Shown: piece after piece, positions 1-64,000 of the stretch
Layout: each line of letters starts with the position of its first letter
How positions within the stretch are numbered: the first letter of the stretch is position 1
NCBI RefSeq assembly: GCF_017161445.1
Contig: NZ_CP071060.1
Span: 4,761,993 to 4,825,992, forward strand
Direction: 5' to 3'
Source: Niveibacterium microcysteis
GTDB taxonomy: Bacteria; Pseudomonadota; Gammaproteobacteria; Burkholderiales; Rhodocyclaceae
Length of the DNA: 64,000 bases
Made by a program: the position numbers and the translations under genes
Notes under the pieces: generated by a model
What the model saw: only the letters and a program-made list of their open reading frames with translations
The model's database searches: none
What the model was told of the DNA's origin: nothing

Positions 1-2
1 GC

Positions 3-605
3 GAGGTGGAATCGCTGATCGGCTTCATGTTCGACATCAGCGAACGCAAGAAGACCGAAGAAAAGCTGCTCGCGCTGCAGAAGGAACTCGAAGCCCTGTC
101 ATTCAAGGACGGCCTGACGGGCATCGCCAATCGCCGCCGCTTCGATTACACCCTCGAACTCGAGTGGCAAAGCGCGCTCAGCAGCGGCAAACCCCTGTCC
201 TTGATCATGCTCGATGTCGACCTCTTCAAGCAGTTCAACGACCTCTACGGCCACACCGCTGGCGACAAGTGCCTGATCGACGTCGCGCAGTCGCTGAACC
301 TTGCGCTGGTCGGCCAACGCGATCTGGTCGCCCGCTACGGTGGTGAGGAGTTCGTGCTCTTGCTGCCGGAAACCGATGCCGCCGGCGCCCACATCGTCGC
401 CCAACGCTGCCAGCGCCTGATCGACAAGCTCGCCATCGAGCACAGGCAGAACCCGCACGGCGAGCGCATCACCGTGAGCATCGGTGTCGGCACCGTGACG
501 CCGAGCGCCGACCTGACGCCGACGCGCTTCATCGAGGCGGTCGACAAACAGCTCTACGCAGCCAAGCAGGGCGGGCGCAACCGCATCGAGGCCCTGCTCG
601 TCTGA
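3..605 (+). CDS. diguanylate cyclase, GGDEF domain (5' truncated by window edge)
   Basis: This is the C-terminal part of a signalling protein whose beginning lies outside the window; the reading frame is open to the left edge. The first residues (MFDISERKKTEEKL) look like the end of a PAS/PAC domain followed by a short linker helix. A complete GGDEF domain follows, with the metal-binding segment around MLDVDLFKQFND and an intact active loop RYGGEEF. From the family, it should make cyclic di-GMP from two GTP, and the intact GGEEF loop predicts activity. No RxxD inhibitory site was seen just before the loop. The 3' end faces the convergent MHYT-GGDEF-EAL gene, 19 bp away. Confidence 0.93.
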   Translation, partial: EVESLIGFMFDISERKKTEEKLLALQKELEALSFKDGLTGIANRRRFDYTLELEWQSALSSGKPLSLIMLDVDLFKQFNDLYGHTAGDKCLIDVAQSLNLALVGQRDLVARYGGEEFVLLLPETDAAGAHIVAQRCQRLIDKLAIEHRQNPHGERITVSIGVGTVTPSADLTPTRFIEAVDKQLYAAKQGGRNRIEALLV

Positions 606-624
606 ACGCAGGCAGGTGGCCGCG

Positions 625-2763
625 TCAGGAGCCGCCGGCGCCCGCCTTGAGCGCTTCGAGCCACTGCGGCACGGCCTCGGCGGGCATCGGCCGCGCAATC
701 AGATAGCCCTGCAGGATGTCGCAACCAAGGCGCACCAGCGCGGCATGCTGATCGGCGGTTTCGACCCCCTCGGCCACCACCTCCATGCGCAGCGCGTGGG
801 CCAGCCCCACCACTGCTTCCAGCACCGCCTGCGCGTCGGCATTGGCGGTGAGGTCGATGACGAAGCTGCGGTCGATCTTCAACTGCCGCGCGGGGATGTT
901 GCGCAAGTGCGCGAGGCTGGAATAGCCGGTGCCGAAATCGTCGATCGACAGCCGCACACCGAGCGCCGCAATCTGGTCGAGCACGCTGCGTTCGGCATCG
1001 AGGTTCTCCATCATCGCCGTCTCGGTGATCTCGCACACCAGTTGCGAAGGCTGCAGGCGATGCTGTTCCAGCGCAGCGGCTATCCGCTCCGGCAGCGCGG
1101 CGTTGCGCAGCTGGTAAGGCGACAGATTGATCGCGACGCGGCAGCGCAGGCCTTGCTCATGCCAGCGCGCCAGTTGCGCACAGGCTTCGTCGATGACCCA
1201 GTTGCCGATCTCGCCGATCAACCCGAAACGTTCGGCGAGCGGTACGAATACTGCGGGGCTGACGAGACCGCGTTCCGGGTGGCGCCAGCGCAGCAGGGCC
1301 TCAAGCCCGTGCACCTGGCCGCTGCGCGCGTCGACCTTCGGCTGGTAGTACAGCAGCAGCTCACCGCGCGCGACGGCGTGACGCAGGGCCTGTTGCAGCA
1401 GCACCTGCTCGGCCGCATCGCCCGCCATGCTGGCCTCGTAGACCACGCAGCAACCGCCGCCAGCGCGCTTGGCCGCGCCCTTCGCAGCCTCGGCACGCGC
1501 GAGCAGGCGCGGGGCGTGGTCTTCGTGATCCGGGAACACCGCCACGCCAATCGAGCACGACAGCGAAACGTCCTGCCCCGCCACGCGAATCGGCTGGCGC
1601 ATCGCGTCAAGAATGCGTTGCGCCAGTGTCACCGCCGCCGCCTCGGCATCGCGCGACTCGACCATTGCAACGAATTCGTCGCCGCCGAGCCGCGCCACGG
1701 TGTCGCTCTCGCGCAGCGTGAGCTGCAGCCGGCGCGCGAGTTCGCGCAGCACTTCGTCGCCCGCCTCGTGGCCGAAGGAGTCGTTGATCGGCTTGAAACC
1801 GTCGAGATCGAGGAACAGCACCCCCAGCCGCTCAACAGCCGTCGGCGTTGGGCCACGTCGCGCGATGCGTGCCGCTGCGTGCTGCAGGCGGTCGTTGAAC
1901 AGGGCACGGTTCGGCAAGCCGGTCAGCGCATCTTCAAAGGCGCGACGCTGCAGGGTTTCGTTGGCCTCCTGCAGATCCTCGGTCGCACGATGCAGCGAGC
2001 GGGCCAGCTGCGCTTCGCGCGCCCGCGCCATGGCATCGTTGATTGAAAGCACCAGTGCGCCGGCAAGCAGGAACAGCGCCGCCGTCACCACCACCGCGGC
2101 GAGCGGCTGACCGGAAAGGCCGTCGACGCTGCGACAGATCGTGCCCTGCGGCAGTTGCGCCGCGGCCATGCCGGTGTAGTGCATGCCGCCGATCGCCAGG
2201 CCCATCACTACCGCGGCCAGCCCCTGCAAACGCAGGCGCAGGGCACCGTGCTGTTCACGCAGCGCGAAGAACAGCCTCAGGGCGGCGGCTGACGCGAGCC
2301 ATGCGATCGCCACCGAGGCAAGCACCACCGGCCAGCGCCACACGATCGGCGGTACCAGCTCGAGCGCGGCCATGCCCAGGTAATGCATCGCGCAGATGCC
2401 CACCGCCATGCTGCTGCTGCCACCCAGCAGCACCCACGGTGTCAGCCTGTCGTGCGTCGCGATCCGCAGCGCCACCGCGGCGGCGCCAATGGCAGCCAGC
2501 CAACTCAGCAGGGTCGGGCCGCCGGCATAGCCCAGCGGCACCCCGGCATCGAAACCGAGCATGCCGACAAAGTGCATCGCCCAAATGCCGGTACCCAGTG
2601 AAACCGAACCACCCGCCAGCCACCACCGCCGCAGCCCGGTCTCTGCCACGCGCACCCGGCGCGCCAGATCCAGCGCAACGTAGGAAGCGAACACCGCAAC
2701 GACCAGCGAGGCAACAACGAGCAGCGGGTCGTGGCGGGTTATCAGGAACAGAGCAGAAGCCAT
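625..2763 (-). CDS. MHYT-GGDEF-EAL membrane cyclic-di-GMP signalling protein
   Basis: This 712-residue protein has an N-terminal MHYT sensor domain of about seven membrane helices. Three copies of the signature are visible (AMHFVGM, AMHYLGM and GMHYTGM), a motif thought to bind a metal and sense a diatomic gas. Next comes a GGDEF domain (RLGGDEF, about residues 270-430) and an EAL domain ([21 protein letters not shown]). Both catalytic motifs look intact, so it could make or degrade cyclic di-GMP; such hybrids usually favour one activity in vivo. The ATG gives a clean first membrane helix. It stands alone, convergent with the GGDEF gene on its left. Confidence 0.95.
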
Positions 2764-2841
2764 CCCCCTGTTATCGGCCGGCCTGCGGCGCGCTTAAGGA
2801 GGCGGCCCAGCGAGCATGATTGCTTGCGCCTGCGTCGACGC

Positions 2842-3765
2842 CTAGCGTAGCGATTCCCCCAGCGCGGACAGCAACTCGGCCTCCGACAAGCTGTTGGTGT
2901 CTTTCCCGACCCAGCGCTCGGGCGCCTGGAAGCGGGCAAGCCTGAAGTAGTCGATGTGGGCGCGCAGGTCGCGCTTGCCGTCGCGGACGGTGAGCAAGTT
3001 GAATTCGCGCGCCGCGGGTTCGTCGGACAGGCCCGCGAAGCGCTGCTGCATCGTCGGCAGGAAATCGGTGGTGGCGGTGATCCCGACCTGCAACCGGCTT
3101 GGCAAGCCCGGATGGGTCATGTCGCGCTCGCTCATCTTCTGCCATGTGAAGCGCAGGCTCTGGGTGTCGCGCTGCGTGACTCGCCACGGTTTGCCCTCAA
3201 CCCGATGCAGCGCGACGAAGGTACTGCCGATCCGCACCAGCCGCAGCTCGTGCCAAGCCTGCCGCGTCGCATAGACCAGCTGTTGCGAATTGCCACTCAC
3301 GCTGCGCATCACCGAGATCGACGGGCTTTCGGTGCCGTCCGCGCCCATCGCCAGCCACACGTGGTTCTCGTCGCTCGGCTTCCAGTCGGCCGCCTTGGGC
3401 GCTGCCTGGCGGGCCATGATGCCGATATAGGTGTCCGAATAGCTGCGCGGCGCCGAGCCGGGTTTCAGACCCTCCGCCTTCACCCGCGCCGTCATGACGA
3501 AATCGCCCTCGAACTCCTGCATCAGGAAAGGGGCATGGAAGCCGGCGAGCCAGTAGCTGGTGTAGGGCTCGATCAGCAGTTCGCCGCCCGCCACCGAGAC
3601 CTTTGCCACCTGGTCCGCCCAGCCTTCGACATCGCTCAGCCAGCGCCAGTCCTTGAGCGCATCGGGTGAGTCGAAACCTTCATCAATCATGGTGGCCGCG
3701 TGCGCGACACCAAGAGACAAACCGAGGAGAAACAGACACTGCGAGATCCTGCCGGCAACGCTCAT
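2842..3765 (-). CDS. secreted DUF1349 / concanavalin A-like protein
   Basis: The 307-residue product begins with a signal peptide that ends near VAHAATM. The mature part has the features of a concanavalin A-like beta-sandwich of the DUF1349 type: an FDSPDALKDWRW start, repeated aromatic strands and VGITATTDFLP near the end. Such domains often bind or cleave carbohydrates, but no catalytic residues can be assigned here. It is divergent from the secreted alpha/beta hydrolase gene, with about 150 bp between the two starts, and both products are predicted to be exported. The assignment to this fold is moderately sure; a precise function cannot be given. Confidence 0.7.
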   Translation of the reverse strand: MSVAGRISQCLFLLGLSLGVAHAATMIDEGFDSPDALKDWRWLSDVEGWADQVAKVSVAGGELLIEPYTSYWLAGFHAPFLMQEFEGDFVMTARVKAEGLKPGSAPRSYSDTYIGIMARQAAPKAADWKPSDENHVWLAMGADGTESPSISVMRSVSGNSQQLVYATRQAWHELRLVRIGSTFVALHRVEGKPWRVTQRDTQSLRFTWQKMSERDMTHPGLPSRLQVGITATTDFLPTMQQRFAGLSDEPAAREFNLLTVRDGKRDLRAHIDYFRLARFQAPERWVGKDTNSLSEAELLSALGESLR

Positions 3766-3916
3766 TGGGGGGCCTTATACTTTTTGGTTTTGGAGCGCCG
3801 CATGCTACCGGCATCGCGTGACCGCGAGAAGCTGGGCGCCGCCTCCCCTGCGCGTTGTTGTGCTCCGGCACGGCGTGCAACACTCCCGCTTCCCGACGCT
3901 TCGTAGGGCTCACGTC

Positions 3917-4684
3917 ATGGCGCGCCACCTTCTCGCTACGCTGATCGCGCTCTGCGCCTGCGCGGCGCACGCCGAGGGCAGCCTGCTGAGCGTGCCGACA
4001 CGCGGCGGCGTCACCACCACCGTCTTCTGGGAAGCCGCGCCGAACGCCAGGGCCACCGTGCTGCTCTTCCCCGGCGGTGGCGGGGGCTTTGGGCGGGTGG
4101 AGGACGGCAAGCCCACGGGCCAGAACTTCCTCGTGCGTTCGGAGGGGTATTTCATTGCCCAAGGCTTCAATGTTGCAGTCTTCGGGCGACCGAGCGACTC
4201 GCAAGATCTCGACTACGCTGACCGCATCGCCGAACGCCACCTCGCCGACATTGCCAAGGTGATGGCCGTCGTGCGCGAGAAGGCCGACGTACCGATCTGG
4301 TTGGTCGGCACCAGCCGCGGCACTGTGTCAGCCACGGCAGCCGCAATCCGCATGCCCGACCAGATCGCCGGGCTGGTGCTCAGTTCCAGCGTTGTCAGCG
4401 CCAAGAAGCCCGGCGCCGTCCCCACGCAGGACCTCGCCGCCATCACGGTGCCGACGCTCGTCCTCCATCACAGCAAGGACGCCTGCCCGGTCTGCGATCC
4501 GCAAGGCGTGCCCGCCATCCTGCGCGGTCTGAAGAACGCACCGGTGAAGAAGCTGCAGATGGTCAGCGGCGGCGACAATCCCAGCGGCAACGTCTGCGAG
4601 GCGCTGCACTGGCACGGATACATCGGGATGGAACGGGAGGCGGTAGAGGTGATTGCAGCGTGGATCAGGGCGCCGGCGGACTGA
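3917..4684 (+). CDS. secreted alpha/beta hydrolase
   Basis: The frame is open far upstream, but the ATG used here starts a clear signal peptide (MARHLLATLIALCACAAHAEG), so I prefer it to the longer version. The mature 235-residue protein has an oxyanion-type stretch LLFPGGGGGFG, a nucleophile elbow GTSRG, a possible acid in LHHSKDACP and a late histidine in ALHWHGY. It is therefore probably a serine hydrolase of the periplasm or outside; the substrate is unknown. A decayed copy of its last 30 codons lies about 1.1 kb downstream on the same strand, beyond an inverted EAL gene. Confidence 0.8.
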   Translation: MARHLLATLIALCACAAHAEGSLLSVPTRGGVTTTVFWEAAPNARATVLLFPGGGGGFGRVEDGKPTGQNFLVRSEGYFIAQGFNVAVFGRPSDSQDLDYADRIAERHLADIAKVMAVVREKADVPIWLVGTSRGTVSATAAAIRMPDQIAGLVLSSSVVSAKKPGAVPTQDLAAITVPTLVLHHSKDACPVCDPQGVPAILRGLKNAPVKKLQMVSGGDNPSGNVCEALHWHGYIGMEREAVEVIAAWIRAPAD

Positions 4685-4723
4685 GCGACCAGCACCTCTG
4701 CGGCAGCTCGCCCGCCGCGGTTT

Positions 4724-5542
4724 TCAACCACCAGGGAAGGCGGTATCCGGAATTTCCGCGACCGCCCGGAACGCCGGTTTGGCAAACAGATAGCCCTGCA
4801 TCAGCGCGATGCCGGCGTCACGCAGAAAGTCTCGTTCCGCCGGGGTTTCGATGCCTTCTGCCACGACCGTGATGGCCAGCTCTTCGCAAAGCCGGACGAG
4901 GCTACGCACGATCGCCTGCCGCGGCCGATGGCCCTCGATTCCGCGGATCAGGTCCATGTCGATCTTGACGATGTCGGGCTGGAAATCCGCAAGCAGCTTC
5001 ATGCCTGCATAACCCGCACCGAAATCGTCGATCGCGGTCTTGAACCCGCAGCGCTTGTACTCGCGCAGGATCTTGGCAAACCAGGGGCCATCTTCAATGC
5101 GTTCGCCCTCGGTCACCTCGAAGATGATGCGATCCAGCGGGAAACCATGCACCCGCGCCGCTTCGAGGGTGGTCCGAATGCACAGTTCCGGTTTGTAGAT
5201 CGCATTCGGAAGGAAGTTGATCGAGATGTGTTCGCGAATCCCGAGTTCCTTCGCCCCCTTGATCGCCTTGACGCGACAGGCTTGATCAAAACGGTAGCGG
5301 TTCTGGTCATTGACCTGGGAAAGCACGCTCAACGCGCCCTCGCCGTTCGGCCCGCGAACCAGAGCTTCATGCGCGAAGACGAGCTTCTGATTCACATCGA
5401 CAATGGGTTGGTACGCGAACTCGAACTGAAAGCCGACACGCTCGGCTTTCCCGCAGTCCTCACAATCCCGTTGCGTGCCCGCCAGCGGCACAAAACCCTC
5501 GGGAAAAGATGGGTTGCTCATCGCTTTCTGTATTGTTTTCAT
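4724..5542 (-). CDS. stand-alone EAL-domain phosphodiesterase
   Basis: The 272-residue protein consists almost only of an EAL domain. The key catalytic elements are visible: HEALVRG for the EAL motif, the metal-binding Asn in SINFLPN, Glu in EVTEGE, the Asp pair in DDFGAGYAG, the Lys in VKIDMD and the Glu in VAEGIE. It is expected to hydrolyse cyclic di-GMP to pGpG in the cytoplasm. No sensor or membrane segment is present; the N-terminus carries a CEDCGK pair of cysteines that might bind a metal or sense redox, which is inference. The start is supported by GAAGGA six bases upstream. It lies between a hydrolase gene and the remnant of that gene. Confidence 0.92.
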   Translation of the reverse strand: MKTIQKAMSNPSFPEGFVPLAGTQRDCEDCGKAERVGFQFEFAYQPIVDVNQKLVFAHEALVRGPNGEGALSVLSQVNDQNRYRFDQACRVKAIKGAKELGIREHISINFLPNAIYKPELCIRTTLEAARVHGFPLDRIIFEVTEGERIEDGPWFAKILREYKRCGFKTAIDDFGAGYAGMKLLADFQPDIVKIDMDLIRGIEGHRPRQAIVRSLVRLCEELAITVVAEGIETPAERDFLRDAGIALMQGYLFAKPAFRAVAEIPDTAFPGG

Positions 5543-5757
5543 GGCGTCCTTCAGCGTGAGTGAGTCCGCGGGTCGCCGTCACCAGCGCCGCCGGCCGATT
5601 CAGTTTCTGCCGCTCGCCGCGGCAGCGCAAGTCGCTTGGCAAAGCTGTGCTCGCGGGGACGGCGGGCGTGAACCGCCTGGAAGCTGGCCAATCGACCGCC
5701 ATGCGGCCCATTCAGCGGAATACGGCGCAACGACCAGATCGCCACCGGGTACCCCGC

Positions 5758-5847
5758 GGCAAAGCCTGCAAAGCGCTGCACTGGCACGGGCTCATCGGGG
5801 TCGAACGCAAGGCCGTCGGCGTAATCGGCGCCTGAATCAGGGCGCCG
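5758..5847 (+). pseudogene. remnant of a second alpha/beta hydrolase copy
   Basis: Translated in frame, this stretch reads GKACKALHWHGLIGVERKA then VGVIGA, stop, IRAP. It matches the C-terminus of the hydrolase ending at 4684 (GNVCEALHWHGYIGMEREA, VEVIAAWIRAP): I count 21 identical residues in 30, with Trp (TGG) turned into a TGA stop. The 5' part of the gene is missing, no start or ribosome site serves it, and the upstream sequence does not align over any length. It is therefore a decayed duplicate end, left in a 427-bp intergenic region (5543-5969) that otherwise shows nothing recognisable. Confidence 0.75.
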
Positions 5848-5969
5848 AAGGAGCGAACAGCGCGCTCAGCAGGACAGGCGACCCGCGCAGGTCAAGTTAC
5901 GCCCGGCGATGCCGATATGCATGAGTCTTGTGGTGCGGATGCACCGCATGCGGTCACTGAGGGCTGCCG

Positions 5970-8213
5970 ATGGTCGCCAACATCCACCTTTCAATGCTCG
6001 CCGACTTCATCCTCGGCACCATGCTGATCTTCCTGTGGATCATTCGCCGCAGCGACCGGCATGGGCTCTACTGGGGTGGCGCCCAGATCCTGCTGGCAGT
6101 CGCGGCGGGCATCTGGGGACTGGGGGCGCTAGACCTCTGGGTTTCGGCCCTCATCATCGCCGTGGGCACGCTCGGCCTCGGCGGCTATGTAGCGGGCACG
6201 CTTCATTTCTGCGGCAAACCGATCGTCTGGCGCCACCATGCACTGGGCTGGCTTACCTACGCAATCGTTCAGACCTGCGTCGCCGCAGCCTCGCCGCGAC
6301 TGAGCCACAGCCTGAGCATCGCGATGCTGGGCGTGGTGCTGGCGTGGTGCGGCTGGCAGCTATCGCGCCGCCGCCACCCGTATTTGGTGCTCAGCACCAC
6401 GCTCTGGCTGCGGGCGCTGACGAACCTTGGCTTCTCGGTGAACATGTTTACCGGCAGCAATCTCGAAGGGCTCTTCGCAATCGGCTTCTTGCTGAAGATC
6501 GTCGCCTCCTTCGGCCTGATCCACGCCATCCTTGCCGAGAACCAGCGGCGGATCTTCGATGTGCTCAACGGGCTCGGGCACGGCTTCCTGATCCGGGACG
6601 CCGAAGGCATCGTCCGTTTCGCAAGTGAGAAGCTCGCGGCCTCCATCGCCCGGGGAAGCGCCAAGGAGATGGTCGGCCAGCACATCAACTCGCTTGCTTA
6701 CGGTCGGACAAAGGAAGAAGGCGCCGCGTGGTTCCGCCGTGTTATCGCGCCGGATGCGCCGCGGCCATGCATCGACGAAGTCGTGCATCAGCACCGGGAT
6801 GGGCGCGAGGTACCGCTCGAGATCATCAGCGTCCCCTTCGAGGATCGCGGCGAGATGCATGTGCTGAGCCAGGTCATCGACATCAGCGAACGCAAGGCGC
6901 TTGAGGCCACACGCCAGCGCGCGGCGATGCTCGACGATTCCACCGGCTTGCTCAATCGCTTCGCCTTCAGGCAGATGCTAGGGGATCGGCTGGCGGCCAA
7001 CCGCGGGCAAGACGAAGTGACGATCGTGCTGTTGATCGACATCGACCATTTCAAGCGCGTCAACGACACCCTGGGGCATACCGTCGGCGATACCCTGATC
7101 AAGCGGGTGGCGACGCGGCTGCAACAGCTGCAGCTCCCCCAACTGGCGCTGGCGCGATTCGGCGGTGACGAGTTCGCGCTGATGTTCACCGAAGCAGACC
7201 CGGCCACCGCCCACGATGCCGCGGAGCGCTTCGCGCGCGCGATCCTGCTCGCGCTGCACGAGCCGATCCCGCTCTCCTCGTTCCGCATTTCGATCAAGGC
7301 CAGCATCGGCATTGCCTTCGCACCCGCCCACGGGCTCGACCCCGAGAGCGTGCTCAGTGCAGCCGACGCCGCCGTGTACGCCGCCAAGGACAGGGGCCGC
7401 AATCGTCACGAGTTCTTCGACGAGCAGATGGGCGCGAAGTCGCGCGACGCGCTGCTGATCGAAGAAGCCCTGCAACAGGCGATTGCCAACAACGAGTTCC
7501 AACTCGTCTACCAGCCCATCGTCGATGCCCGCAGCCGTCGGCTGGTGAAAGTCGAAGCCCTGTTGCGCTGGCGCACCCCGACGCTGGGCTTCGTCGGGCC
7601 AGACCGTTTCATCCCGATCGCCGAAGACAACGGGCAGATCATCAGCATCGGCACCTGGGTCGTGCAGGAAGCTGCGCGACAAGCCCGCGCATGGCACTCG
7701 CGGCCGGAAGGGCCGATCCGCATCGCGGTGAACGTGTCCGCCGCGCAGCTTGTCGACCCGGACTTCATCGACGTGGTCGACCGTGCTATCGCCGACGCCG
7801 GCGCCGCGCCGACGGAACTCGAAATCGAAATGACCGAACGGGTGCTGATCAACGAGGCGGACACGGTCGTGCGCGTCATCGACACACTTCACGAGAAGGG
7901 GCTCAGCACCTCGCTGGACGACTTCGGCACCGGCTACTCCTCGCTCAGCTACCTCACCCGTTTCCACCTGCGCACGCTCAAGATCGACCGCGCTTTCGTC
8001 AACGGCATCGACCAGGACGAACGCAGCCTCGCGCTGGTGCGCGCCATCATCGCCATGGGCCACAGCCTCGGCATGAGCATCGTCGCCGAGGGCGTCGAGA
8101 CCGAAAACCAGGCCGGCATCCTCGCCGAGCTGGGCTGCGAATACCTCCAGGGCTACCTCTTCTCGCCGCCGGTACCCGCCGAGAAGCTCATCCCCAACGT
8201 ATCCGCCGCGTAG
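5970..8213 (+). CDS. membrane-PAS-GGDEF-EAL cyclic-di-GMP signalling protein
   Basis: The 747-residue protein starts with about six to seven hydrophobic helices (residues 1-200) without a recognised sensor signature. A PAS domain follows (VLNGLGHGFLIRD to HVLSQVIDISERKALE), then a GGDEF domain with RFGGDEF and an EAL domain with [16 protein letters not shown] and VAEGVE. Both catalytic centres look complete. It should control cyclic di-GMP at the inner membrane in response to an unknown signal. GAGGGC stands six bases before the ATG. The layout is that of many dual GGDEF-EAL proteins, so the net direction of activity cannot be told from sequence. Confidence 0.94.
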   Translation: MVANIHLSMLADFILGTMLIFLWIIRRSDRHGLYWGGAQILLAVAAGIWGLGALDLWVSALIIAVGTLGLGGYVAGTLHFCGKPIVWRHHALGWLTYAIVQTCVAAASPRLSHSLSIAMLGVVLAWCGWQLSRRRHPYLVLSTTLWLRALTNLGFSVNMFTGSNLEGLFAIGFLLKIVASFGLIHAILAENQRRIFDVLNGLGHGFLIRDAEGIVRFASEKLAASIARGSAKEMVGQHINSLAYGRTKEEGAAWFRRVIAPDAPRPCIDEVVHQHRDGREVPLEIISVPFEDRGEMHVLSQVIDISERKALEATRQRAAMLDDSTGLLNRFAFRQMLGDRLAANRGQDEVTIVLLIDIDHFKRVNDTLGHTVGDTLIKRVATRLQQLQLPQLALARFGGDEFALMFTEADPATAHDAAERFARAILLALHEPIPLSSFRISIKASIGIAFAPAHGLDPESVLSAADAAVYAAKDRGRNRHEFFDEQMGAKSRDALLIEEALQQAIANNEFQLVYQPIVDARSRRLVKVEALLRWRTPTLGFVGPDRFIPIAEDNGQIISIGTWVVQEAARQARAWHSRPEGPIRIAVNVSAAQLVDPDFIDVVDRAIADAGAAPTELEIEMTERVLINEADTVVRVIDTLHEKGLSTSLDDFGTGYSSLSYLTRFHLRTLKIDRAFVNGIDQDERSLALVRAIIAMGHSLGMSIVAEGVETENQAGILAELGCEYLQGYLFSPPVPAEKLIPNVSAA

Positions 8214-8222
8214 CGCGCCCGA

Positions 8223-8531
8223 TCAGCTCAGGCGCACAGGCGAATGCAGCGCCGGCGCTTCAATGCTGCCGTGCGTCGGGGCCGGCTGCTGATGGCCGCG
8301 CCGCAGGGTGCCAAGACCGAAAAAGAAGAAAAATGAGATCAGCAGGCCGAGGATCACCAGGACAACCGAGAGGGTGCTTCGTAAGGCCGCCGATTTGGTG
8401 AAGTGCCTCGCCAGGCCGGTTACGGCAAAGAGGCAAACGAGCGAGATGAGGGCCGGCAGGAAATAATCCAGCAAGAGATGTCCCTTCTTTGGCGCGCGCA
8501 ATGGCATTGCGCTGGGCGAGGGACGAATCAT
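8223..8531 (-). CDS. small membrane protein, two predicted helices
   Basis: This 102-residue product is not one I recognise. After a basic start (RAPKKGH) it shows a first hydrophobic helix (LLDYFLPALISLVCLFAVTG), a short polar linker with Arg, His and Lys, and a second helix with an unusual run of phenylalanines (ISFFFFFGLG). The tail is polar and rich in Pro and His. It is likely an inner-membrane protein with both ends in the cytoplasm. An internal ATG at the ninth codon is an alternative start. It is convergent with the GGDEF-EAL gene, 9 bp away. Confidence 0.55.
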   Translation of the reverse strand: MIRPSPSAMPLRAPKKGHLLLDYFLPALISLVCLFAVTGLARHFTKSAALRSTLSVVLVILGLLISFFFFFGLGTLRRGHQQPAPTHGSIEAPALHSPVRLS

Positions 8532-8679
8532 AAGCGCACCCGGCGCGGCGTCGGCTGCGCCGGGTCATCGCCTGGCGCACACAGCTAGCGGGCTCGACCA
8601 GCGCGGGTCAAAACGACCCGCCCTACTGGGTCGCAGGTGGAGCGGGTGGGCGACTCTTCGGTAAGGGTTCGATCACGGG

Positions 8680-9126
8680 TCAGCCCGGGATATCGGGCTC
8701 GACGAGCGTCGCCAGTTGCGCGAGCGACTCCTGCCAGCCGAGGTAGCACATCTCGACCGGAATCGCTTCCGGCACGCCTTCCTGCACCACGCTGATCTCG
8801 GTGCCGCAGGACACGGGCTTCAGCGTCACCGTCGTCTGCATCTCGCCCGGCAGGTTCGGGTCGTCAAACTTGTCGGTGTAGCGAAGTTTCTCGAACGGCA
8901 CCAGCTCCAGATACTCGCCGCCGAAGGAATGCCCGTGGCCGGTCGAGAAGTTCGTGAACGTCATCCGGTAAGCGCCGCCCACCTTAGCGTCGAGCTGGTG
9001 AACCTTGCAGGTGAAACCATACGGCGGCAGCCACTTCGCCATCGCATCGGCGTCCAGAAACGCGCGGTAGACGCGCTCGGGCGTCACACGCAGCACACGG
9101 TGAAGTCGGATGGTGCCTGTGGGCAT
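8680..9126 (-). CDS. SRPBCC / AHSA1-domain protein
   Basis: The 148-residue product has the features of the START-like AHSA1 family: an N-terminal strand followed by TPERVYRAFLDADAMAKWLPP, a central GGAYRMTF strand and a C-terminal helix GWQESLAQLATLVEP. Family members bind small hydrophobic ligands or act as chaperone cofactors; which applies here is unknown. The frame extends 67 codons further upstream, but the chosen ATG is preceded by AAAGGCGAACC and begins exactly at the domain, so the longer form is rejected. A perfect 7-bp hairpin (8603-8621) lies beyond its 3' end. Confidence 0.82.
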   Translation of the reverse strand: MPTGTIRLHRVLRVTPERVYRAFLDADAMAKWLPPYGFTCKVHQLDAKVGGAYRMTFTNFSTGHGHSFGGEYLELVPFEKLRYTDKFDDPNLPGEMQTTVTLKPVSCGTEISVVQEGVPEAIPVEMCYLGWQESLAQLATLVEPDIPG

Positions 9127-9544
9127 GATCGGTTCGCCTTTCGATTCTGCGTTGGGATAGAAGTCGGTGTCTGGGTACCCAAGGCGCGTCGTCGCGCCGG
9201 CGCGCGCGACAACGGGCGCCGCCAAGTATTGCTTAAACTTGGACCACAAAGGGCCTGCTGCTAATCGAGACGACTTGGCGCGCAAGGCTGGCTGCCAGGG
9301 GGCAGCCACGCCCCCTACGGTCGCCAAGACCAGCCCTACAGGGCTGCAGACGCAGGCGTATAGGACCGCGCTGATTCACGCTCGGTCACAACGAGCCACA
9401 GAACCTATTGAGCCTGAGAACATTCCGATTTGCGCTGGCGCGAACAACCGTATGGCGGCCCCACCATCCCGCTCAGCCCGGATTGGACGAAGTCCTCGAC
9501 GCCTGTTTTGATACGCTGGATAGAAACCGACGAAGTTTGACCAG
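9127..9544. other. intergenic region without recognisable gene
   Basis: About 420 bases separate the divergent AHSA1 and degenerate GGDEF genes. Open frames here have no ribosome site and no protein-like composition. The base composition is a little less GC-rich than the flanking genes. I see no tRNA, repeat or convincing promoter. Confidence 0.4.
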
Positions 9545-10081
9545 ATGTCCAGCCTAGATACCCTGACAAAGACGGGGAGCCGTTCGGCGTTCTCCGCTGA
9601 ACTCAATCGTGCGCTTCAGTCCGCACGGGCCGAAGCGACAAGCTTTGCGCTCATCCTTGCCGACATCACCAACTTCAAACGCTTCAACACACACAATCCA
9701 TCCGCGCTTGGCGATGTCGCTCTCGTTCGGCTGGCTGATTGCCTGAGAAACGTCGTAGCGAATCGAGGCCCGATCTATCGGGTGGGTGGTGATGTGTTCG
9801 CGGTGATTCTCCAAGGCGCTGGCGAGGCGGAGGCCATCGCCGTCTGCACGGAGATCGAGCGCGCAGCGCACAACAGAATTGCGCCTCCGCAAGCGGTCCA
9901 CTGTGGGCACCACGACTGCTCTGGCCCGGTAACCATCAGTGTCGCGTGTGGCTTTGCCCTAGCATCGCCGGAGCACGATGCCGAAACGCTGATGCGCCTT
10001 GCCGATACGCACATGTACGAGGCGAGGAAATGTGGGAGCGGCATCGGCGAAAAAAACGAACCCGAACGGGCAGAGCCATGA
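9545..10081 (+). CDS. degenerate GGDEF-domain protein (GGDVF)
   Basis: The 178-residue protein is a bare GGDEF domain. The first metal-binding aspartate is kept (ILADITNFKRFN), but the second Asp of the usual DxDxFK..ND pattern is Asn or Thr, and the active loop reads RVGGDVF, so the catalytic glutamate is replaced by valine. From what is known of the family, this should abolish diguanylate cyclase activity and leave at most GTP or cyclic-di-GMP binding. It also contains several Cys and His residues (HCGHHDC) just after the domain core, an insertion not usual in the family. It stands alone between an intergenic gap and the uvrA-like gene. Confidence 0.82.
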   Translation: MSSLDTLTKTGSRSAFSAELNRALQSARAEATSFALILADITNFKRFNTHNPSALGDVALVRLADCLRNVVANRGPIYRVGGDVFAVILQGAGEAEAIAVCTEIERAAHNRIAPPQAVHCGHHDCSGPVTISVACGFALASPEHDAETLMRLADTHMYEARKCGSGIGEKNEPERAEP

Positions 10082-10227
10082 CACGACGCTCAGCTGCGTG
10101 ACGAGCCCCCGGAATCCCGCGCCGAAGGATTTCCGTTCGACGCCTTACCGACGAGAGACACAAGAGCCATCACGCAGGACATCGCAGCTTGTTCCGCGAG
10201 CGACCCGGTCGAACGACTGCCTGAGCG

Positions 10228-13200
10228 TCAGCGCGCTCGACTTGCCAGAAACCCCTTCAACGCCCTCCCCGTATGCGTCTTCGCCTTGACGCACTTCGCC
10301 ACCGGCCCGGCGAAGACGATTTCGCCGCCGCCGTCGCCGCCTTCCGGCCCCAGATCCACGATCCAGTCCGCTTCGGCCATGACGTCGAGGTCGTGTTCGA
10401 TGACGAGCACGGTGTTGCCGGCGTCGACGAGGCGGTGGAGGACGTGGATGAGTTTTTCGACGTCGGCCATGTGCAGGCCCACCGTCGGTTCATCCAGCAC
10501 GTAGAGCGTGTGCGGCGTTCTGGCACGGGCGCGCGCGGCGGGGTCGGTCTTGACCTTGACCAGCTCGGTGACGAGCTTGATGCGCTGTGCTTCGCCGCCG
10601 GAGAGGGTGGGTGAGGGCTGGCCGAGGGTGAGGTAGCCGAGGCCGACGTCCTGCAAGAGCTTCAGCGGGTGCTGGATGACCGGGTGGGCGGCGAAGAAGT
10701 CGACGGCTTCGTCGATCTCCATGGCGAGCACGTCGGCGATGCTCTTGCCGCGCCAGGTGGCGCTGAGGGTGTCGGTGTTGAAACGCGCGCCGTTGCAGAC
10801 GTCGCACGGCACTTTCACATCCGGCAGGAAACTCATCTCGACGGTGCGCTGGCCCTGGCCGTCGCAGGCGTCGCAGCGGCCGCCTGCGGTGTTGAAGGAG
10901 AAGCGGCCCGGCGCCCAGCCGCGCAGACGCGCGGTTTCGGAGTCGGCGTAGAGCTTGCGGATGGCGTCCCAGAAGCCGATGTAGGTGGCCGGGCAGGAGC
11001 GCGGCGTCTTGCCGATCGGGGTCTGGTCGACTTCGAGCACACGGCCCACAGGCTGCCAGCCAGTGATCGCCTCGCAGCCTTCCAGCACCACCTTGGCGCC
11101 CTTGGTGCGGCTGTTGAAGGCCTGCGTGGCGACGAGGCGGCGCAGGTTCTTGTGCAGCACGTCGCGCGCGAGCGTGGACTTGCCCGAGCCGGACACGCCG
11201 GTGACGACGATGAGGCGGCCGAGCGGGATCTGCGCGGTGACGTTCTTCAGGTTGTGCAGCGCCGCGCCTTCGACGGTGACCATGGGCGTCTCGGCATCTA
11301 CCTTGCGCGCCGGTTGCAGCGGGTGTGCCAGCGGCGCGCGCAGCGTGCGGCCGGTGACCGATTCCGGCACCGCCATCAGCGCCGCGGCATCGCCCTCCGC
11401 GACGATGTTGCCGCCGCGCGTGCCGGCGCCGGGGCCCATGTCGATGACGTGGTGGGCGCGGCGGATGGTCTCCTCGTCGTGCTCGACGACGACCACAGTG
11501 TTGCCCTTGGCTTCAAGCGCGTGCAGCGTATCGAGCAGCATGGCGTTGTCGCGCGGGTGCAGGCCGATGGAGGGTTCGTCGAGCACATAGCAGACGCCGC
11601 GCAGGTTGGTGCCCAGCTGCGAGGCGAGGCGGATACGCTGCGCCTCGCCGCCGGAGAGCGTGGGCGCGGCGCGATCGAGCGCGAGGTAGCCGAGGCCTAC
11701 GTCCTTGAGGAAGGCGAGGCGTGACTTGAGTTCGGCGACGATGTCGCGGCCGATCTCGGCCTCGCGGCCAGCGAGCTTGAGTGTGCCGACCCAGTGGGCC
11801 AGCCCTTCGACCGACAGGTGCGCATAGTCCGCGATGCTGTTGTCGCGGTAGCGCACCGCCAGCGCGGTGGGGTTGAGGCGCGCGCCTTCGCAGGCGGCGC
11901 ATTCGGTTTCGGGCTCGACCTCTTCATCCTCGCCGGCTTCACCTTCGTAGCGCAGGCCGGTGAATTCGGCGGCGGTGGCGTCGCCCTCGGGGTCGCGCAT
12001 CGCGTCGCGCAGCCACTTGGGCAGGGTGTTGCCGGTGCCCATGCAGTCAGGGCACCAGCCGTGCTTGGAGTTGTACGAGAACAGGCGCGGGTCGAGTTCC
12101 GGGAAGCTGGTGCCGCAGCTCGGACACGCACGCTTGGTGGAGAACACGACGACCTGTTCGCCGTCGATGAGGTGCAGCACGCCCTTGCCGAACTCCAGCG
12201 CCTTGGCGAGCGCATCGCGCAGCTCGGCCTCGTTGCGGGCGCCGACTTTCAGCGTGGCGACCGGCAACTCGATGATGTGTTCCTTGAAGCGGTCCAGCCG
12301 CGGCCAGGGTTTCGTCGGCAGCAGTTCGCCATCCACCCGCAGCTGGGCGTAGCCCTTGCCGGCGGCCCACTTCGCGAGGTCGGTGTAGAGGCCCTTGCGG
12401 TTGATGACCAGTGGCGCGGCGAGCGTGACCTCGCGGCCCTTGTAATCGCGCAGCAGGCGCGCGGCGATGGCGTCGGGCGATTGCGGCTCGATCGCGCAGT
12501 CGCAGTCCGGGCAGTGCTGGGTGCCCAGCTTCACGAACATCAGGCGCAGGAAGTGGTGGATTTCGGTGAGCGTGCCCACCGTGCTCTTGCGCCCGCCGCG
12601 GCTGGTGCGTTGCTCGATCGCCACCGTGGGCGGAATGCCGTGGATGGCGTCGACATCCGGCTTGGCGGCCGGCTGCACGAACTGCCGCGCGTAGGCGTTG
12701 AGCGATTCGAGGTAGCGGCGCTGGCCTTCGGCGAAGACGATGTCGAAAGCGAGCGTGGACTTGCCCGAGCCCGACACGCCGGTGACCACGGTGAAGCGGC
12801 GGTGCGGAATCTCGACCGAAACGTTCTTCAGGTTGTGCTCACGTGCGCGCACCACACCGATGGCGTCGCGGCGCGCGGGCAGGTAGCGGTGCTGCAGTTC
12901 CGCGACGAGGCGGGCGCTGGTGTCGTTGGCCGCCGCAGCGGCCACCACGCGTTTGGTCTTGCCGGCGGCCTTGGCGAGCTGCGCGGGCGCGGTGAGGCGC
13001 ATCACGTAATCGGCCAGCGCGCGGCCGGTGTGGGTGTCGGCATCGAGCAGCGCCGCCGGCGTGCCTTCGAACACGATGGCACCGCCGCCGTCGCCGCCCT
13101 CGGGGCCAAGGTCCACCACCCAGTCGGCGGCGGCGATCACGTCGAGGTTGTGCTCGATCACCAGCACCGAGTGGCCGGCATCGACCAGCTTGGAGAGCGC

Positions 13201-15960
13201 ACGCAGCAGCTTGGCGACGTCGTCGAAGTGCAGGCCGGTGGTGGGTTCGTCGAACAGGAACAGCAGGTGTTCCTTGGGCGCCGCCTTCTTCGCCTTGCTG
13301 CCCTTGCGGTGCAGCGCCTCGGCGGTCTGCGCGAGGTGGCCGGCGAGCTTGAGGCGCTGCGCCTCGCCGCCGGAGAGCGTGGGCACCGGCTGGCCGAGCG
13401 TGAGGTAATCCAGCCCCACGTCGACCAGCGGTTGCAGCGCGCGCGCAAGTTCGCCGTCCTTCGAGAAGAAGTCCAGCGCCTCGGCCACGGTCATGTCGAG
13501 CACGTCAGCGATCGACCTACCTTCGAGCTTCACCTCCATGACCTCGGCGCGGAAGCGGCGGCCGTCGCAGTCCGGGCAGCGGATGTACACGTCGGAGAGG
13601 AACTGCATCTCGACGTGCTCGAAGCCGTTGCCGCCGCAGGTGGGGCAGCGGCCGTCGCCGGCGTTGAAGGAGAAGGTGCCCGCGGTGTAGCCGCGCTGGG
13701 CGGCTTCGGGCAGCGCGGCGTAGCGCTTGCGGATGCTGTCGAAGGCGCCGACGTAGCTGGCGGGGTTGGAGCGCGTGGTCTTGCCGATCTGCGTCTGGTC
13801 AACCATGACGACGCCGGTGATTTCGTCCAGCCCGTCGATCGCGTCGAAGGCGCCGGGCGCTTCGGTGGCTTCGCCGAAATGCTTCTGCAGCGCGGGGTAG
13901 AGCACGTCCTGGATCAGCGTGGATTTGCCCGAGCCCGACACGCCGGTGACCGCAACGAAGCGGTGCAGTGGCAGCGCGAGGTCGACGCCACGCAGGTTGT
14001 TGGCGCTTGCACCGCGCAGCGTGAGGCGCGGCGTCCAGTCGGCGATTTCGCGCGGCGTGAGGCCGGCATCGACGCGACGGTGGCCGCCGAGGTATTGCGC
14101 GGTGAGCGTGTCGGTGCGCGCGCGCAGCTCATCGGGCGAGCCCCAGAACACGATCTCGCCGCCCTGCTTGCCGGGGCCGGGGCCGATGTCGAGGATGCGG
14201 TCGGCGGCGAACATCACCGCCGGGTCGTGCTCGACGACGATCAGCGAATTGCCGGCGTCGCGCAGGCGGTGCATGACGCCATTGATGCGGTCCATGTCGC
14301 GCGGGTGCAGGCCGATCGAGGGTTCATCCAGCACGAAGAGCGTGTTCACCAGCGAGGTGCCCAGCGCGGTGGTGAGGTTGATGCGCTGCACCTCGCCGCC
14401 GGAGAGCGTGCGGCTCTGGCGATCCAGCGTGAGGTAGGACAGCCCCACGTCGCAGAGGAAGCCGAGGCGGCTGCGGATCTCGCCCATCAGCTGCTCGGTG
14501 GCCTGGTCCAAGTTGCCGGGCAGCGCAAGGGTGTCGAAAAACTGCTTGGCGCGCGCAATCGGCAGTTGCATCACGTCCTGCACGTTGAGGCCGGGCAGCG
14601 TGTCGAGGATCTCGGCCCGCATCGTCACCCCGTGCGGACGGAAGCGACGCAGGTTCGGCGCCAGCGCGCGATCTGCTTCTTCGCGGCTGCCGACGCGCCA
14701 CAGCAGCGGCTCGGTCTTTAGCCGCGCGCCGTCGCACACGGTGCAGGGGGTGTAGGCACGGTAACGCGACAGCAGCACCCGGATGTGCATCTTGTAGGCC
14801 TTGGTCTCCAGCCAGTCGAAGAAGTGGCGCACGCCGTACCACTTGCCGGGCCAGGACTTGTCCCAGTTCACCCAACCGTCGTCGCCCTCGAAGACCCAGC
14901 GGCGGTGCTCCTCGGGCAGGTCGCGCCAGGGGATGTCCATCGCCACGCCGCGCTTCTTGGCGAACTTCGCGAGGTCGGTCTGGCATTCCTTGTAGCTCTC
15001 GGTCTGCCAGGGCTTGATCGCGCCGTCCTTCAGGGACTTGGATTCGTCGGGGATGATCAGGCCGGGGTCGATGCCGATGACGCGGCCGAAACCACGGCAG
15101 GCTTCGCAGGCGCCGACTGCGCTGTTGAACGAGAAGTGCGCGGGTGTGGGGTCGGCGTAGTGGATGTCGCAGTCGGCGCAGTGCAGATCGCTGGAGAACT
15201 TCCAGACCGGCTTGCTCGCATCGGCCACGACCTCGCCGCCGACATGCACCTCGACACGTCCGTTCGCGAGCCGCAGCGCCGCCTCCAGCGCCTCGGCCAG
15301 ACGCGCCGGTTCGGCATTGGAGAAGCGGAAGCGGTCCACCACCACCGCCATCGTGCGCTCGCCCACCGGCTGCATCCGCGCGTAGCCCTGCGCTTCGAGC
15401 GCGGCGCGGATCTCGGCCTCGCTGAAGTTGGCCGGAATCGCCACCGGCGCAACCAGCGCGAGACGCGGGTCCTCGGCTTGGGTACGCTCGGCCAGCGCCG
15501 CCGCGATGCTCTCCGAGCTGTCGCGCTTCACCGCCGCGCCGCAGCGCTTGCAGTGCAGGTGGCCGCAGCGCGCGAACAGCAGCTTCAAGTGGTCGTTGAG
15601 CTCGGTCATCGTGCCGACCGTGGAGCGCGAGGTGCGCACCGGGTTGGTCTGGTCGATGGCGATGGCGGGCGGCACGCCGTCGATGCGGTCCACCTGCGGC
15701 TTGTCCATGCGGTCGAGAAACTGCCGCGCGTAGGGCGAGAAGGTCTCGACGTAGCGGCGCTGGCCCTCGGCGTAGAGCGTGTCGAACACCAGCGAACTCT
15801 TGCCCGAACCGGAAGGGCCGGTCACCACGACCAACTCGCCGGTGGGAATGTCGAGGTCGAGGTTCTTCAGGTTGTTCTGGCGGGCGCCGCGGATCTGGAT
15901 CGTGTCGGGACCGGGGGTCGTCATGGCTGGCCTGGGCTTTCGGAAGCGGGGATCGGACAT
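10228..15960 (-). CDS. tandem-duplicated UvrA-like excinuclease ATPase (four ABC domains)
   Basis: The 1910-residue product is about twice the length of standard UvrA. It contains four Walker A motifs (GPSGSGKSS near residue 50, then GVSGSGKST near 670, 1057 and 1580), four LSGGE signatures, and paired CxxC zinc-finger elements in each half (for example CPTCGGNGF and CDACDGQGQ). Each half is a complete UvrA-like unit, so one chain may mimic the UvrA dimer that finds DNA damage. Such double-length paralogues are known in Proteobacteria besides normal uvrA; their role is less clear and may concern special lesions or drugs. An ATG 12 codons downstream (15924) is an alternative start. No partner genes adjoin it. 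Confidence 0.93.
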
Positions 15961-16241
15961 TTTAACTGTATAAATTGCCAGCCTGCACGCGCATGCGGTG
16001 CACTCCGGAACCGGGGCGGCGCGGCAAAGCTGTCCGACAAGGCAATTGCTTCAAGGTTTCGAAATGCCTGGTTCGGCGCGCCAGAACTTGCGGCCAAGCC
16101 ACGACGGTCATCGAAAACCCGGCCCCGCGCATTGGTTATGGCTACAGGTGTTGGCCAGGATGCCGACAATGGCTTGGCGTCGTTGCAACCTTCGCGCCCG
16201 AAACACAATCAAATAGCAAAAGCCAACGGGGGAACCAGAGC

Positions 16242-16685
16242 ATGTCCGTCAAACACTCACTGTGCGCCATCGCGCTGGCGCTGTCGGCCGCGCCCACACT
16301 GGCGGCCGATGTCGGCGTATCGATCAGCATCGGCCAACCCGGCTTCTACGGCCAGATCGACATCGGCAGCTTCCCGCGACCGCAGGTGATCTACAGGCAA
16401 CCGGTGATCATCGAACCCGGGCGAAGCTACGGCGGACCGGTCTACCTCCGCGTGCCGCCCGGTCACGAGAAGCATTGGGGCAAGCACTGCGCCAAGTACA
16501 ACGCATGCGGGCGGCCGGTGTATTTCGTGCGTGACGACTGGTACGAGCGCGAATACGTGCCCGCCTACCGGGCCCGCTACGGCGAAGGCGACCGCGACCG
16601 CTACGACGATGACGACCAGGGGCACGGCAAGGGCAAAGACAAGGGCCACGGCAAAGGACACGGCAAGGGGCATGGGAACGACTGA
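16242..16685 (+). CDS. exported protein with Gly/His/Lys repeat tail
   Basis: The 147-residue precursor starts with a signal peptide ending at LAADVG; the frame runs further upstream, but GGGGGAACC before this ATG supports the start. The mature part has beta-like stretches (VGVSISIGQPGFYGQIDIG), a conserved-looking segment with CAKYNACGRPVYFVRD that could form a disulfide, an acidic RYDDDDQ patch and then a low-complexity tail of GHGKGKDK and GHGKGHGK units. The tail could bind metals or anions, which is inference. Similar proteins of unknown role occur in Betaproteobacteria as far as I recall. It is a single gene. Confidence 0.75.
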   Translation: MSVKHSLCAIALALSAAPTLAADVGVSISIGQPGFYGQIDIGSFPRPQVIYRQPVIIEPGRSYGGPVYLRVPPGHEKHWGKHCAKYNACGRPVYFVRDDWYEREYVPAYRARYGEGDRDRYDDDDQGHGKGKDKGHGKGHGKGHGND

Positions 16686-16878
16686 GTGCCGGCCACCCGA
16701 CAGGTCTCTTGATCAACTGCTCGGGTCAATGCCTATTGCATAAACTGTAAAAATCTGGTGCGTGTGCGAAAGTTGGCTGGCCGGTAGCCCCGACGGCCTT
16801 AGGCTCGGGCCTTTGTGTTTGCCGGATTCTCTGTGCGCAGGGTTTCCGGCTTTGTTCGCGTCACAAAGACTGGACACT

Positions 16879-18066
16879 GTGCCCGATTCCCAAGCCCACG
16901 GATCCTCCGTGGCCCCTTCCGTCACGTTTGAGCGCTTCGCAGCCTTGTCCTCGGCCGCCCGGACGACATGGCAAGCGTTCGCCGACAAACGCGACGGGCA
17001 CGAGTGGGTCTATGCCACGCCAGCCTTTTTTGATGCACTGTCGGACACCGAGTCGCCGGATCATCTGGTGATCGCATCAACCCGCGACGCCGACGGTGAG
17101 GTGCAGGGCGTTGCGGCGCTGCGCAAGAAGGCTTTGCAGATTGATCCACACGGGTTGGCCGGGCGCCTGCTACGCAAGCGACTGTCTGTGTGGGGCCTGC
17201 TCGGCAGCGAGCCCCTGACTCAGGCGACACATAGTGGGCCTGAGTCCATCGCCAGGTTGATTGCCGCGCTGGATGACGCGCCGGGGAATTTTGACGCGCT
17301 TGAGTTGCAGTCGCTCGAAGTCGGTAGCCCGACCTGGCAGGCGGTCTTTGAGTCGGAAGCAGTGCGGTCTCGGTTCTTCCCCTACCTGCCGAACGGAATC
17401 CGCAACTGTCATCAGACCCCGCTTCCTGAGACTGTTGAAGCCTATCTCGCCCAGTATCCGCGCAAGAAGCGCTACAACCTGTCGCGTCAGTTGCGCCAGA
17501 TCGGCGAGAACCTTGGTGGTCCGCCAGAGGTTGTTCCGCTCACCACCATCGCAACCCTGGACACGCTATTCGACGCCGTAGCGCAAATCGGGGGTGGCGC
17601 CGGGGCAATACTGTCGCGAGCCGAATACGCCTCACTAGCGCGGCAGGGCCTGCTCCTCAACTTTATCGTGCAGGCCGGTGGGTCGCCCATCGCAGTGGTG
17701 CTGGGCATTCCGTCAGGCTCGGTCTATCGGATCAACCGCGTGCTGTACGCCCACAGCCTGGCACCCTACTCGCCGGGAACATCGACGCTGCATCTGTTCA
17801 ACGAGTGGATCATCGCGGACGGGCGTTTCAAGGTGGTGGATTTCGGTTTCGGCGAACCCGGCCGCACTTACAGCTCGTCGAACCGCATCGTGCAACGGGC
17901 TCGTGTGATGTTGTTTCGTCGCACGCTGGCGAACCAGATCGGCATAGCGCTACACCGCGGCATTGTCACGCTGGAGAAGCACGCTCGCGCCCTGCTCACG
18001 TACGCCGAGACCGCGATCAAGAAGGCGCGCCGCAAGACGCCCACGACGGCCGACAACGCTGGCTGA
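16879..18066 (+). CDS. FemAB/CelD-like GNAT acyltransferase
   Basis: The roughly 395-residue protein resembles the BioF2/CelD family: an N-terminal half with WVYATPAFFDAL and VWGLLGSEPLT, then the acceptor-domain pattern YPRKKRYNLSRQLRQ, and a C-terminal GNAT fold with VLGIPSGSVYRI, HLFNEWIIADGRFKVVDFGFGE. Such enzymes are found in capsule, cellulose and exosortase-linked polysaccharide loci. No polysaccharide genes adjoin this one, so the substrate is unknown. The frame is open for 39 more codons upstream, but that stretch is not protein-like; the GTG used here precedes VPDSQAHG. A GTG ten codons later is also possible. Confidence 0.75.
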   Translation: MPDSQAHGSSVAPSVTFERFAALSSAARTTWQAFADKRDGHEWVYATPAFFDALSDTESPDHLVIASTRDADGEVQGVAALRKKALQIDPHGLAGRLLRKRLSVWGLLGSEPLTQATHSGPESIARLIAALDDAPGNFDALELQSLEVGSPTWQAVFESEAVRSRFFPYLPNGIRNCHQTPLPETVEAYLAQYPRKKRYNLSRQLRQIGENLGGPPEVVPLTTIATLDTLFDAVAQIGGGAGAILSRAEYASLARQGLLLNFIVQAGGSPIAVVLGIPSGSVYRINRVLYAHSLAPYSPGTSTLHLFNEWIIADGRFKVVDFGFGEPGRTYSSSNRIVQRARVMLFRRTLANQIGIALHRGIVTLEKHARALLTYAETAIKKARRKTPTTADNAG

Positions 18067-18083
18067 CGCCGCGCTAGTCTCGG

Positions 18084-18224
18084 CTTGTCGCAATTGCATT
18101 GCGGCAAGCGGCGAGTTCCGCATTCGTCCTTGAGAGACGTATGCGATCAAGCGGGCGGCATCAAAAGCAAGCATCCATCTGCGAGTATCGCGCCACGGCA
18201 ATGTCGTCATCGCCGCTTGCCGCA
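18084..18224. repeat. nested inverted repeats in a 293-bp intergenic region
   Basis: TGCGGCAAGCGGCGA at 18100-18114 returns as its exact reverse complement at 18210-18224, 95 bases apart. The same left arm can instead pair locally: CTTGTCGCAA (18084-18093) with TTGCGGCAAG (18099-18108), ten pairs including one G-T. The two pairings exclude each other. No T-run follows the local hairpin, so it is not a plain terminator. The region (18067-18359) has no gene and ends at the ferredoxin start. It may be a structured RNA or an old mobile fragment. Confidence 0.45.
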
Positions 18225-18359
18225 GTGGTTCGCCGTGCCATGCAGACCGTTGGCACAATCCACGAGAGCTAGTGGCACACAGCCGGACCTCGCTCACGCA
18301 CCCGGCCCGCAAAAATGCTTCCCGGCGCTATAGTTCCGGCTCCACCACGGAGTCCGGTA

Positions 18360-18671
18360 ATGAGTTATTTCAAGCATCACGTGTTCTTTTGTTGCAACCA
18401 GCGCCCGGCGGGCGAGAGCTGCTGTGCCGACCATGGGGCGGCGGAGATGCAGGCCTATGCGAAGGACCGCATCAAGGCACTGAAGCTCAACGGCGAGGGC
18501 AAGGTCCGCATGAACAAGGCGGGCTGCCTCGATCGCTGTGACGAAGGGCCGGTACTGGTGGTGTACCCGGAAGGGACCTGGTACACCTACGTCGACAAGA
18601 CCGACATCGACGAGATCATCGATTCGCACATCGTCGGCGGCAAGGTCGTGGAGCGCCTGAAGCTCAAATGA
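18360..18671 (+). CDS. thioredoxin-like [2Fe-2S] ferredoxin
   Basis: The 103-residue protein matches the small thioredoxin-fold ferredoxins related to the NuoE C-terminal domain. Cysteines for the cluster are visible in FFCCNQRPAGESCC and again in KAGCLDRCDEG, and the C-terminal part GPVLVVYPEGTWYTYV is typical. It should carry electrons in the cytoplasm; the partner is unknown. An upstream ATG 15 codons earlier is possible, but MSYFKHHVFFC is the common start in this family. It lies 85 bp before an alpha/beta hydrolase gene and may be cotranscribed with it. Confidence 0.88.
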   Translation: MSYFKHHVFFCCNQRPAGESCCADHGAAEMQAYAKDRIKALKLNGEGKVRMNKAGCLDRCDEGPVLVVYPEGTWYTYVDKTDIDEIIDSHIVGGKVVERLKLK

Positions 18672-18756
18672 CGGCCTCCACGATCACACGGTTCCCGGCC
18701 CCCGACGAGGGCCGCGGCGCGCTTGGGGCTGCCCGGCGCACGCCGGAGAACGACGC

Positions 18757-19401
18757 ATGAGAAAAGTCCTGCCGACCGAGAAGTTCTTCATCGATGGCCC
18801 CGTGGGGCCGATCGAGATCCTGCGCGACACGCCGGAAGGTGCCCACGGGCTGGCGATCATCGCGCACCCGCATCCGCTGTTCGGCGGTACCAACACCAAC
18901 AAGGTGGCACACACGCTGGCACGCACGCTGTGCGGCTTGGGTTACTGCGCGCTGCGGCCGAATTTCCGTGGCGTCGGTGGCACCGCTGGCACGCACGACC
19001 ACGGCGACGGCGAATCGGAAGACCTGCTGGCGGTGATCGACTGGGCGCAGGCGCAGTACGGCGACGGCCCGTTGGTGCTGGCCGGTTTCTCGTTCGGCGC
19101 CTTCGTGCAGACGCGGGTGGCCAAGCGCTTGGCTGCCGCCGGCAGGCCGGCCAAGCGGCTGGTGCTGGTCGGTACCGCATCGGGCTTCATCGAAGGCGCG
19201 CGCACCTACGACACCGAGGCGGTGACGCCGGACACGATCGTGATCCACGGCAACCGCGACGAGACGGTGCCGCTCGAGAATGTGCTGGCGTGGGCAGAGC
19301 CCCTTCAGGTGCCGGTGGTGGTGGTGCCGGGCGCGGACCATTTCTTCCACACCCGCCTGCACATCCTGCGCGACATCATCGTGCGCGCCTGGCGCGAGTA
19401 G
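18757..19401 (+). CDS. alpha/beta hydrolase, COG2945-like
   Basis: The 214-residue protein has the layout of small cytoplasmic alpha/beta hydrolases: IIAHPHPLFGGTNTNKV near the start, GVGGTAGTHDHGDGE in the oxyanion region, the nucleophile elbow GFSFGAF, an Asp in HGNRDETVPL and a His in GADHFFH. No signal peptide is present. The substrate is unknown; relatives are simply called predicted hydrolases. Its TAG stop is followed at once by the FUSC-family gene in the same reading frame, which has no ordinary start codon nearby. Confidence 0.85.
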   Translation: MRKVLPTEKFFIDGPVGPIEILRDTPEGAHGLAIIAHPHPLFGGTNTNKVAHTLARTLCGLGYCALRPNFRGVGGTAGTHDHGDGESEDLLAVIDWAQAQYGDGPLVLAGFSFGAFVQTRVAKRLAAAGRPAKRLVLVGTASGFIEGARTYDTEAVTPDTIVIHGNRDETVPLENVLAWAEPLQVPVVVVPGADHFFHTRLHILRDIIVRAWRE

Positions 19402-19419
19402 CCCCGCGGAGACGCCCCC

Positions 19420-20454
19420 CTGTTTCACCCAGCACTATCGCTCGACGCCCAGCCGGTCAATCGCCGCAAGGTACTGCGCGCAATCATCGCAGTCGGCCTG
19501 CCACTGGTGATCGCGCTGATCCGCCACGAGCTGCTCCCCGCCGTGTATGGCGCCATCGCCGGTTTCTACACGATCTTCGTGGACTATGGCGGCTCCACCT
19601 ACGAGCGCATCACCGCGATCCTTTACATGACGGTCGGCATGCTGCTGGCCGGCATTGCCGGCGTGGTGGGCCACTTCGTGCCGGGCGCGCCGCTGATCCT
19701 GCTGCTCGGCTTCGCCGCACTGGCCGGCTGGTTGCAGGGCGCCGGCACCTCGGTGGAGTTCATCGGCAAGTACTGGCTGCTCGCCTTCCTGTTCGGTGAT
19801 GGCGGCGGGGATCTGCCTCCGCTGTGCGGCACCTACGTGATCCTCGGCGGGCTCGCCGGCGTACTGTCGGTGCTGATCGACCGCGTGCTGTGGCGCTCGC
19901 CCGAACCGCAAAGCGCGCCAATGCTGGCGGATGCCGCCCGCAACCTGCTGCGCCGGCGCCACAACAACGGTGCGTTCTCGTTCTACTTCGCCAGCCTCGT
20001 GGTGATCGGCTATGTGCTGGGCCACACGCTGGGCCTGGCACGGCCGTACTGGGTGCCGCTGACGATCGTCATCGTCACCGTCTACGACCCGCGCCATAGC
20101 GTGCAGCGCCTGATACAGCGGCTGGCCGGCTCACTCTTCGGTGCCTTGTTCGGCTGGGCCGTGGTTCAGTATGTGCACACCGACTGGATGCTGGCCGCGA
20201 TCGTCACGCTGATGGCGGCACTCACGCCGGTCGCACAGGCGCGCAACTACTGGGTCGCGACGATCACGATCACCGGCCTGGTGATGGTGGTGCTGGACAT
20301 GGGCCAGCCTTACGAGATTCCGTCGGCGCATGCCTTCGCGCTCGCGCGGCTGGCCGATTCCGTGATCGGCTGCCTCGTATGCGGCATCGGTGCGCAGATC
20401 TACCTGCGCGCCTTGCCGCATATCGAAGCCCGCCAAAGAAGACCGCGCCGCTGA
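19420..20454 (+). CDS. FUSC-family membrane protein (probable CTG start)
   Basis: The protein shows two blocks of hydrophobic helices with a hydrophilic middle (RSPEPQSAP to RRRHNNG), as in FUSC/YccS-like proteins, a fusaric-acid-resistance and aromatic-acid-efflux type family. A GTG at 19507 would begin inside the first membrane helix. Upstream in frame there is no ATG, GTG or TTG before the stop of the preceding gene. However, CTG at 19420 is in frame and lies eight bases after GGAG, which gives a 344-residue product with a basic lead (NRRK) before helix one. I therefore prefer the CTG; the choice is inference. Confidence 0.7.
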   Translation: MFHPALSLDAQPVNRRKVLRAIIAVGLPLVIALIRHELLPAVYGAIAGFYTIFVDYGGSTYERITAILYMTVGMLLAGIAGVVGHFVPGAPLILLLGFAALAGWLQGAGTSVEFIGKYWLLAFLFGDGGGDLPPLCGTYVILGGLAGVLSVLIDRVLWRSPEPQSAPMLADAARNLLRRRHNNGAFSFYFASLVVIGYVLGHTLGLARPYWVPLTIVIVTVYDPRHSVQRLIQRLAGSLFGALFGWAVVQYVHTDWMLAAIVTLMAALTPVAQARNYWVATITITGLVMVVLDMGQPYEIPSAHAFALARLADSVIGCLVCGIGAQIYLRALPHIEARQRRPRR

Positions 20455-20509
20455 CGCGCCGATCCGCCGCGCGGCGTATGCTGCGCCCCTCGCCGTACAA
20501 GGAGCCGTC

Positions 20510-21118
20510 ATGCAACTGATCGCGTCATTGACCAGCCCGTTCGCGCGCAAGATCCGCGTGCAACTGGCCGAAAAAGGCCTGCCCTTCGTTCTCGTGCCGG
20601 AGAACCCGCACGATCCGGCGAGCCCGATCGGCCGCTTCAATCCGCTCGGCAAGGTGCCCGCGCTGGTGGCGGACGACGGCCGAACCTGGTTCGATTCGCC
20701 GGTCATCGCCGAGTACATCGAAACCCTCTCCGCAGCCCCCTTCTTCCTGCCGGCAGACCGCCTCGCGGCGCTCGAAGTGCGGCAGGTGGAAGCACTCGCC
20801 GACGGCGTGACCGACGCCGGCATTCTGGTGCTGATGGAAAGCCGCCGCGCCGCCGAACAGCAAAGCGAGGCCTGGCGCGCGCGCCAGTGGGGCAAGGTGG
20901 AAAGCGGGCTCAACGCACTGCAATCGCTCGTCGCCGGGCGTACCTGGGCGGTCGGCGATGCGATGAGCCTTGCGGACATTGCGATCGGCTGCATGTGGGG
21001 CTGGCTGTTGCTGCGCTTCCCACACGCCGGTCTGCCTGCCCAGTACCCGGCGCTCGCCGCCTGGGTGGAACGGCTGATGCAGCGGCCCTCGTTCGCCCAG
21101 ACCCACCCGCCGGCCTGA
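20510..21118 (+). CDS. glutathione S-transferase family protein
   Basis: The 202-residue protein begins with the thioredoxin-like GST domain (MQLIASLTSPFARKIRVQLAE), including the usual catalytic Ser/Cys region TSPFARK, the cis-Pro loop GKVPALV and the DSPVIAEYIE glutathione-binding segment. An all-helical C-terminal domain follows with SLADIAIGCMWGW. It probably conjugates or reduces electrophiles with glutathione. GGAG stands five bases before the ATG. The start fits the family, whereas the longer frame to 20390 overlaps the FUSC gene and is rejected. Confidence 0.92.
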   Translation: MQLIASLTSPFARKIRVQLAEKGLPFVLVPENPHDPASPIGRFNPLGKVPALVADDGRTWFDSPVIAEYIETLSAAPFFLPADRLAALEVRQVEALADGVTDAGILVLMESRRAAEQQSEAWRARQWGKVESGLNALQSLVAGRTWAVGDAMSLADIAIGCMWGWLLLRFPHAGLPAQYPALAAWVERLMQRPSFAQTHPPA

Positions 21119-21134
21119 TCGCCCAAGCCCCCGC

Positions 21135-21896
21135 ATGACCGTGCTGCTGCTCAAGCTGGGGCTGGTACCGCTGCTGATCGCGGCGGTCACGGCAGCGGGC
21201 CGTCGCTGGGGCGCGGGCATGGCCGGCTTCCTCGCCGGCCTGCCGATCATCGTTGGGCCGATTCTGGCGCTGGTCGCCTGGGAACAAGGCGCTGATTACG
21301 CCGCTCACGCCGCGCTGGGGGCGCTCGCAGCGGTGCCTGCATCGATCGGCTTTGCGTTTGCCTACGCATGGGCTGCGCAACGGACACGCTGGGCGCAGGC
21401 CGAGCTGGTCGCGCTGGTAGCGTGGGCCTTGCTCGGCACGCTGGTGCTGGCGTGGCAGCCCGAGTTGCCGCTCGCAACGCTGCTCGCACTGGCGGGGGTG
21501 CTGGCACTGCCCTCCTGTTTCCCCTCGGGTCAGGATGCCACGCTCGCATTTGGCCACGCACCGCCGCTGGCTGGGCGCATGCTCGCCGGCGCGTTGCTGA
21601 CCTTGGCTGTAACCCTATCCGCCGCAGTGCTGGATGCGCGCATCAGCGGCTTGCTGTCGCTGTTTCCCGTGATGATGAGCGTGATGGCGATCGCCACGCA
21701 GCGCCACGACGGCGCAGGCTTTGCCGCGCGGCTGCTGCAAGGCATGGTGCGCGGCATGATCTCGGTGGTCGCCTTCTGCGGCGTGCTCGCCGCCCTGCTG
21801 CCGACAATGGCGGCCGTTCCGGCTTTTGGCCTTGCCACCGCCGCCGCACTTGCCACACACGGCCTGCGCGCCGGGTTGGGTCGCCGCCGGTCATGA
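21135..21896 (+). CDS. integral membrane protein of unknown function
   Basis: I do not recognise a named family. The 253 residues form about eight hydrophobic segments with small loops, starting LLLKLGLVPLLIAAVTAAG and including two Gly/Pro-rich helices (GFLAGLPIIVGPILALVAWEQG). The repeated small-residue helices suggest a transporter or carrier rather than a sensor. It follows the GST gene by 16 bp and overlaps the next gene by four bases (ATGA), so these two membrane genes are translationally coupled and probably work together. Confidence 0.75.
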   Translation: MTVLLLKLGLVPLLIAAVTAAGRRWGAGMAGFLAGLPIIVGPILALVAWEQGADYAAHAALGALAAVPASIGFAFAYAWAAQRTRWAQAELVALVAWALLGTLVLAWQPELPLATLLALAGVLALPSCFPSGQDATLAFGHAPPLAGRMLAGALLTLAVTLSAAVLDARISGLLSLFPVMMSVMAIATQRHDGAGFAARLLQGMVRGMISVVAFCGVLAALLPTMAAVPAFGLATAAALATHGLRAGLGRRRS

Positions 21897-22576
21897 AGTG
21901 GCCATCGCGCAACGAACGTGTCCGCGCCATGCGGCAGCGGCTCGAAACACAGGGCTGGCCACGCCTGCAGATGAGTCTGCTGGTCGCGCTCGCGGGGGCT
22001 GCGGGGTTTCTCGGCAACTGGGGTCTGCTGCACGCGGGCTTCGGCAAGATGGCGCTGCGCTATCCGCTCGCAGTGCTGGTCGCGTGGGGCGCCTTTCTGG
22101 CGCTGCTGTGGGTGTGGCTGAAGGCACGCGAAAGTGAAGACGTCGCCGATGCCGGCGATGCGCTCGACTTGCTGCCGGAGAGCGGCGGCGCACCCGCCCG
22201 TGCTGGCAACGCCGCATCGGACGCCGGCACCGGCGATCTATTCGATGGCCTCGCCGCGGCCGACGAATTCGCGCTGCCTTTGATCGCGATCGTATTTGTC
22301 GTGACGCTGCTGCTCGCGGCGTTGTGGATCGTGACCGGCGCGCCCACGCTGTTCGCCGAGCTGCTGGTCGACAGTGCGCTGAGTGCCAGCCTCTACCATC
22401 GGATGCGCCACGGCGACGCGAATCACTGGCTCGAGACCGCCTGGCGGCGAACCCGAACCCCCTTCGCGGTAACCGCCCTCATGCTTGCCCTGCTCGGTTT
22501 TGCGGTGCAGACCTTGCACCCGGGCGCGCATACGCTCGGCCAGGCGATGGCCGCCGCCCACGCGCGCAACGACTAG
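21893..22576 (+). CDS. membrane protein of unknown function, coupled to preceding gene
   Basis: The 227-residue product starts in the ATGA overlap with the upstream membrane gene. A basic N-terminus (KWPSRNERVRAMRQR) leads into helix one (LVALAGAAGFLGNWGLLHAG), then a second helix, a polar acidic loop of about 50 residues and two further helices around residues 125 and 195. The segment VDSALSASLYHRMRHG lies between the last helices. I cannot name a family. Its stop overlaps that of the convergent HD-GYP gene by four bases. Confidence 0.7.
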   Translation: MKWPSRNERVRAMRQRLETQGWPRLQMSLLVALAGAAGFLGNWGLLHAGFGKMALRYPLAVLVAWGAFLALLWVWLKARESEDVADAGDALDLLPESGGAPARAGNAASDAGTGDLFDGLAAADEFALPLIAIVFVVTLLLAALWIVTGAPTLFAELLVDSALSASLYHRMRHGDANHWLETAWRRTRTPFAVTALMLALLGFAVQTLHPGAHTLGQAMAAAHARND

Positions 22577-23799
22577 GCCGGCAAACCCTCACCACGCGCC
22601 ACCGCCATACACGGCGCGAGGTCCGCTTCAACGCATTCGACCACCGCTCGGTCGAGCAATCCTGCCACGATCAGGCGATGCAGTTCGGCCAGCACCGCCG
22701 CATCAGCCATCGGCGCGCGGTAGGGGCGGTTCTGCACCAAGGCCTGACACACGTCGGCCACCGCGATGATGCGCGCCGGAAGCGGCAATTCGCCTGCCGC
22801 CAGGTGGAAGGGATATCCCGAACCATCGAGCTTCTCGTGGTGGCTTGCGGCCCACAGCGCGATTTCTTCCATGCCACCGATCCAGTGCAGGATCTGGTAG
22901 GTCTCGAAGGAGTGCCGCAGCATCGCCGCGCGCTCGCCCGGCTCTAGCGGCGCCGGTTTCTCGAGTACCGAATCCGGCACGCGAAGCTTGCCCACATCGT
23001 GCAGCAGCGCGGCGATCTCGATCCGCGCGCAGGTCGCGTCGTCGAGCCCCAGTCGGCGCGCCAGATAAAGCGCGAGGCGCGCGACCCCGAGGGAATGCTC
23101 GGTCGTGAAGGGGCTCTTCGCGTCGATGATCTGCGCAAACATCAGCGCGAACTGTCGCAGGCCGGCGAGGTCGATGTCGGTGGCGAGGCCGCGTTTGGCC
23201 ACATCGTGCAGGTAGCGCCACAGATAGCGGCGTTCCAGGTATAGCCAGAAGGCTTCGCGCCGCGATGCGGCCATGAAGGCGTCGACCAGATCGGGGCAGA
23301 ACAGACCGCCGGCGTTGGCGGCGATCGTGCGGCGCCCTTCTTCCTTGCGCATCAGGTAATCCGGCGCGCCATAGAAGGGCGCGGTCAGCGCATCGACACG
23401 GTCGACCAGGAAGATCAGGTTGGCATCGTGCGCCAGCTCCGGGTCGAGCTCAGCCGGCATCGCCGACCAGTGCGTGTGGTGCCAGCGCACCACGGGCGCG
23501 AGCCGCGCAAGCGCCGGCACATCGGCCAGCAAGCGGGCGCCCAGCACGCAGTGCGCCTGCGAGCCGACCCAGTCGAACTCGCCCACCAGGTGCTGATGCA
23601 CGCGGGTGGAAGAGACGCCGCAGTCGTGCAGCATGCCGGCGTGCAGCAAGCGCGCACAGCGGTCGTCGTCGTAACCCAGTTCGCGCCCGCATTCGGCGGC
23701 CATCACGGCGACCCGCTTGCCGTGCAGATCGTCGTCCACGCCGACCAGATCCACCGCGTCGGACAGCGCAAACACCATATCGGCAAGCATGACTTCCAT
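22573..23799 (-). CDS. protein with two HD-GYP/HD domains
   Basis: The 408-residue protein carries two related domains. The first has MLHDCGV and VVRWHHTHWS but lacks a GYP motif, so it is a divergent HD domain. The second is a complete HD-GYP unit: HSLGVARLALYLA, LLHDVGKLRVP, and HHEKLDGSGYP. The second is expected to cleave cyclic di-GMP; the first may bind a ligand. GGGAGGGGAC directly before the chosen ATG decides the start over a GTG or ATG seven codons upstream. A smaller HD-GYP gene is divergent on the other side of a 156-bp gap. Confidence 0.9.
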   Translation of the reverse strand: MEVMLADMVFALSDAVDLVGVDDDLHGKRVAVMAAECGRELGYDDDRCARLLHAGMLHDCGVSSTRVHQHLVGEFDWVGSQAHCVLGARLLADVPALARLAPVVRWHHTHWSAMPAELDPELAHDANLIFLVDRVDALTAPFYGAPDYLMRKEEGRRTIAANAGGLFCPDLVDAFMAASRREAFWLYLERRYLWRYLHDVAKRGLATDIDLAGLRQFALMFAQIIDAKSPFTTEHSLGVARLALYLARRLGLDDATCARIEIAALLHDVGKLRVPDSVLEKPAPLEPGERAAMLRHSFETYQILHWIGGMEEIALWAASHHEKLDGSGYPFHLAAGELPLPARIIAVADVCQALVQNRPYRAPMADAAVLAELHRLIVAGLLDRAVVECVEADLAPCMAVARGEGLPA

Positions 23800-23955
23800 G
23801 TCCCCTCCCACTCGCTGCAATGAAGGCTATCGTGGTCCGGCGCGTGCTTTTCAGCACGCCGGCATTATCCTCCCGCGGTGCTGTGTCGGGCTAGCATTCG
23901 CGCGGGCGCAAAGCCGGTGTAATCTCGCTGCTGGCCTCACTCCCCCGCGCCACCC

Positions 23956-24561
23956 ATGCCCCCTGACCGCCGTTCTCATGTACCGATTACCCTGCGTGTT
24001 GCGCGCACCCTGGCCACTGCGCTGGGCGAACGTGACGAAGGCACCCGTGCGCATTGCGAACGCGTCGTGGCGCTCGCTGACATGCTCGGCACCGCCTGCA
24101 AGCTGAGCCGCACTGAACTGCGCGTGCTGCATGTGGCGGCCTGCCTGCACGACATCGGCAAGCTGGGGGTGCCCGATGAGGTGCTGCACAACCCGGGTCC
24201 ACTCGATGCCGCGGGCTGGGCGGTGATGCGCACGCATCCGGAGCGCGGTCAGCGGATTCTCTCGACGCTCGGGCTCGATCACGCGGATGCGGTGGGGCTC
24301 GCAATCCGCCATCACCACGAACAGTTCAACGGCGAGGGCTACCCGGACCGCATCGCAGGCGAGTCGATCCCGGTGGTGTCGCGCATCATCGCGATGGCCG
24401 ACAGCTACGATGCGATTGCGACACGACGCGTGTATCGCGATGCGCGCCCGCATCACCACACGATGGAAACCCTGGAGGCCGAGCGCGGCCGCAAGCTTGA
24501 CCCGTGGCTGTTCGACCGCTTCGCAGCACTGATCGAACACAGCCCGCTGCGGGCGATGTAG
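23956..24561 (+). CDS. small HD-GYP phosphodiesterase
   Basis: The 201-residue protein is a single HD-GYP domain with all expected metal ligands: RAHCERVVALA, CLHDIGKLGVP, RTHPERG, and HHHEQFNGEGYPD, followed by MADSYDAIATRR. It should hydrolyse cyclic di-GMP to pGpG or GMP in the cytoplasm. No receiver or sensor domain is attached, so activity must be set by level or partners. It is divergent from the two-domain HD-GYP gene; together with the GGDEF and EAL genes it marks a chromosome rich in cyclic-di-GMP enzymes. Confidence 0.92.
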   Translation: MPPDRRSHVPITLRVARTLATALGERDEGTRAHCERVVALADMLGTACKLSRTELRVLHVAACLHDIGKLGVPDEVLHNPGPLDAAGWAVMRTHPERGQRILSTLGLDHADAVGLAIRHHHEQFNGEGYPDRIAGESIPVVSRIIAMADSYDAIATRRVYRDARPHHHTMETLEAERGRKLDPWLFDRFAALIEHSPLRAM

Positions 24562-24567
24562 GGCGTT

Positions 24568-24759
24568 TTACCGAAAGTGCGCGTCGGCAGGATGCCGCGC
24601 GCGCCAGGCGGTGATCGCCCGTTCGAACTCGGCACGCGACTCGTTGTAGCGGTTCCACACACACTGATCGCCGCAGCCGCTTTCGCAGCACTCGCCGTCG
24701 TGCGGCGGTTCAGGCGGCTCGGGCATCGGGTCGAAGGGGTCGTCGTCGTGCGTGCGCAT
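24568..24759 (-). CDS. oxidoreductase-like domain protein (PF09791 type)
   Basis: This 63-residue product has the short pattern typical of the oxidoreductase-like family: PPEPPHDGECC, SGCGDQCVWNRYNE. The four conserved cysteines and the following VW and Y suggest a small metal or disulfide site. The function of the family is not settled. The reading frame is open far upstream, but the region before this ATG is antisense to the intergenic gap, and the domain starts directly after MRTHDDDP. It is convergent with the HD-GYP gene, 6 bp away. Confidence 0.8.
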   Translation of the reverse strand: MRTHDDDPFDPMPEPPEPPHDGECCESGCGDQCVWNRYNESRAEFERAITAWRARHPADAHFR

Positions 24760-24859
24760 GGAACAGAATCTGGAAATCGATGCCGAGCAATGTAACAGCC
24801 CTGCACTGCCATCCGCCCTTGCCCGAACCTGAGTACAACGCCGCCCTGCCCTCTCCGCC

Positions 24860-25228
24860 ATGCCTACCCTGACCCACTTCGCCGACCCACTCCCCACCCC
24901 GACGCCCGACCGGCCACGGCCGGACCGCCTGATCCGCGGCAACCCGGCCCGCCTGACCTGGACGCTGCACGAAAGCGCCGACGGCCAGACCAGCGCCGGC
25001 ATCTGGGCGTGCGAACCCGGCGCATGGCGGATCGCGTTCCCGGCCGGCAAGGAGGAGTATTTCCATGTGCTGGAGGGGCGGATCCGGATCGCGGATACCG
25101 CCGGTGCCGCACGCGAATTCGGACCAGGCGATGCAGGCGTGATCCCGGCCGGCTTCGAAGGCAGCTTCGAGGTACTCGAAGCAGTACGCAAACACTTCGT
25201 CGTGGTCGACCGCGACGCCCGCAAATAA
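24860..25228 (+). CDS. cupin-domain protein (DUF861 type)
   Basis: The 122-residue protein is a single small cupin. It shows the family pattern SAGIWACEPGAWRIAFPAGKEEYFHVLEG split over two strands, with FGPGDAGVIPAGFEGSFEV as the second motif. The Glu and His pair in EEYFH could hold a metal, though one His of the canonical motif is absent. The substrate is unknown; relatives often have sugar or ethanolamine-related roles. It lies 30 bp before the D-lactate dehydrogenase gene on the same strand, so cotranscription is likely. Confidence 0.82.
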   Translation: MPTLTHFADPLPTPTPDRPRPDRLIRGNPARLTWTLHESADGQTSAGIWACEPGAWRIAFPAGKEEYFHVLEGRIRIADTAGAAREFGPGDAGVIPAGFEGSFEVLEAVRKHFVVVDRDARK

Positions 25229-25258
25229 GTCAGATTCCTCACCCCCCCGGAGGCCCCG

Positions 25259-26257
25259 ATGCGAATTGCCGTTTTCGATACCCACCCTTACGACGAGCGC
25301 GCGCTCAACGAAGCCAATGCGGCCGGCGAACATGAGCTGGAGTTCTTCGAGGAGCGCCTGCACAGCAAGACTGCCGACCTCGCGCAGGGCTTCGATGCCG
25401 TATGCCCCTTCGTCAATTGCCGCCTTGGCGAGCGCGTGCTGACCAAGCTCGCGGGCTTCGGCGTCAAGCTGGTCACGCTGCGCGCCGCCGGCTACAACGG
25501 CATCGACATCGCCGCGGCTGAACGCCTGGGCATCAAGGTCACGCGCGTGCCGGCGTATTCGCCCGAAGCGGTGGCAGAACACAACTTCGCACTGCTGCTG
25601 ACGCTGATCCGCAAGACGCACCGCGCCTACAACCGGGTGCGCGAACAGAATTTCTCGCTCGACGGCCTCGAAGGCTTCAACCTGCACGGCAAGACCTACG
25701 CGGCGCTGGGCGCGGGCCGCATCGGCCAGTGCGCATTGCGTATCGCCAAGGGCTTCGGCTGCAAGCTGCTGGCCTATGACCCGTACGAGAACCCCGCGGT
25801 GGCGGCCGACATCGGCTTCGAGTATGTGTCGCTGGCCCGGCTGCTGGCGGAAGCGGACGTGATCTCGCTGCATCTGCCGCTGAGCGAGCAAAGCCATCAC
25901 ATCATCGACGCAGCCGCGATCGCCCAGATGAAGCGCGGTGTGGTGATCGCCAACACCAGCCGCGGCGGCCTGATCGACACCCAGGCCCTGATCGACGGCC
26001 TGAAGACCGGGCAGATCGGCGGCGTCGGCCTCGATGTGTATGAGCAGGAAGAAGGCGTGTTCTTCCACGACCTGTCCGACCAACCGCTGCAGGACGACAC
26101 GCTGGCCCGCCTGATGACCTTCCCCAATGTGCTGATCACATCGCATCAGGGTTTCCTGACGCGGGAAGCGCTCGCCGCGATTGCCAGCACCGCGCTCGGC
26201 AACGCCAGTGCCTTCGCACGCGGCGAGGCGCTCGCGAACGAGGTGCGCAGCAGCTGA
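25259..26257 (+). CDS. ldhA: D-lactate dehydrogenase (2-hydroxyacid dehydrogenase)
   Basis: The 332-residue protein is full length for the D-2-hydroxyacid dehydrogenase family and closest in pattern to fermentative LdhA. The NAD-binding turn is GAGRIG (residues 151-156), and the catalytic triad falls at R235 (NTSRGG), E264 (YEQEE) and H296 (SHQGF), the numbering known for D-lactate dehydrogenases. Tyr and Asn in AAGYNGID also fit. It should reduce pyruvate to D-lactate with NADH when respiration is limited. GGAGG precedes the ATG. It follows the cupin gene closely. Confidence 0.93.
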   Translation: MRIAVFDTHPYDERALNEANAAGEHELEFFEERLHSKTADLAQGFDAVCPFVNCRLGERVLTKLAGFGVKLVTLRAAGYNGIDIAAAERLGIKVTRVPAYSPEAVAEHNFALLLTLIRKTHRAYNRVREQNFSLDGLEGFNLHGKTYAALGAGRIGQCALRIAKGFGCKLLAYDPYENPAVAADIGFEYVSLARLLAEADVISLHLPLSEQSHHIIDAAAIAQMKRGVVIANTSRGGLIDTQALIDGLKTGQIGGVGLDVYEQEEGVFFHDLSDQPLQDDTLARLMTFPNVLITSHQGFLTREALAAIASTALGNASAFARGEALANEVRSS

Positions 26258-26263
26258 GCGATA

Positions 26264-26992
26264 TCAGCGGTAACGCTGCATCAGGGCAGCGAACTCGCCG
26301 GCGGCGGCCAGTTCGCTCAGTGCCTGCTCAAGCGGTGCCAGCAGGCGTTGGTGCGGTGATGCGCGCGACAGCGTGAGGTAGGTGGGCTGGCCGACAATGC
26401 GATAGGGCGCCTTGTCGAAATGCAACTGCATTTCGCGCATCATCCAGTCCGCCTCGGCCTCGGGGATCACGACGGTATCGATACGGCCGGCCCGCAACTT
26501 GCGCAGGGCCGCGGCGTAGTTGTCGGAGACATCCTTGCTGAGTTTTGCATCGTGGTCGAAGGTGGGCGAGTAGGACTTGCCCATCTCGACACCAATCTGC
26601 AGCTTGGCCAGATCCTCGTAGCGCTCGATCCGCGGGCCGTCAGGGCGCACGAGGAAGCGCTTGTCCACCGGAGGCAGGTTCGGCTGCAGGTAGTGCAGAA
26701 AAGTGGCGCGCTCGGGCGTCAGCAGCAGGCCGATCATCAGATCGGCCTCACCTTGCCGCATCATCGCGAGTGCCCGCGCCGGCGGCACTTCGACAAAACG
26801 CAAACGGCAACCGACGCGCTGCGCAAGGCGCTTGATCAGGTCGAAATAGATGCCGCGGGGCTCCGCGCCGGCAAAGATGCGAAAGGGCGGCGCCGCGTCG
26901 CCAACCACGGTGAGGGTTGGCACGTCATCGGCCGCCACGGCGCGCAAGGCGCCGAAGAGCAGCAGCAGTGCAAGCAGTAGCCTGCGCATCAT
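26264..26992 (-). CDS. periplasmic substrate-binding protein, SBP family 3
   Basis: The 242-residue precursor has a strong signal peptide (RRLLLALLLLFGALRAVAAD). The mature protein follows the amino-acid-binding SBP-3 fold: PPFRIFAGAEPRGIYFDLIKRLAQ, a middle segment GEADLMIGLLLTPERATFLHY, and a late VIPEAEADWMM. No permease or ATPase adjoins it, so it may be an orphan sensor-type binding protein. A related orphan gene occurs at 51610. Its start overlaps the stop of the DUF1840 gene (ATGATG region), which suggests coupling of these two unlike genes. Confidence 0.87.
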   Translation of the reverse strand: MMRRLLLALLLLFGALRAVAADDVPTLTVVGDAAPPFRIFAGAEPRGIYFDLIKRLAQRVGCRLRFVEVPPARALAMMRQGEADLMIGLLLTPERATFLHYLQPNLPPVDKRFLVRPDGPRIERYEDLAKLQIGVEMGKSYSPTFDHDAKLSKDVSDNYAAALRKLRAGRIDTVVIPEAEADWMMREMQLHFDKAPYRIVGQPTYLTLSRASPHQRLLAPLEQALSELAAAGEFAALMQRYR

Positions 26993-27315
26993 TCCCAGAT
27001 AACGGGCTGTTCCTCGGCCAGCGAGTATTGCATCAGCTCGATCAGCGGCGCCGCGCGCTGCCACAGCGCAACCGGGCCATCCATGCCGCGCGGCGCTTCC
27101 TCGTCGTCGGCCTCGTCCATGGGTGCCGGCGTACGCGCCTTGTCCGCGGCCACCGCATCACGCAGTGCAGCAATCGCGCCCGGCAACTGTGCAACGGTGA
27201 CGATGCCTCGGGCGTCGTCCGGATCCTTGCCAATGACTTCCAGCAGAACGCGCGCAACCTTGCCGAACATGATGACGTCGCCCGCCGCGCGGGACTTGAA
27301 TGTAACGATGGACAT
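26989..27315 (-). CDS. DUF1840 family protein
   Basis: The 108-residue protein starts MSIVTFKSRAAGDVIMFGKVA, the hallmark of DUF1840, followed by VLLEVIGKDPDDARGIVT and a helical C-terminal half with LWQRAAPLIELM. The family is mostly betaproteobacterial and has no known function. It is cytoplasmic with no metal motif. It overlaps the downstream SBP gene by four bases and is divergent from the carbonic anhydrase gene, about 90 bp away. Confidence 0.88.
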   Translation of the reverse strand: MSIVTFKSRAAGDVIMFGKVARVLLEVIGKDPDDARGIVTVAQLPGAIAALRDAVAADKARTPAPMDEADDEEAPRGMDGPVALWQRAAPLIELMQYSLAEEQPVIWE

Positions 27316-27404
27316 GCTGCCCTCCTGTTGCGCTGTTTGTTGCGGTGCAGGCAGGGCGGCCGCAGCCGGGTAAAATCGCGCATCCCCCCGCTCTGGCCGC
27401 CAAC

Positions 27405-28046
27405 ATGAAACGACTTGACCAACTGCTTGAACGAAATCAGGAATGGGCCCGCGAGATGGTCGCGGAGGACGCTGAATACTTCTCGCGTCTGGTCGCCCAG
27501 CAAAACCCCGAATACCTGTGGATCGGCTGTTCCGACAGCCGCGTGCCCGCCAACCAGATCGTAGACCTCGCGCCGGGTGAAGTGTTTGTTCACCGTAACG
27601 TCGCCAATCTGGTGGTGCACACCGATCTGAACTGCCTGTCAGTGCTGCAGTATGCCGTCGACGTGCTGCGTGTGAAGCACATTTTGGTCGTCGGTCACTA
27701 TGGCTGCGGCGGCATCAAGGCTTCACTGAACGATCTGCGCCTTGGGCTGGTGGATAACTGGCTGCGCCATGTGCAGGACGTGCGCGACAAACATCGCGAC
27801 CAACTCGCCACGATCGACGACGACAAAGCCAAGGTCGACCGGCTGTGCGAGCTGAACGTCGTCGAGCAAGTCGTCAACATTGCGCAGACGACGGTCATGA
27901 AGGATGCGTGGCAACGCGGCCAGCCGGTCACGGTGCACGGCTGGTGCTATGGCCTGCAGGATGGTCTGGTGCGCGATCTGGACATGAGCATCGGACGCGA
28001 ACGCGACCTGCGCGACGCCTACCTCGCGGCGGTCGGCAGCGCATAA
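27405..28046 (+). CDS. can: beta-class carbonic anhydrase
   Basis: The 213-residue protein is a beta-carbonic anhydrase that interconverts CO2 and bicarbonate. Zinc ligands match the family numbering exactly: C42, D44 and R46 in GCSDSR, then H98 and C101 in GHYGCGG. The region VHRNVANLV is also typical. The ATG chosen gives the usual start MKRLDQLLERN; the frame is open 20 codons upstream without support. It is a single gene; the hairpin just beyond its stop has its T-run on the opposite strand and so serves the convergent gene. Confidence 0.95.
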   Translation: MKRLDQLLERNQEWAREMVAEDAEYFSRLVAQQNPEYLWIGCSDSRVPANQIVDLAPGEVFVHRNVANLVVHTDLNCLSVLQYAVDVLRVKHILVVGHYGCGGIKASLNDLRLGLVDNWLRHVQDVRDKHRDQLATIDDDKAKVDRLCELNVVEQVVNIAQTTVMKDAWQRGQPVTVHGWCYGLQDGLVRDLDMSIGRERDLRDAYLAAVGSA

Positions 28047-28084
28047 AAAGAAGCCGAGCCCGCCTCGTGGGCGGCGGCTCGGCC
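28047..28084 (-). terminator. Rho-independent terminator for the small exported-protein gene
   Basis: Read on the minus strand, GCCGAGCC and GGCTCGGC form a stem with extra inner GC pairs, and the stem is followed by TTCTTTTT. It lies about 35 bases after the stop of the 28119-28358 gene. On the plus strand the stem may also slow transcription from the carbonic anhydrase gene. Confidence 0.75.
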
Positions 28085-28118
28085 AAGGGCACGCTTCAGA
28101 AGGGGTGGGCGCGCCGCG

Positions 28119-28358
28119 TCACCCCCGGCAGTTCGCATCGCGACGCGCCTTCGCCTGCGCCACCGCGACAGGTTTCTCCGCACTCAGGCGCGCTTGCGCA
28201 GCGGGGCTGCGATGCCCGACCACCACGATGCGCGGCACCGGCGCATCGGCTTGAAGGGGCAAGGTGATCGGCGCTTTGCCCGGGCGCGGGCGTTGCTCCG
28301 CGGCATGCGCGGCGCCAGCCGCCAGCAGGGCGGCCAGCAGCAAGACTGTGGATTTCAT
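28119..28358 (-). CDS. small exported protein of unknown function
   Basis: The 79-residue precursor has a signal peptide (MKSTVLLLAALLAAGAAHAAEQ) and a short basic mature part with PRIVVVGHRSPAAQ and a late cysteine (DANCRG). GAGGAAGCC stands directly before the ATG. I do not recognise the family. The gene is divergent from an OmpR-type response regulator gene, with two CATGTCGG repeats in the 221-bp gap, so it is a good candidate target of that regulator. The linkage of each of the window's three regulators to a small exported protein is a recurring pattern. Confidence 0.7.
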   Translation of the reverse strand: MKSTVLLLAALLAAGAAHAAEQRPRPGKAPITLPLQADAPVPRIVVVGHRSPAAQARLSAEKPVAVAQAKARRDANCRG

Positions 28359-28460
28359 GGCTTCCTCGTTTCTGCCCGTACCGCCGGACGGGCTTCGGCC
28401 GCGCGGCGGGAGGACTCGGGGTAGAGCGGTACCGCGCAGGTCGGCATCTGAACCCGGCCA

Positions 28461-28479
28461 CATGTCGGCACCATGTCGG
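28461..28479. promoter_or_regulatory. direct repeat CATGTCGG, 11-bp period
   Basis: CATGTCGG occurs at 28461-28468 and again at 28472-28479, exactly 11 bases apart, in the gap between the exported-protein gene and the response regulator gene. OmpR-family regulators bind head-to-tail repeats with about one helical turn of spacing. That this is such a site is inference. Confidence 0.45.
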
Positions 28480-28579
28480 TGAGCGCGCGCCGTGTATCGT
28501 TCTGTGTCGCGCTCGCCGAGCGACAACTGGTGTTACCGCGCGGCTGTCGGAGCACCGCGCTTGGCGGTATAAACGCAGC

Positions 28580-29308
28580 ATGGAACAGATTCCCCACATC
28601 CTGATCGTCGACGACGATCGCGAGATCCGTGCCCTGCTCGCCGCCTATCTGGGCCGCAACGGTTGCCGTGTGAGCCTCGCTGGCGAAGGCCGCCAGATGC
28701 GCGAAGTGATGGAAGCCTCGCGCATCGACCTTGTCGTGCTGGACCTGATGATGCCCGGCGAGGACGGCCTCTCACTCTGCCGCACGCTGCGAGGCACCGG
28801 CGATCGCACGCCCGTGATCATGCTGACCGCGCGTGGCGAGCCGGTGGACCGCATCCTGGGCCTCGAAATGGGCGCGGACGACTATCTGCCCAAGCCCTTC
28901 GAGCCACGCGAACTGCTCGCGCGCATCCGCAGTGTGCTGCGCCGCGCGCAAGCCCTGCCGACCAACCTGAGCACCCCGGGCGCGCGCAACTTCCGCTTCG
29001 AGGGCTGGCACCTGGCGGTCGAGACGCGCCAGCTGACGTCCCCCGATGGTGTGCTGGTGCCGCTCTCCGGCGCCGAGTTCCGCCTGCTCAACGCCTTCCT
29101 GACTCACCCCGGCCGCGTACTCAATCGCGACCAACTGATGGATCTGACCAAGGGGCGCGACGCCGACCCCTTCGACCGTTCGATCGACCTTCAGGTCAGT
29201 CGGCTGCGTACGCGGCTTGGCGAAGATGCCCGCAGCCCGCGACTGATCAAGACGGTGCGCAGCGAGGGCTATGTTTTCGCAGTGCCGGTCGAAACCGAGG
29301 CCGCCTGA
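28580..29308 (+). CDS. OmpR-family response regulator
   Basis: The 242-residue protein has a receiver domain with acidic pocket IVDDDRE, the phospho-acceptor D55 in LVVLDLMMPGEDG and the Lys in YLPKPFEPRE. A winged-helix DNA-binding domain follows (LSGAEFRLLNAFLTHPG to VRSEGYVFAVP). The set resembles the OmpR subgroup, with the DADPFDRSIDLQVSRLR recognition region. The stop overlaps the start of the kinase gene by one base (TGATG). It probably controls the divergent exported-protein gene and itself. Confidence 0.93.
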   Translation: MEQIPHILIVDDDREIRALLAAYLGRNGCRVSLAGEGRQMREVMEASRIDLVVLDLMMPGEDGLSLCRTLRGTGDRTPVIMLTARGEPVDRILGLEMGADDYLPKPFEPRELLARIRSVLRRAQALPTNLSTPGARNFRFEGWHLAVETRQLTSPDGVLVPLSGAEFRLLNAFLTHPGRVLNRDQLMDLTKGRDADPFDRSIDLQVSRLRTRLGEDARSPRLIKTVRSEGYVFAVPVETEAA

Positions 29309-30636
29309 TGCAGCTTCGCCTGATTCCGAAGTCACTTGCGGTCCGCATCTTCTTCCTGATGGCGGGTGGCATCGTGGCGGCGACCTTCCTGTCGCGCTGG
29401 GTGATCGAGAAGCTCTACATCAACGAACTGGAGCAGCTCGGCCGCACCTCGGCGATCGAACGCATCAGCGATGTCGTGCGGGTGCTCGACGCAATACCGC
29501 GCGAAGCGCGCCCACAGGCGGCCGCCGGCATTTCCTTCGAGCGCCTGGCAGTCAGCTTTCCGGCACAGATCGGCAACGGCGCCGAGGTCGAGCCGGCGTT
29601 GAGCGACAAACTCGCGCGCGGGATTCGCCGCGCGCCGGGCAAGGTCAGCCTCGAGGCGCTGCCGCCGCCGCCCTGCACGCCCGACGTGATGCCGGACTGC
29701 AAGGATCTCGCCAAACGTTTCGCGGCCGAACTGGCGCTCGCGGACGGGCAACCGGTGCGGGTCGAATACACGACGCGCTGGATCAAGATCGGCGACGCGG
29801 ACTGGGTACCCTGGGTGATCGGCATCGCGATGCTGGTGGTGCTTGCGTGGCTGTCGGTACGCATCGCCACCCGGCCGCTGCGTGCCCTGGCCGAGCACGC
29901 CACCGGGCTCGGGCGCGACCTGCGGCGCAAGCCGCTGGACGAGAACGGCCCCACCGAAGTGCGCGACGCCGCACATGCCTTCAACACGATGCAGGCGCAG
30001 ATCCGCCGCCAGATCGATGAGCGCACGCAGATGCTGGCCGCGATCGCACACGACCTGAAGACACCGCTCACGCGCATGCGCTTGCGGCTGGAGTTGATCG
30101 ACGAGGACGCGCTGCGCAACAAGTTCAGCGAGGATCTGGGCGCCATGCAGTCGCTGATCGACGAAGGCCTCGACTTCGCTCGCAGTGTGGATGCACAGGA
30201 ACAGGCACAACGGATTGACCTTTCGGCCCTGCTCGACAGCTTGTGCGAAGACGCCCGCGACACCGGGCAAGCGGTGGCATTCAAGGGCGAGGCCGGCATC
30301 ATCATCCCCGCACGGGCCAACGCCCTGCGGCGGGTGTTCCTGAACCTGATGGACAACGCCGTGAAGTACGGCGGCGACGCCGAGGTCAGCGTCAGCCGCC
30401 AGGGCGGCGAGATCGCGGTGCGGGTGCGCGATCACGGCCCCGGCATTCCGCCCGACCAGCTGGAAAACGTGCTGAAACCTTACTTCCGGCTCGAAGGCTC
30501 GCGCTCACGCGAAACCGGCGGCACCGGTCTCGGACTCGCGATCGCCGCCAACCTCGTCAACGCCCAGGGCGGGCGCCTGAAGCTGCGCAACCATCCGGAT
30601 GGCGGACTCGAAGCGGAAGTGAAGATCGCGGGCTAA
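29308..30636 (+). CDS. membrane sensor histidine kinase, EnvZ-like
   Basis: The 442-residue kinase has a first membrane helix (VRIFFLMAGGIVAATFLS), a periplasmic part of about 130 residues with CTPDVMPDC (a possible disulfide), a second helix near residue 170 and a HAMP linker. The phospho-histidine motif is AAIAHDLKTPLTRMR, as in EnvZ-type kinases. ATPase boxes are NLMDNAVKYG, DHGPGIPP and GGTGLGLAIA. It pairs with the preceding OmpR-type regulator. Signal unknown. Its 3' end overlaps the convergent coiled-coil gene by four bases. Confidence 0.93.
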   Translation: MQLRLIPKSLAVRIFFLMAGGIVAATFLSRWVIEKLYINELEQLGRTSAIERISDVVRVLDAIPREARPQAAAGISFERLAVSFPAQIGNGAEVEPALSDKLARGIRRAPGKVSLEALPPPPCTPDVMPDCKDLAKRFAAELALADGQPVRVEYTTRWIKIGDADWVPWVIGIAMLVVLAWLSVRIATRPLRALAEHATGLGRDLRRKPLDENGPTEVRDAAHAFNTMQAQIRRQIDERTQMLAAIAHDLKTPLTRMRLRLELIDEDALRNKFSEDLGAMQSLIDEGLDFARSVDAQEQAQRIDLSALLDSLCEDARDTGQAVAFKGEAGIIIPARANALRRVFLNLMDNAVKYGGDAEVSVSRQGGEIAVRVRDHGPGIPPDQLENVLKPYFRLEGSRSRETGGTGLGLAIAANLVNAQGGRLKLRNHPDGGLEAEVKIAG

Positions 30637-31322
30637 GGCGTCGGGGCGGACTGCGGGCCGGCTTTCTCCGGTCTGGCTTGGCCCGACTCTTTAGCTGCGC
30701 GCTTGGCTTCGTACTCGCGGCGTTTTGCCTCGTAGTGTTCTTTGTCGCGCTTCGCCTGTGCTGCGCGTGCTGACGCCTCTTCCGCGTCCTGCTTTCGCCT
30801 GTTTGCCAGTTCAGCGTCGCGTTTCGCGCGGTTGGCCTGTTCCGCCTTGGCGCGTTCGGGCGCTTCCAAAAGGCGGCGATTGTGTTCGGCCTGCCGACGT
30901 GCGCTGTCTTGCTGCTGTACGGTGCGCGAAGTCTCGGATTCACGCGCTTGACGCCGCTGTTCCTCAGCCCGCGCTGGCCGCCCGGCTTCGCGCTCCGCTT
31001 CGCGTGCGGCAACTTCTCGCGCCTTAACCGCACGCTCGAGCCGGCTCGCGGCGATTTCCTTTTCCCGGACAGCCTTGCGGCGTTCGACCAAGGCTTCATG
31101 CAGCTGATCTCGGCAGCGATTGACGAGGATCTTCTTTGCGCACTCGGCCTCGCCGCTAAGGCGATCACGCTCGATGGTCGCGAACTCGGCCGCGGCCTCG
31201 GCGCGCAATTTTTCGGCCTGCTGGCGATCGGCCTTGTCGCGTGCCGAGCCCTCGTCTTCGGCCAAGGCCGGCGTGGCAAACAGGCATAGGGCGAGCAGAA
31301 GGGGCGTGACGGAACGCGACAT
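30633..31322 (-). CDS. exported Arg/Glu/Ala-rich coiled-coil protein
   Basis: The 229-residue precursor starts with a signal peptide ending at TPALAEDEG. The rest is highly charged and helical, with heptad-like runs of Ala, Arg, Glu and Lys and only two cysteines (EAECAKKILVNRC), which may pair. A Pro-rich tail ends it. Proteins of this style occur in Betaproteobacteria and are annotated as hypothetical. It may be a periplasmic structural or lysozyme-inhibitor-like protein, but no motif shows this. The run of charged repeats makes homology guesses unsafe. Confidence 0.7.
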   Translation of the reverse strand: MSRSVTPLLLALCLFATPALAEDEGSARDKADRQQAEKLRAEAAAEFATIERDRLSGEAECAKKILVNRCRDQLHEALVERRKAVREKEIAASRLERAVKAREVAAREAEREAGRPARAEEQRRQARESETSRTVQQQDSARRQAEHNRRLLEAPERAKAEQANRAKRDAELANRRKQDAEEASARAAQAKRDKEHYEAKRREYEAKRAAKESGQARPEKAGPQSAPTP

Positions 31323-31414
31323 GCGAAGAGACGGAATCGGGGAGGCAGAACGATAGCCGATTTTGCAGCGCAGCGCGCCGTTACAATTGTGGGTTTTCGC
31401 TGCCCGGCCTTCCC

Positions 31415-33328
<1,914 letters not shown>

Positions 33329-33361
33329 GCGGCACGCTCGCGGCGGTCGCCGGATGCTTCG

Positions 33362-33796
33362 TCAGCGGCCGGCCAGGCAGCCCTGCAGATCCGGCAGCGG
33401 CGTGCGTTCGGCGCTCGCCACGCCCTCGTAGTTGATGCCGTTACGACGCACGATCACCGACTTCGCGTCGGGCTTGATCGGAAACCAGTATTCGGTGCGG
33501 CCGCCGACCACCGGCACCACCTTCACACTGGCACCGTCCATCAACGCGAGCACGGTCGGGTGGTTGAAGTTCAACGCCTCGCCAACCGGTTTGAGGCGTT
33601 CATCGCGCATCTGGCGAACCAAGGGCTGAAGCCGGTTGTTGATGCAGTTCTGTTGCGCTTCGTTGGCCGAATCCGGGCCGTAGAGCGACATCGTGATGCC
33701 ACCGTTCTGCCACACCGTATTGGGTGTGGCGGATTGTGCGATCGGGCTGGTGAGCGCTGCGGTCAGCGCGAGCAAGGTCAATCTGGCTGCATGCAT
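33362..33796 (-). CDS. exported protein of unknown function
   Basis: Starting at the ATG with GGAA about nine bases upstream, the 144-residue precursor has a signal peptide (MHAARLTLLALTAALTSPIAQSA). The mature part contains PNTVWQNGGITMSLYGPDSANE, a cysteine in QQNCINNRLQ and another in DLQGCLAGR, so a disulfide is likely. I do not recognise the family. An ATG six codons upstream (33814) is possible. It is convergent with the ABC-F gene, 33 bp away. Confidence 0.65.
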   Translation of the reverse strand: MHAARLTLLALTAALTSPIAQSATPNTVWQNGGITMSLYGPDSANEAQQNCINNRLQPLVRQMRDERLKPVGEALNFNHPTVLALMDGASVKVVPVVGGRTEYWFPIKPDAKSVIVRRNGINYEGVASAERTPLPDLQGCLAGR

Positions 33797-34182
33797 GTGT
33801 GCGATTCCGTTCATCGGGCGGGCCACGCATACGCCTGCGCGCCGCCTGAGGCAGAGTCTACCCGATGCCCACGTCATCGGCGGCGACCGGTCCATGCAGG
33901 GCGGTTCAGTCGGGCGGATGCCGGCAAGTTGCGATGGCTCCCGTTACGGGCACGAATCCGGGCGATAATGGCGCCCGCAGCAACGATCGCTCAGAGGCCG
34001 TTCGCTGATCGTCGGGCCCCGCGCCCCGCCGGTCACCGGCCCTCCTCAGTTCGGTTCCCGCTCGGACACCGATTGCCCTCTGGCGCGGCCTACCCGGCCC
34101 GCCGATGCGCCATCCCGCACCACCCGCCCGGCACACCCACCGGTGTGCCCGGGCTTTGCCGCGTCAACGCGAAGGATCTGCC
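33797..34182. other. 386-bp intergenic leader region with hairpin upstream of yggL
   Basis: No gene is visible between the divergent exported-protein gene and yggL. A perfect 8-bp hairpin GGCACACC-cacc-GGTGTGCC lies at 34130-34149, some 33 bases before the yggL start, with no T-run worth the name. It may be a leader structure. The rest is GC-rich and featureless. Confidence 0.4.
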
Positions 34183-34542
34183 ATGCCCCACGCCAATACC
34201 CGAACCCGCATCCGTGGAATGAACCGCCGCCAACGCAAGAAAATCCGCGTCGGCGAATTCCAGGAATTCGTCTTCGCGTTCCGGCTGGCGACGCATGCGC
34301 CGCTGTCCGCCAGCGAGTTCGCCCATTTCTCCGAGGCCTTCGGCCGCTTTGTCGGCGACACCGGCCCGATCGTCGGCGGTATGGCGCGCCTTGAGGAAGA
34401 TGGCGCAATCTTTGGCAGCGTCGCCTCTCGCGACCGCGGCTCGCCGAGCGAAGCCAACCGCGCAGCGGTGGAGGGTTGGTTCAGCGCGCGCGCTGAAGTG
34501 GCCACCATCGAAGTCGGCCCGATGTTCGACGCCTGGCGCTGA
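34183..34542 (+). CDS. yggL: YggL-family 50S ribosome-associated protein
   Basis: The 119-residue protein matches the YggL/DUF469 family: RRQRKKIRVGEFQEFVFAFR near the start is the family signature, and the C-terminal half has ANRAAVEGWFSAR. E. coli YggL was shown to bind the large ribosomal subunit; its role is not fully known. GAAGGATC before the ATG supports the start. The gene is followed by a two-component-type operator and an Asr-like gene on the same strand, but their promoter is separate. Confidence 0.85.
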   Translation: MPHANTRTRIRGMNRRQRKKIRVGEFQEFVFAFRLATHAPLSASEFAHFSEAFGRFVGDTGPIVGGMARLEEDGAIFGSVASRDRGSPSEANRAAVEGWFSARAEVATIEVGPMFDAWR

Positions 34543-34564
34543 GTCGTACCGAGAACGCCCGGCT

Positions 34565-34620
34565 CTTAAGCCGGGCTTAACTCAGCCTAATCAGGTCTTA
34601 AGCCGGCGGTTTGCAGAATG
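34565..34620 (+). promoter_or_regulatory. PmrA/QseB-type box and promoter of the distal Asr-like gene
   Basis: CTTAAG (34565-34570), five bases, CTTAAC (34576-34581) form the tandem hexamer pair known for PmrA/BasR and QseB regulators. A further CTTAAG lies at 34597-34602. Fifteen bases after the start of that last half-site comes TGCAGAAT, a likely extended minus-10. The same arrangement with the same distance recurs at 48932-48986, next to a QseB/PmrA-like regulator. Confidence 0.75.
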
Positions 34621-34675
34621 CAGTCGTGCACTCGATGACGAGTCGCCGAACCAAGCCAACAACCGGAGAATGACC

Positions 34676-34966
34676 ATGAAGAAGCTGATCCTTGCAGTGT
34701 CCGCCCTGACCTTCGCTGCCGGCGTGTTTGCTGCCGATGCGGCGCCCGCCGCGAAGACCGCGCCGACTGCAACACCGGTGGTGAAGACCGCCGAACCGGC
34801 GAAGACGACGAAGACCGAAGCAGCCGCGCCCGCCAAGCAAAGTGAAGCGACCGCCGCGACCACCCCGGCCAAGACGACCGCGCCGACGAAGAAGGCCAAG
34901 ACGCACAAGGTGAAGGCCACCAAGGCACCTGCAACGCCGGCCAGCACCGACACGCCGAAGAAGTAG
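34676..34966 (+). CDS. Asr-like exported Ala/Thr/Lys-rich protein
   Basis: The 96-residue precursor begins with signal peptide MKKLILAVSALTFAAGVFAAD, nearly the same as those of two other genes in the window. The mature part is a low-complexity, basic, disordered-looking chain of Ala, Thr, Lys and Pro (for example APTKKAKTHKVKATKAP). Composition and layout resemble the periplasmic acid-shock protein Asr of enterics, which shields against acid; that role here is inference. Spacing from GGAG favours this ATG over one two codons earlier. A PmrA-type box precedes it and a strong terminator follows. Confidence 0.75.
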   Translation: MKKLILAVSALTFAAGVFAADAAPAAKTAPTATPVVKTAEPAKTTKTEAAAPAKQSEATAATTPAKTTAPTKKAKTHKVKATKAPATPASTDTPKK

Positions 34967-34987
34967 TCACCTGAACAAGCTGCCAGG

Positions 34988-35026
34988 ACGAGCCGGACTC
35001 AATAGCGAGTCCGGCTCGTTTCTATT
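34988..35026 (+). terminator. Rho-independent terminator after the Asr-like gene
   Basis: A perfect 13-bp stem (ACGAGCCGGACTC with GAGTCCGGCTCGT) closes over a six-base loop and is followed by TTCTATTT. It ends the monocistronic Asr-like unit and insulates mntH. Confidence 0.85.
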
Positions 35027-35132
35027 TGTATCGATAGCACTGATCAATCGCCACAACAGCAAGATGCAATTCGACCGGGCCTCGGGCGGCACGCGACACT
35101 GTCGCCTAGACCAAAGCGTCCGGAGCCATTGC

Positions 35133-36401
35133 ATGACCCAGCTGATTCTTGCCATATCGGGCAGCCGCCAAGCGAACTTGCCGCCCGCGACGCTGCGCCG
35201 CATGGTCGGCCCCGGGCTGATGGTCGCGGTTGGCTACATGGATCCGGGCAATTGGGCGACCGACATCGCCGGCGGTGCGGGCTTCGGCTATCGGCTACTC
35301 GCCGTCGTGGTATTCGCCAGCGTGCTCGCGATGGGCTTTCAGGTGCTCGTGGCGCGGCTTGCGCTGGCCACCGGTGAAGACCTTGCAAGCCTCACACGCC
35401 GGCATTTGCCCACGCCACTCGCCAAAGTGGCCTGGCTTGCCGGAGAAGCCGCGATTCTCGCAACCGCGCTGGCGGAACTGGTGGGTGGCGGCATCGCACT
35501 CAAGCTGTTGCTGGGCTTGCCCTTGCCGCTGGGGGTGGTGCTCACCGCGATCGGCACGATCAGCGTGCTGGCGGTGTCACGCCTGCGCAGTGGCGCACAT
35601 GAGCAGCTCGTCAGCGCGCTGGTGGCCGTCGTCGCGCTGGCCTTCCTGCTGCTGCTGGTGGAGATCGGGCCGGACTGGGGCGCGGCGGCGCAGGGTGTGG
35701 CGCAGACCGGTACTGCATTGGCCGACCCCAAGGGTCTGATGATCGCGCTCGGCATCGTCGGGGCGACGCTGATGCCGCACAACCTCTACCTCCACGGCAG
35801 CGAGATCGCGCGCCGTGCGCAGGGCCTCGACGACGCAGCGCGAATCGACGCACTGCGCGTGACACGCAACGACACGCTGGTTTCGCTGACGCTGGCCATG
35901 GCGATCAACGGCGCCATCATGATCGTGGCGGCCGCGTCGTTCGCCGGCGGTGCCAACGTCAGCAGCCTCGATGGGGCCTACAGCGCGATGCGCGACCAGC
36001 TCGGCCCGCTCGCTGCGATCGCCTTCGGCGTGGCGCTCTACGCGGCGGGGCAGAGTTCGGCGATCACCGGTGTGATGGCGGGCAGCGCGCTGACGCGGGG
36101 CTTCCGCGGCGACGCCGGCTCTGAGCGCCTTCGCGGCATCATGACGCGCCTGGCAGCCGTGAGCATCGCACTCGCCTTCATGGCCCGGCGCGGCGTGGGC
36201 GACCCCGACGGCCTCCTGGTGCTGAGCCAGGTCGTACTCGGGCTTGCCCTGCCCTTCGCGCTGGTGCCGCTCACCTGGCTGGCGTGCCGCGGCACGCTGA
36301 TGGGGCGCTTGGCGCTCAGCGGCTTCGCGAAGGCAGCCCTGATCGCGGCGACCACGCTGATCGTGCTGCTCGACCTCAACCTCGTTGCCGCCTGCTTCTG
36401 A
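35133..36401 (+). CDS. mntH: NRAMP-type Mn(II)/Fe(II) transporter
   Basis: The 422-residue protein has about eleven membrane helices and the two signature motifs of NRAMP carriers: MDPGNWATD in helix one, where Asp and Asn bind the metal, and LMPHNLYLHG in helix six. It imports Mn(II), perhaps Fe(II), with protons. CGGAG about eight bases before the ATG supports the start over a longer frame. No MntR-type palindrome was found upstream. It is followed at 86 bp by the GH5 gene. Confidence 0.92.
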   Translation: MTQLILAISGSRQANLPPATLRRMVGPGLMVAVGYMDPGNWATDIAGGAGFGYRLLAVVVFASVLAMGFQVLVARLALATGEDLASLTRRHLPTPLAKVAWLAGEAAILATALAELVGGGIALKLLLGLPLPLGVVLTAIGTISVLAVSRLRSGAHEQLVSALVAVVALAFLLLLVEIGPDWGAAAQGVAQTGTALADPKGLMIALGIVGATLMPHNLYLHGSEIARRAQGLDDAARIDALRVTRNDTLVSLTLAMAINGAIMIVAAASFAGGANVSSLDGAYSAMRDQLGPLAAIAFGVALYAAGQSSAITGVMAGSALTRGFRGDAGSERLRGIMTRLAAVSIALAFMARRGVGDPDGLLVLSQVVLGLALPFALVPLTWLACRGTLMGRLALSGFAKAALIAATTLIVLLDLNLVAACF

Positions 36402-36487
36402 GCTGGGTCAGCAAAGCCGCAGCGGGCCGCTATGCATCGCCGTGGCGGGGCGGGAAGATGGGCGCCTCGTGAGCCGAGACCCCACCG

Positions 36488-37633
36488 ATGCCCCGCCTCT
36501 TCGCTGCCCTTCTGCTGCTTGCCTTGTCAGCGTGCGCCAGCACACCGGACTACCCGCCGCCTGCTGCGCCCTCGCGCAAACATGCCCTACCCGAAACGAC
36601 GGGGCCGCACCGCTTCCTGCACGCGGCCGGCACGCAATGGGTAGATGAAGCAGGCGGCCCGGTGCGGCTGCGCGGCGTGGCCTTCGGCAACGAGGTGTAC
36701 TCGAAGAACCCGCTTCCGACGACCCACCACGGCGAGGCCGACTACGCGCGGCTGCGCGACATGGGCATGAACCTGGTGCGCTTCTACCTTTACTACGGCA
36801 CGCTGGAAGACGACACCGCGCCGTTCCGATACAAGCAAAGCGGCTGGGACTGGCTGGATCGCAACGTGGCCTGGGCGCGCGCGCACGGCATCTACCTGAT
36901 CCTGAATCTCCACGTGCCGCAGGGCGGCTTCCAGTCGCTCGGCGAAGGCGGCGCGCTGTGGTCGCAGCCGGCCAACCAGGACCGCTTCGTTGCGCTGTGG
37001 CGGGCGATCGCCGCGCGCTATGCCGACGAACCGGTCATCGCCGGCTATGACTTGCTCAACGAACCCGTCGTGCCGCGCGGCAAGCAGCAATGGCAGCAAC
37101 TCGCGCAGCGCACCGCCAACGCGATCCGCGAAGTCGATCGCCGCCACAGCGTGATCGTCGAGCGCGTGAATGCCGTCGCCGGCAAGTGGGACAACGATGC
37201 CGAGATGAACTTCGTCACCATCAGCGACCCCAACGTCGTCTACACCTTCCACTTCTACGAACCCTTCGCCTTCACCCACACCCATGCGCCCTGGGCCGGC
37301 ATGGCCCGTGTGGAGGGCGGGCAGTGGGGGCCGCAACGACACGCGGAGATCACCAGCGGCTTCAAGCGCTACCTCGACTGGGGCGCGCGCAAGGGTGTGC
37401 CGCTCTATCTCGGCGAGTTCGGGCTGATCCGTGCTGCCTTTGAAGCCAATCGCAACGGCCTGGGCTGGGCGGCGGACATGATCGACCTTGCCGAGGCCGC
37501 GAACCTGCCCTGGACCTGGCACAGCTACCACGAGGACCACTTTGCGCTGTACTACGGCTATGGCACGCCGATCAATCCGGATAAGGCCAACCAGGCTCTG
37601 ATCGATTTGTTGCGGGACAAGCTGGCCCGCTGA
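36488..37633 (+). CDS. lipoprotein glycoside hydrolase family 5
   Basis: The 381-residue protein carries a lipoprotein signal peptide with lipobox LSAC (Cys16). The TIM-barrel features of GH5 are clear: the acid/base E192 in YDLLNEPVV, the nucleophile E310 in LYLGEFGL, the tyrosine region TFHFYEPF and RGVAFGNEV near the start. It should cut beta-1,4- or beta-1,3-glucans at the cell envelope. The next genes encode a DUF3047 protein and a PLD-family lipoprotein, all on one strand with small gaps, so an envelope-related operon is possible. Confidence 0.88.
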   Translation: MPRLFAALLLLALSACASTPDYPPPAAPSRKHALPETTGPHRFLHAAGTQWVDEAGGPVRLRGVAFGNEVYSKNPLPTTHHGEADYARLRDMGMNLVRFYLYYGTLEDDTAPFRYKQSGWDWLDRNVAWARAHGIYLILNLHVPQGGFQSLGEGGALWSQPANQDRFVALWRAIAARYADEPVIAGYDLLNEPVVPRGKQQWQQLAQRTANAIREVDRRHSVIVERVNAVAGKWDNDAEMNFVTISDPNVVYTFHFYEPFAFTHTHAPWAGMARVEGGQWGPQRHAEITSGFKRYLDWGARKGVPLYLGEFGLIRAAFEANRNGLGWAADMIDLAEAANLPWTWHSYHEDHFALYYGYGTPINPDKANQALIDLLRDKLAR

Positions 37634-37698
37634 GCGGGATGCATGGGCGAGCGATCCGGTGCAAGATGCCGGCGTTCCGCCAACGATCGGAGTTCCGC

Positions 37699-38412
37699 AT
37701 GCCCGCTGCCCTTCGCAAGTCGCTGCTTGTCCTGATCCTTGGATGCTTCGCGGGCGCCGCGCTCGCCGACGCACCCTGCGCCCCGCGCAAGCTGGGCTTC
37801 GACCAGCCCGGCTGGGCACACCGGCCGCTGTCGAAGACCAAACGCGACACCAAGTACAGCGTGGCGGACGACGGCGGCACCAAGGTGCTGCATGCCGATG
37901 CCGATGGTTCGGCCTCGTACTTCGTCAACGCCTTCGCGCGCCCGGTCGCCGCGCCACCGGTGCTTCGATGGCGCTGGCAGACGGACGCCGCGGTACCCGG
38001 CGCCGACAACCGTGACAAGAAGAAGGAAGACGCCCCGCTGCGTGTGATCGTGGCGTTCGACGGCGACGTCAGCACACTGCCCGAGGAGGAGCAGAAGCGC
38101 TTCAAGCGTGCCAAAACCCTGCTTGGCAAGAGCGTGCCCTACGCGGTGCTGATGTACACCTGGAGCGACAAGATCGCGAATGACACGGTGGTGCCCTCGG
38201 CACACAGCAGCCAGGTCAAGATGATCGCGATCGCACCGGGCACGCTGGGCCAATGGCAAACCCTGTCGCGCGATGTGGCGGCCGACTACCACCGCGCCTG
38301 GGGCAGCGAACCGGGGCCGGTGCTCGGCGTGGCCGTGATGAGCGACACCGACAACACCGGCGCCAAGGCGGCCGGCGACTACGCGGACCTCGCCTTCGAA
38401 TGCGGCCGCTGA
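37699..38412 (+). CDS. exported DUF3047 protein
   Basis: The 237-residue precursor has a signal peptide (RKSLLVLILGCFAGAALAD). The mature part fits DUF3047: VLRWRWQTDAAVPGADNRDKKKEDAPLRV, split here for brevity, then VIVAFDGD, YAVLMYTWSD and a late VAVMSDTDNTG. The family is found in many Proteobacteria and resembles beta-sandwich carbohydrate-binding proteins; function unknown. GGAG six bases upstream supports the ATG. It overlaps the start of the PLD gene by 13 bases. Confidence 0.85.
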   Translation: MPAALRKSLLVLILGCFAGAALADAPCAPRKLGFDQPGWAHRPLSKTKRDTKYSVADDGGTKVLHADADGSASYFVNAFARPVAAPPVLRWRWQTDAAVPGADNRDKKKEDAPLRVIVAFDGDVSTLPEEEQKRFKRAKTLLGKSVPYAVLMYTWSDKIANDTVVPSAHSSQVKMIAIAPGTLGQWQTLSRDVAADYHRAWGSEPGPVLGVAVMSDTDNTGAKAAGDYADLAFECGR

Positions 38413-39959
38413 CCGGACTGCGCGCCGCCCTGCTCGCCATCGCGCTGGCGCTGGGTGGCTGCGCCAGCCTGCCGACCGACATCGCGCGCAACGAATCCCA
38501 TGCAGCGACCGACACCGCCACGACGCGGCTGGGCCGAGCGTCGGCAACGCTGACCGGCGCCCACGCCGGCAGCAATGCCTTCCGCCCCTTGCCAGACGGC
38601 GTCGACGCGCTGCTCGCACGGCTCGCGCTTGCCAAGGCGGCGGAGCGCACGCTCGACCTGCAGTACTACATCTGGCGTGACGACCTCACCGGCCGCCATC
38701 TCGCCCATGCGCTGATCGACGCCGCGGACCGTGGCGTGAGGGTGCGGGTGTTGCTCGACGATGTAGGCACCGGCGCCGACGACGACGTGCTGCTGGCGCT
38801 CGACACCCATCCCAACATCGAGATCCGGCTCTTCAACCCGGTCGCCAACCGCAGTTTCCGCATGTTGGGCATGGCGTCGGACTTTTCGCGCACGAACCGG
38901 CGCATGCACAACAAGGCCTTCATCGCCGACAACCAGGCCGCCATTCTCGGTGGCCGCAATATCGGGGACGAGTACTTCGATGCCGGCAGCGATGTCGCCT
39001 TTGGTGACCTCGACGTGCTGACGCTCGGCCCGGTGGTGCCGGAGGTCTCGGCCAGCTTCGACAGTTTCTGGAACGCCGCGGCCTCGTTGCCGATCGCAGC
39101 GCTCGCCGGGCGCGCTGGCGACGCAGCGGCGCTTGCAAGTACCCGCGCGGCACTCGATGCCTTCGTAGCGGCAGAAAACGAAAGCCCGTATGTCCAGGGT
39201 CTTGCGGCAGAGGTTGCACGCGTGACGGACGAGCGCGACGGCCAGTGGTTCTGGGGCAAAGCGCGGTTGCTGCACGACGACCCGGACAAGATCCAGCATG
39301 CACCCGGGCAGGCACAAGGCACCCTGCTGACCCAGTTCGGCAACATCGGCGACGAGGTGCGCACCGACCTGTTCGTGGTGTCGCCCTACTTCATCCCTGG
39401 TGACGCTGGCGTTGCCTGGTTTCGCAAGCTCACCGATCGCGGCGTGAAGGTCACCATCCTAACCAACTCGCTCGCAGCCAGCGACGTCGGCGCCGTGCAC
39501 TCGGGCTACAAGCGCTATCGCGAGGCGCTGCTTGAGGCTGACGTGCGTCTCTACGAACTCAAGCCCACCGCCATCGAAGCAGCGAAGGACAAGAAGAAGA
39601 AGCTTTTCGGCGCGTCGCGCGCATCGCTGCACGCCAAGACCTTCCTGTTCGACCGGCACGCCGTGTTCATCGGATCCTTGAACCTCGACGCGCGATCGAT
39701 CGAACTCAACACCGAGATCGGCCTGCTCTGCGACAGCGCGGACATGACGCGCCGCATGGCCGAGGGGCTGGAAAACAATCTCGATGCCGTCGCGTGGCGG
39801 CTCGCGCTGGCACCCGATGCGAACGGCCAGAAGCAACTGGTCTGGATCGAACAAACGCCGGACGGCGCACTGACGCGCACCGAAGAGCCGGATGTTGGCC
39901 TGATGCGCCGTATCGGCGTGTGGTTCCTTGGCCTGCTGCCGATCGAATCGCAGCTCTGA
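38400..39959 (+). CDS. phospholipase D-family lipoprotein (cardiolipin synthase-like)
   Basis: The 519-residue protein has a lipoprotein signal peptide (LALGGCAS). Two HKD motifs are intact: HNKAFIADNQAAILGGRN and HAKTFLFDRHAVFIGSLN, so the enzyme is expected to be active as a phosphodiesterase or phosphatidyl-transferase. The order LQYYIWRDD, LLDDVGTG also fits this subfamily of PLD proteins (YmdC/ClsC-like). It would act on phospholipids at the periplasmic face or outer membrane. Its ATG lies within the last codons of the DUF3047 gene, so the two are coupled. Confidence 0.9.
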   Translation: MRPLTGLRAALLAIALALGGCASLPTDIARNESHAATDTATTRLGRASATLTGAHAGSNAFRPLPDGVDALLARLALAKAAERTLDLQYYIWRDDLTGRHLAHALIDAADRGVRVRVLLDDVGTGADDDVLLALDTHPNIEIRLFNPVANRSFRMLGMASDFSRTNRRMHNKAFIADNQAAILGGRNIGDEYFDAGSDVAFGDLDVLTLGPVVPEVSASFDSFWNAAASLPIAALAGRAGDAAALASTRAALDAFVAAENESPYVQGLAAEVARVTDERDGQWFWGKARLLHDDPDKIQHAPGQAQGTLLTQFGNIGDEVRTDLFVVSPYFIPGDAGVAWFRKLTDRGVKVTILTNSLAASDVGAVHSGYKRYREALLEADVRLYELKPTAIEAAKDKKKKLFGASRASLHAKTFLFDRHAVFIGSLNLDARSIELNTEIGLLCDSADMTRRMAEGLENNLDAVAWRLALAPDANGQKQLVWIEQTPDGALTRTEEPDVGLMRRIGVWFLGLLPIESQL

Positions 39960-39994
39960 TCGAAGCGCGCCGGCGCACAGCCGGGCCCGGCGTC

Positions 39995-40025
39995 GCTTCA
40001 CATAACCTGCTTCACATAACTTTAC
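39995..40025. promoter_or_regulatory. direct repeats and CpxR-like box before the Spy-like gene
   Basis: GCTTCACATAAC occurs at 39995-40006 and 40009-40020. Overlapping the second copy, TTCAC-N5-TTTAC (40011-40025) reads on the other strand as GTAAA-N5-GTGAA, one base off the CpxR consensus GTAAA-N5-GTAAA. The target regulator would be the CpxR-like protein encoded two genes downstream. Binding is inference. Confidence 0.6.
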
Positions 40026-40088
40026 CCAGCCTACAAATCGCGCCAACGCAGCGCTCGCAGACTCTTCATCGGGCTCTCCCACACTCTG

Positions 40089-40625
40089 ATGAAAGGTCTC
40101 ACCATGCCTGCCACCGAATTCTTCCGCACCGCACGCCGTATCCTGCCGGCGCGTAAAACCATCGCTGCCTTCCTTGGCGGCATTGCCGTCGCCCTGGGTG
40201 TCGGCGCGATCGCGGCCGGGCACGGCCTCGCCGACGGCATGCACGGCCATGCGTCCTCGACACAGCACAGCCCGGACGAGATGAACCGGCACATCGAGCA
40301 CATGCTCAAGCACTTCTATGCAGAGATCGACGCCACCGACGCACAGCGCGCGCGCATCGAACCGCTGGTGAAGCAGGCTGCAACCGAACTGATGCCGCTG
40401 CACGATCGCTTTCACGCCAGCCACGCCGATGCGCTCAACCTGCTTGCCGAAGCACCCGACCGCGCCGCGCTGGAGCGCTTCCGTGCAGGCCAGATGCAGG
40501 CGATGGACCAGGCCTCACGGCGCCTCACACAGCTGATCGCCGATGTCAGCGACGTGCTGACGCCCACCCAGCGCAAGCAGCTCGCCGAGCACATCGCGGA
40601 ACATCACCACCTCGGCCGCGGCTGA
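40089..40625 (+). CDS. Spy/CpxP-like periplasmic protein
   Basis: The 178-residue protein has an N-terminal membrane or signal helix (AAFLGGIAVALGVGAIAAG), a His-rich stretch (HGLADGMHGHASS) and a helical body with the LTxxQ-type motif LTPTQRKQL near the end, as in the Spy/CpxP family of envelope chaperones and stress feedback proteins. The C-terminal HIAEHHHLG and early histidines may bind metal. It lies directly upstream of a CpxR/CpxA-like pair on the same strand. From known systems it may act as an inhibitor or effector of that kinase. Confidence 0.82.
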   Translation: MKGLTMPATEFFRTARRILPARKTIAAFLGGIAVALGVGAIAAGHGLADGMHGHASSTQHSPDEMNRHIEHMLKHFYAEIDATDAQRARIEPLVKQAATELMPLHDRFHASHADALNLLAEAPDRAALERFRAGQMQAMDQASRRLTQLIADVSDVLTPTQRKQLAEHIAEHHHLGRG

Positions 40626-40672
40626 AGGCCCCCGGCGCTCGCCGCACATCGGGTGCTAGAGTCATAGCCAAT

Positions 40673-41362
40673 ATGGCCGCACACCTGCTGCTCGTTGAAG
40701 ACGACGCCCCGCTTGCCGAGATGCTTACCGAGTACCTCGGCAGTGCGGGCTTCGTGGTCACGCATGCGGCCACCGGCGCTGGCGCGCTGCAACAGCTCGC
40801 GCGGACGGATTTCGATGCCCTCGTGCTCGACCTGATGCTGCCCGACATGGATGGCCTCGACGTCTGCCGCCAACTGCGCGCTCGGTCGGATCTGCCAGTG
40901 TTGATGCTGACCGCCCGCGGCGATGCAATTGACCGCATCGTCGGCTTCGAGCTTGGCGCGGACGACTACCTGCCCAAGCCATTCGAGCCGCGCGAGCTGC
41001 TGGTGCGGCTGCGCGCGATCCTGCGACGCAGCCGCGGGCCGCTCGGCGCCGAACAGGCACTGCACTTCGGACGGCTCGAGATCGACCGCGCCGCGCATAC
41101 CGCGCGGCTCGACGGGCACGCGTGCAACCTCACCAGCTACCAGTTCGCCTTGCTGCGAACCCTGGCGGAGAACGCCGGCCGCGTGATGTCGCGCGAGGCA
41201 CTGATGGATCACGCCAAGGGCGAAACACTCGAAGCCTTCGACCGCTCGATCGATGTGCACATGTCGCGCATCCGTGCGGCAATCGAAGACGACCCCAAGC
41301 AGCCGCGCCGCATCATCACCGTACGTGGCGCCGGCTACCTGTTCGCGAAGGCGCAGGCCTGA
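40673..41362 (+). CDS. CpxR-like response regulator
   Basis: The 229-residue protein has an OmpR-type layout: acidic pocket LLVEDDAPL, phospho-acceptor D53 in LVLDLMLPDMDG, Lys in YLPKPFEPRE, then a winged helix with LTSYQFALLRTLAENAG and IITVRGAGYLF. Pattern and context (Spy-like gene before, CpxA-like kinase after) point to a CpxR-type envelope stress regulator. The DNA repeats at 39995-40025 are candidate sites. The kinase gene starts one base after its stop. Confidence 0.92.
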   Translation: MAAHLLLVEDDAPLAEMLTEYLGSAGFVVTHAATGAGALQQLARTDFDALVLDLMLPDMDGLDVCRQLRARSDLPVLMLTARGDAIDRIVGFELGADDYLPKPFEPRELLVRLRAILRRSRGPLGAEQALHFGRLEIDRAAHTARLDGHACNLTSYQFALLRTLAENAGRVMSREALMDHAKGETLEAFDRSIDVHMSRIRAAIEDDPKQPRRIITVRGAGYLFAKAQA

Positions 41363-41363
41363 G

Positions 41364-42599
41364 ATGTCGCGCCTCTACCTGCGCTTCTACCTCACGCTGC
41401 TCGTCTGCCTCGTGCTGTTCGCCCTGGCCGGAACGCTCGTCATGCATCGCGCCGGCGGGCCGGTTTCGCAAGCGTCCGAAGCACTCGCGCGGGTTGTGCA
41501 GAACGCACTGCCACCGGCCGATGCGCCGCGCGCCGAACAACAGGCGGCCGTCACCCGGCTGGTATCCGGCCTCTCGGCCAATGTCAGCCTGCTGCGCGCG
41601 GATGGAACTCCGATCGCAACGATCGGCATGCCGCTACGCCTGCGTCACGCCTCAGAACACGGCGGTCCTTCACCCGCCTGGGTCATCCGACTGCCGGACG
41701 GGCGCTGGCTGCTGGCCAGCGTGCCGATCGGTTTCGGCCACCCGGCGCATGTTTTGCTGCTGGCGCTGGTGGCCCTGGCGCTGCTCGTTGCGCTGGCGGC
41801 CTACCCGATCGTGCGCCGCATCACGCGACGACTGGAACGCCTGGAGGCCGGCGTCACCGCGCTGGGCACCGGCAATCTCGGCGCGCGCGTGGCGGTGGAG
41901 GGGCACGACGAAGTGGCACGCTTGGCCGAGCGCTTCAACGATGCAGCCGCGCGTATCGAGTCGCTGGTCGGCGCGCAACGCTCGCTGCTCGCCCACGCAT
42001 CGCATGAGCTGCGCACACCGTTGGCGCGTATCCGCATGGCGGTCGAGTTGATGAAAGACGCGGCCGAGCCGCGACGTAAAGCGGGGCTGGAACGCGATAT
42101 CGCCGAGCTCGACGCCCTGATCGACGAGATCCTGCTGTCGAGCCGCCTCGACGCCATCGCGACGCCCGCCACCACCGAAGCGATCGATCTGCTGGCGCTG
42201 CTCGCCGAAGAGTGTGCGCAGTACCCGGACACCACGCTGGAGGGCGAAGCCGTGGTAATCGCCGGTGACGGCCGCCTGCTGCGGCGGTTGATCCGCAACC
42301 TGCTCGACAATGCACAGAAACATGGGCAAGCCCCGACCACCGTCAGATTGCACACCACCCCGAGCGAGGCGGTGATCCGCGTCTCCGACGCGGGCAGCGG
42401 CGTGCCTTCAAGCGACCGTGAGCGCGTCTTCGAACCCTTCTACCGCCCCGCCGGTGCGGTATCGACGCGCGGCAGCGGGCTTGGACTGGCCTTGGTGCGC
42501 AAGATCGCCCGGCACCACGGCGGTGATGCGCAATGCCTTGAAGCGGGGACTGGCGCCAGCGCCTTCCTCGTTACATTGCCGATCCGGCTGACAAACTAA
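41364..42599 (+). CDS. CpxA-like membrane histidine kinase
   Basis: The 411-residue kinase has two membrane helices (YLTLLVCLVLFALAGTLV near the start and LLLALVALALLVALAAYPIV near residue 140), a short periplasmic part and a HAMP linker. The phospho-histidine motif is LLAHASHELRTPLARIR; ATPase boxes are NLLDNAQKHG, DAGSGVP and GSGLGLALV. The small sensor domain is about 95 residues. It is the partner of the regulator directly upstream; the Spy-like gene in front may supply feedback. Confidence 0.92.
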   Translation: MSRLYLRFYLTLLVCLVLFALAGTLVMHRAGGPVSQASEALARVVQNALPPADAPRAEQQAAVTRLVSGLSANVSLLRADGTPIATIGMPLRLRHASEHGGPSPAWVIRLPDGRWLLASVPIGFGHPAHVLLLALVALALLVALAAYPIVRRITRRLERLEAGVTALGTGNLGARVAVEGHDEVARLAERFNDAAARIESLVGAQRSLLAHASHELRTPLARIRMAVELMKDAAEPRRKAGLERDIAELDALIDEILLSSRLDAIATPATTEAIDLLALLAEECAQYPDTTLEGEAVVIAGDGRLLRRLIRNLLDNAQKHGQAPTTVRLHTTPSEAVIRVSDAGSGVPSSDRERVFEPFYRPAGAVSTRGSGLGLALVRKIARHHGGDAQCLEAGTGASAFLVTLPIRLTN

Positions 42600-42610
42600 C
42601 GCAAACGGCC

Positions 42611-43216
42611 TCAGGAATTCGACCCGCACCGCTCGAACACTGAGCGATCGAGCAGGTCGTAGCGGGTCGTGCTGCCATCGACTTCCTTCAGCTCGAAGGC
42701 ATCCTTGCCGAGCGGCGTGATCGCATTTACATCGGGCGGCCAGGTCAGGCCGGTGTCGTACATCCACACGATCTGCTGGCCGGCGATTCCCCAGGAGCCG
42801 GACATCGCGGTGCGTGGGCGAGCGGTGTCGCGGTATGCGTCGGCATGGAAGCTGCCGTCTTCGTCCAACACCACGCGGTAGTGCTCTTTGCCGCGAGTCG
42901 CCGCCCAGATGCCGACGTACTCGCAGGGCGTGTTGGGTAGCGCATCGAACAGCTTGCGGCGCTCGGCAAAGCTTCGCCGCCCCGCCTCGTCCGATTTCGC
43001 GTCGACGCAGGCGACGAACGCCTTCGTCGATTCAAGCGCGGTGCGCTGCTTGGGGTCGAAGTGCGTGGCGTTCTTGCACTGAAGCACGACGTTGGCCTTC
43101 TCGATGCGCCCGTTGCTGCACGACAGCGGCGCGGTAACGAGGCCGATCGCCACCGCAACGGCGATCAGCGACCACAGCAATCGTTTCGGCGTAACACCGA
43201 GGTAAGGGTTGTCCAT
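42611..43216 (-). CDS. membrane-anchored protein of unknown function
   Basis: The 201-residue product starts in the cytoplasm (MDNPYLGVTPKR), crosses the membrane once (LLWSLIAVAVAIGLVTAPLS) and has a C-terminal domain of about 165 residues outside. This domain contains six cysteines (for example VLQCKN, FVACVD, TPCEYVG, FERCGS) and a GSWGIAGQQIVWMYD beta-rich segment. A disulfide-linked fold is likely. I do not recognise the family. It is convergent with the CpxA-like gene. Confidence 0.65.
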   Translation of the reverse strand: MDNPYLGVTPKRLLWSLIAVAVAIGLVTAPLSCSNGRIEKANVVLQCKNATHFDPKQRTALESTKAFVACVDAKSDEAGRRSFAERRKLFDALPNTPCEYVGIWAATRGKEHYRVVLDEDGSFHADAYRDTARPRTAMSGSWGIAGQQIVWMYDTGLTWPPDVNAITPLGKDAFELKEVDGSTTRYDLLDRSVFERCGSNS

Positions 43217-43288
43217 ATTGGTTTCTCGATGCGCCGGCCGCAGCGGGCAAACGCCCAGCGGCGCGGCCCGGATCGCCGGTGACGCCGC

Positions 43289-44425
43289 TCAGCGGCCCAG
43301 CACCTCACGCAGCGCGGCAGTGCACAGGCGGATGTTCTCGACCCGCGCGCCGTAACCCATCACGCCGATGCGCCACACCTTGCCCGCCAGCGCGCCAAGG
43401 CCTGCGCCGATCTCCAGCCCGTAGTCGTTGAGCAGCGCCGCGCGCACCGCGGCGTCGTCCGCCTTGGCCGGAATGCGCACTGCGTTGAGTTGCGGCAGGC
43501 GCGCGTCGGGGCGCACGACGAAGTCGATGCCCATCGCTTCGAGCTTGTCGCGCAGCATCTCGTGCATCGCGCGGTGGCGCGCCCAGGAGGCTTCCAACCC
43601 CTCTTCGGCCAGCATCACCAGCGATTCGTGCAGGCCGTAGAGCGGGTTGACCGGCGCGGTGTGGTGGTAGGTGCGCTTGCCGGCGCCGGACCAGTAACCA
43701 AGCACCAGGTTCAGATCCTGGAACCAGCTCTGCACCGGGTGCTTGCGCGCCTTGAGCTTGGCCACCGCGCGCTCGCCAAAGCTCACCGGCGAGAGGCCTG
43801 GCGTGCTCGAAAGACACTTCTGGCTGCCCGAGTACGCCGCGTCGATGCCCCATTCGTCGAGCAGCACCGGCACGCCGCCGAGCGAGGTGACGCAATCCAT
43901 GATCGTCAGCGCATCGTGTTCGCGTGCGATCTGCGCCAGCGTGGCGGCGTCCGACAGTGCGCCGGTCGAGGTTTCGGCATGTACGAAGGCGAGGATGCGC
44001 GCCTGCGGATGTGCCTGAAAGGCCTTGCGCACCTTGTCCGGGTCGACCGGCGCGCCCCACTCGTCTTCCACGATCACCGGCGTGCCACCGCAGCGGCGCA
44101 CGTTCTCGGCCTGGCGGCCGCCGAACACGCCGTTGACGCACACGATCACGGTATCGCCCGGTTCGACCAGGTTCACGAAGCAGGTTTCCATGCCGACCGA
44201 ACCGGGCGCGGAGACCGGGAAAGTCAGTTCGTTCTTGGTCTGGAAGGCCCAGCGCAGCAGGGTCTTGAGCTCTTCCATCATGCCGCTGAAGGCTGGGTCG
44301 AGGTGGCCCACCGTGGGCAGCGCCATCGCCTGCAGCACACGCGCCGGCACATCGCTCGGGCCGGGGCCCATCAGCACGCGACGAGGCGGGTGGAAGGAGG
44401 TGATCTGCGGCGCGCTGCGGTCCAT
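43289..44425 (-). CDS. alanine-glyoxylate / serine-pyruvate aminotransferase family enzyme
   Basis: The 378-residue protein is a class-V, fold-type-I PLP enzyme. The probable PLP lysine is in YSGSQKCLSSTPG; HAETSTGALSD and MDCVTSLGGVP are typical of the AGT/SPT group. N-terminal LMGPGPSDVPARVL is the family start. It probably moves an amino group between alanine or serine and glyoxylate or pyruvate, a role in glycine or photorespiratory-type metabolism. It is not in an obvious operon; an AraC-type gene lies upstream on the same strand. Confidence 0.9.
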   Translation of the reverse strand: MDRSAPQITSFHPPRRVLMGPGPSDVPARVLQAMALPTVGHLDPAFSGMMEELKTLLRWAFQTKNELTFPVSAPGSVGMETCFVNLVEPGDTVIVCVNGVFGGRQAENVRRCGGTPVIVEDEWGAPVDPDKVRKAFQAHPQARILAFVHAETSTGALSDAATLAQIAREHDALTIMDCVTSLGGVPVLLDEWGIDAAYSGSQKCLSSTPGLSPVSFGERAVAKLKARKHPVQSWFQDLNLVLGYWSGAGKRTYHHTAPVNPLYGLHESLVMLAEEGLEASWARHRAMHEMLRDKLEAMGIDFVVRPDARLPQLNAVRIPAKADDAAVRAALLNDYGLEIGAGLGALAGKVWRIGVMGYGARVENIRLCTAALREVLGR

Positions 44426-44507
44426 GTAGGGCTCTCCGACGGGTTCTGATGAGTCGCCGATGGTGGTGCCGCGGGTGCGGGCTGGTCAAGCCCGCAACAA
44501 CCCTAGT

Positions 44508-45320
44508 TCACGCCGGCTCGGCCACTCCGCGGCGGTGGCCGCGGATCGCTGTGGGCGCAAAGCCGAAACGACTGCGGAAACGTAACGCGAAGCGGGACGC
44601 GGACTCGTAACCGACCGCCTCGGCGATGCGCGTGACTGGCATCGCGGTGGATTGCAGCAGCTGCATTGCACGCGTCATCCGCACATCGACCAGCAGTTCG
44701 CTCAGCGCGGTGCCCTCGGCCGCCAGGCGGCGGCGCAAGGTGGCTTCGCTGATCGCCATCGCAGCAGCGATCTGGTCGGTATTCCACGCGCGGCCCGGCT
44801 CGGCGTCGAGCAGGCCGCGCACCCGCCGCACGAAGGACGGCGGCGGTGCCTCGGCAAAACGGCCGCCGTGATGCGCGAGCCACACCAGCAACTCGGCCAT
44901 GCGATGGCGCGCAACACCTTCAGGCACCACGTCGGGCTGTGCGATCGCGTCGCGCGCATGCAGGCAGGCGTTGGCAAACGCATCGCCCTGCGGATGGATC
45001 GCCAGCACATCGCGAATCGGCGGCGCGTCGCAAACGTGTGCGGCGAGCAGCGCCGGTTCCCACACCAGCCAGAAAGCCTCGTAGCGGCCATCCGGGCCAA
45101 CGCGGTTGGTCACATCGAAATGCTGCCCGCCGGCAATCGCCAGCGCCTCACCAGCGTGCAACACGCAGTCGCCACCGGCCCAGCTGAGCGCTTTCTCGCC
45201 GTGCGTGATGAAGATCAGGATCGGCGTGTCGATGAACACCCGCGCAAAGCGCAGCGCCTGGCGCTGCACGATGCGCGCGGTGCTGCCGACGCCGGGGCGG
45301 GTATGTATCTCGGGGCTCAT
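44508..45320 (-). CDS. AraC-family transcriptional regulator
   Basis: The 270-residue protein has an N-terminal cupin-like ligand domain (GGDCVLHAGEALAIAGGQHFDV) and a C-terminal pair of helix-turn-helix units: IAAAMAISEATLRRRLAAEG, then MPVTRIAEAVGYESASRFALRFRS, the AraC signature. The effector and targets are unknown; the neighbouring aminotransferase gene, on the same strand, and the PEBP gene are possible targets but nothing proves this. Confidence 0.9.
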   Translation of the reverse strand: MSPEIHTRPGVGSTARIVQRQALRFARVFIDTPILIFITHGEKALSWAGGDCVLHAGEALAIAGGQHFDVTNRVGPDGRYEAFWLVWEPALLAAHVCDAPPIRDVLAIHPQGDAFANACLHARDAIAQPDVVPEGVARHRMAELLVWLAHHGGRFAEAPPPSFVRRVRGLLDAEPGRAWNTDQIAAAMAISEATLRRRLAAEGTALSELLVDVRMTRAMQLLQSTAMPVTRIAEAVGYESASRFALRFRSRFGFAPTAIRGHRRGVAEPA

Positions 45321-45370
45321 GGATTGCGTGGCGGGCGGTGATGCCCGCCAGTGTCGCCGATCCGGGCCGC

Positions 45371-45910
45371 TCAGCGCGCACCGGTTGCCGTCAGCGACGC
45401 GCGGCCGAGCGTCACGCTGCGCATCATGAAGCCGAGCATCGCCGGCGTGGCGTGCGCGGGCAGGTCGAAGCGGTCAACGTTCAGCGCATGCACGGTGACG
45501 ATGTAGCGGTGCGTTTCGCCCACCGGCGGGCAGGCGCCGAGGAAGCCGGGCTGGCCGGTGTCGGTGTTGAGCTGCATCGCGGCCGCCGGCAGCTTGCCCG
45601 CTGCGCTGCCGGCGCCGGCCGACAAGGCGCTTGTGTCGGCCGGCAAGTTCGCGACCACCCAGTGCCACCAGCCGGAGCCGGTCGGCGCATCGGGGTCGTA
45701 CACCGTCACCGCAAAACTCCTGGTGCCGGCAGGCGCGTTGTCCCAGCGCAGATCGGGCGAGACATTCCCGCCGCTGCAGCCGAAGGCATTGGCGTATTGC
45801 GCGGGCGCCAGCTTGCCGCTCGCGAGCGCATCGCTCTTGAGCGTGAAATCGGCCGCGCTGGCCGGCATCGCGATAAGGGTGGCAATCAGGGCGAGGGATC
45901 TGAGTTGCAT
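45371..45910 (-). CDS. periplasmic PEBP-family protein (YbhB/YbcL-like)
   Basis: The 179-residue precursor starts with a signal peptide ending at MPASAADF. The mature part carries both PEBP signatures: VYDPDAPTGSGWWHWVV, the conserved anion-binding region, and GETHRYIVTVHAL. Bacterial members bind small anionic ligands or lipids and may inhibit proteases or kinases; the precise function is unknown. AAGGAAG eight bases upstream supports the start. The gene is separated from the AraC-type gene by 50 bp and is divergent from the cobalamin riboswitch. Confidence 0.92.
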   Translation of the reverse strand: MQLRSLALIATLIAMPASAADFTLKSDALASGKLAPAQYANAFGCSGGNVSPDLRWDNAPAGTRSFAVTVYDPDAPTGSGWWHWVVANLPADTSALSAGAGSAAGKLPAAAMQLNTDTGQPGFLGACPPVGETHRYIVTVHALNVDRFDLPAHATPAMLGFMMRSVTLGRASLTATGAR

Positions 45911-46063
45911 GGCAGGCTTCCTTGCAGGGTTTCGGTGTCATCAGTATCGGCACTGAGCAGGGCGCCGTGCGTGCCAAGTCGATCGATTTCGGTGCCGATC
46001 CGATCACACGCGCCGCGCTCGCCCCCGCCACGCCGTGCGGGTACACTCAGCCCTTACAGCAGC

Positions 46064-46250
46064 AGGTGCCCCGATGGCGTTCGCCGGAGGGGTGAAACGG
46101 GAAGCCGGTGCGCCTTCGGGCCATTCCGGCGCTGCCCCCGCAACGGTAAGCGAGTGAAGACGCGGCAAGACGCCACTGTGGCAACACGGGAAGGCGCTGC
46201 GTCGGTGCCAGCCGGCACGCTCGCAAGCCCGGAGACCGGCCTGATGCTGA
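46064..46250 (+). promoter_or_regulatory. cobalamin riboswitch
   Basis: The plus strand carries the hallmarks of the B12 element in order: GGGAAGCCGGTG, then GCTGCCCCCGCAACGGTAA in the core, and the B12 box GCAAGCCCGGAGACCGGCC near the end. It lies about 170 bases before the btuM start, in the 512-bp gap after the PEBP gene. Bound adenosylcobalamin is expected to lower expression of btuM-cobD-cobC. No clear intrinsic terminator was seen after it, so control may be translational. Confidence 0.95.
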
Positions 46251-46422
46251 CAGCGGGCATTGCGGGTGGGCGATGCCGCGTGAGGTGCATCCCCTTGCGC
46301 GAGCTTCCCTCCGGCCAGCCCGTTCGTTCCCGATGTGGCGCGGGCGTTGCGCTGCCTCGGGGTGTTGCTACGCGACCGTGCCGGCCTGCCGTGGCCCCGG
46401 TCCGCTCCGAAAGGGTTATTCG

Positions 46423-46998
46423 ATGCTCGCACCCGCCCGCCGTCCGCAACTGGCCATCGCCACCGCACTCGTTCTGCTGATGACCGCCAGCCGTGGCCAT
46501 CACCTTGCCTCGCTCGCGCACCTGCCGGGCGCATCCTGGGCCGTGTTCTTCCTCGCCGGCGCCTATCTGCGCCCGCGCTGGGCGCTGCCTGCCCTGCTCG
46601 GCCTGGCCTTCTCGCTCGACTACGTCGCGATTGCCTGGCAAGGCGTCAGCGAGTTCTGCGTCAGTGCCGCCTATGTGGCACTGATCCCGGCCTACGCGGC
46701 ACTGTGGGGTGCCGGCCGGCTGTACGCCGCGCGCCACAGCGACACCGTGCGTACCCTGCCCTGGCTGGCGGTGTGCGCGCTCGGCGGGGTCGTGATCTGC
46801 GAACTGATTTCGAGCGGCAGCTTCTACTTCTTCTCCGGCCGCTTCGCCGAACCAACGCTTGCGGTGTTCGCGGAACGGCTGGCGACCTACCTGCCGGGCG
46901 ACCTGGGCAACGCGGCTTTCTGGATCGTCATGGCGACCGGTGTGCACGCCTGCTTTGCGATGCTGGCGCACACCGCGCCGCGCGGGCAGCGCACATGA
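46423..46998 (+). CDS. btuM: BtuM-like cobalamin transporter (solitary S-component)
   Basis: The 191-residue protein has about six membrane helices and follows a cobalamin riboswitch, in front of two cobamide synthesis genes. Size, topology and the segment WQGVSEFCVSAAYVAL fit the BtuM family, solitary ECF S-component-like B12 transporters of Gram-negative bacteria. In the studied homologue a cysteine near position 80 binds cobalt and removes the upper ligand; here Cys79 sits at that place. GAAAGGG before the ATG decides the start; the longer frame runs through the riboswitch tail. Confidence 0.82.
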   Translation: MLAPARRPQLAIATALVLLMTASRGHHLASLAHLPGASWAVFFLAGAYLRPRWALPALLGLAFSLDYVAIAWQGVSEFCVSAAYVALIPAYAALWGAGRLYAARHSDTVRTLPWLAVCALGGVVICELISSGSFYFFSGRFAEPTLAVFAERLATYLPGDLGNAAFWIVMATGVHACFAMLAHTAPRGQRT

Positions 46999-47023
46999 GC
47001 CAGGCGCAGCAAGGGCGCGCGCA

Positions 47024-47944
47024 ATGAGCACCCTGGCCAGCGTGGTGCTGGCGCTGGCGCTCGACGCACTGCTTGGCGAGCCGCGGCGCTGGCATCCGCT
47101 GGTCGGCTTCGGCCGGCTGGCGCAGGCACTTGAAGCGCGCTGCAACCGGCACGGCAATCGCCTTGGGCGCGTGACCGGTCTGCTCTGCTGGGCCGCGCTG
47201 GTGCTGCCGCCGGTGGCGCTGTGCGCGCTGGCCCTGCCTGCCCCGGCCGATACGCTTTTCGGCGCGCTGGTGCTGTACTTCGCGCTCGGCGCACGCAGCC
47301 TCGCCGAGCACGCCCGCGCCGTCGCCGAACCTTTGCTGCGCGGCGAGCTGCCGGCAGCGCGGCAGGCCTTGTCGATGATCGTCAGCCGCGACACCACCGC
47401 GCTCAGCGAATCCGGTGTCGCCGCCGCGACCTGCGAATCGGTGCTCGAGAACGGCAACGACGCGGTTTTCGGTGCGCTGTTCTGGTTCGTCGTCGCGGGG
47501 GCGCCGGGGGCGCTGCTGTTCCGCCTGGCCAACACGCTGGATGCGATGTGGGGCTACCGCACGCCGCGCCTGCTGCACTTTGGCTGGGCCGCGGCGCGGC
47601 TGGACGACCTGCTCAACCTGATCCCGGCGCGGCTCACCGCGCTGAGCTATGCGCTCGCCGGAAGCTGCGCGAACGCACTGCATTGCTGGCACACCCAGGC
47701 GGCCCGACACGACAGCCCGAACGCCGGGCCGGTCATGGCAGCTGGCGCCGGTGCATTGGGGCTGGCGCTCGGCGGCCCGGCGGTGTATCACGGAAAGCTG
47801 GAGCAACGCCCGACGCTGGGCCGTGGCCGCGATGCCACGCCGGCTGACATCGACGCGGCGTTGCGCCTGACGCGCCGCGCGCTGCTGCTGTGGCTCGCGG
47901 CAATCACACTGGGAGGCCTCATTGCGACCCGCATCGGCACCTGA
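47024..47944 (+). CDS. cobD: adenosylcobinamide-phosphate synthase (CobD/CbiB)
   Basis: The 306-residue membrane protein fits the CobD/CbiB family: LDALLGEPRRWHPLVGFGRLA at the start, SMIVSRDTTALSESGVAAATCESVLEN in the middle (shown only by its pattern here) and LANTLDAMWGYRT. It attaches aminopropanol phosphate to adenosylcobyric acid. Together with the next gene it makes the nucleotide-loop linker of B12. The 3' end overlaps the next start by 23 bases. The rest of the corrin pathway is not in the window, so it may serve salvage of imported corrinoids. Confidence 0.93.
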   Translation: MSTLASVVLALALDALLGEPRRWHPLVGFGRLAQALEARCNRHGNRLGRVTGLLCWAALVLPPVALCALALPAPADTLFGALVLYFALGARSLAEHARAVAEPLLRGELPAARQALSMIVSRDTTALSESGVAAATCESVLENGNDAVFGALFWFVVAGAPGALLFRLANTLDAMWGYRTPRLLHFGWAAARLDDLLNLIPARLTALSYALAGSCANALHCWHTQAARHDSPNAGPVMAAGAGALGLALGGPAVYHGKLEQRPTLGRGRDATPADIDAALRLTRRALLLWLAAITLGGLIATRIGT

Positions 47945-48947
47945 GCTGGCGAGCCCGCACGGCGGACGCTTGCGCGAAGCCTCGCGCCGCTATGGCATTG
48001 CGCTCGACCAATGGCTGGACCTATCGACCGGCGTGAATCCGGTCGCCTGGCCGGTGCCGCCGCTGCCGTTGAGCTGCTGGCAGCGCCTACCGGAAGAGGA
48101 CGATGGGCTCGAAATCGCAGCCGCGCAGTACTACGGCAGCGAGATGCTGCTGCCGGTGGCGGGCTCGCAGGCCGCCTTGCAGGCGCTGCCCTGGCTGCGG
48201 CCGCACGGTGCCGTCGGCGTGGTCGGGCCGAGTTACGCGGAGCACGCCGCTGCTTGGCTGCGCGCCGGGCACCATGTTGAGGACGTCGAGCCGGGCACGA
48301 TCGACAGCCTGCTGCCGGCGCTCGACGCACTGGTGCTGGTCAATCCGAACAACCCCACCGGTGAGCGCTACCCGATCGGCCAGCTGCTTGCCTGGCACCG
48401 CCAGCTGGCAGCGCGCGGCGGCTGGCTGGTGGTCGATGAAGCTTTCATCGACGCCACGCCGGCGGAAAGCCTGGTCACCCATGCCGGCATGCGCGGGCTG
48501 ATTGTGCTGCGCTCGCTGGGCAAGTTCTTCGGGCTGGCGGGCGCCCGTGTCGGCTTTGTCTTCGCCGACGCGGCCCTGCGCGGCCGGCTGGCACATCTGC
48601 TGGGCCCCTGGGCCGTCAGCGGGCCGGCGCGGGCTGTGGCAATGCTCGCGCTGGGCGACCACACATGGCAGGCAACCCAACGCCAGCGCTTGCCGCAACA
48701 GGCCGAAGCGCTGCGCGCCCTGCTCGCGCGCCACGGCCTGCCGCCCACCGGCTGCAATGCGCTGTTCCAGTGGGTACGCACCGAGCATGCGGCGGAAATC
48801 GCCCACACGCTGGCACATCAGGGTGTGCTGGTGCGGCGCTTCGACTACCCGGAAAGCCTGCGCTTCGGCCTGCCGCCCGATGCCGCCGGCCTCGCCCGGC
48901 TCGATCTCGCGCTCGGCCGCGCGGTGGCAGTCTTAAGTCTCGCTTAA
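47922..48947 (+). CDS. cobC: threonine-phosphate decarboxylase (CobC-type aminotransferase fold)
   Basis: The 341-residue PLP enzyme fits the CobC group, called CobD in Salmonella: PHGGRLREASRRYGI at the start, LDLSTGVNPVAWPVP, VLVNPNNPTGERYP and the PLP lysine region VLRSLGKFFGLAGARVGF. It makes aminopropanol phosphate, the substrate of the upstream enzyme. A TTG start inside cobD is used since no better one exists. The stop codon TAA lies inside the CTTAAG box of the next promoter. Confidence 0.88.
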   Translation: MRPASAPELASPHGGRLREASRRYGIALDQWLDLSTGVNPVAWPVPPLPLSCWQRLPEEDDGLEIAAAQYYGSEMLLPVAGSQAALQALPWLRPHGAVGVVGPSYAEHAAAWLRAGHHVEDVEPGTIDSLLPALDALVLVNPNNPTGERYPIGQLLAWHRQLAARGGWLVVDEAFIDATPAESLVTHAGMRGLIVLRSLGKFFGLAGARVGFVFADAALRGRLAHLLGPWAVSGPARAVAMLALGDHTWQATQRQRLPQQAEALRALLARHGLPPTGCNALFQWVRTEHAAEIAHTLAHQGVLVRRFDYPESLRFGLPPDAAGLARLDLALGRAVAVLSLA

Positions 48948-48986
48948 GTCGGCTTCAGTCGGTGTTAAGTCTCGCGCCTGCAAGAT
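48932..48986 (+). promoter_or_regulatory. PmrA/QseB-type box and promoter of the Asr-like gene pair
   Basis: CTTAAG (48932-48937), TCTCG, CTTAAG (48943-48948) is a perfect tandem PmrA-type box. Two further half-sites follow, CTTCAG (48953) and GTTAAG (48964), giving periods of 11, 10 and 11. TGCAAGAT at 48979 lies 15 bases after the start of the last half-site, as at 34597-34612. The box overlaps the end of cobC. Confidence 0.82.
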
Positions 48987-49034
48987 GCAAGCGCGTTGAA
49001 CACCAACGAACCCAACCGATCAGGAGTGATGACC

Positions 49035-49229
49035 ATGAAGAAGCTGCTTGCTGCCTTGTTTGCGATGACCTTTGCTGCCGGTGTGTTCGCCGCCGACGCC
49101 GCACCTGCGCCGGCCGAGAAGCCGGCTGCTGAAGCCGCCAAGCCGGCCAAGGCGACGAAGAAGAAGACCAGTCACAAGAAGACTGAGAAGCCCGCCGCCG
49201 AAAAGACCGAAGCGGCCCCGGCCAAGTAA
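49035..49229 (+). CDS. Asr-like exported Lys/Ala/Pro-rich protein, copy 1 of tandem
   Basis: The 64-residue precursor has signal peptide MKKLLAALFAMTFAAGVFAAD and a mature tail of about 43 residues made mostly of Ala, Lys, Pro, Glu and Thr (AKATKKKTSHKKTEKP). It should be disordered and basic, resembling enteric acid-shock protein Asr. AGGAG eight bases upstream supports the ATG. The next gene is a close paralogue, and a QseB/PmrA-like system follows. Confidence 0.75.
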   Translation: MKKLLAALFAMTFAAGVFAADAAPAPAEKPAAEAAKPAKATKKKTSHKKTEKPAAEKTEAAPAK

Positions 49230-49250
49230 TCGGATCAACAGACCAGCACC

Positions 49251-49280
49251 CGGCTCGCGCTGGACGAGCTCCGCGAGCCG
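49251..49280 (+). other. intercistronic hairpin between the Asr-like genes
   Basis: CGGCTCGCG and CGCGAGCCG form a perfect 9-bp stem with a 12-base loop between the two Asr-like genes. No T-run follows, so it is more likely an RNA-stabilising or attenuating structure than a terminator. Confidence 0.5.
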
Positions 49281-49322
49281 CGGAAAACCCCTTGAATTGA
49301 AACGGAAATCGGAACCATGAAC

Positions 49323-49529
49323 ATGAAGAAGCTGTTGGCTGCCCTGTTTGCGATGAGCTTTGCCGCGGGTGTATTCGCCGCTGACGCTGCCCCGGCCCCG
49401 GCGGAAAAGCCGGCCGCCGAAGCAAGCAAACCCGCCGCCCCGGCAAAGAAGAAGAGCACCAAGAAAAAGACCAAAGCTGCCCCGACGACCACCGACGAAG
49501 CCAGCAAGGCTGCGCCGGCCAAGCAGTAA
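49323..49529 (+). CDS. Asr-like exported Lys/Ala/Pro-rich protein, copy 2 of tandem
   Basis: The 68-residue precursor starts MKKLLAALFAMSFAAGVFAAD, one residue different from its neighbour over this stretch. The tail is again disordered and basic (AKKKSTKKKTKAAP). An ATG two codons earlier exists, but the GGAA spacing and the paralogues favour this one. No CTTAAG box stands between the copies, so both should be read from the upstream promoter and stopped by the terminator that follows. Confidence 0.75.
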   Translation: MKKLLAALFAMSFAAGVFAADAAPAPAEKPAAEASKPAAPAKKKSTKKKTKAAPTTTDEASKAAPAKQ

Positions 49530-49565
49530 CCCATCCGGCCGCCCTAGCGGCGGAGGGGGAGAGTT

Positions 49566-49599
49566 GGGCTCCGGCAACTTGCCGGAGCCCGTTTTTTTT
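49566..49599 (+). terminator. Rho-independent terminator after the Asr-like pair
   Basis: GGGCTCCGG pairs with CCGGAGCCC over a seven-base loop and is followed by eight T residues after one G. It separates the Asr-like unit from the regulator gene, whose start is about 50 bases on. Confidence 0.92.
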
Positions 49600-49651
49600 G
49601 GCGGCGCCTGAACGATAATCGCCGCCACGAAAACCGGAAGGGACGAGCTGG

Positions 49652-50308
49652 ATGCGCGTGTTGCTGGTGGAAGATGATCCGATGGTCGGCGATGCAAGCC
49701 GGCTGGGTTTGCTTGCAGCTGGATTCACCGTCGACTGGGTGCGCGACGGGCGCGCCGCCGAGTTGGCGATCGAAGCCAACGAATACAGCGCCGCGGTGCT
49801 GGATCTGGGGCTGCCGAAGATCGATGGCATGTCGCTGCTGTCGCATCTGCGCCAGCAGGACAACCGGCTACCGGTGATCGTGGTCACGGCGCGCGACGCG
49901 GTGTCGGACCGCGTTGCCGGCCTCAACGCCGGCGCCGACGATTACCTGACCAAACCCTTCGACCTGGACGAACTGGTCGCCCGCCTGCGCGCGCTGATTC
50001 GGCGAAACAGCGGCCGCACGCAGCGCGTGATCACCTGCGGCGCGATCGCGTTCGACACCGAGGCACGCACCGTCAAGCTCGATGGCGAACCGGTCACGTT
50101 GTCGGCACGCGAGCTGTCGCTGCTCGAAATCCTGCTCGAAAAGCCGGGCGCGGTGCTATCGCGCGAGAAGCTGGAGGAAAAGCTCTTCGGCTGGGGCGAG
50201 GAACCCTCCTCCAATGCCCTTGAAGTGCATCTGCACAACCTGCGTCGCAAGCTTGGCGCCGATCGCATCCGCAATGTGCGCGGCGTGGGCTACAAGGTGG
50301 TCGCGTGA
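49652..50308 (+). CDS. QseB/PmrA-like response regulator
   Basis: The 218-residue protein has an OmpR-type layout with pocket LLVEDDPM, phospho-acceptor D51 in AVLDLGLPKIDG, Lys in YLTKPFDLDE and a winged helix with LSARELSLLEILLEKPG, SNALEVHLHNLRRKLG and IRNVRGVGYKVV. The recognition-helix region SSNALEVHLHNLRRKLG is typical of the PmrA/QseB/BasR group, whose known site CTTAAG-N5-CTTAAG stands upstream of the adjacent Asr-like pair and of a third paralogue. The stop overlaps the kinase start by four bases (GTGA). Confidence 0.92.
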   Translation: MRVLLVEDDPMVGDASRLGLLAAGFTVDWVRDGRAAELAIEANEYSAAVLDLGLPKIDGMSLLSHLRQQDNRLPVIVVTARDAVSDRVAGLNAGADDYLTKPFDLDELVARLRALIRRNSGRTQRVITCGAIAFDTEARTVKLDGEPVTLSARELSLLEILLEKPGAVLSREKLEEKLFGWGEEPSSNALEVHLHNLRRKLGADRIRNVRGVGYKVVA

Positions 50309-51609
50309 GCGCTCCGCGCTCGATCCGTGCCACGGTGCTCGGCTGGCAGCTGGGCGCGATGCTGCTGCTCGGATGCGTCGCGGTGCTGGCCGCCTATACG
50401 CTGGCGGTGCGTTCGTTCGAGACGCTGCGTAACCTGGAGCTCGCACAGATCGCCGACGCAGTCGCGCGCCACGGCGTGGAACCCGACACCGACGACGACG
50501 AGCAACCGGGCGACTTCCTCAGCCAGGTCTGGAACGCCAACGGGCGGCTGGCCTACGCGAGCCACGACCCGGCGTTGCCGAAGCCGAAGAAGCTGGGCGA
50601 ATTCGATTTCCTGTACGACGACCGTTCCTGGCACGGGTTCGCGCGCACTTACGGCGGTCAGACCATCCTTGTCGCGCGTGAGGCGGGCGCGCGACGCGAA
50701 CTGTTCATGCGGATCTCGCTGCCGATGCTGACGGTGCTGGCCGGGCTCGCGACCCTGCTCACGGTATTGCTCGGGATACGCGTCAATCGCGCGCTGGCAC
50801 CGCTATCCTCGCTGCGCGCCGCCTTGTCGGCGCGTGACCCGAGTTCGCTGACGCCGGTGCCGGTGGACGATGCGCCGCGCGAACTCGTGCCGCTGGTCGG
50901 CACGCTGAATGGGCTGCTTGGACGCGTGGAAGGGCTGCTCGAGGGCCAACGCCGCTTCATCGCCGATGCGGCACATGAACTGCGTACGCCGGTCACCGCG
51001 ATCCGCCTGTATGCGCAACTGGCGCAGCGCGCCGACACCGCAGCGGACCGCGATAGTGCGATCGCGAACATCGAAGCGAGCTGCCTGCGCGCGGCCCACC
51101 TCGTCGAACAACTGCTCGCGCTGGCGCGACTGGACCCGGACAACGGCCCCGGGCGCGCCCCGGTAGCCCTTGAATTGATCGCCCGCGAGGGCGTGATTGC
51201 GCAATCCCCGCTTGCCGAGGCGCGCGGCATCGACCTTGGCCTTGGCGATTGCGATGCGGTGTCGGTCGAGGGCAGCGACGCCGAATTGCGCATGCTGCTC
51301 AACAACCTGATCGACAACGCGGTGCGCTACACCCCGGCCGGCGGGCAGGTGGACGTATCGGTGCACAGGACCGCAACCGGCGCGGTGGAACTGCGTGTGG
51401 AAGACAGCGGGCCAGGCATTCCCGAAGACGCACACCAGCGCGTGTTCGAGCGCTTCTTCCGACTCGCTGGCGCCGAACAGCCGGGCACCGGGCTCGGGCT
51501 CGCCATCGTGAAAAGCATTGCCGAGCGACATGCGGCAACCGTGGTGCTGGAAAACCGCGCAGAAGGCGGGCTGCGCGTGCGCGTCTGCTGGCCAGCCGCC
51601 CCCGCCTAG
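50305..51609 (+). CDS. QseC/PmrB-like membrane histidine kinase
   Basis: The 434-residue kinase has two membrane helices (GAMLLLGCVAVLAAYTLA and PMLTVLAGLATLLTVLLG) around a periplasmic domain of about 110 residues with an acidic patch (PDTDDDEQPGD) that might sense cations or protons, by analogy with PmrB and PhoQ. Phospho-histidine motif is IADAAHELRTPVTAIRL; ATPase boxes are NLIDNAVRYT, DSGPGIPE and GTGLGLAIV. It is the partner of the regulator upstream. A GTG start in the four-base overlap shows coupling. Confidence 0.92.
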   Translation: MSAPRSIRATVLGWQLGAMLLLGCVAVLAAYTLAVRSFETLRNLELAQIADAVARHGVEPDTDDDEQPGDFLSQVWNANGRLAYASHDPALPKPKKLGEFDFLYDDRSWHGFARTYGGQTILVAREAGARRELFMRISLPMLTVLAGLATLLTVLLGIRVNRALAPLSSLRAALSARDPSSLTPVPVDDAPRELVPLVGTLNGLLGRVEGLLEGQRRFIADAAHELRTPVTAIRLYAQLAQRADTAADRDSAIANIEASCLRAAHLVEQLLALARLDPDNGPGRAPVALELIAREGVIAQSPLAEARGIDLGLGDCDAVSVEGSDAELRMLLNNLIDNAVRYTPAGGQVDVSVHRTATGAVELRVEDSGPGIPEDAHQRVFERFFRLAGAEQPGTGLGLAIVKSIAERHAATVVLENRAEGGLRVRVCWPAAPA

Positions 51610-52335
51610 TCAGCGCTTCGCAAGCGGCCGGATCGTGCGCAGTGCAGCGTTGAACTGTTGAAGCATGGCAGTGGCCCCCATGCTCTTGGGGAACGCGAGG
51701 TAGAGCTGATCCACCGTCAACGGCCGATCGAGTGCGACGAAGCGATCGCGGTTGCGCTGCAATTCAGGGTCGGCCGCGATGGTGGCGTCGATGCCCGCCT
51801 GACCATTGCCGATCAAGGCCGCATCGAGCCGACCGGCGAGCAGTTTACGCAGGCGCTGTACCTGGCTGGTATCCCGCTCGACGGCCACCTCGCCCTGCTG
51901 CAGGGCATGGTCGAACACCTCGCCATAGCTTGCGCCAAGCTGGCCCCCTAGACGCTTGCCTTTCAGGTCGCCCAGCTCGTGGTAGCTGAATTCCTTGCCG
52001 CGGAGCACGACGATATTGATGTTGTCGCCGTATACCGGATCGGAGAAGTCGAACAGCTTCTGCCGTTCGCTGGTCAATGACACACCGATCAGGCCGCCGC
52101 GACCGGCAGCGGCGCTCTCGTAGGCGCGGCGCCAAGGCGAGAGCTCCAGCCGGAAGCGCACGCCCATGGCCGGCTCAAGGAGCTTCAGGATTCGCGGCAG
52201 CTCGCCGCGCGGCTCTCCCTTGTCGGCCCAGATCACCGGCGGATAGTTGTCGTCGCCAAAGACGGGAATCGTGTCGTCGGCAACCAAGGCCGGCGCCCAG
52301 GTGATGAGGGCAAACAGGATCGACCAGAACTTCAT
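51610..52335 (-). CDS. periplasmic substrate-binding protein, SBP family 3
   Basis: The 241-residue precursor has a signal peptide ending at PALVADD. The mature part follows the SBP-3 pattern: YPPVIWADKGEPRGELPRILKLL, GGLIGVSLTSERQKLFDFSD and LGGQLGASYGEVFDHAL. No ABC transporter genes adjoin it, so like the orphan at 26264 it may bind a ligand for sensing or be used with a distant permease. Its stop touches the kinase stop head to head, and the HD-GYP-like gene lies 58 bp upstream on the same strand. Confidence 0.88.
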   Translation of the reverse strand: MKFWSILFALITWAPALVADDTIPVFGDDNYPPVIWADKGEPRGELPRILKLLEPAMGVRFRLELSPWRRAYESAAAGRGGLIGVSLTSERQKLFDFSDPVYGDNINIVVLRGKEFSYHELGDLKGKRLGGQLGASYGEVFDHALQQGEVAVERDTSQVQRLRKLLAGRLDAALIGNGQAGIDATIAADPELQRNRDRFVALDRPLTVDQLYLAFPKSMGATAMLQQFNAALRTIRPLAKR

Positions 52336-52393
52336 CCAACACCTCCTGGCTCGAAGGGGCCGCTATTCCCGTGGATGGCCGTGGCACCGCGGC

Positions 52394-53518
52394 TCAATGC
52401 ACCTCGTAGCCGAACAGGCGCGACGGGTTGATCCGCACCATCACGCTCTGGCGCGGCACGATCGAATCAATCGCAAAGTCCTTGCGCGACGTATCGCGCC
52501 GCACCGGCTCGACATACGGCACGCCGTTGCTGTTGCTGACGCTGTAGACGGTTGGTGTGGTGGCCAGCTTACCGCGACGCAACACCACTGCCACCTCGCC
52601 ATTGGCGAGACGGACGAACGCCCCCGGCGGAAAGATGCCGATCTCCTTCACCAGCATAGCCGCGAGCGGGTTCTCCTGCCCTCCCATCGAGAGGAAGCTC
52701 TCGCGTGCAGCGCGATTCGGCGGCAAGGCGCTGCGGCCGGCGCGCGGGCTGATCTTGGCGCCGAAAATATCGGCGTGGCGAATCAGCTCGGCCAGCGGCG
52801 AGATATTCGTGACGCCACGCGGATAGCCCTTGCCGTCCGGCGTCTCATGGTGTTCGGCGACTGCACGCAGCCAATCGGTGTCGCGCAGGCCTGCCTGCTG
52901 CAGGATCGCCACGCTGCGCGCCGGGTGAGCCTGGATTTCGGCGCGTTGGCGATCGGTGGGCGGCGTGCTTTGCGCCGCAAGCACCGCCTGCAGTTCGAGC
53001 ATGCCAAGGTTCATCGTCAGCGCGGCGTTGATCAGCGTGCGCCGCTCATCGTCGGACGCCTCGGTCTTGCGTGCAATCAGCTCGCAGATCACCGCGGTAT
53101 GCAGCGAATGCGCCACCGCATACTTGGTCGCATCCGCCTGCATCATGACGAAGACACCGACGTCGGCGTCTCGTTCGGTGAGCAGCTGGAGCAGCATCGA
53201 CAGCTGCTGAAGCTTGTCGAGAAAGTCCGGATCCTTGACGTTGTCGCGCAGCAGCAGCGACAGCTTCACCTGCAGATCGGACCACAGCCAGATCGGATCG
53301 AAGGCCTGCGCCTTGGGCTTCTCGGAGGCTTGCCGCTGGCGGCGGAATTCGTCTTCATCGACGAACATGCCTCGCGCCAGCAGGGAGTGCAGCTGCGCTT
53401 CGCTCTGGATGGTGTAGCCGCGACTGAGCAGAAGGTTGCCACCTGCATCGCGGACATTCCACGGCAGTGGTACGCCGATCTTCACATGGTCGGCCAGCAA
53501 CTGCAGTTGCTTCATCAC
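52394..53518 (-). CDS. degenerate HD-GYP-domain protein
   Basis: The 374-residue protein has an N-terminal domain of about 110 residues, then an HD-GYP-like domain: HSLHTAVICELIA, HPARSVAI and HHETPDGKGYPRG are present, but the HD pair itself is replaced, reading LTMNLGMLELQ where LLHDIGK is expected. Loss of both ligands suggests no normal metal centre, so it may bind cyclic di-GMP rather than cleave it. A beta-rich C-terminal stretch of about 70 residues (GEVAVVLRRGKL) follows. A similar MN form is found in other Betaproteobacteria as I recall. Confidence 0.85.
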   Translation of the reverse strand: MMKQLQLLADHVKIGVPLPWNVRDAGGNLLLSRGYTIQSEAQLHSLLARGMFVDEDEFRRQRQASEKPKAQAFDPIWLWSDLQVKLSLLLRDNVKDPDFLDKLQQLSMLLQLLTERDADVGVFVMMQADATKYAVAHSLHTAVICELIARKTEASDDERRTLINAALTMNLGMLELQAVLAAQSTPPTDRQRAEIQAHPARSVAILQQAGLRDTDWLRAVAEHHETPDGKGYPRGVTNISPLAELIRHADIFGAKISPRAGRSALPPNRAARESFLSMGGQENPLAAMLVKEIGIFPPGAFVRLANGEVAVVLRRGKLATTPTVYSVSNSNGVPYVEPVRRDTSRKDFAIDSIVPRQSVMVRINPSRLFGYEVH

Positions 53519-53602
53519 ACGCTCCGTCTCCTGGTGCAGCTTGCCCCGTCAGGCAGTTGACGGGTTTTTCCGGTATCGACTTGAGCGCGAGATGTAAAAA
53601 GT

Positions 53603-53635
53603 CCAAAAAATAGAAAAGCCGCCCGAAGGCGGCTT
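53603..53635 (-). terminator. Rho-independent terminator after parB
   Basis: On the minus strand AAGCCGCC pairs with GGCGGCTT over a four-base loop and is followed by TTCTATTTTTTGG. It lies 20 bases after the parB stop and should close the mnmG-rsmG-parA-GNAT-parB transcription unit. Confidence 0.88.
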
Positions 53636-53654
53636 GCTTGGGGCACAACCCGGA

Positions 53655-54500
53655 TCAACCGATCCGGCCAAGGATGCCATCGAGCTGGTCGAGGCTGCCA
53701 AACTCGATCACCAGCTTGCCGGCGCCCTTTTTGTTGGCCGCGATCTTCACCGTGGCGCCGAGTTTGTCCGCTAGGTCTTCCTCAAGCCGGGCGACGTCGC
53801 GATTGACGACCTTCGGCAGCTTTTCGGCTTCCGGCTTCAGCGCGTTCTGCACCGCCTTCTCGGTTTCGCGCACCGACAGGCGGCGTGCGACGACCTGATT
53901 CGCAAGCAGGATCTGCTGAGCCGGATCCAGCGCCAGCAGTGCGCGCGCATGGCCCATTTCAATATCGCCCAGCATCAGCAGCTCGCGCACCGGTTCCGGC
54001 AGCGCCAGCAGCCGCAGCAGGTTCGACGTCGCCGGACGCGAACGCCCGACGGCATCGGCCGCCTGCTGGTGCGTCATGCCGAATTCGTCGATCAGGCGCT
54101 GGATGCCCTGCGCTTCTTCAAGCGGGTTGAGGTTCTCGCGCTGGATGTTCTCTATCAGCGACATCGCCAGCGCGGCTTCGTCCGGGATCTCGCGGATCAG
54201 CACCGGCACTTCGGCCAGCTCGGCAATCCGCGCGGCACGCCAGCGGCGTTCGCCAGCGATGATCTCGTGGCGGCCACCACCGATCGGGCGCACCAGGATC
54301 GGCGACATCACGCCCTGCGCGCGGATCGACGCAGCGAGTTCTTCCAGGCTGCCGGCATCCATGCGGGTGCGTGGCTGGTATTTGCCCGGCTGCAGCTCGT
54401 CGATCGCCAGCGTGTCGAGGCGGCCCTTGTTGTCGGCCGAAGTGTCGGCGCCGAGCAAGGCTTCCAGCCCGCGGCCGAGGCCCTTGGGTTTCTTGACCAT
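53655..54500 (-). CDS. parB: chromosome partitioning protein ParB
   Basis: The 281-residue protein binds parS and spreads along DNA as a CTP-dependent clamp. Visible are the N-terminal ParA-interacting start (KKPKGLGRGLEALLG), the CTP motif region GERRWRAARIAEL, ENIQRENLNPLEEAQG and the helix-turn-helix MTHQQAADAVGRSRPATSNL. The two parS sites at 58777 and 59580 are its likely targets. It follows parA with one GNAT gene between them, which is unusual. Confidence 0.95.
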   Translation of the reverse strand: MVKKPKGLGRGLEALLGADTSADNKGRLDTLAIDELQPGKYQPRTRMDAGSLEELAASIRAQGVMSPILVRPIGGGRHEIIAGERRWRAARIAELAEVPVLIREIPDEAALAMSLIENIQRENLNPLEEAQGIQRLIDEFGMTHQQAADAVGRSRPATSNLLRLLALPEPVRELLMLGDIEMGHARALLALDPAQQILLANQVVARRLSVRETEKAVQNALKPEAEKLPKVVNRDVARLEEDLADKLGATVKIAANKKGAGKLVIEFGSLDQLDGILGRIG

Positions 54501-54580
54501 GTTTCTGATTCCTGGTGTGCAAATTCAAGGGCGTCGCCGCGCAGAGTGCAGCAGCGCCCGGTGTTCGGTGTTGCGGCCGG

Positions 54581-55378
54581 CTATTCGATCTCGCGCGCCC
54601 GATACCAGTACGCGTAGCAATCGGAAAAGCCGAGTCGTTGATACAGGGCACGCGCCACGGCGTTGCCGGCGCCCACCTGAAGGCATGCATACCGCGCGCC
54701 GGCGTTTTGCGCCCGCTGGAGCAGCATTTCGATGAGCGTGGCGGCATACCCCCTGCCGCGCATCTCAGCCTGCGTATGCACGCCATAGAGGCCCGCCATG
54801 CTGCCATCGAGAAGCACGCAGCCTGCCGCAACCGGCGCGTCCCGTTCACCCATCAGCAAACGAATGCCGGTGCCCGCAAACGATACAGCGCGTTCAACAT
54901 CCACCGCGATGCGCTCCGGTGCGTCACCGTAGAGGCGCCCGGCCTTGTCGGCAAATTCGCGCGGCCCGACTTCATGCAGGGGCAAGGCGCTTGCCGGGGC
55001 TGTGCCAACCTCGAGCGTACGGTACATGACGCGGGATTCCTCAAAGGCCACGAAGCCCCGTTCGGCGAGCGCGGCGTCTAGCCCCTGTGGCTGCGAAAAC
55101 GGCGTGATGCGGAAGGTCAGCGGCAAACCCGCAGCCGCCAGCAGGGCAGCAGCGCGTTCGATGCGTTCGTCAATCGGCATGCGGCCGTCGCCGATCGCGT
55201 TCACGCAGCGTGCCCGTTTTGCCCGGCTGTTGGCGAAACGCACCAGCCAACCGTCGACCAGTGCCTGCTCGCGCACATGGGTGGCATTGAGCCCGGCATC
55301 TTCAGCCTGGGCGGCGAGCGCATCACGCGCATCGCGCAGCGCCTCGGGAACCGAGCGCGGATCGAATGCGGCAGCCAT
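54581..55378 (-). CDS. GNAT acetyltransferase between parA and parB
   Basis: The 265-residue protein ends in a GNAT domain (VAAGCVLLDGSMAGLYGVHT, RGRGYAATLIEMLLQRA, YQRLGFSDCYAYWYR) with the acetyl-CoA loop pattern RGRGYA. The N-terminal half is a less clear, second GNAT-like fold. Substrate unknown. It lies 8 bp after the parA stop and about 80 bp before parB, so it is likely read with them, but a direct role in segregation is only a possibility. Confidence 0.85.
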   Translation of the reverse strand: MAAAFDPRSVPEALRDARDALAAQAEDAGLNATHVREQALVDGWLVRFANSRAKRARCVNAIGDGRMPIDERIERAAALLAAAGLPLTFRITPFSQPQGLDAALAERGFVAFEESRVMYRTLEVGTAPASALPLHEVGPREFADKAGRLYGDAPERIAVDVERAVSFAGTGIRLLMGERDAPVAAGCVLLDGSMAGLYGVHTQAEMRGRGYAATLIEMLLQRAQNAGARYACLQVGAGNAVARALYQRLGFSDCYAYWYRAREIE

Positions 55379-55385
55379 CGTCGGA

Positions 55386-56156
55386 CTAGATCGATTTGAT
55401 CCGTTCGATCATTTCCGCGGCAAATGCGAGGTAGGCCTGCGAGCCCTTGGCGGCCTTGTCGAACACCACGCCCGGCAAGCCATGGCTGGGCGCTTCGGCG
55501 AGCCGCACATTGCGCGGGATCACGGCCTTGAAGACCTTGTCACCAAAGTGGGATTCGAGCTGTGCCGAAACCTGCTGCGACAAGGTGCTGCGCGGGTCGA
55601 ACATCACGCGCAGCAGGCCGATGATCTTCAGGTCACGATTGAGCTTGGCATGGACCTGCTTGATGGTGTTCACGAGGTCCGACAGGCCTTCCAGCGCGTA
55701 GTACTCGCACTGCATCGGGATGATCACGCCGTGCGCCGCGCACAAGCCGTTGAGGGTGAGCATCGACAAGGATGGCGGGCAATCCACCAGCACGAAGTCG
55801 TATTCGTCATCCACCGCGCGCAAAGCGTCGCGCAGGCGGTTCTCGCGGTTGTCGAGGTCGACCATCTCGACTTCAGCGCCCGCGAGGTCGCGGTTGCTCG
55901 GCAGTACGTCGTAGCCGCCGGCCTCGGATTTCGCACGTACTTCCGGCAAGGTCTTCAGACCGACCAGCAGGTGGTAGACCGAAGCAGCCAGACTGCGCTT
56001 GTCGACCCCCGAGCCCATCGTGGCGTTGCCCTGCGGGTCGAGGTCCACCAGCAGCACGCGCTGGCCGTGCGCCGCGAGGGCGGCCGAAAGGTTGACGGTA
56101 GTGGTGGTCTTGCCGACCCCACCCTTCTGGTTGGCGACTGCGAAGATGCGGGCCAT
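55386..56156 (-). CDS. parA: chromosome partitioning ATPase ParA
   Basis: The 256-residue protein starts [20 protein letters not shown] with the deviant Walker A motif (KGGVGKTT) of ParA/MinD ATPases; DPQGNATMGSG and DYVLVDCPPSLS-like segment FVLVDCPPSLS complete the site. It drives movement of ParB-parS complexes. It begins one base from the rsmG stop (overlapping), which matches the common gene order mnmG-rsmG-parA-parB near the origin. Confidence 0.96.
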   Translation of the reverse strand: MARIFAVANQKGGVGKTTTTVNLSAALAAHGQRVLLVDLDPQGNATMGSGVDKRSLAASVYHLLVGLKTLPEVRAKSEAGGYDVLPSNRDLAGAEVEMVDLDNRENRLRDALRAVDDEYDFVLVDCPPSLSMLTLNGLCAAHGVIIPMQCEYYALEGLSDLVNTIKQVHAKLNRDLKIIGLLRVMFDPRSTLSQQVSAQLESHFGDKVFKAVIPRNVRLAEAPSHGLPGVVFDKAAKGSQAYLAFAAEMIERIKSI

Positions 56157-56782
56157 CAGTTGCGCTCGAGAACGATCAAGTGTCGGTGGATATCGGCTGC
56201 GCCGGGCAGCCGAAGGGCGATTGCTTCTTTCATTCGCACACCAGCGGGCAGCTGTGCGAGTTCTTCATGAGGATACACGCCCTTCATGGCCAGCCAGTGT
56301 CCGCCGTCAGCAACAAGGTGATCCGTCAGCCGGACGAAGTCGGCCATGTCGGAAAAGGCACGCGAGATCACTGCCGGAAAGGGTTTCGCGGGCTGCCACT
56401 GCTCGACGCGGACGTGATGCGATTCGAGGTTCTTCAGCCCGAGATCGATCTTTGCCTGGCGCATGAAGGTGACTTTCTTCTGCACCGTATCGACGGTGTG
56501 CACTTCGAGGTCCGGCCTGACGATCGCCAGTACGATGCCCGGCAGGCCCGCACCTGCGCCGATATCGGCGATGCGATCGACGGTCACATGCGGCAGCACG
56601 GTGAGCGAGTCGAGCAGGTGCAGCGTGATGATCTCGTCCGCGTTGCGGATCGCGGTGAGGTTATAGACCTTGTTCCACTTCGCGATCAGCGCGGCATAGG
56701 CGAGCAGGCGTTCGCGGGTATCGGCGGGCAGGTCGAGGCCAAGCTCGGCGAGGCCCTTGTCGAGCAGTTGATTGGGCGTCAT
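56156..56782 (-). CDS. rsmG: 16S rRNA (guanine-N7) methyltransferase
   Basis: The 208-residue protein is RsmG (GidB), which methylates G527 of 16S rRNA. The AdoMet site is [16 protein letters not shown], and [21 protein letters not shown] is the family signature. Loss of it gives low-level streptomycin resistance in known species. It overlaps mnmG by four bases upstream and parA by one base downstream, so the three are coupled. Confidence 0.96.
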
Positions 56783-58674
56783 GCGGCAGCGTCGCGGATC
56801 TGGCTGGATTTCTTCAAATGGATCAGCAGCAGCGAGATGGCTGCCGGGGTTACCCCCTGGATGCGGCTCGCCTGACCGATCGTTTCCGGTTTGTGCGCGG
56901 CAAGCTTCTGCCGCACTTCGTTGGAAAGGCCCCGCACTTGTGCGTAGTCGAGGTCGATCGGCAGGGCGGTGTTCTCTTGCGCCGCTTGGCGCGCAACCTC
57001 GTCCTGCTGACGGTCGATGTAGCCCTGATACTTGGCCGAGATCTCGATCTGCTCGACGGCCTGCGGATCGGTGACCGGATCAGCCGGCGCCGTCGACAGT
57101 GCCATCAGGGCGCCGTAGCTGATGCCGGGGCGGCGCAGCAGGTCGAAGAAACGCGCCTCACGTTCAAGCGGCTGCCCGAGCAGCGTCTCAGCTTCGCCTT
57201 CGGCGAGCTTATGCGGTACAGCCCAGGTCGAGCGCAGGCGTTCGGTCTCACGGTCGATCGCATCACGCTTGCGGCAGAAGGCATCCCAGCGCGCATCGGA
57301 GACCAGGCCAAGCTCGCGGCCTGCCTCGGTCAGACGCAGGTCGGCGTTGTCCTCACGCAGGCTGAGGCGGTATTCGGCACGCGAGGTGAACATCCGGTAC
57401 GGCTCGGAGACGCCGCGCGTGATCAGGTCATCGACCAGCACGCCGAGGTAGGCCTCGCCGCGCGCCGGGCACCAGCTCGCCCTGCCCTGCGCCTGCAGCG
57501 CGGCATTCGCACCTGCGAGCAGGCCTTGGGCGGCGGCCTCTTCGTAACCCGTCGTGCCATTGATCTGACCAGCAAAGAACAAGCCGGCGATGGACTTGGT
57601 CTCAAGGCTGCTCTTCAGGTTGCGCGGGTCGAAGTAGTCGTACTCGATCGCGTAGCCCGGGCGCAGGATGTGGGCATTCTCCATGCCGCGGATCGAGCGC
57701 ACGATGGCCAGTTGCACATCGAAGGGAAGTGAAGTCGAGATTCCGTTCGGGTAGAACTCGTGAGTCGTCAGACCTTCCGGCTCAAGGAAGACGTTATGGC
57801 CATCCTTGTCGGCAAAGCGATGAATCTTGTCTTCGATCGACGGGCAATAGCGTGGGCCGACCCCTTCGATCACGCCGGTGTACATCGGCGAGCGATCGAG
57901 ATTGGCGCGGATGATGTCGTGGGTGCGTTCATTGGTACGCGTGATCCAGCAAGGCAGTTGCTTCGGATGCTGGGCCGCGTTGCCAAGGAAACTGAACACC
58001 GGCACCGGATCATCGCCCGGCTGTTCTTCCATCTGCGAGAAGTCGATCGTTTTGCCGTCGATGCGGGGCGGCGTGCCGGTCTTGAGGCGCCCGACCGGCA
58101 GCTTCAGATCGCGCAAGCGATGTGACAGCGTGACAGCCGCCGGATCACCGGCGCGGCCAGCGGTGTAGTGCTCGAGCCCGACGTGCACCAACCCATTCAG
58201 GAAAGTGCCTGCGGTCAGCACGACCGTCGGCGCCTCAAAGCGCAGGCCGATCTGCGTGATGACGCCGGTGACGCGATCGCCGGCGACGGTGATGTCGTCG
58301 ACGGCCTGTTGAAACAAGGTCAGATTCGGCTGATTCTCAAGCCGGTGTCGAATCGCCGCCTTGTAGAGAATCCGGTCGGCTTGAGCGCGCGTTGCGCGCA
58401 CGGCCGGGCCCTTACTGGCATTCAGGATGCGGAACTGGATTCCACCCTCGTCGGTGGCCTCCGCCATCACACCGCCAAGGGCGTCGACTTCCTTGACCAG
58501 ATGCCCTTTGCCAATTCCGCCGATCGACGGGTTACAGCTCATCTGCCCCAAGGTCTCGATGTTGTGGGTGAGCAGCAGCGTGGCACAACCCATACGGGCA
58601 GCGGCGAGCGCAGCTTCAGTGCCGGCATGACCACCGCCGACAACGATGACATCAAAACGAGTGGGGTACAGCAT
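56779..58674 (-). CDS. mnmG: tRNA uridine 5-carboxymethylaminomethyl modification enzyme
   Basis: The 631-residue protein is full-length MnmG (GidA), which with MnmE modifies wobble U34 of certain tRNAs. The FAD site is [37 protein letters not shown] and the C-terminal [24 protein letters not shown] are typical. GGGAGC before the ATG supports the start. A parS site lies about 100 bp upstream, and the GTPase partner MnmE is encoded 1.3 kb upstream on the same strand. Confidence 0.97.
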
Positions 58675-58776
58675 GTTGTGCTCCCGGAGGGACCGGTTCA
58701 GGGGAAGGGGCGGAATGATAAGGCGTGAGCCTGAAAATGCCTAGGCGGGGTCGTCGCGGCTGGGCAAACCGATGAA

Positions 58777-58792
58777 TGTTCCACGTGGAACA
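58777..58792. other. parS: parS site 1
   Basis: TGTTCCACGTGGAACA is a perfect 16-bp palindrome matching the chromosomal parS pattern bound by ParB. It lies in the gap between mnmG and the TSUP permease gene, five bases after the permease stop on the minus strand. Confidence 0.93.
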
Positions 58793-58797
58793 TCAGC

Positions 58798-59562
58798 TTA
58801 GATTTGAGCCGCGGTGAGTTCCCATCCAAGCTTAGCAACGAGCACGACGACCACAATCAGGAACAGCCAGCGGATGAAACCATTGCCGTGCTTCAGCGCC
58901 AGGTGAGACCCAACCTGGGCGCCGCCAAGATTGGCCACAGCCATGACGAGTCCAACGCGCCAGAGGATACCGTCGTGCGTCGCGAACGAAGCGATCGCTG
59001 CAAGATTCGTCGAAACGTTCACCACCTTCGCTGATGCAGAGGCCTTCAGGAAATCGAAACCAAACCAGCGAACGAAGATGAAGATCAGGAAGCTGCCGGT
59101 GCCTGGACCGAAGAACCCGTCATAGAAGCCGATCACGGCGCCTGCAGCGAGCGAAGCAGGAACCACCCACCGTGGGGTCATCGCGTGGCGCTCCAGCTTG
59201 CCAAAATCCTTCCGCCAGAAAGTGTATGCGCCGACCACGACCAGAAGCCCGAGCACCAACGGTTTCATCGTCTCCTTGGGCAAGAGCGATACAGCCTGCG
59301 CACCAAACCACGATCCGACAAAGGCAGCTGTGGCTGCCCACATCGCGATTCGCCACGGAATCGAGATCGTGCGGGCGTATCGGACACAAGCACTCAAGGT
59401 GCCGACCACCGACGATACTTTGTTCGTCCCGAACAGAACCGGAATAGAGATCGCCGGAAAAGCGGATAGAAGGAGCGGTATCTGAATCAGGCCACCACCG
59501 CCAACCACTGCGTCCACCATGCCGGCGAGGAACGCGCCCACAACAAGTACCGCCCAATCCAT
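58798..59562 (-). CDS. TSUP (TauE/SafE) family permease
   Basis: The 254-residue membrane protein has the features of the TSUP family: an N-terminal VGAFLAGMVDAVVGGGGLIQIPLLL and the matching second half GFYDGFFGPGTGSFLIF, both rich in small residues. Members export or import sulfite, sulfoacetate or similar anions; the substrate here is unknown. CGGAGG precedes the ATG. It is framed by two identical parS sites, one just before its start and one just after its stop. Confidence 0.9.
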   Translation of the reverse strand: MDWAVLVVGAFLAGMVDAVVGGGGLIQIPLLLSAFPAISIPVLFGTNKVSSVVGTLSACVRYARTISIPWRIAMWAATAAFVGSWFGAQAVSLLPKETMKPLVLGLLVVVGAYTFWRKDFGKLERHAMTPRWVVPASLAAGAVIGFYDGFFGPGTGSFLIFIFVRWFGFDFLKASASAKVVNVSTNLAAIASFATHDGILWRVGLVMAVANLGGAQVGSHLALKHGNGFIRWLFLIVVVVLVAKLGWELTAAQI

Positions 59563-59579
59563 GCAGACCTCCGTAGCGA

Positions 59580-59595
59580 TGTTCCACGTGGAACA
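59580..59595. other. parS: parS site 2
   Basis: A second exact copy of TGTTCCACGTGGAACA lies 18 bases upstream of the TSUP permease start, within its leader, and 14 bases after the next gene's stop. ParB loaded here would cover that leader. Confidence 0.93.
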
Positions 59596-59608
59596 TCGCT
59601 CGCGTCAC

Positions 59609-59953
59609 TCAGACGCTGGTATCCCTGACTTCCTTCTGCGCCCACAAAGCGCGCGCGATTGCCTTCCACGCATCGTTACCGTGGACCGAAACGCCCTTAC
59701 CCGCGGCTTCGCCCATCAGTTTGTTCATCAATCCGATCAGGCCACACAATTCCTCGTAGGTCTGATCCTGCGAGAACTCGGCACCACTGCCGATCTGACG
59801 ACCCGCGTGATTGACCTCCAGCACCTCAAGCGCGAGCTTCCGCATCGTCGAATCGTCTTGCCAATCCAACCCGAGAATCACCAGCTTGCGTTCAATTTCC
59901 AGTGCAAGCTTCGAGGCCTCTTCGTTGTAGTACTTCAGATCGAACTCACTCAT
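59609..59953 (-). CDS. small cytoplasmic protein of unknown function
   Basis: The 114-residue product, read from the ATG after AAAGG, is acidic and helical (MSEFDLKYYNEEASKLALEI, then GLIGLMNKLMGEAAG). It has no signal peptide or membrane segment. I do not recognise a family. It follows mnmE by 26 bp and may be cotranscribed with it. A GTG one codon upstream is an equal alternative. Confidence 0.65.
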   Translation of the reverse strand: MSEFDLKYYNEEASKLALEIERKLVILGLDWQDDSTMRKLALEVLEVNHAGRQIGSGAEFSQDQTYEELCGLIGLMNKLMGEAAGKGVSVHGNDAWKAIARALWAQKEVRDTSV

Positions 59954-59979
59954 CACGAATACCTTTACCGGGGGGAAAT

Positions 59980-61338
59980 CTATTTACCGATACAAAAGCG
60001 GGAGAAGATCACTCCGAGGAGATCGTCCGCACCGAATTCTCCGGTGATCCTGTTGACTGCCTCTTGCGCAAGACGCAACTCTTCCGCCATCAGGTCGAGT
60101 GCGTCTTCATGCGCCCGCGCCAACGCAGCAGCAATGCGGTCACGCCCTTCTCTCAGGGCTTCGAGATGACGCTCGCGAGCAAGAAACACCTCCTCGCCGT
60201 GCGCTTCCCAACCGGCGATCCTCAGCAACTCTGAACGCAGCAGGTCGATCCCCTCCCCCGTTGCCGCCGACAGAAACACCTCGACGCCGTCTTCCTCATC
60301 AACGCGCGCCGGCGACCTGCCCGCCAGGTCGATCTTGTTGAAGACCCAGATCACCGGAACGCCTTCCGGCAAGCGCGCATCAATCTCGTGATCGGCCGCA
60401 CCGATTCCTGCGCGTGCATCCACAAGCCGCAGTACAACGTCGGCCCGACCAATCTCCTTCCAGCTACGCTCGATGCCGATCCGCTCTACCGTGTCGGTTG
60501 CGTCGCGCAAACCAGCGGTGTCGACAATATGTAGTGGGATGCCTTCGATCTGAATCGTCTCGCGCAACACATCCCGCGTGGTACCGGCCACGTCGGTCAC
60601 GATCGCTCGATCCTCGCCCGACAGACGATTCAACAAACTCGATTTTCCAACGTTCGGCTGACCCGCCAATACCACATGCAAACCGCTGCGAAGCAGACTG
60701 CCTTGCTTGGCTTTCAGCAACAGCGCATCAAGGTCAGCACCCAGCACATCGAGGCGCTCGAATGCCCGCGCTGCGCGGAGAAAGTCGATCTCCTCTTCCG
60801 GGAAATCCAGCGTCGCTTCAACCAGCATCCGCAGGTCGACCAGTTTGTCGCGCCAGTCATGCACCCGTCGAGAGAAGTCACCGTCGAGCGAGCGCAGCGC
60901 AGAACGCGCCGCCGCAGAGGTATCCGCATCGATCAGATCCGCAACCGCCTCAGCCTGCGCCAAATCCAGCTTGTCGTTGAGGAATGCCCGCTCGGTGAAT
61001 TCACCCGGCCGCGCCAAACGAGCGCCCAATTCGATACAACGACTGAGCAACATGCGCATTACCACCGGACCACCGTGGCCCTGAAGTTCGAGCACATCCT
61101 CTCCGGTATAGGAATTCGGTCCGGGGAAGAAAAGCATGAGGCCGGCATCAATCGGCCGGCCTTCAGCGTCGAGGAACTTCGCGAAATGCGCAAGCCGCGG
61201 TGTCGGCTGCTTTCCGGTAAGCGCCAGTGCAAAGGCGGCCAATTGGCCGCCCGACACTCTCACCACGCCGATGCCACCGCGCCCTGGCGCAGTGGCAATC
61301 GCCGCTATTGACTCAGCTGTTCGCAGGTTTCGCGCCAC
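59980..61338 (-). CDS. mnmE: tRNA modification GTPase MnmE
   Basis: The 452-residue protein is full-length MnmE (TrmE), the GTPase partner of MnmG. The start [16 protein letters not shown] is the folate-binding N-terminus; G motifs are [24 protein letters not shown] and NKIDLAG; and the C-terminal FCIGK is the conserved end with the essential cysteine. The start lies 26 bases inside the 3' end of yidC, which is an unusually long overlap for this pair. Confidence 0.96.
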
Positions 61339-62959
61339 TGTCGAACATCCGGGTGATATACCACTGCTGACCGATCGACAGCATGTTGTTCACCACCCAG
61401 TACAGCACCAGACCGGACGGGAACCACGCCATCATCACCGTAAAGAAGATCGGCATGAACATCATGACCTTCTGCTGCACCGGATCCGGCGACGAGGGCG
61501 ACAGCTTCATCTGCACCAAGCTCGTCACACCCATGATGATCGGCAGAATGAAGTACGGATCCTTGATTGAAAGATCGGTGATCCAGCCAAGCCACGGCGC
61601 CTGACGCATCTCCACCGCACCCAGCAGAACCCAGTACAAGGCGATGAAGACTGGCATCTGAATCAGCATCGGCCAGCAGCCACCCATCGGGTTGACCTTC
61701 TCCTTCTTGTACAGCTCCATCATCTCCTGGTTCATCTTCATCCGGTCATCCTTGTACTGCTCCTGGATCCGCTTCATGCGCGGCATGACCGTCTTCATCT
61801 TGGCCATGGACTTGTAGGACGCCGCCGACAGCGGGAAGAACGCCAGCTTGATCAGCACCGTCAGCAGGATGATCGCCCAGCCCCAGTTGCCGACCAGCTT
61901 GTGCAGCCACGACAGGCCCCAGAAGATCGGCGCGGCGATCACCGTCAGCCAACCATAGTCGACAACCAGATCGAGACCCGGCGCCAGGTCAGACAACTCA
62001 CGCTGTTCTTGCGGACCCGCGTAGAGCGGCACCGACACCGTCGCCTTCTGACCCGCTGCGATCTGGGGCAAAGGCTGGATCAGACCAGCTGCGACAAGAT
62101 CACCGTCCAGCGGACGGGCAAAGAACTCGCGCTGGCCCTGCTTGGGCGCATAGGCCGAAACAAAGTAATGCTGAACCATCGCCACCCAACCATCGGGTGC
62201 AGTCTTCGGCAACTTCGCCTCGCCCTTGCCGATCGTCTTGAAATCGACCTTCTTGTACTTCTCAGCATCGGTGTAGAAAGCCGGCCCGGTATAGGTCTGC
62301 GCACCGCCAAAGAAGCCCGCCGTATTCTCGGCGGCCTTCGTGTCGCGGGTCAGCTGATAGTAGGAGTGGCCGGCCACAGCCGCATTGCCGCCGTTCGCAA
62401 TCTCGTAAGCAACGTCGATGACATGGCTGCCGCGGTGGAACGTCAGCACCTTCGCGACCTTCACACCGTTCTGCTCAGGCGCCTCAAGGCGAACGCTCAG
62501 CGCCTGTTCGCCATCCTTCAGCACCAGCTTGTCGGCGCTCGGCAGCGCGAACACGGTCTTGTGATTCGGCAGACCAGCACCGATCAGCCCACTCTGTGCG
62601 ATGTAGCTGTGCGCGCCGCCCTCTTCGAACAGCACGAACGGCTTGGTGCGATCGTTGTTCGCACCGTGCTTGAGCAATTCAAGGCGGACCAGATCACCAC
62701 CCAGCGCCGAGATCTGCGCACGCACCGTATCGGTTTCCACGGTCAGCTTGGGCGCCTTGGCGCGCTCGGCAGTCGTCGCGCCATTTGGTGCCGCTGCGGG
62801 CGCGGCGACTTGCCCCGATGCGGTCGGCGTCGGCGTAGCGCTCTGTGTCACGCTCGGCCCGGCAACAGGCTTAGGCTGGTTATGTTTTAGCCAGGCATCC
62901 CACAGCATGACGAGCGACATGCTGAAGATCACCAGAAGGATCAGGCGGCGGTTGTCCAT
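61313..62959 (-). CDS. yidC: membrane protein insertase YidC
   Basis: The 548-residue protein has an N-terminal anchor ([19 protein letters not shown]), a large periplasmic domain with [10 protein letters not shown] and five C-terminal helices, including [20 protein letters not shown] and [23 protein letters not shown]-type pattern split across the membrane. It inserts proteins into the inner membrane, alone or with SecYEG. The Pro/Ala/Thr-rich linker near residues 35-65 is normal for Proteobacteria. yidD lies 53 bp upstream. Confidence 0.97.
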
Positions 62960-63012
62960 CGGATTCGGTCGTTTCGGATAGGTGTATCAGACAGTGGCGT
63001 CGGCGACGCGAC

Positions 63013-63222
63013 TCAGGGTACCGGATCATACCCGCCGGGGTTCCACGGATGGCAGCGCGTGACGCGACGAGCAGCAAGCCAGGTGCCCTTGATAGCACCG
63101 TAACGTTGCAGGGCTTCGATCGCGTAGGCGGAACAGCTCGGGTGGAAGCGGCAGTTACGTCCGAGGAACGGACTGAGGAAAAATCGGTAGGCGCGCAGCA
63201 GGATGATCAACACGGCTTTCAT
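63013..63222 (-). CDS. yidD: membrane protein insertion efficiency factor YidD
   Basis: The 69-residue protein shows the complete YidD pattern: [24 protein letters not shown] (in two parts, RAYRFFLSP and CRFHPSCS), then [14 protein letters not shown] and [13 protein letters not shown]. It aids insertion by YidC. It starts six bases after the rnpA stop. Confidence 0.95.
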
Positions 63223-63228
63223 CGCGAA

Positions 63229-63651
63229 TCATCCTTGCGGCAATCGGTCGAACAAGGCCTCGACCTCAGCGCGCATTTCCGCGCGGCTGGCAGTCTTGGG
63301 CGATGCCGAAAGTCGAAGTACGAGGTCACAGCACGGCAGCTGCGCGCGCCGCAGGCGGAACGCCTCTCGGGCGATCCGCTTGATCAGATTGCGCTGCACT
63401 GCCTGGCGCGCCAGCTTCTTTGCAACAACGAAGCCGATTCGCGCACTTGGCAAGGCATTGGGTCGGTAGTGCAGGCTGAAGACCCTGCCCCTCACAACCC
63501 TGCGGAAGGCGAAAACAGTCGAGAACTCGTCGCCAGTATGCAGCCTGTAGGCTGCCAGCAGCTCGAATCCGACAGATTCAGCCTGCCGTTCAGACGGCGA
63601 GACGATGACGGCCCTTGGCGCGACGAGCGGCGAGGACAGCGCGGCCACCAC
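63229..63651 (-). CDS. rnpA: ribonuclease P protein component
   Basis: The conserved part is clear: [17 protein letters not shown] near the N-terminus, the basic RNR-type motif [19 protein letters not shown] and VLRLSASPK. It binds the RNase P RNA to mature tRNA 5' ends. The start is not clear. The only ordinary starts are two GTG codons at 63651 and 63648, which lie about 60 bases inside rpmH; after that there is no ATG, GTG or TTG before the conserved domain. CTG at 63561 or 63558 is an alternative. Confidence 0.9.
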
Positions 63652-63724
63652 GGGTGCGCGAACGGACGAGGAAGCCGTGCGTGCGCTTGCGGCGGACGAC
63701 GGAAGGCTGGTAAGTGCGCTTCAT
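63590..63724 (-). CDS. rpmH: 50S ribosomal protein L34
   Basis: Translation of the minus strand gives 44 residues starting [18 protein letters not shown] and ending in [14 protein letters not shown], the universal L34 pattern. It is too short to appear in length-filtered gene lists. A promoter with a perfect TTGACA lies upstream. The 3' end overlaps the apparent start of rnpA. Confidence 0.97.
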
Positions 63725-64000
63725 GTTCTTGTTTCCTTGCTAACCGGGAAAAACGCGCGATTACACAGCGTAAAGCTCTGTTTGTCAAGCGTTTTTATCT
63801 TTTCCACAGCTCAGCGCCTGTGGATAAATCTGTCGATGAAGCGTAGAATAACTCGCTTTCCATGGCCGTCCGACATGCACCGGGAAGAGCCGGTCGCAAG
63901 CCCCGGACGCGCTTAAAAACCACATAAAAAACAAAGAGTTGATGCCGAACCGCACGACGCTAACCGCGCCGCCGCGGGGTGGGCGCCATTCGCGCAAAAC
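63725..64000. other. origin-proximal region with DnaA boxes, before dnaA
   Basis: TGTGGATAA (63821-63829) is the exact reverse complement of the DnaA box TTATCCACA, and TTTTCCACA (63802-63810) differs by one base. An AT-rich stretch follows at about 63911-63945, unlike the GC-rich surroundings. By the common rpmH/dnaA order, dnaA should start divergently past the right edge. Whether this holds the full oriC or only the dnaA control region cannot be told. Confidence 0.75.
63760..63790 (-). promoter_or_regulatory. rpmH promoter
   Basis: On the minus strand TTGACA (63790-63785) is followed after 19 bases by TGTAAT, or after 17 by the overlapping TGTGTA. The site lies 36 bases before the rpmH start, as expected for a strong ribosomal promoter. 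Confidence 0.65.

Follow-up and report, generated by a model that had tools for sequence, protein, structure and literature searches.

Putative PmrA-type operator arrays precede genes for small exported basic proteins near a PmrA/QseB-type two-component system in Niveibacterium microcysteis

What does a two-component system control when CTTAAG repeats and genes for small exported basic proteins stand ahead of it? The question is raised by a 64 kb stretch of the Niveibacterium microcysteis genome (hereafter the window), where a four-half-site array, CTTAAG/CTTAAG/CTTCAG/GTTAAG, lies on the forward strand at 48932..48969. The half-sites start at 48932, 48943, 48953 and 48964, the last two being weaker, and the letters of the window agree with the first-pass annotation, which had described CTTAAG-N5-CTTAAG and two more half-sites with periods of 11, 10 and 11. 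By comparison with the PmrA consensus (C/T)TTAA(G/T)-N5-(C/T)TTAA(G/T), quoted in an excerpt of PMC10729948, CTTAAGTCTCGCTTAAG at 48932 fits perfectly, as a putative PmrA box. We followed this locus computationally, through the boxes and their positions, the conservation of the array, DNA-contact residues, gene order, terminators and protein composition, all of which are computed results.

The exported proteins and their promoters

Past the array, on the same strand, lie genes for a first exported Lys/Ala/Pro-rich protein of 64 aa (49035..49229) and for a second of 68-70 aa (49317 or 49323..49529), a tandem duplicate without a box of its own and 75% identical to the first, so that the earlier description of two similar small exported basic proteins is confirmed. 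The pair had also been placed directly before the regulator gene; this order is correct, but a strong intrinsic terminator (49565..49599, forward strand) intervenes and separates the exported-protein genes from the regulator. The genome encodes four such proteins at three loci, all with a four-half-site array about 100 bp ahead of the gene. One further locus (34565-34966) lies inside the window, and the unit thus extends past the earlier coordinates: a second array found by pattern scan, CTTAAG/CTTAAC/CCTAAT/CTTAAG (34565..34602), precedes the gene for a third family member of 96 aa (34676..34966), which is followed by its own terminator (34986..35021), all on the forward strand. A candidate -10-like hexamer, CAAGAT, is found on the forward strand at 48981..48986, 11 bp past the last half-site, and CAGAAT occupies the equivalent place in the 34 kb promoter; no sigma-70 -35/-10 pair was detected.

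The mature proteins have a pI of 9.8-10.1, contain neither aromatic residues nor Cys, and are classed as disordered by the charge-hydropathy line, which suggests that they are probably disordered polycations. They had been called Asr-like, a name that holds for composition and layout and fails for family membership. Composition and charge agree with Asr, which is defined functionally by acid induction and disordered chaperone activity, as sequence features, but on the Asr model NF033636 (curated cut-off 50 bits) the scores were 21.8 and 16.8 bits, with five of 15 family members reaching E <= 0.01 and 21.8 bits as the best score, and BLASTP against E. coli Asr gave nothing meaningful (E = 29). 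Among 199 family genomes searched with an HMM (E <= 1e-6), such proteins turned up in five genomes of the genus and in one further genome, G154, where the gene lacks a box (best match with six mismatches). The scan of named genomes gave two loci only. Their low-complexity sequence makes small disordered exported proteins easy to overlook.

The likeliest role of the proteins is that of polycationic stress proteins working in the periplasm or at the outer membrane. That regulator and box are real and the proteins unrelated to acid or envelope stress, serving for instance in metal or polyphosphate binding, as biofilm surface charge or as a secreted antimicrobial, appears unlikely. No sequence family of known function reaches its cut-off for them and E. 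coli QseB/PmrA systems respond to several kinds of signal (PMC10729948, in the excerpt), both of which would suit such roles, whereas the composition close to that of Asr speaks against them, as do the box-linked genes of relatives, among which are those for HtrA, a SurA-like protein and an efflux protein of the outer membrane, all of the envelope.

The regulators, the kinase and the box-linked genes

The response regulator (218 aa; 49652..50308, forward strand) combines a receiver domain (PF00072) and a winged helix (PF00486), and its best NCBIfam models are PmrA (241.1 bits) and QseB (237.4 bits), both under their cut-offs. Judged by sequence it belongs to the PmrA/QseB branch of the OmpR family, as the first reading had it. 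It aligns without gaps to BasR/PmrA over 216 residues and retains Asn188, Asn196 and Arg210 (N, N, R), which read bases in the PmrA-DNA complex according to an excerpt of PMC4660055; Lys153 and Thr187 of PmrA are replaced by Arg and Ser, and residue 196 is variable in the wider family and within the genus (His in the genus genome G001).

The QseC-like sensor kinase (434 aa; 50305..51609, forward strand) scores best to QseC over residues 119-429 only. Of 21 aligned homologues, 13 match PF08521 (2CSK_N) with E values of up to 1, and these align with the window kinase across that N-terminal part; in a fold search the sensor part had only weak PAS/CACHE/PhoQ-like matches, none of them reaching E <= 0.001. 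The acidic periplasmic patch PDTDDDEQPGD is indeed present (residues 60-70), but the value for cation sensing once read into it is weak because congeners differ in the sequence and length of this loop, which contains the sole kinase segment below pLDDT 50 in the predicted structure; on the same grounds we reject it as a metal-binding site. Acid, Fe or Al would be candidate signals.

Exported-protein loci account for three of the four boxes counted in the genome, so that the Lys-rich proteins proposed as the main output are, in terms of linkage, the commonest box-linked target. The fourth box lies between a DUF1924/diheme-cytochrome operon and a second QseB-type regulator. HtrA was rejected as a direct target in the host genome, which has four HtrA-like genes and at those loci no site with up to two mismatches on the gene strand. 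EptA was rejected as absent: the search, made with PF08019 alone, found no match in the genome (the E. coli control was positive). Outside the genus, a box lies no more than 60 bp from where the kinase ends in seven of the 23 kinase loci read, and five of these precede HtrA.

Could the second regulator be the chief binder, and the system next to the exported pair a bystander or minor partner? The second regulator is 51% identical to the first, with nearly the same DNA-contact residues, and its own divergent promoter region carries an exact box. The array pattern, in 297 family genomes, gave 12 matches (against 24 in 19 genomes for the reversed pattern), of which 11 precede exported-protein genes, all in the genus, and the sole match beyond it precedes a DUF1924/diheme-cytochrome operon. 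Against such a role, the exported-protein gene adjoins the first regulator in five of seven genus genomes; in G001 and G003, the remaining two, the box stands upstream of the first regulator itself. A box is found upstream of the first regulator gene in all seven, directly or across the exported-protein gene (in one case with two mismatches), and we regard a leading part for the second regulator as quite unlikely.

Position and layout of the box

The exact CTTAAG-N5-CTTAAG occurs in the window at 48932 only; with up to three mismatches there are nine matches against a mean of 4.18 in shuffled sequence, a number that three of 100 shuffles reach. In the whole genome the bare count at up to one mismatch shows no enrichment (nine rows versus 16 for the reversed-pattern control), and exact sites number two versus none. 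One site with at most one mismatch near the contig end (63912 region of the window) was left out of the box count because it is AT-rich. The looser TTAA-N7-TTAA gives 11 genome sites versus four for the control, and the seven beyond the four described boxes had, on inspection by eye, no consistent link. Two of these seven (L080 and L082) stand before ORFs resembling envelope proteins.

The significance of the box rests on its position and on the layout of the array. A box with up to two mismatches lies within 125 bp of 14 of the 16 genus exported-protein genes, and 4800 dinucleotide shuffles of the 16 promoters, which are partly orthologous or paralogous and hence not independent, gave one such site at up to one mismatch and 19 at up to two. 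Two genus promoters (L014 and L021) have two half-sites only. That the repeats are chance, or a relic of the 3' end of the upstream aminotransferase gene, whose stop codon sits inside the second half-site, is extremely improbable and was rejected: the reversed control yields at least as many genome sites at up to one mismatch, but shuffled promoters almost never yield a box, and the layout recurs at fixed spacing before unlinked paralogues and in congeners.

A model and its relation to known systems

We consider it fairly probable, from these sequence features, that the locus encodes an envelope-stress system of the PmrA/QseB family, with exported disordered polycations as its main output in the genus; binding, activation, the acting regulator, its signal and the function of the proteins are what we infer. 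The phosphorylated regulator would bind CTTAAG-type half-sites head to tail, and two dimers would probably occupy the four-half-site array, whose end is 11 bp before the weak -10, and may there recruit RNA polymerase in the manner of PhoB/PmrA. The outputs would be short terminator-ended transcripts for small exported, positively charged, probably disordered proteins; the DUF1924/diheme-cytochrome operon next to the second regulator carries this box too. The exported polycations may work like stress proteins, the type of job reported for E. coli Asr.

A bolder reading, tentative and on the whole doubtful, is that the genus rewired a PmrA/QseB-type system, by way of a doubled PmrA box, from control of the HtrA protease to export of multi-copy, envelope-shielding disordered polycations. 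If true, disordered polycations shielding the anionic envelope would be the protein equivalent of modifying the charge of lipid A. One regulator family may retain its operator and swap its outputs (HtrA, cytochromes, disordered polycations). An operator array as rare and well defined as this one would offer another route to finding small disordered exported proteins, and the candidate regulon of four sites is directly testable.

The system resembles PmrAB (BasRS) of enterobacteria in the box consensus and in Asn188, Asn196 and Arg210 of the regulator. It differs in the absence of EptA from the host genome, in a regulator score under the PmrA equivalog cut-off (NF007928; 241.1 versus a curated 330 bits), in four half-sites instead of two, and in its linked targets, which are exported disordered proteins. 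QseBC is approached by the kinase, which scores best to QseC and has 13 of 21 homologues matching PF08521; the window kinase itself gave no PF08521 match and stays under the equivalog cut-off (NF007664; 222.6 versus a curated 475 bits), and the site that the excerpt of PMC10729948 gives for QseB of E. coli has a sequence other than the box here. E. coli Asr is likewise small, exported, basic, Lys/Ala/Pro-rich and under an OmpR-family regulator (excerpts of PMC11135836 and PMC10746267). That regulator belongs to RstAB, of another branch and with another box, and the proteins here have far fewer His and undetectable sequence kinship to Asr. SHP (DUF1924)/diheme cytochrome operons associated with a QseC-like kinase are described in an excerpt of PMC2909971, where a box common to such operons and exported disordered proteins does not appear; the fourth host box lies between an operon of this kind and a QseB-type regulator. 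The pairing of a PmrA-type system and exported disordered proteins was absent from titles and abstract openings among the matches listed in a literature of partial coverage. The parts are of known kinds; what looks new is their combination, which was seen in a single genus of the relatives examined.

The array and gene order at 48932-51609

The locus consists of an array of four half-sites, two genes for small exported Lys/Ala/Pro-rich proteins (49035-49229 and 49317-49529), a terminator (49565-49599, -28.4 kcal/mol), and the genes of a PmrA/QseB-type regulator (49652-50308) and kinase (50305-51609), whose reading frames overlap. The first-pass annotation had described a PmrA-type box, CTTAAG-N5-CTTAAG, with two further half-sites at periods 11, 10 and 11, and we found all four in place: CTTAAG at 48932 and 48943, CTTCAG at 48953, and GTTAAG at 48964. 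Because CTTAAG is its own reverse complement, the exact box alone leaves direct and inverted repeats indistinguishable. The second half-site contains the TAA stop of an aminotransferase ORF (47922-48947). The same annotation placed two near-identical exported proteins directly before the regulator and kinase: the tandem and its order hold, but the two proteins share 75% identity (with a 155-nt direct repeat at 78%), and the terminator separates them from the regulator. A hairpin between the tandem genes (49249-49283, -22.2 kcal/mol, z -2.3), lacking a U-tract, could stabilise or shorten the transcript. Further downstream, minus-strand ORFs judged by eye to be ParB- and ParA-like (53655-56156) hint that the window is close to the replication origin.

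Recurrence of the box in the genome and genus

Scanning the genome for YTTAAG-N5-YTTAAG with at most one mismatch gave five places, although the reversed pattern returned 16 rows against 9 for the box, so that the count by itself proves nothing. Besides the box at 48932, one at 34565 belongs to an array (34565-34602) upstream of a third exported-protein gene (34676-34966), and another, at locus L003, precedes a fourth. An exact box (L001:1501-1517) lies between a second regulator, 51% identical to that of the window, and a DUF1924/diheme-cytochrome operon. The fifth place, close to the end of the contig, was left out of the count as AT-rich. A protein search of the genome recovered the four exported-protein genes at E <= 1.9e-5 and no other match below E = 0.5. 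The third gene is followed by a terminator that separates it from an Nramp transporter gene (35133-36401, PF01566; region 34986-36401).

Searched without regard to gene context in 297 family genomes, the array pattern TTAA-N7-TTAA-N17-TTAAG gave 12 matches in 5 genomes. Eleven precede exported-protein genes of the window's genus, and the twelfth, in another genus (G246), starts 83 bp upstream of a DUF1924/diheme/cytochrome b operon. The reversed control gave more matches (24), scattered over 19 genomes; what marks the true matches is their clustering in one genus and on two target types.

Six of the seven genus genomes carry 16 exported-protein genes at E <= 0.01, G001 alone having none at this threshold. 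A box with up to two mismatches lies within 125 bp of 14 of them, and each of the other two is the second member of a tandem. Of these 14 promoters, 12 have the layout of four half-sites, with AGAATG, AAGATG or AAAATG 12 bp further on; those of L014 and L021 have two half-sites only. The promoters are partly orthologous and paralogous and hence not independent samples. Outside the genus, six genes of this type (five of six matches, the sixth having internal stops, plus L098) show no upstream box, the best candidates having 4-6 mismatches. The arrangement first noted is real, and better supported than a sequence-only first reading could show.

The two-component pair and its relatives

The regulator aligns with BasR/PmrA without gaps over 216 residues and keeps Asn188, Asn196 and Arg210, three residues used for base recognition in the PmrA-DNA complex (PMC4660055), whereas Lys153 and Thr187 of PmrA (PMC3973317) are replaced by Arg and Ser. 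Over 29 aligned regulator rows, residues 188 and 210 are constant. At residue 196, N, H, A, S and T all occur, the second regulator and G001 both having His, so that this position is no clean discriminator between the two regulators. For the kinase, the best-scoring model is QseC, below its cut-off. Its residues 1-160 are predicted to form five strands between two helices (mean pLDDT 78.4). The previously noted acidic patch (PDTDDDEQPGD) is indeed present, and includes the sole segment modelled at pLDDT <50 (residues 62-67).

Kinase matches at E <= 1e-60 occur in 29 of 61 genomes, including all seven of the genus. There, the box precedes the regulator-adjacent exported-protein gene in G000, G002, G004, G006 and, at two mismatches, G005, and lies upstream of the regulator itself in G001 and G003. 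Among the 23 non-genus kinase loci read (26 rows, three without a locus), seven have a box (at most one mismatch) no more than 60 bp from where the kinase gene ends, and 16 have none by this measure. The gene after these seven boxes encodes HtrA (trypsin and PDZ domains) in five cases, an outer-membrane efflux protein in one, and in the remaining case a product that matches no Pfam family. The succession of PmrA/QseB-type pair, box and HtrA gene in other genera (L054, L055, L056, L057, L059) looks like a conserved envelope-stress unit.

Exact boxes number 26 sites in 17 genomes across the 61 relatives, against 7 sites in 7 genomes for the control (forward counts). Contexts at the 11 non-genus loci read for exact boxes (15 such sites) comprise HtrA (three, the same places as in the kinase-end set), a response regulator, DUF1924, cytochrome b561 and a SurA-like protein, the latter called below Pfam cut-offs; four of the 11 show no clear link. 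In G058 (L060), the kinase is followed by a fragment similar to PMT-family glycosyltransferases (21.1 bits, cut-off 22.7), possibly ArnT-like.

Exported polycations as the proposed output, and comparison with PmrA and Asr

PmrA and PhoB provide models for dimer binding beside the -10 element. By analogy, two regulator dimers would occupy the array, the downstream one adjoining the -10 region and replacing a -35 element; no sigma-70 -35/-10 pair was detected at the exported-protein promoters in the 48932 and 34565 regions. Since the arrays precede short, terminator-ended genes, they suggest a dedicated output. A plausible candidate for the signal is acid or cation stress.

After rule-based signal cleavage, K, A, P, T, E and S make up 88-96% of the mature parts of the four exported proteins, which lack Cys and aromatic residues and have a pI of 9.8-10.1 and a net charge of +4.9 to +8.9 at pH 7. 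By charge and hydropathy, all four fall on the disordered side of the dividing line. Escherichia coli Asr, whose promoter is reported to be bound by RstA (PMC11135836), has the same character but more His. The earlier label 'Asr-like' fits composition, charge and export as a resemblance of kind rather than a proven kinship. Judged from sequence, the system is best filed as a PmrA/QseB-family envelope regulator whose likely genus-specific output is a set of exported, probably disordered, polycations resembling Asr in kind.
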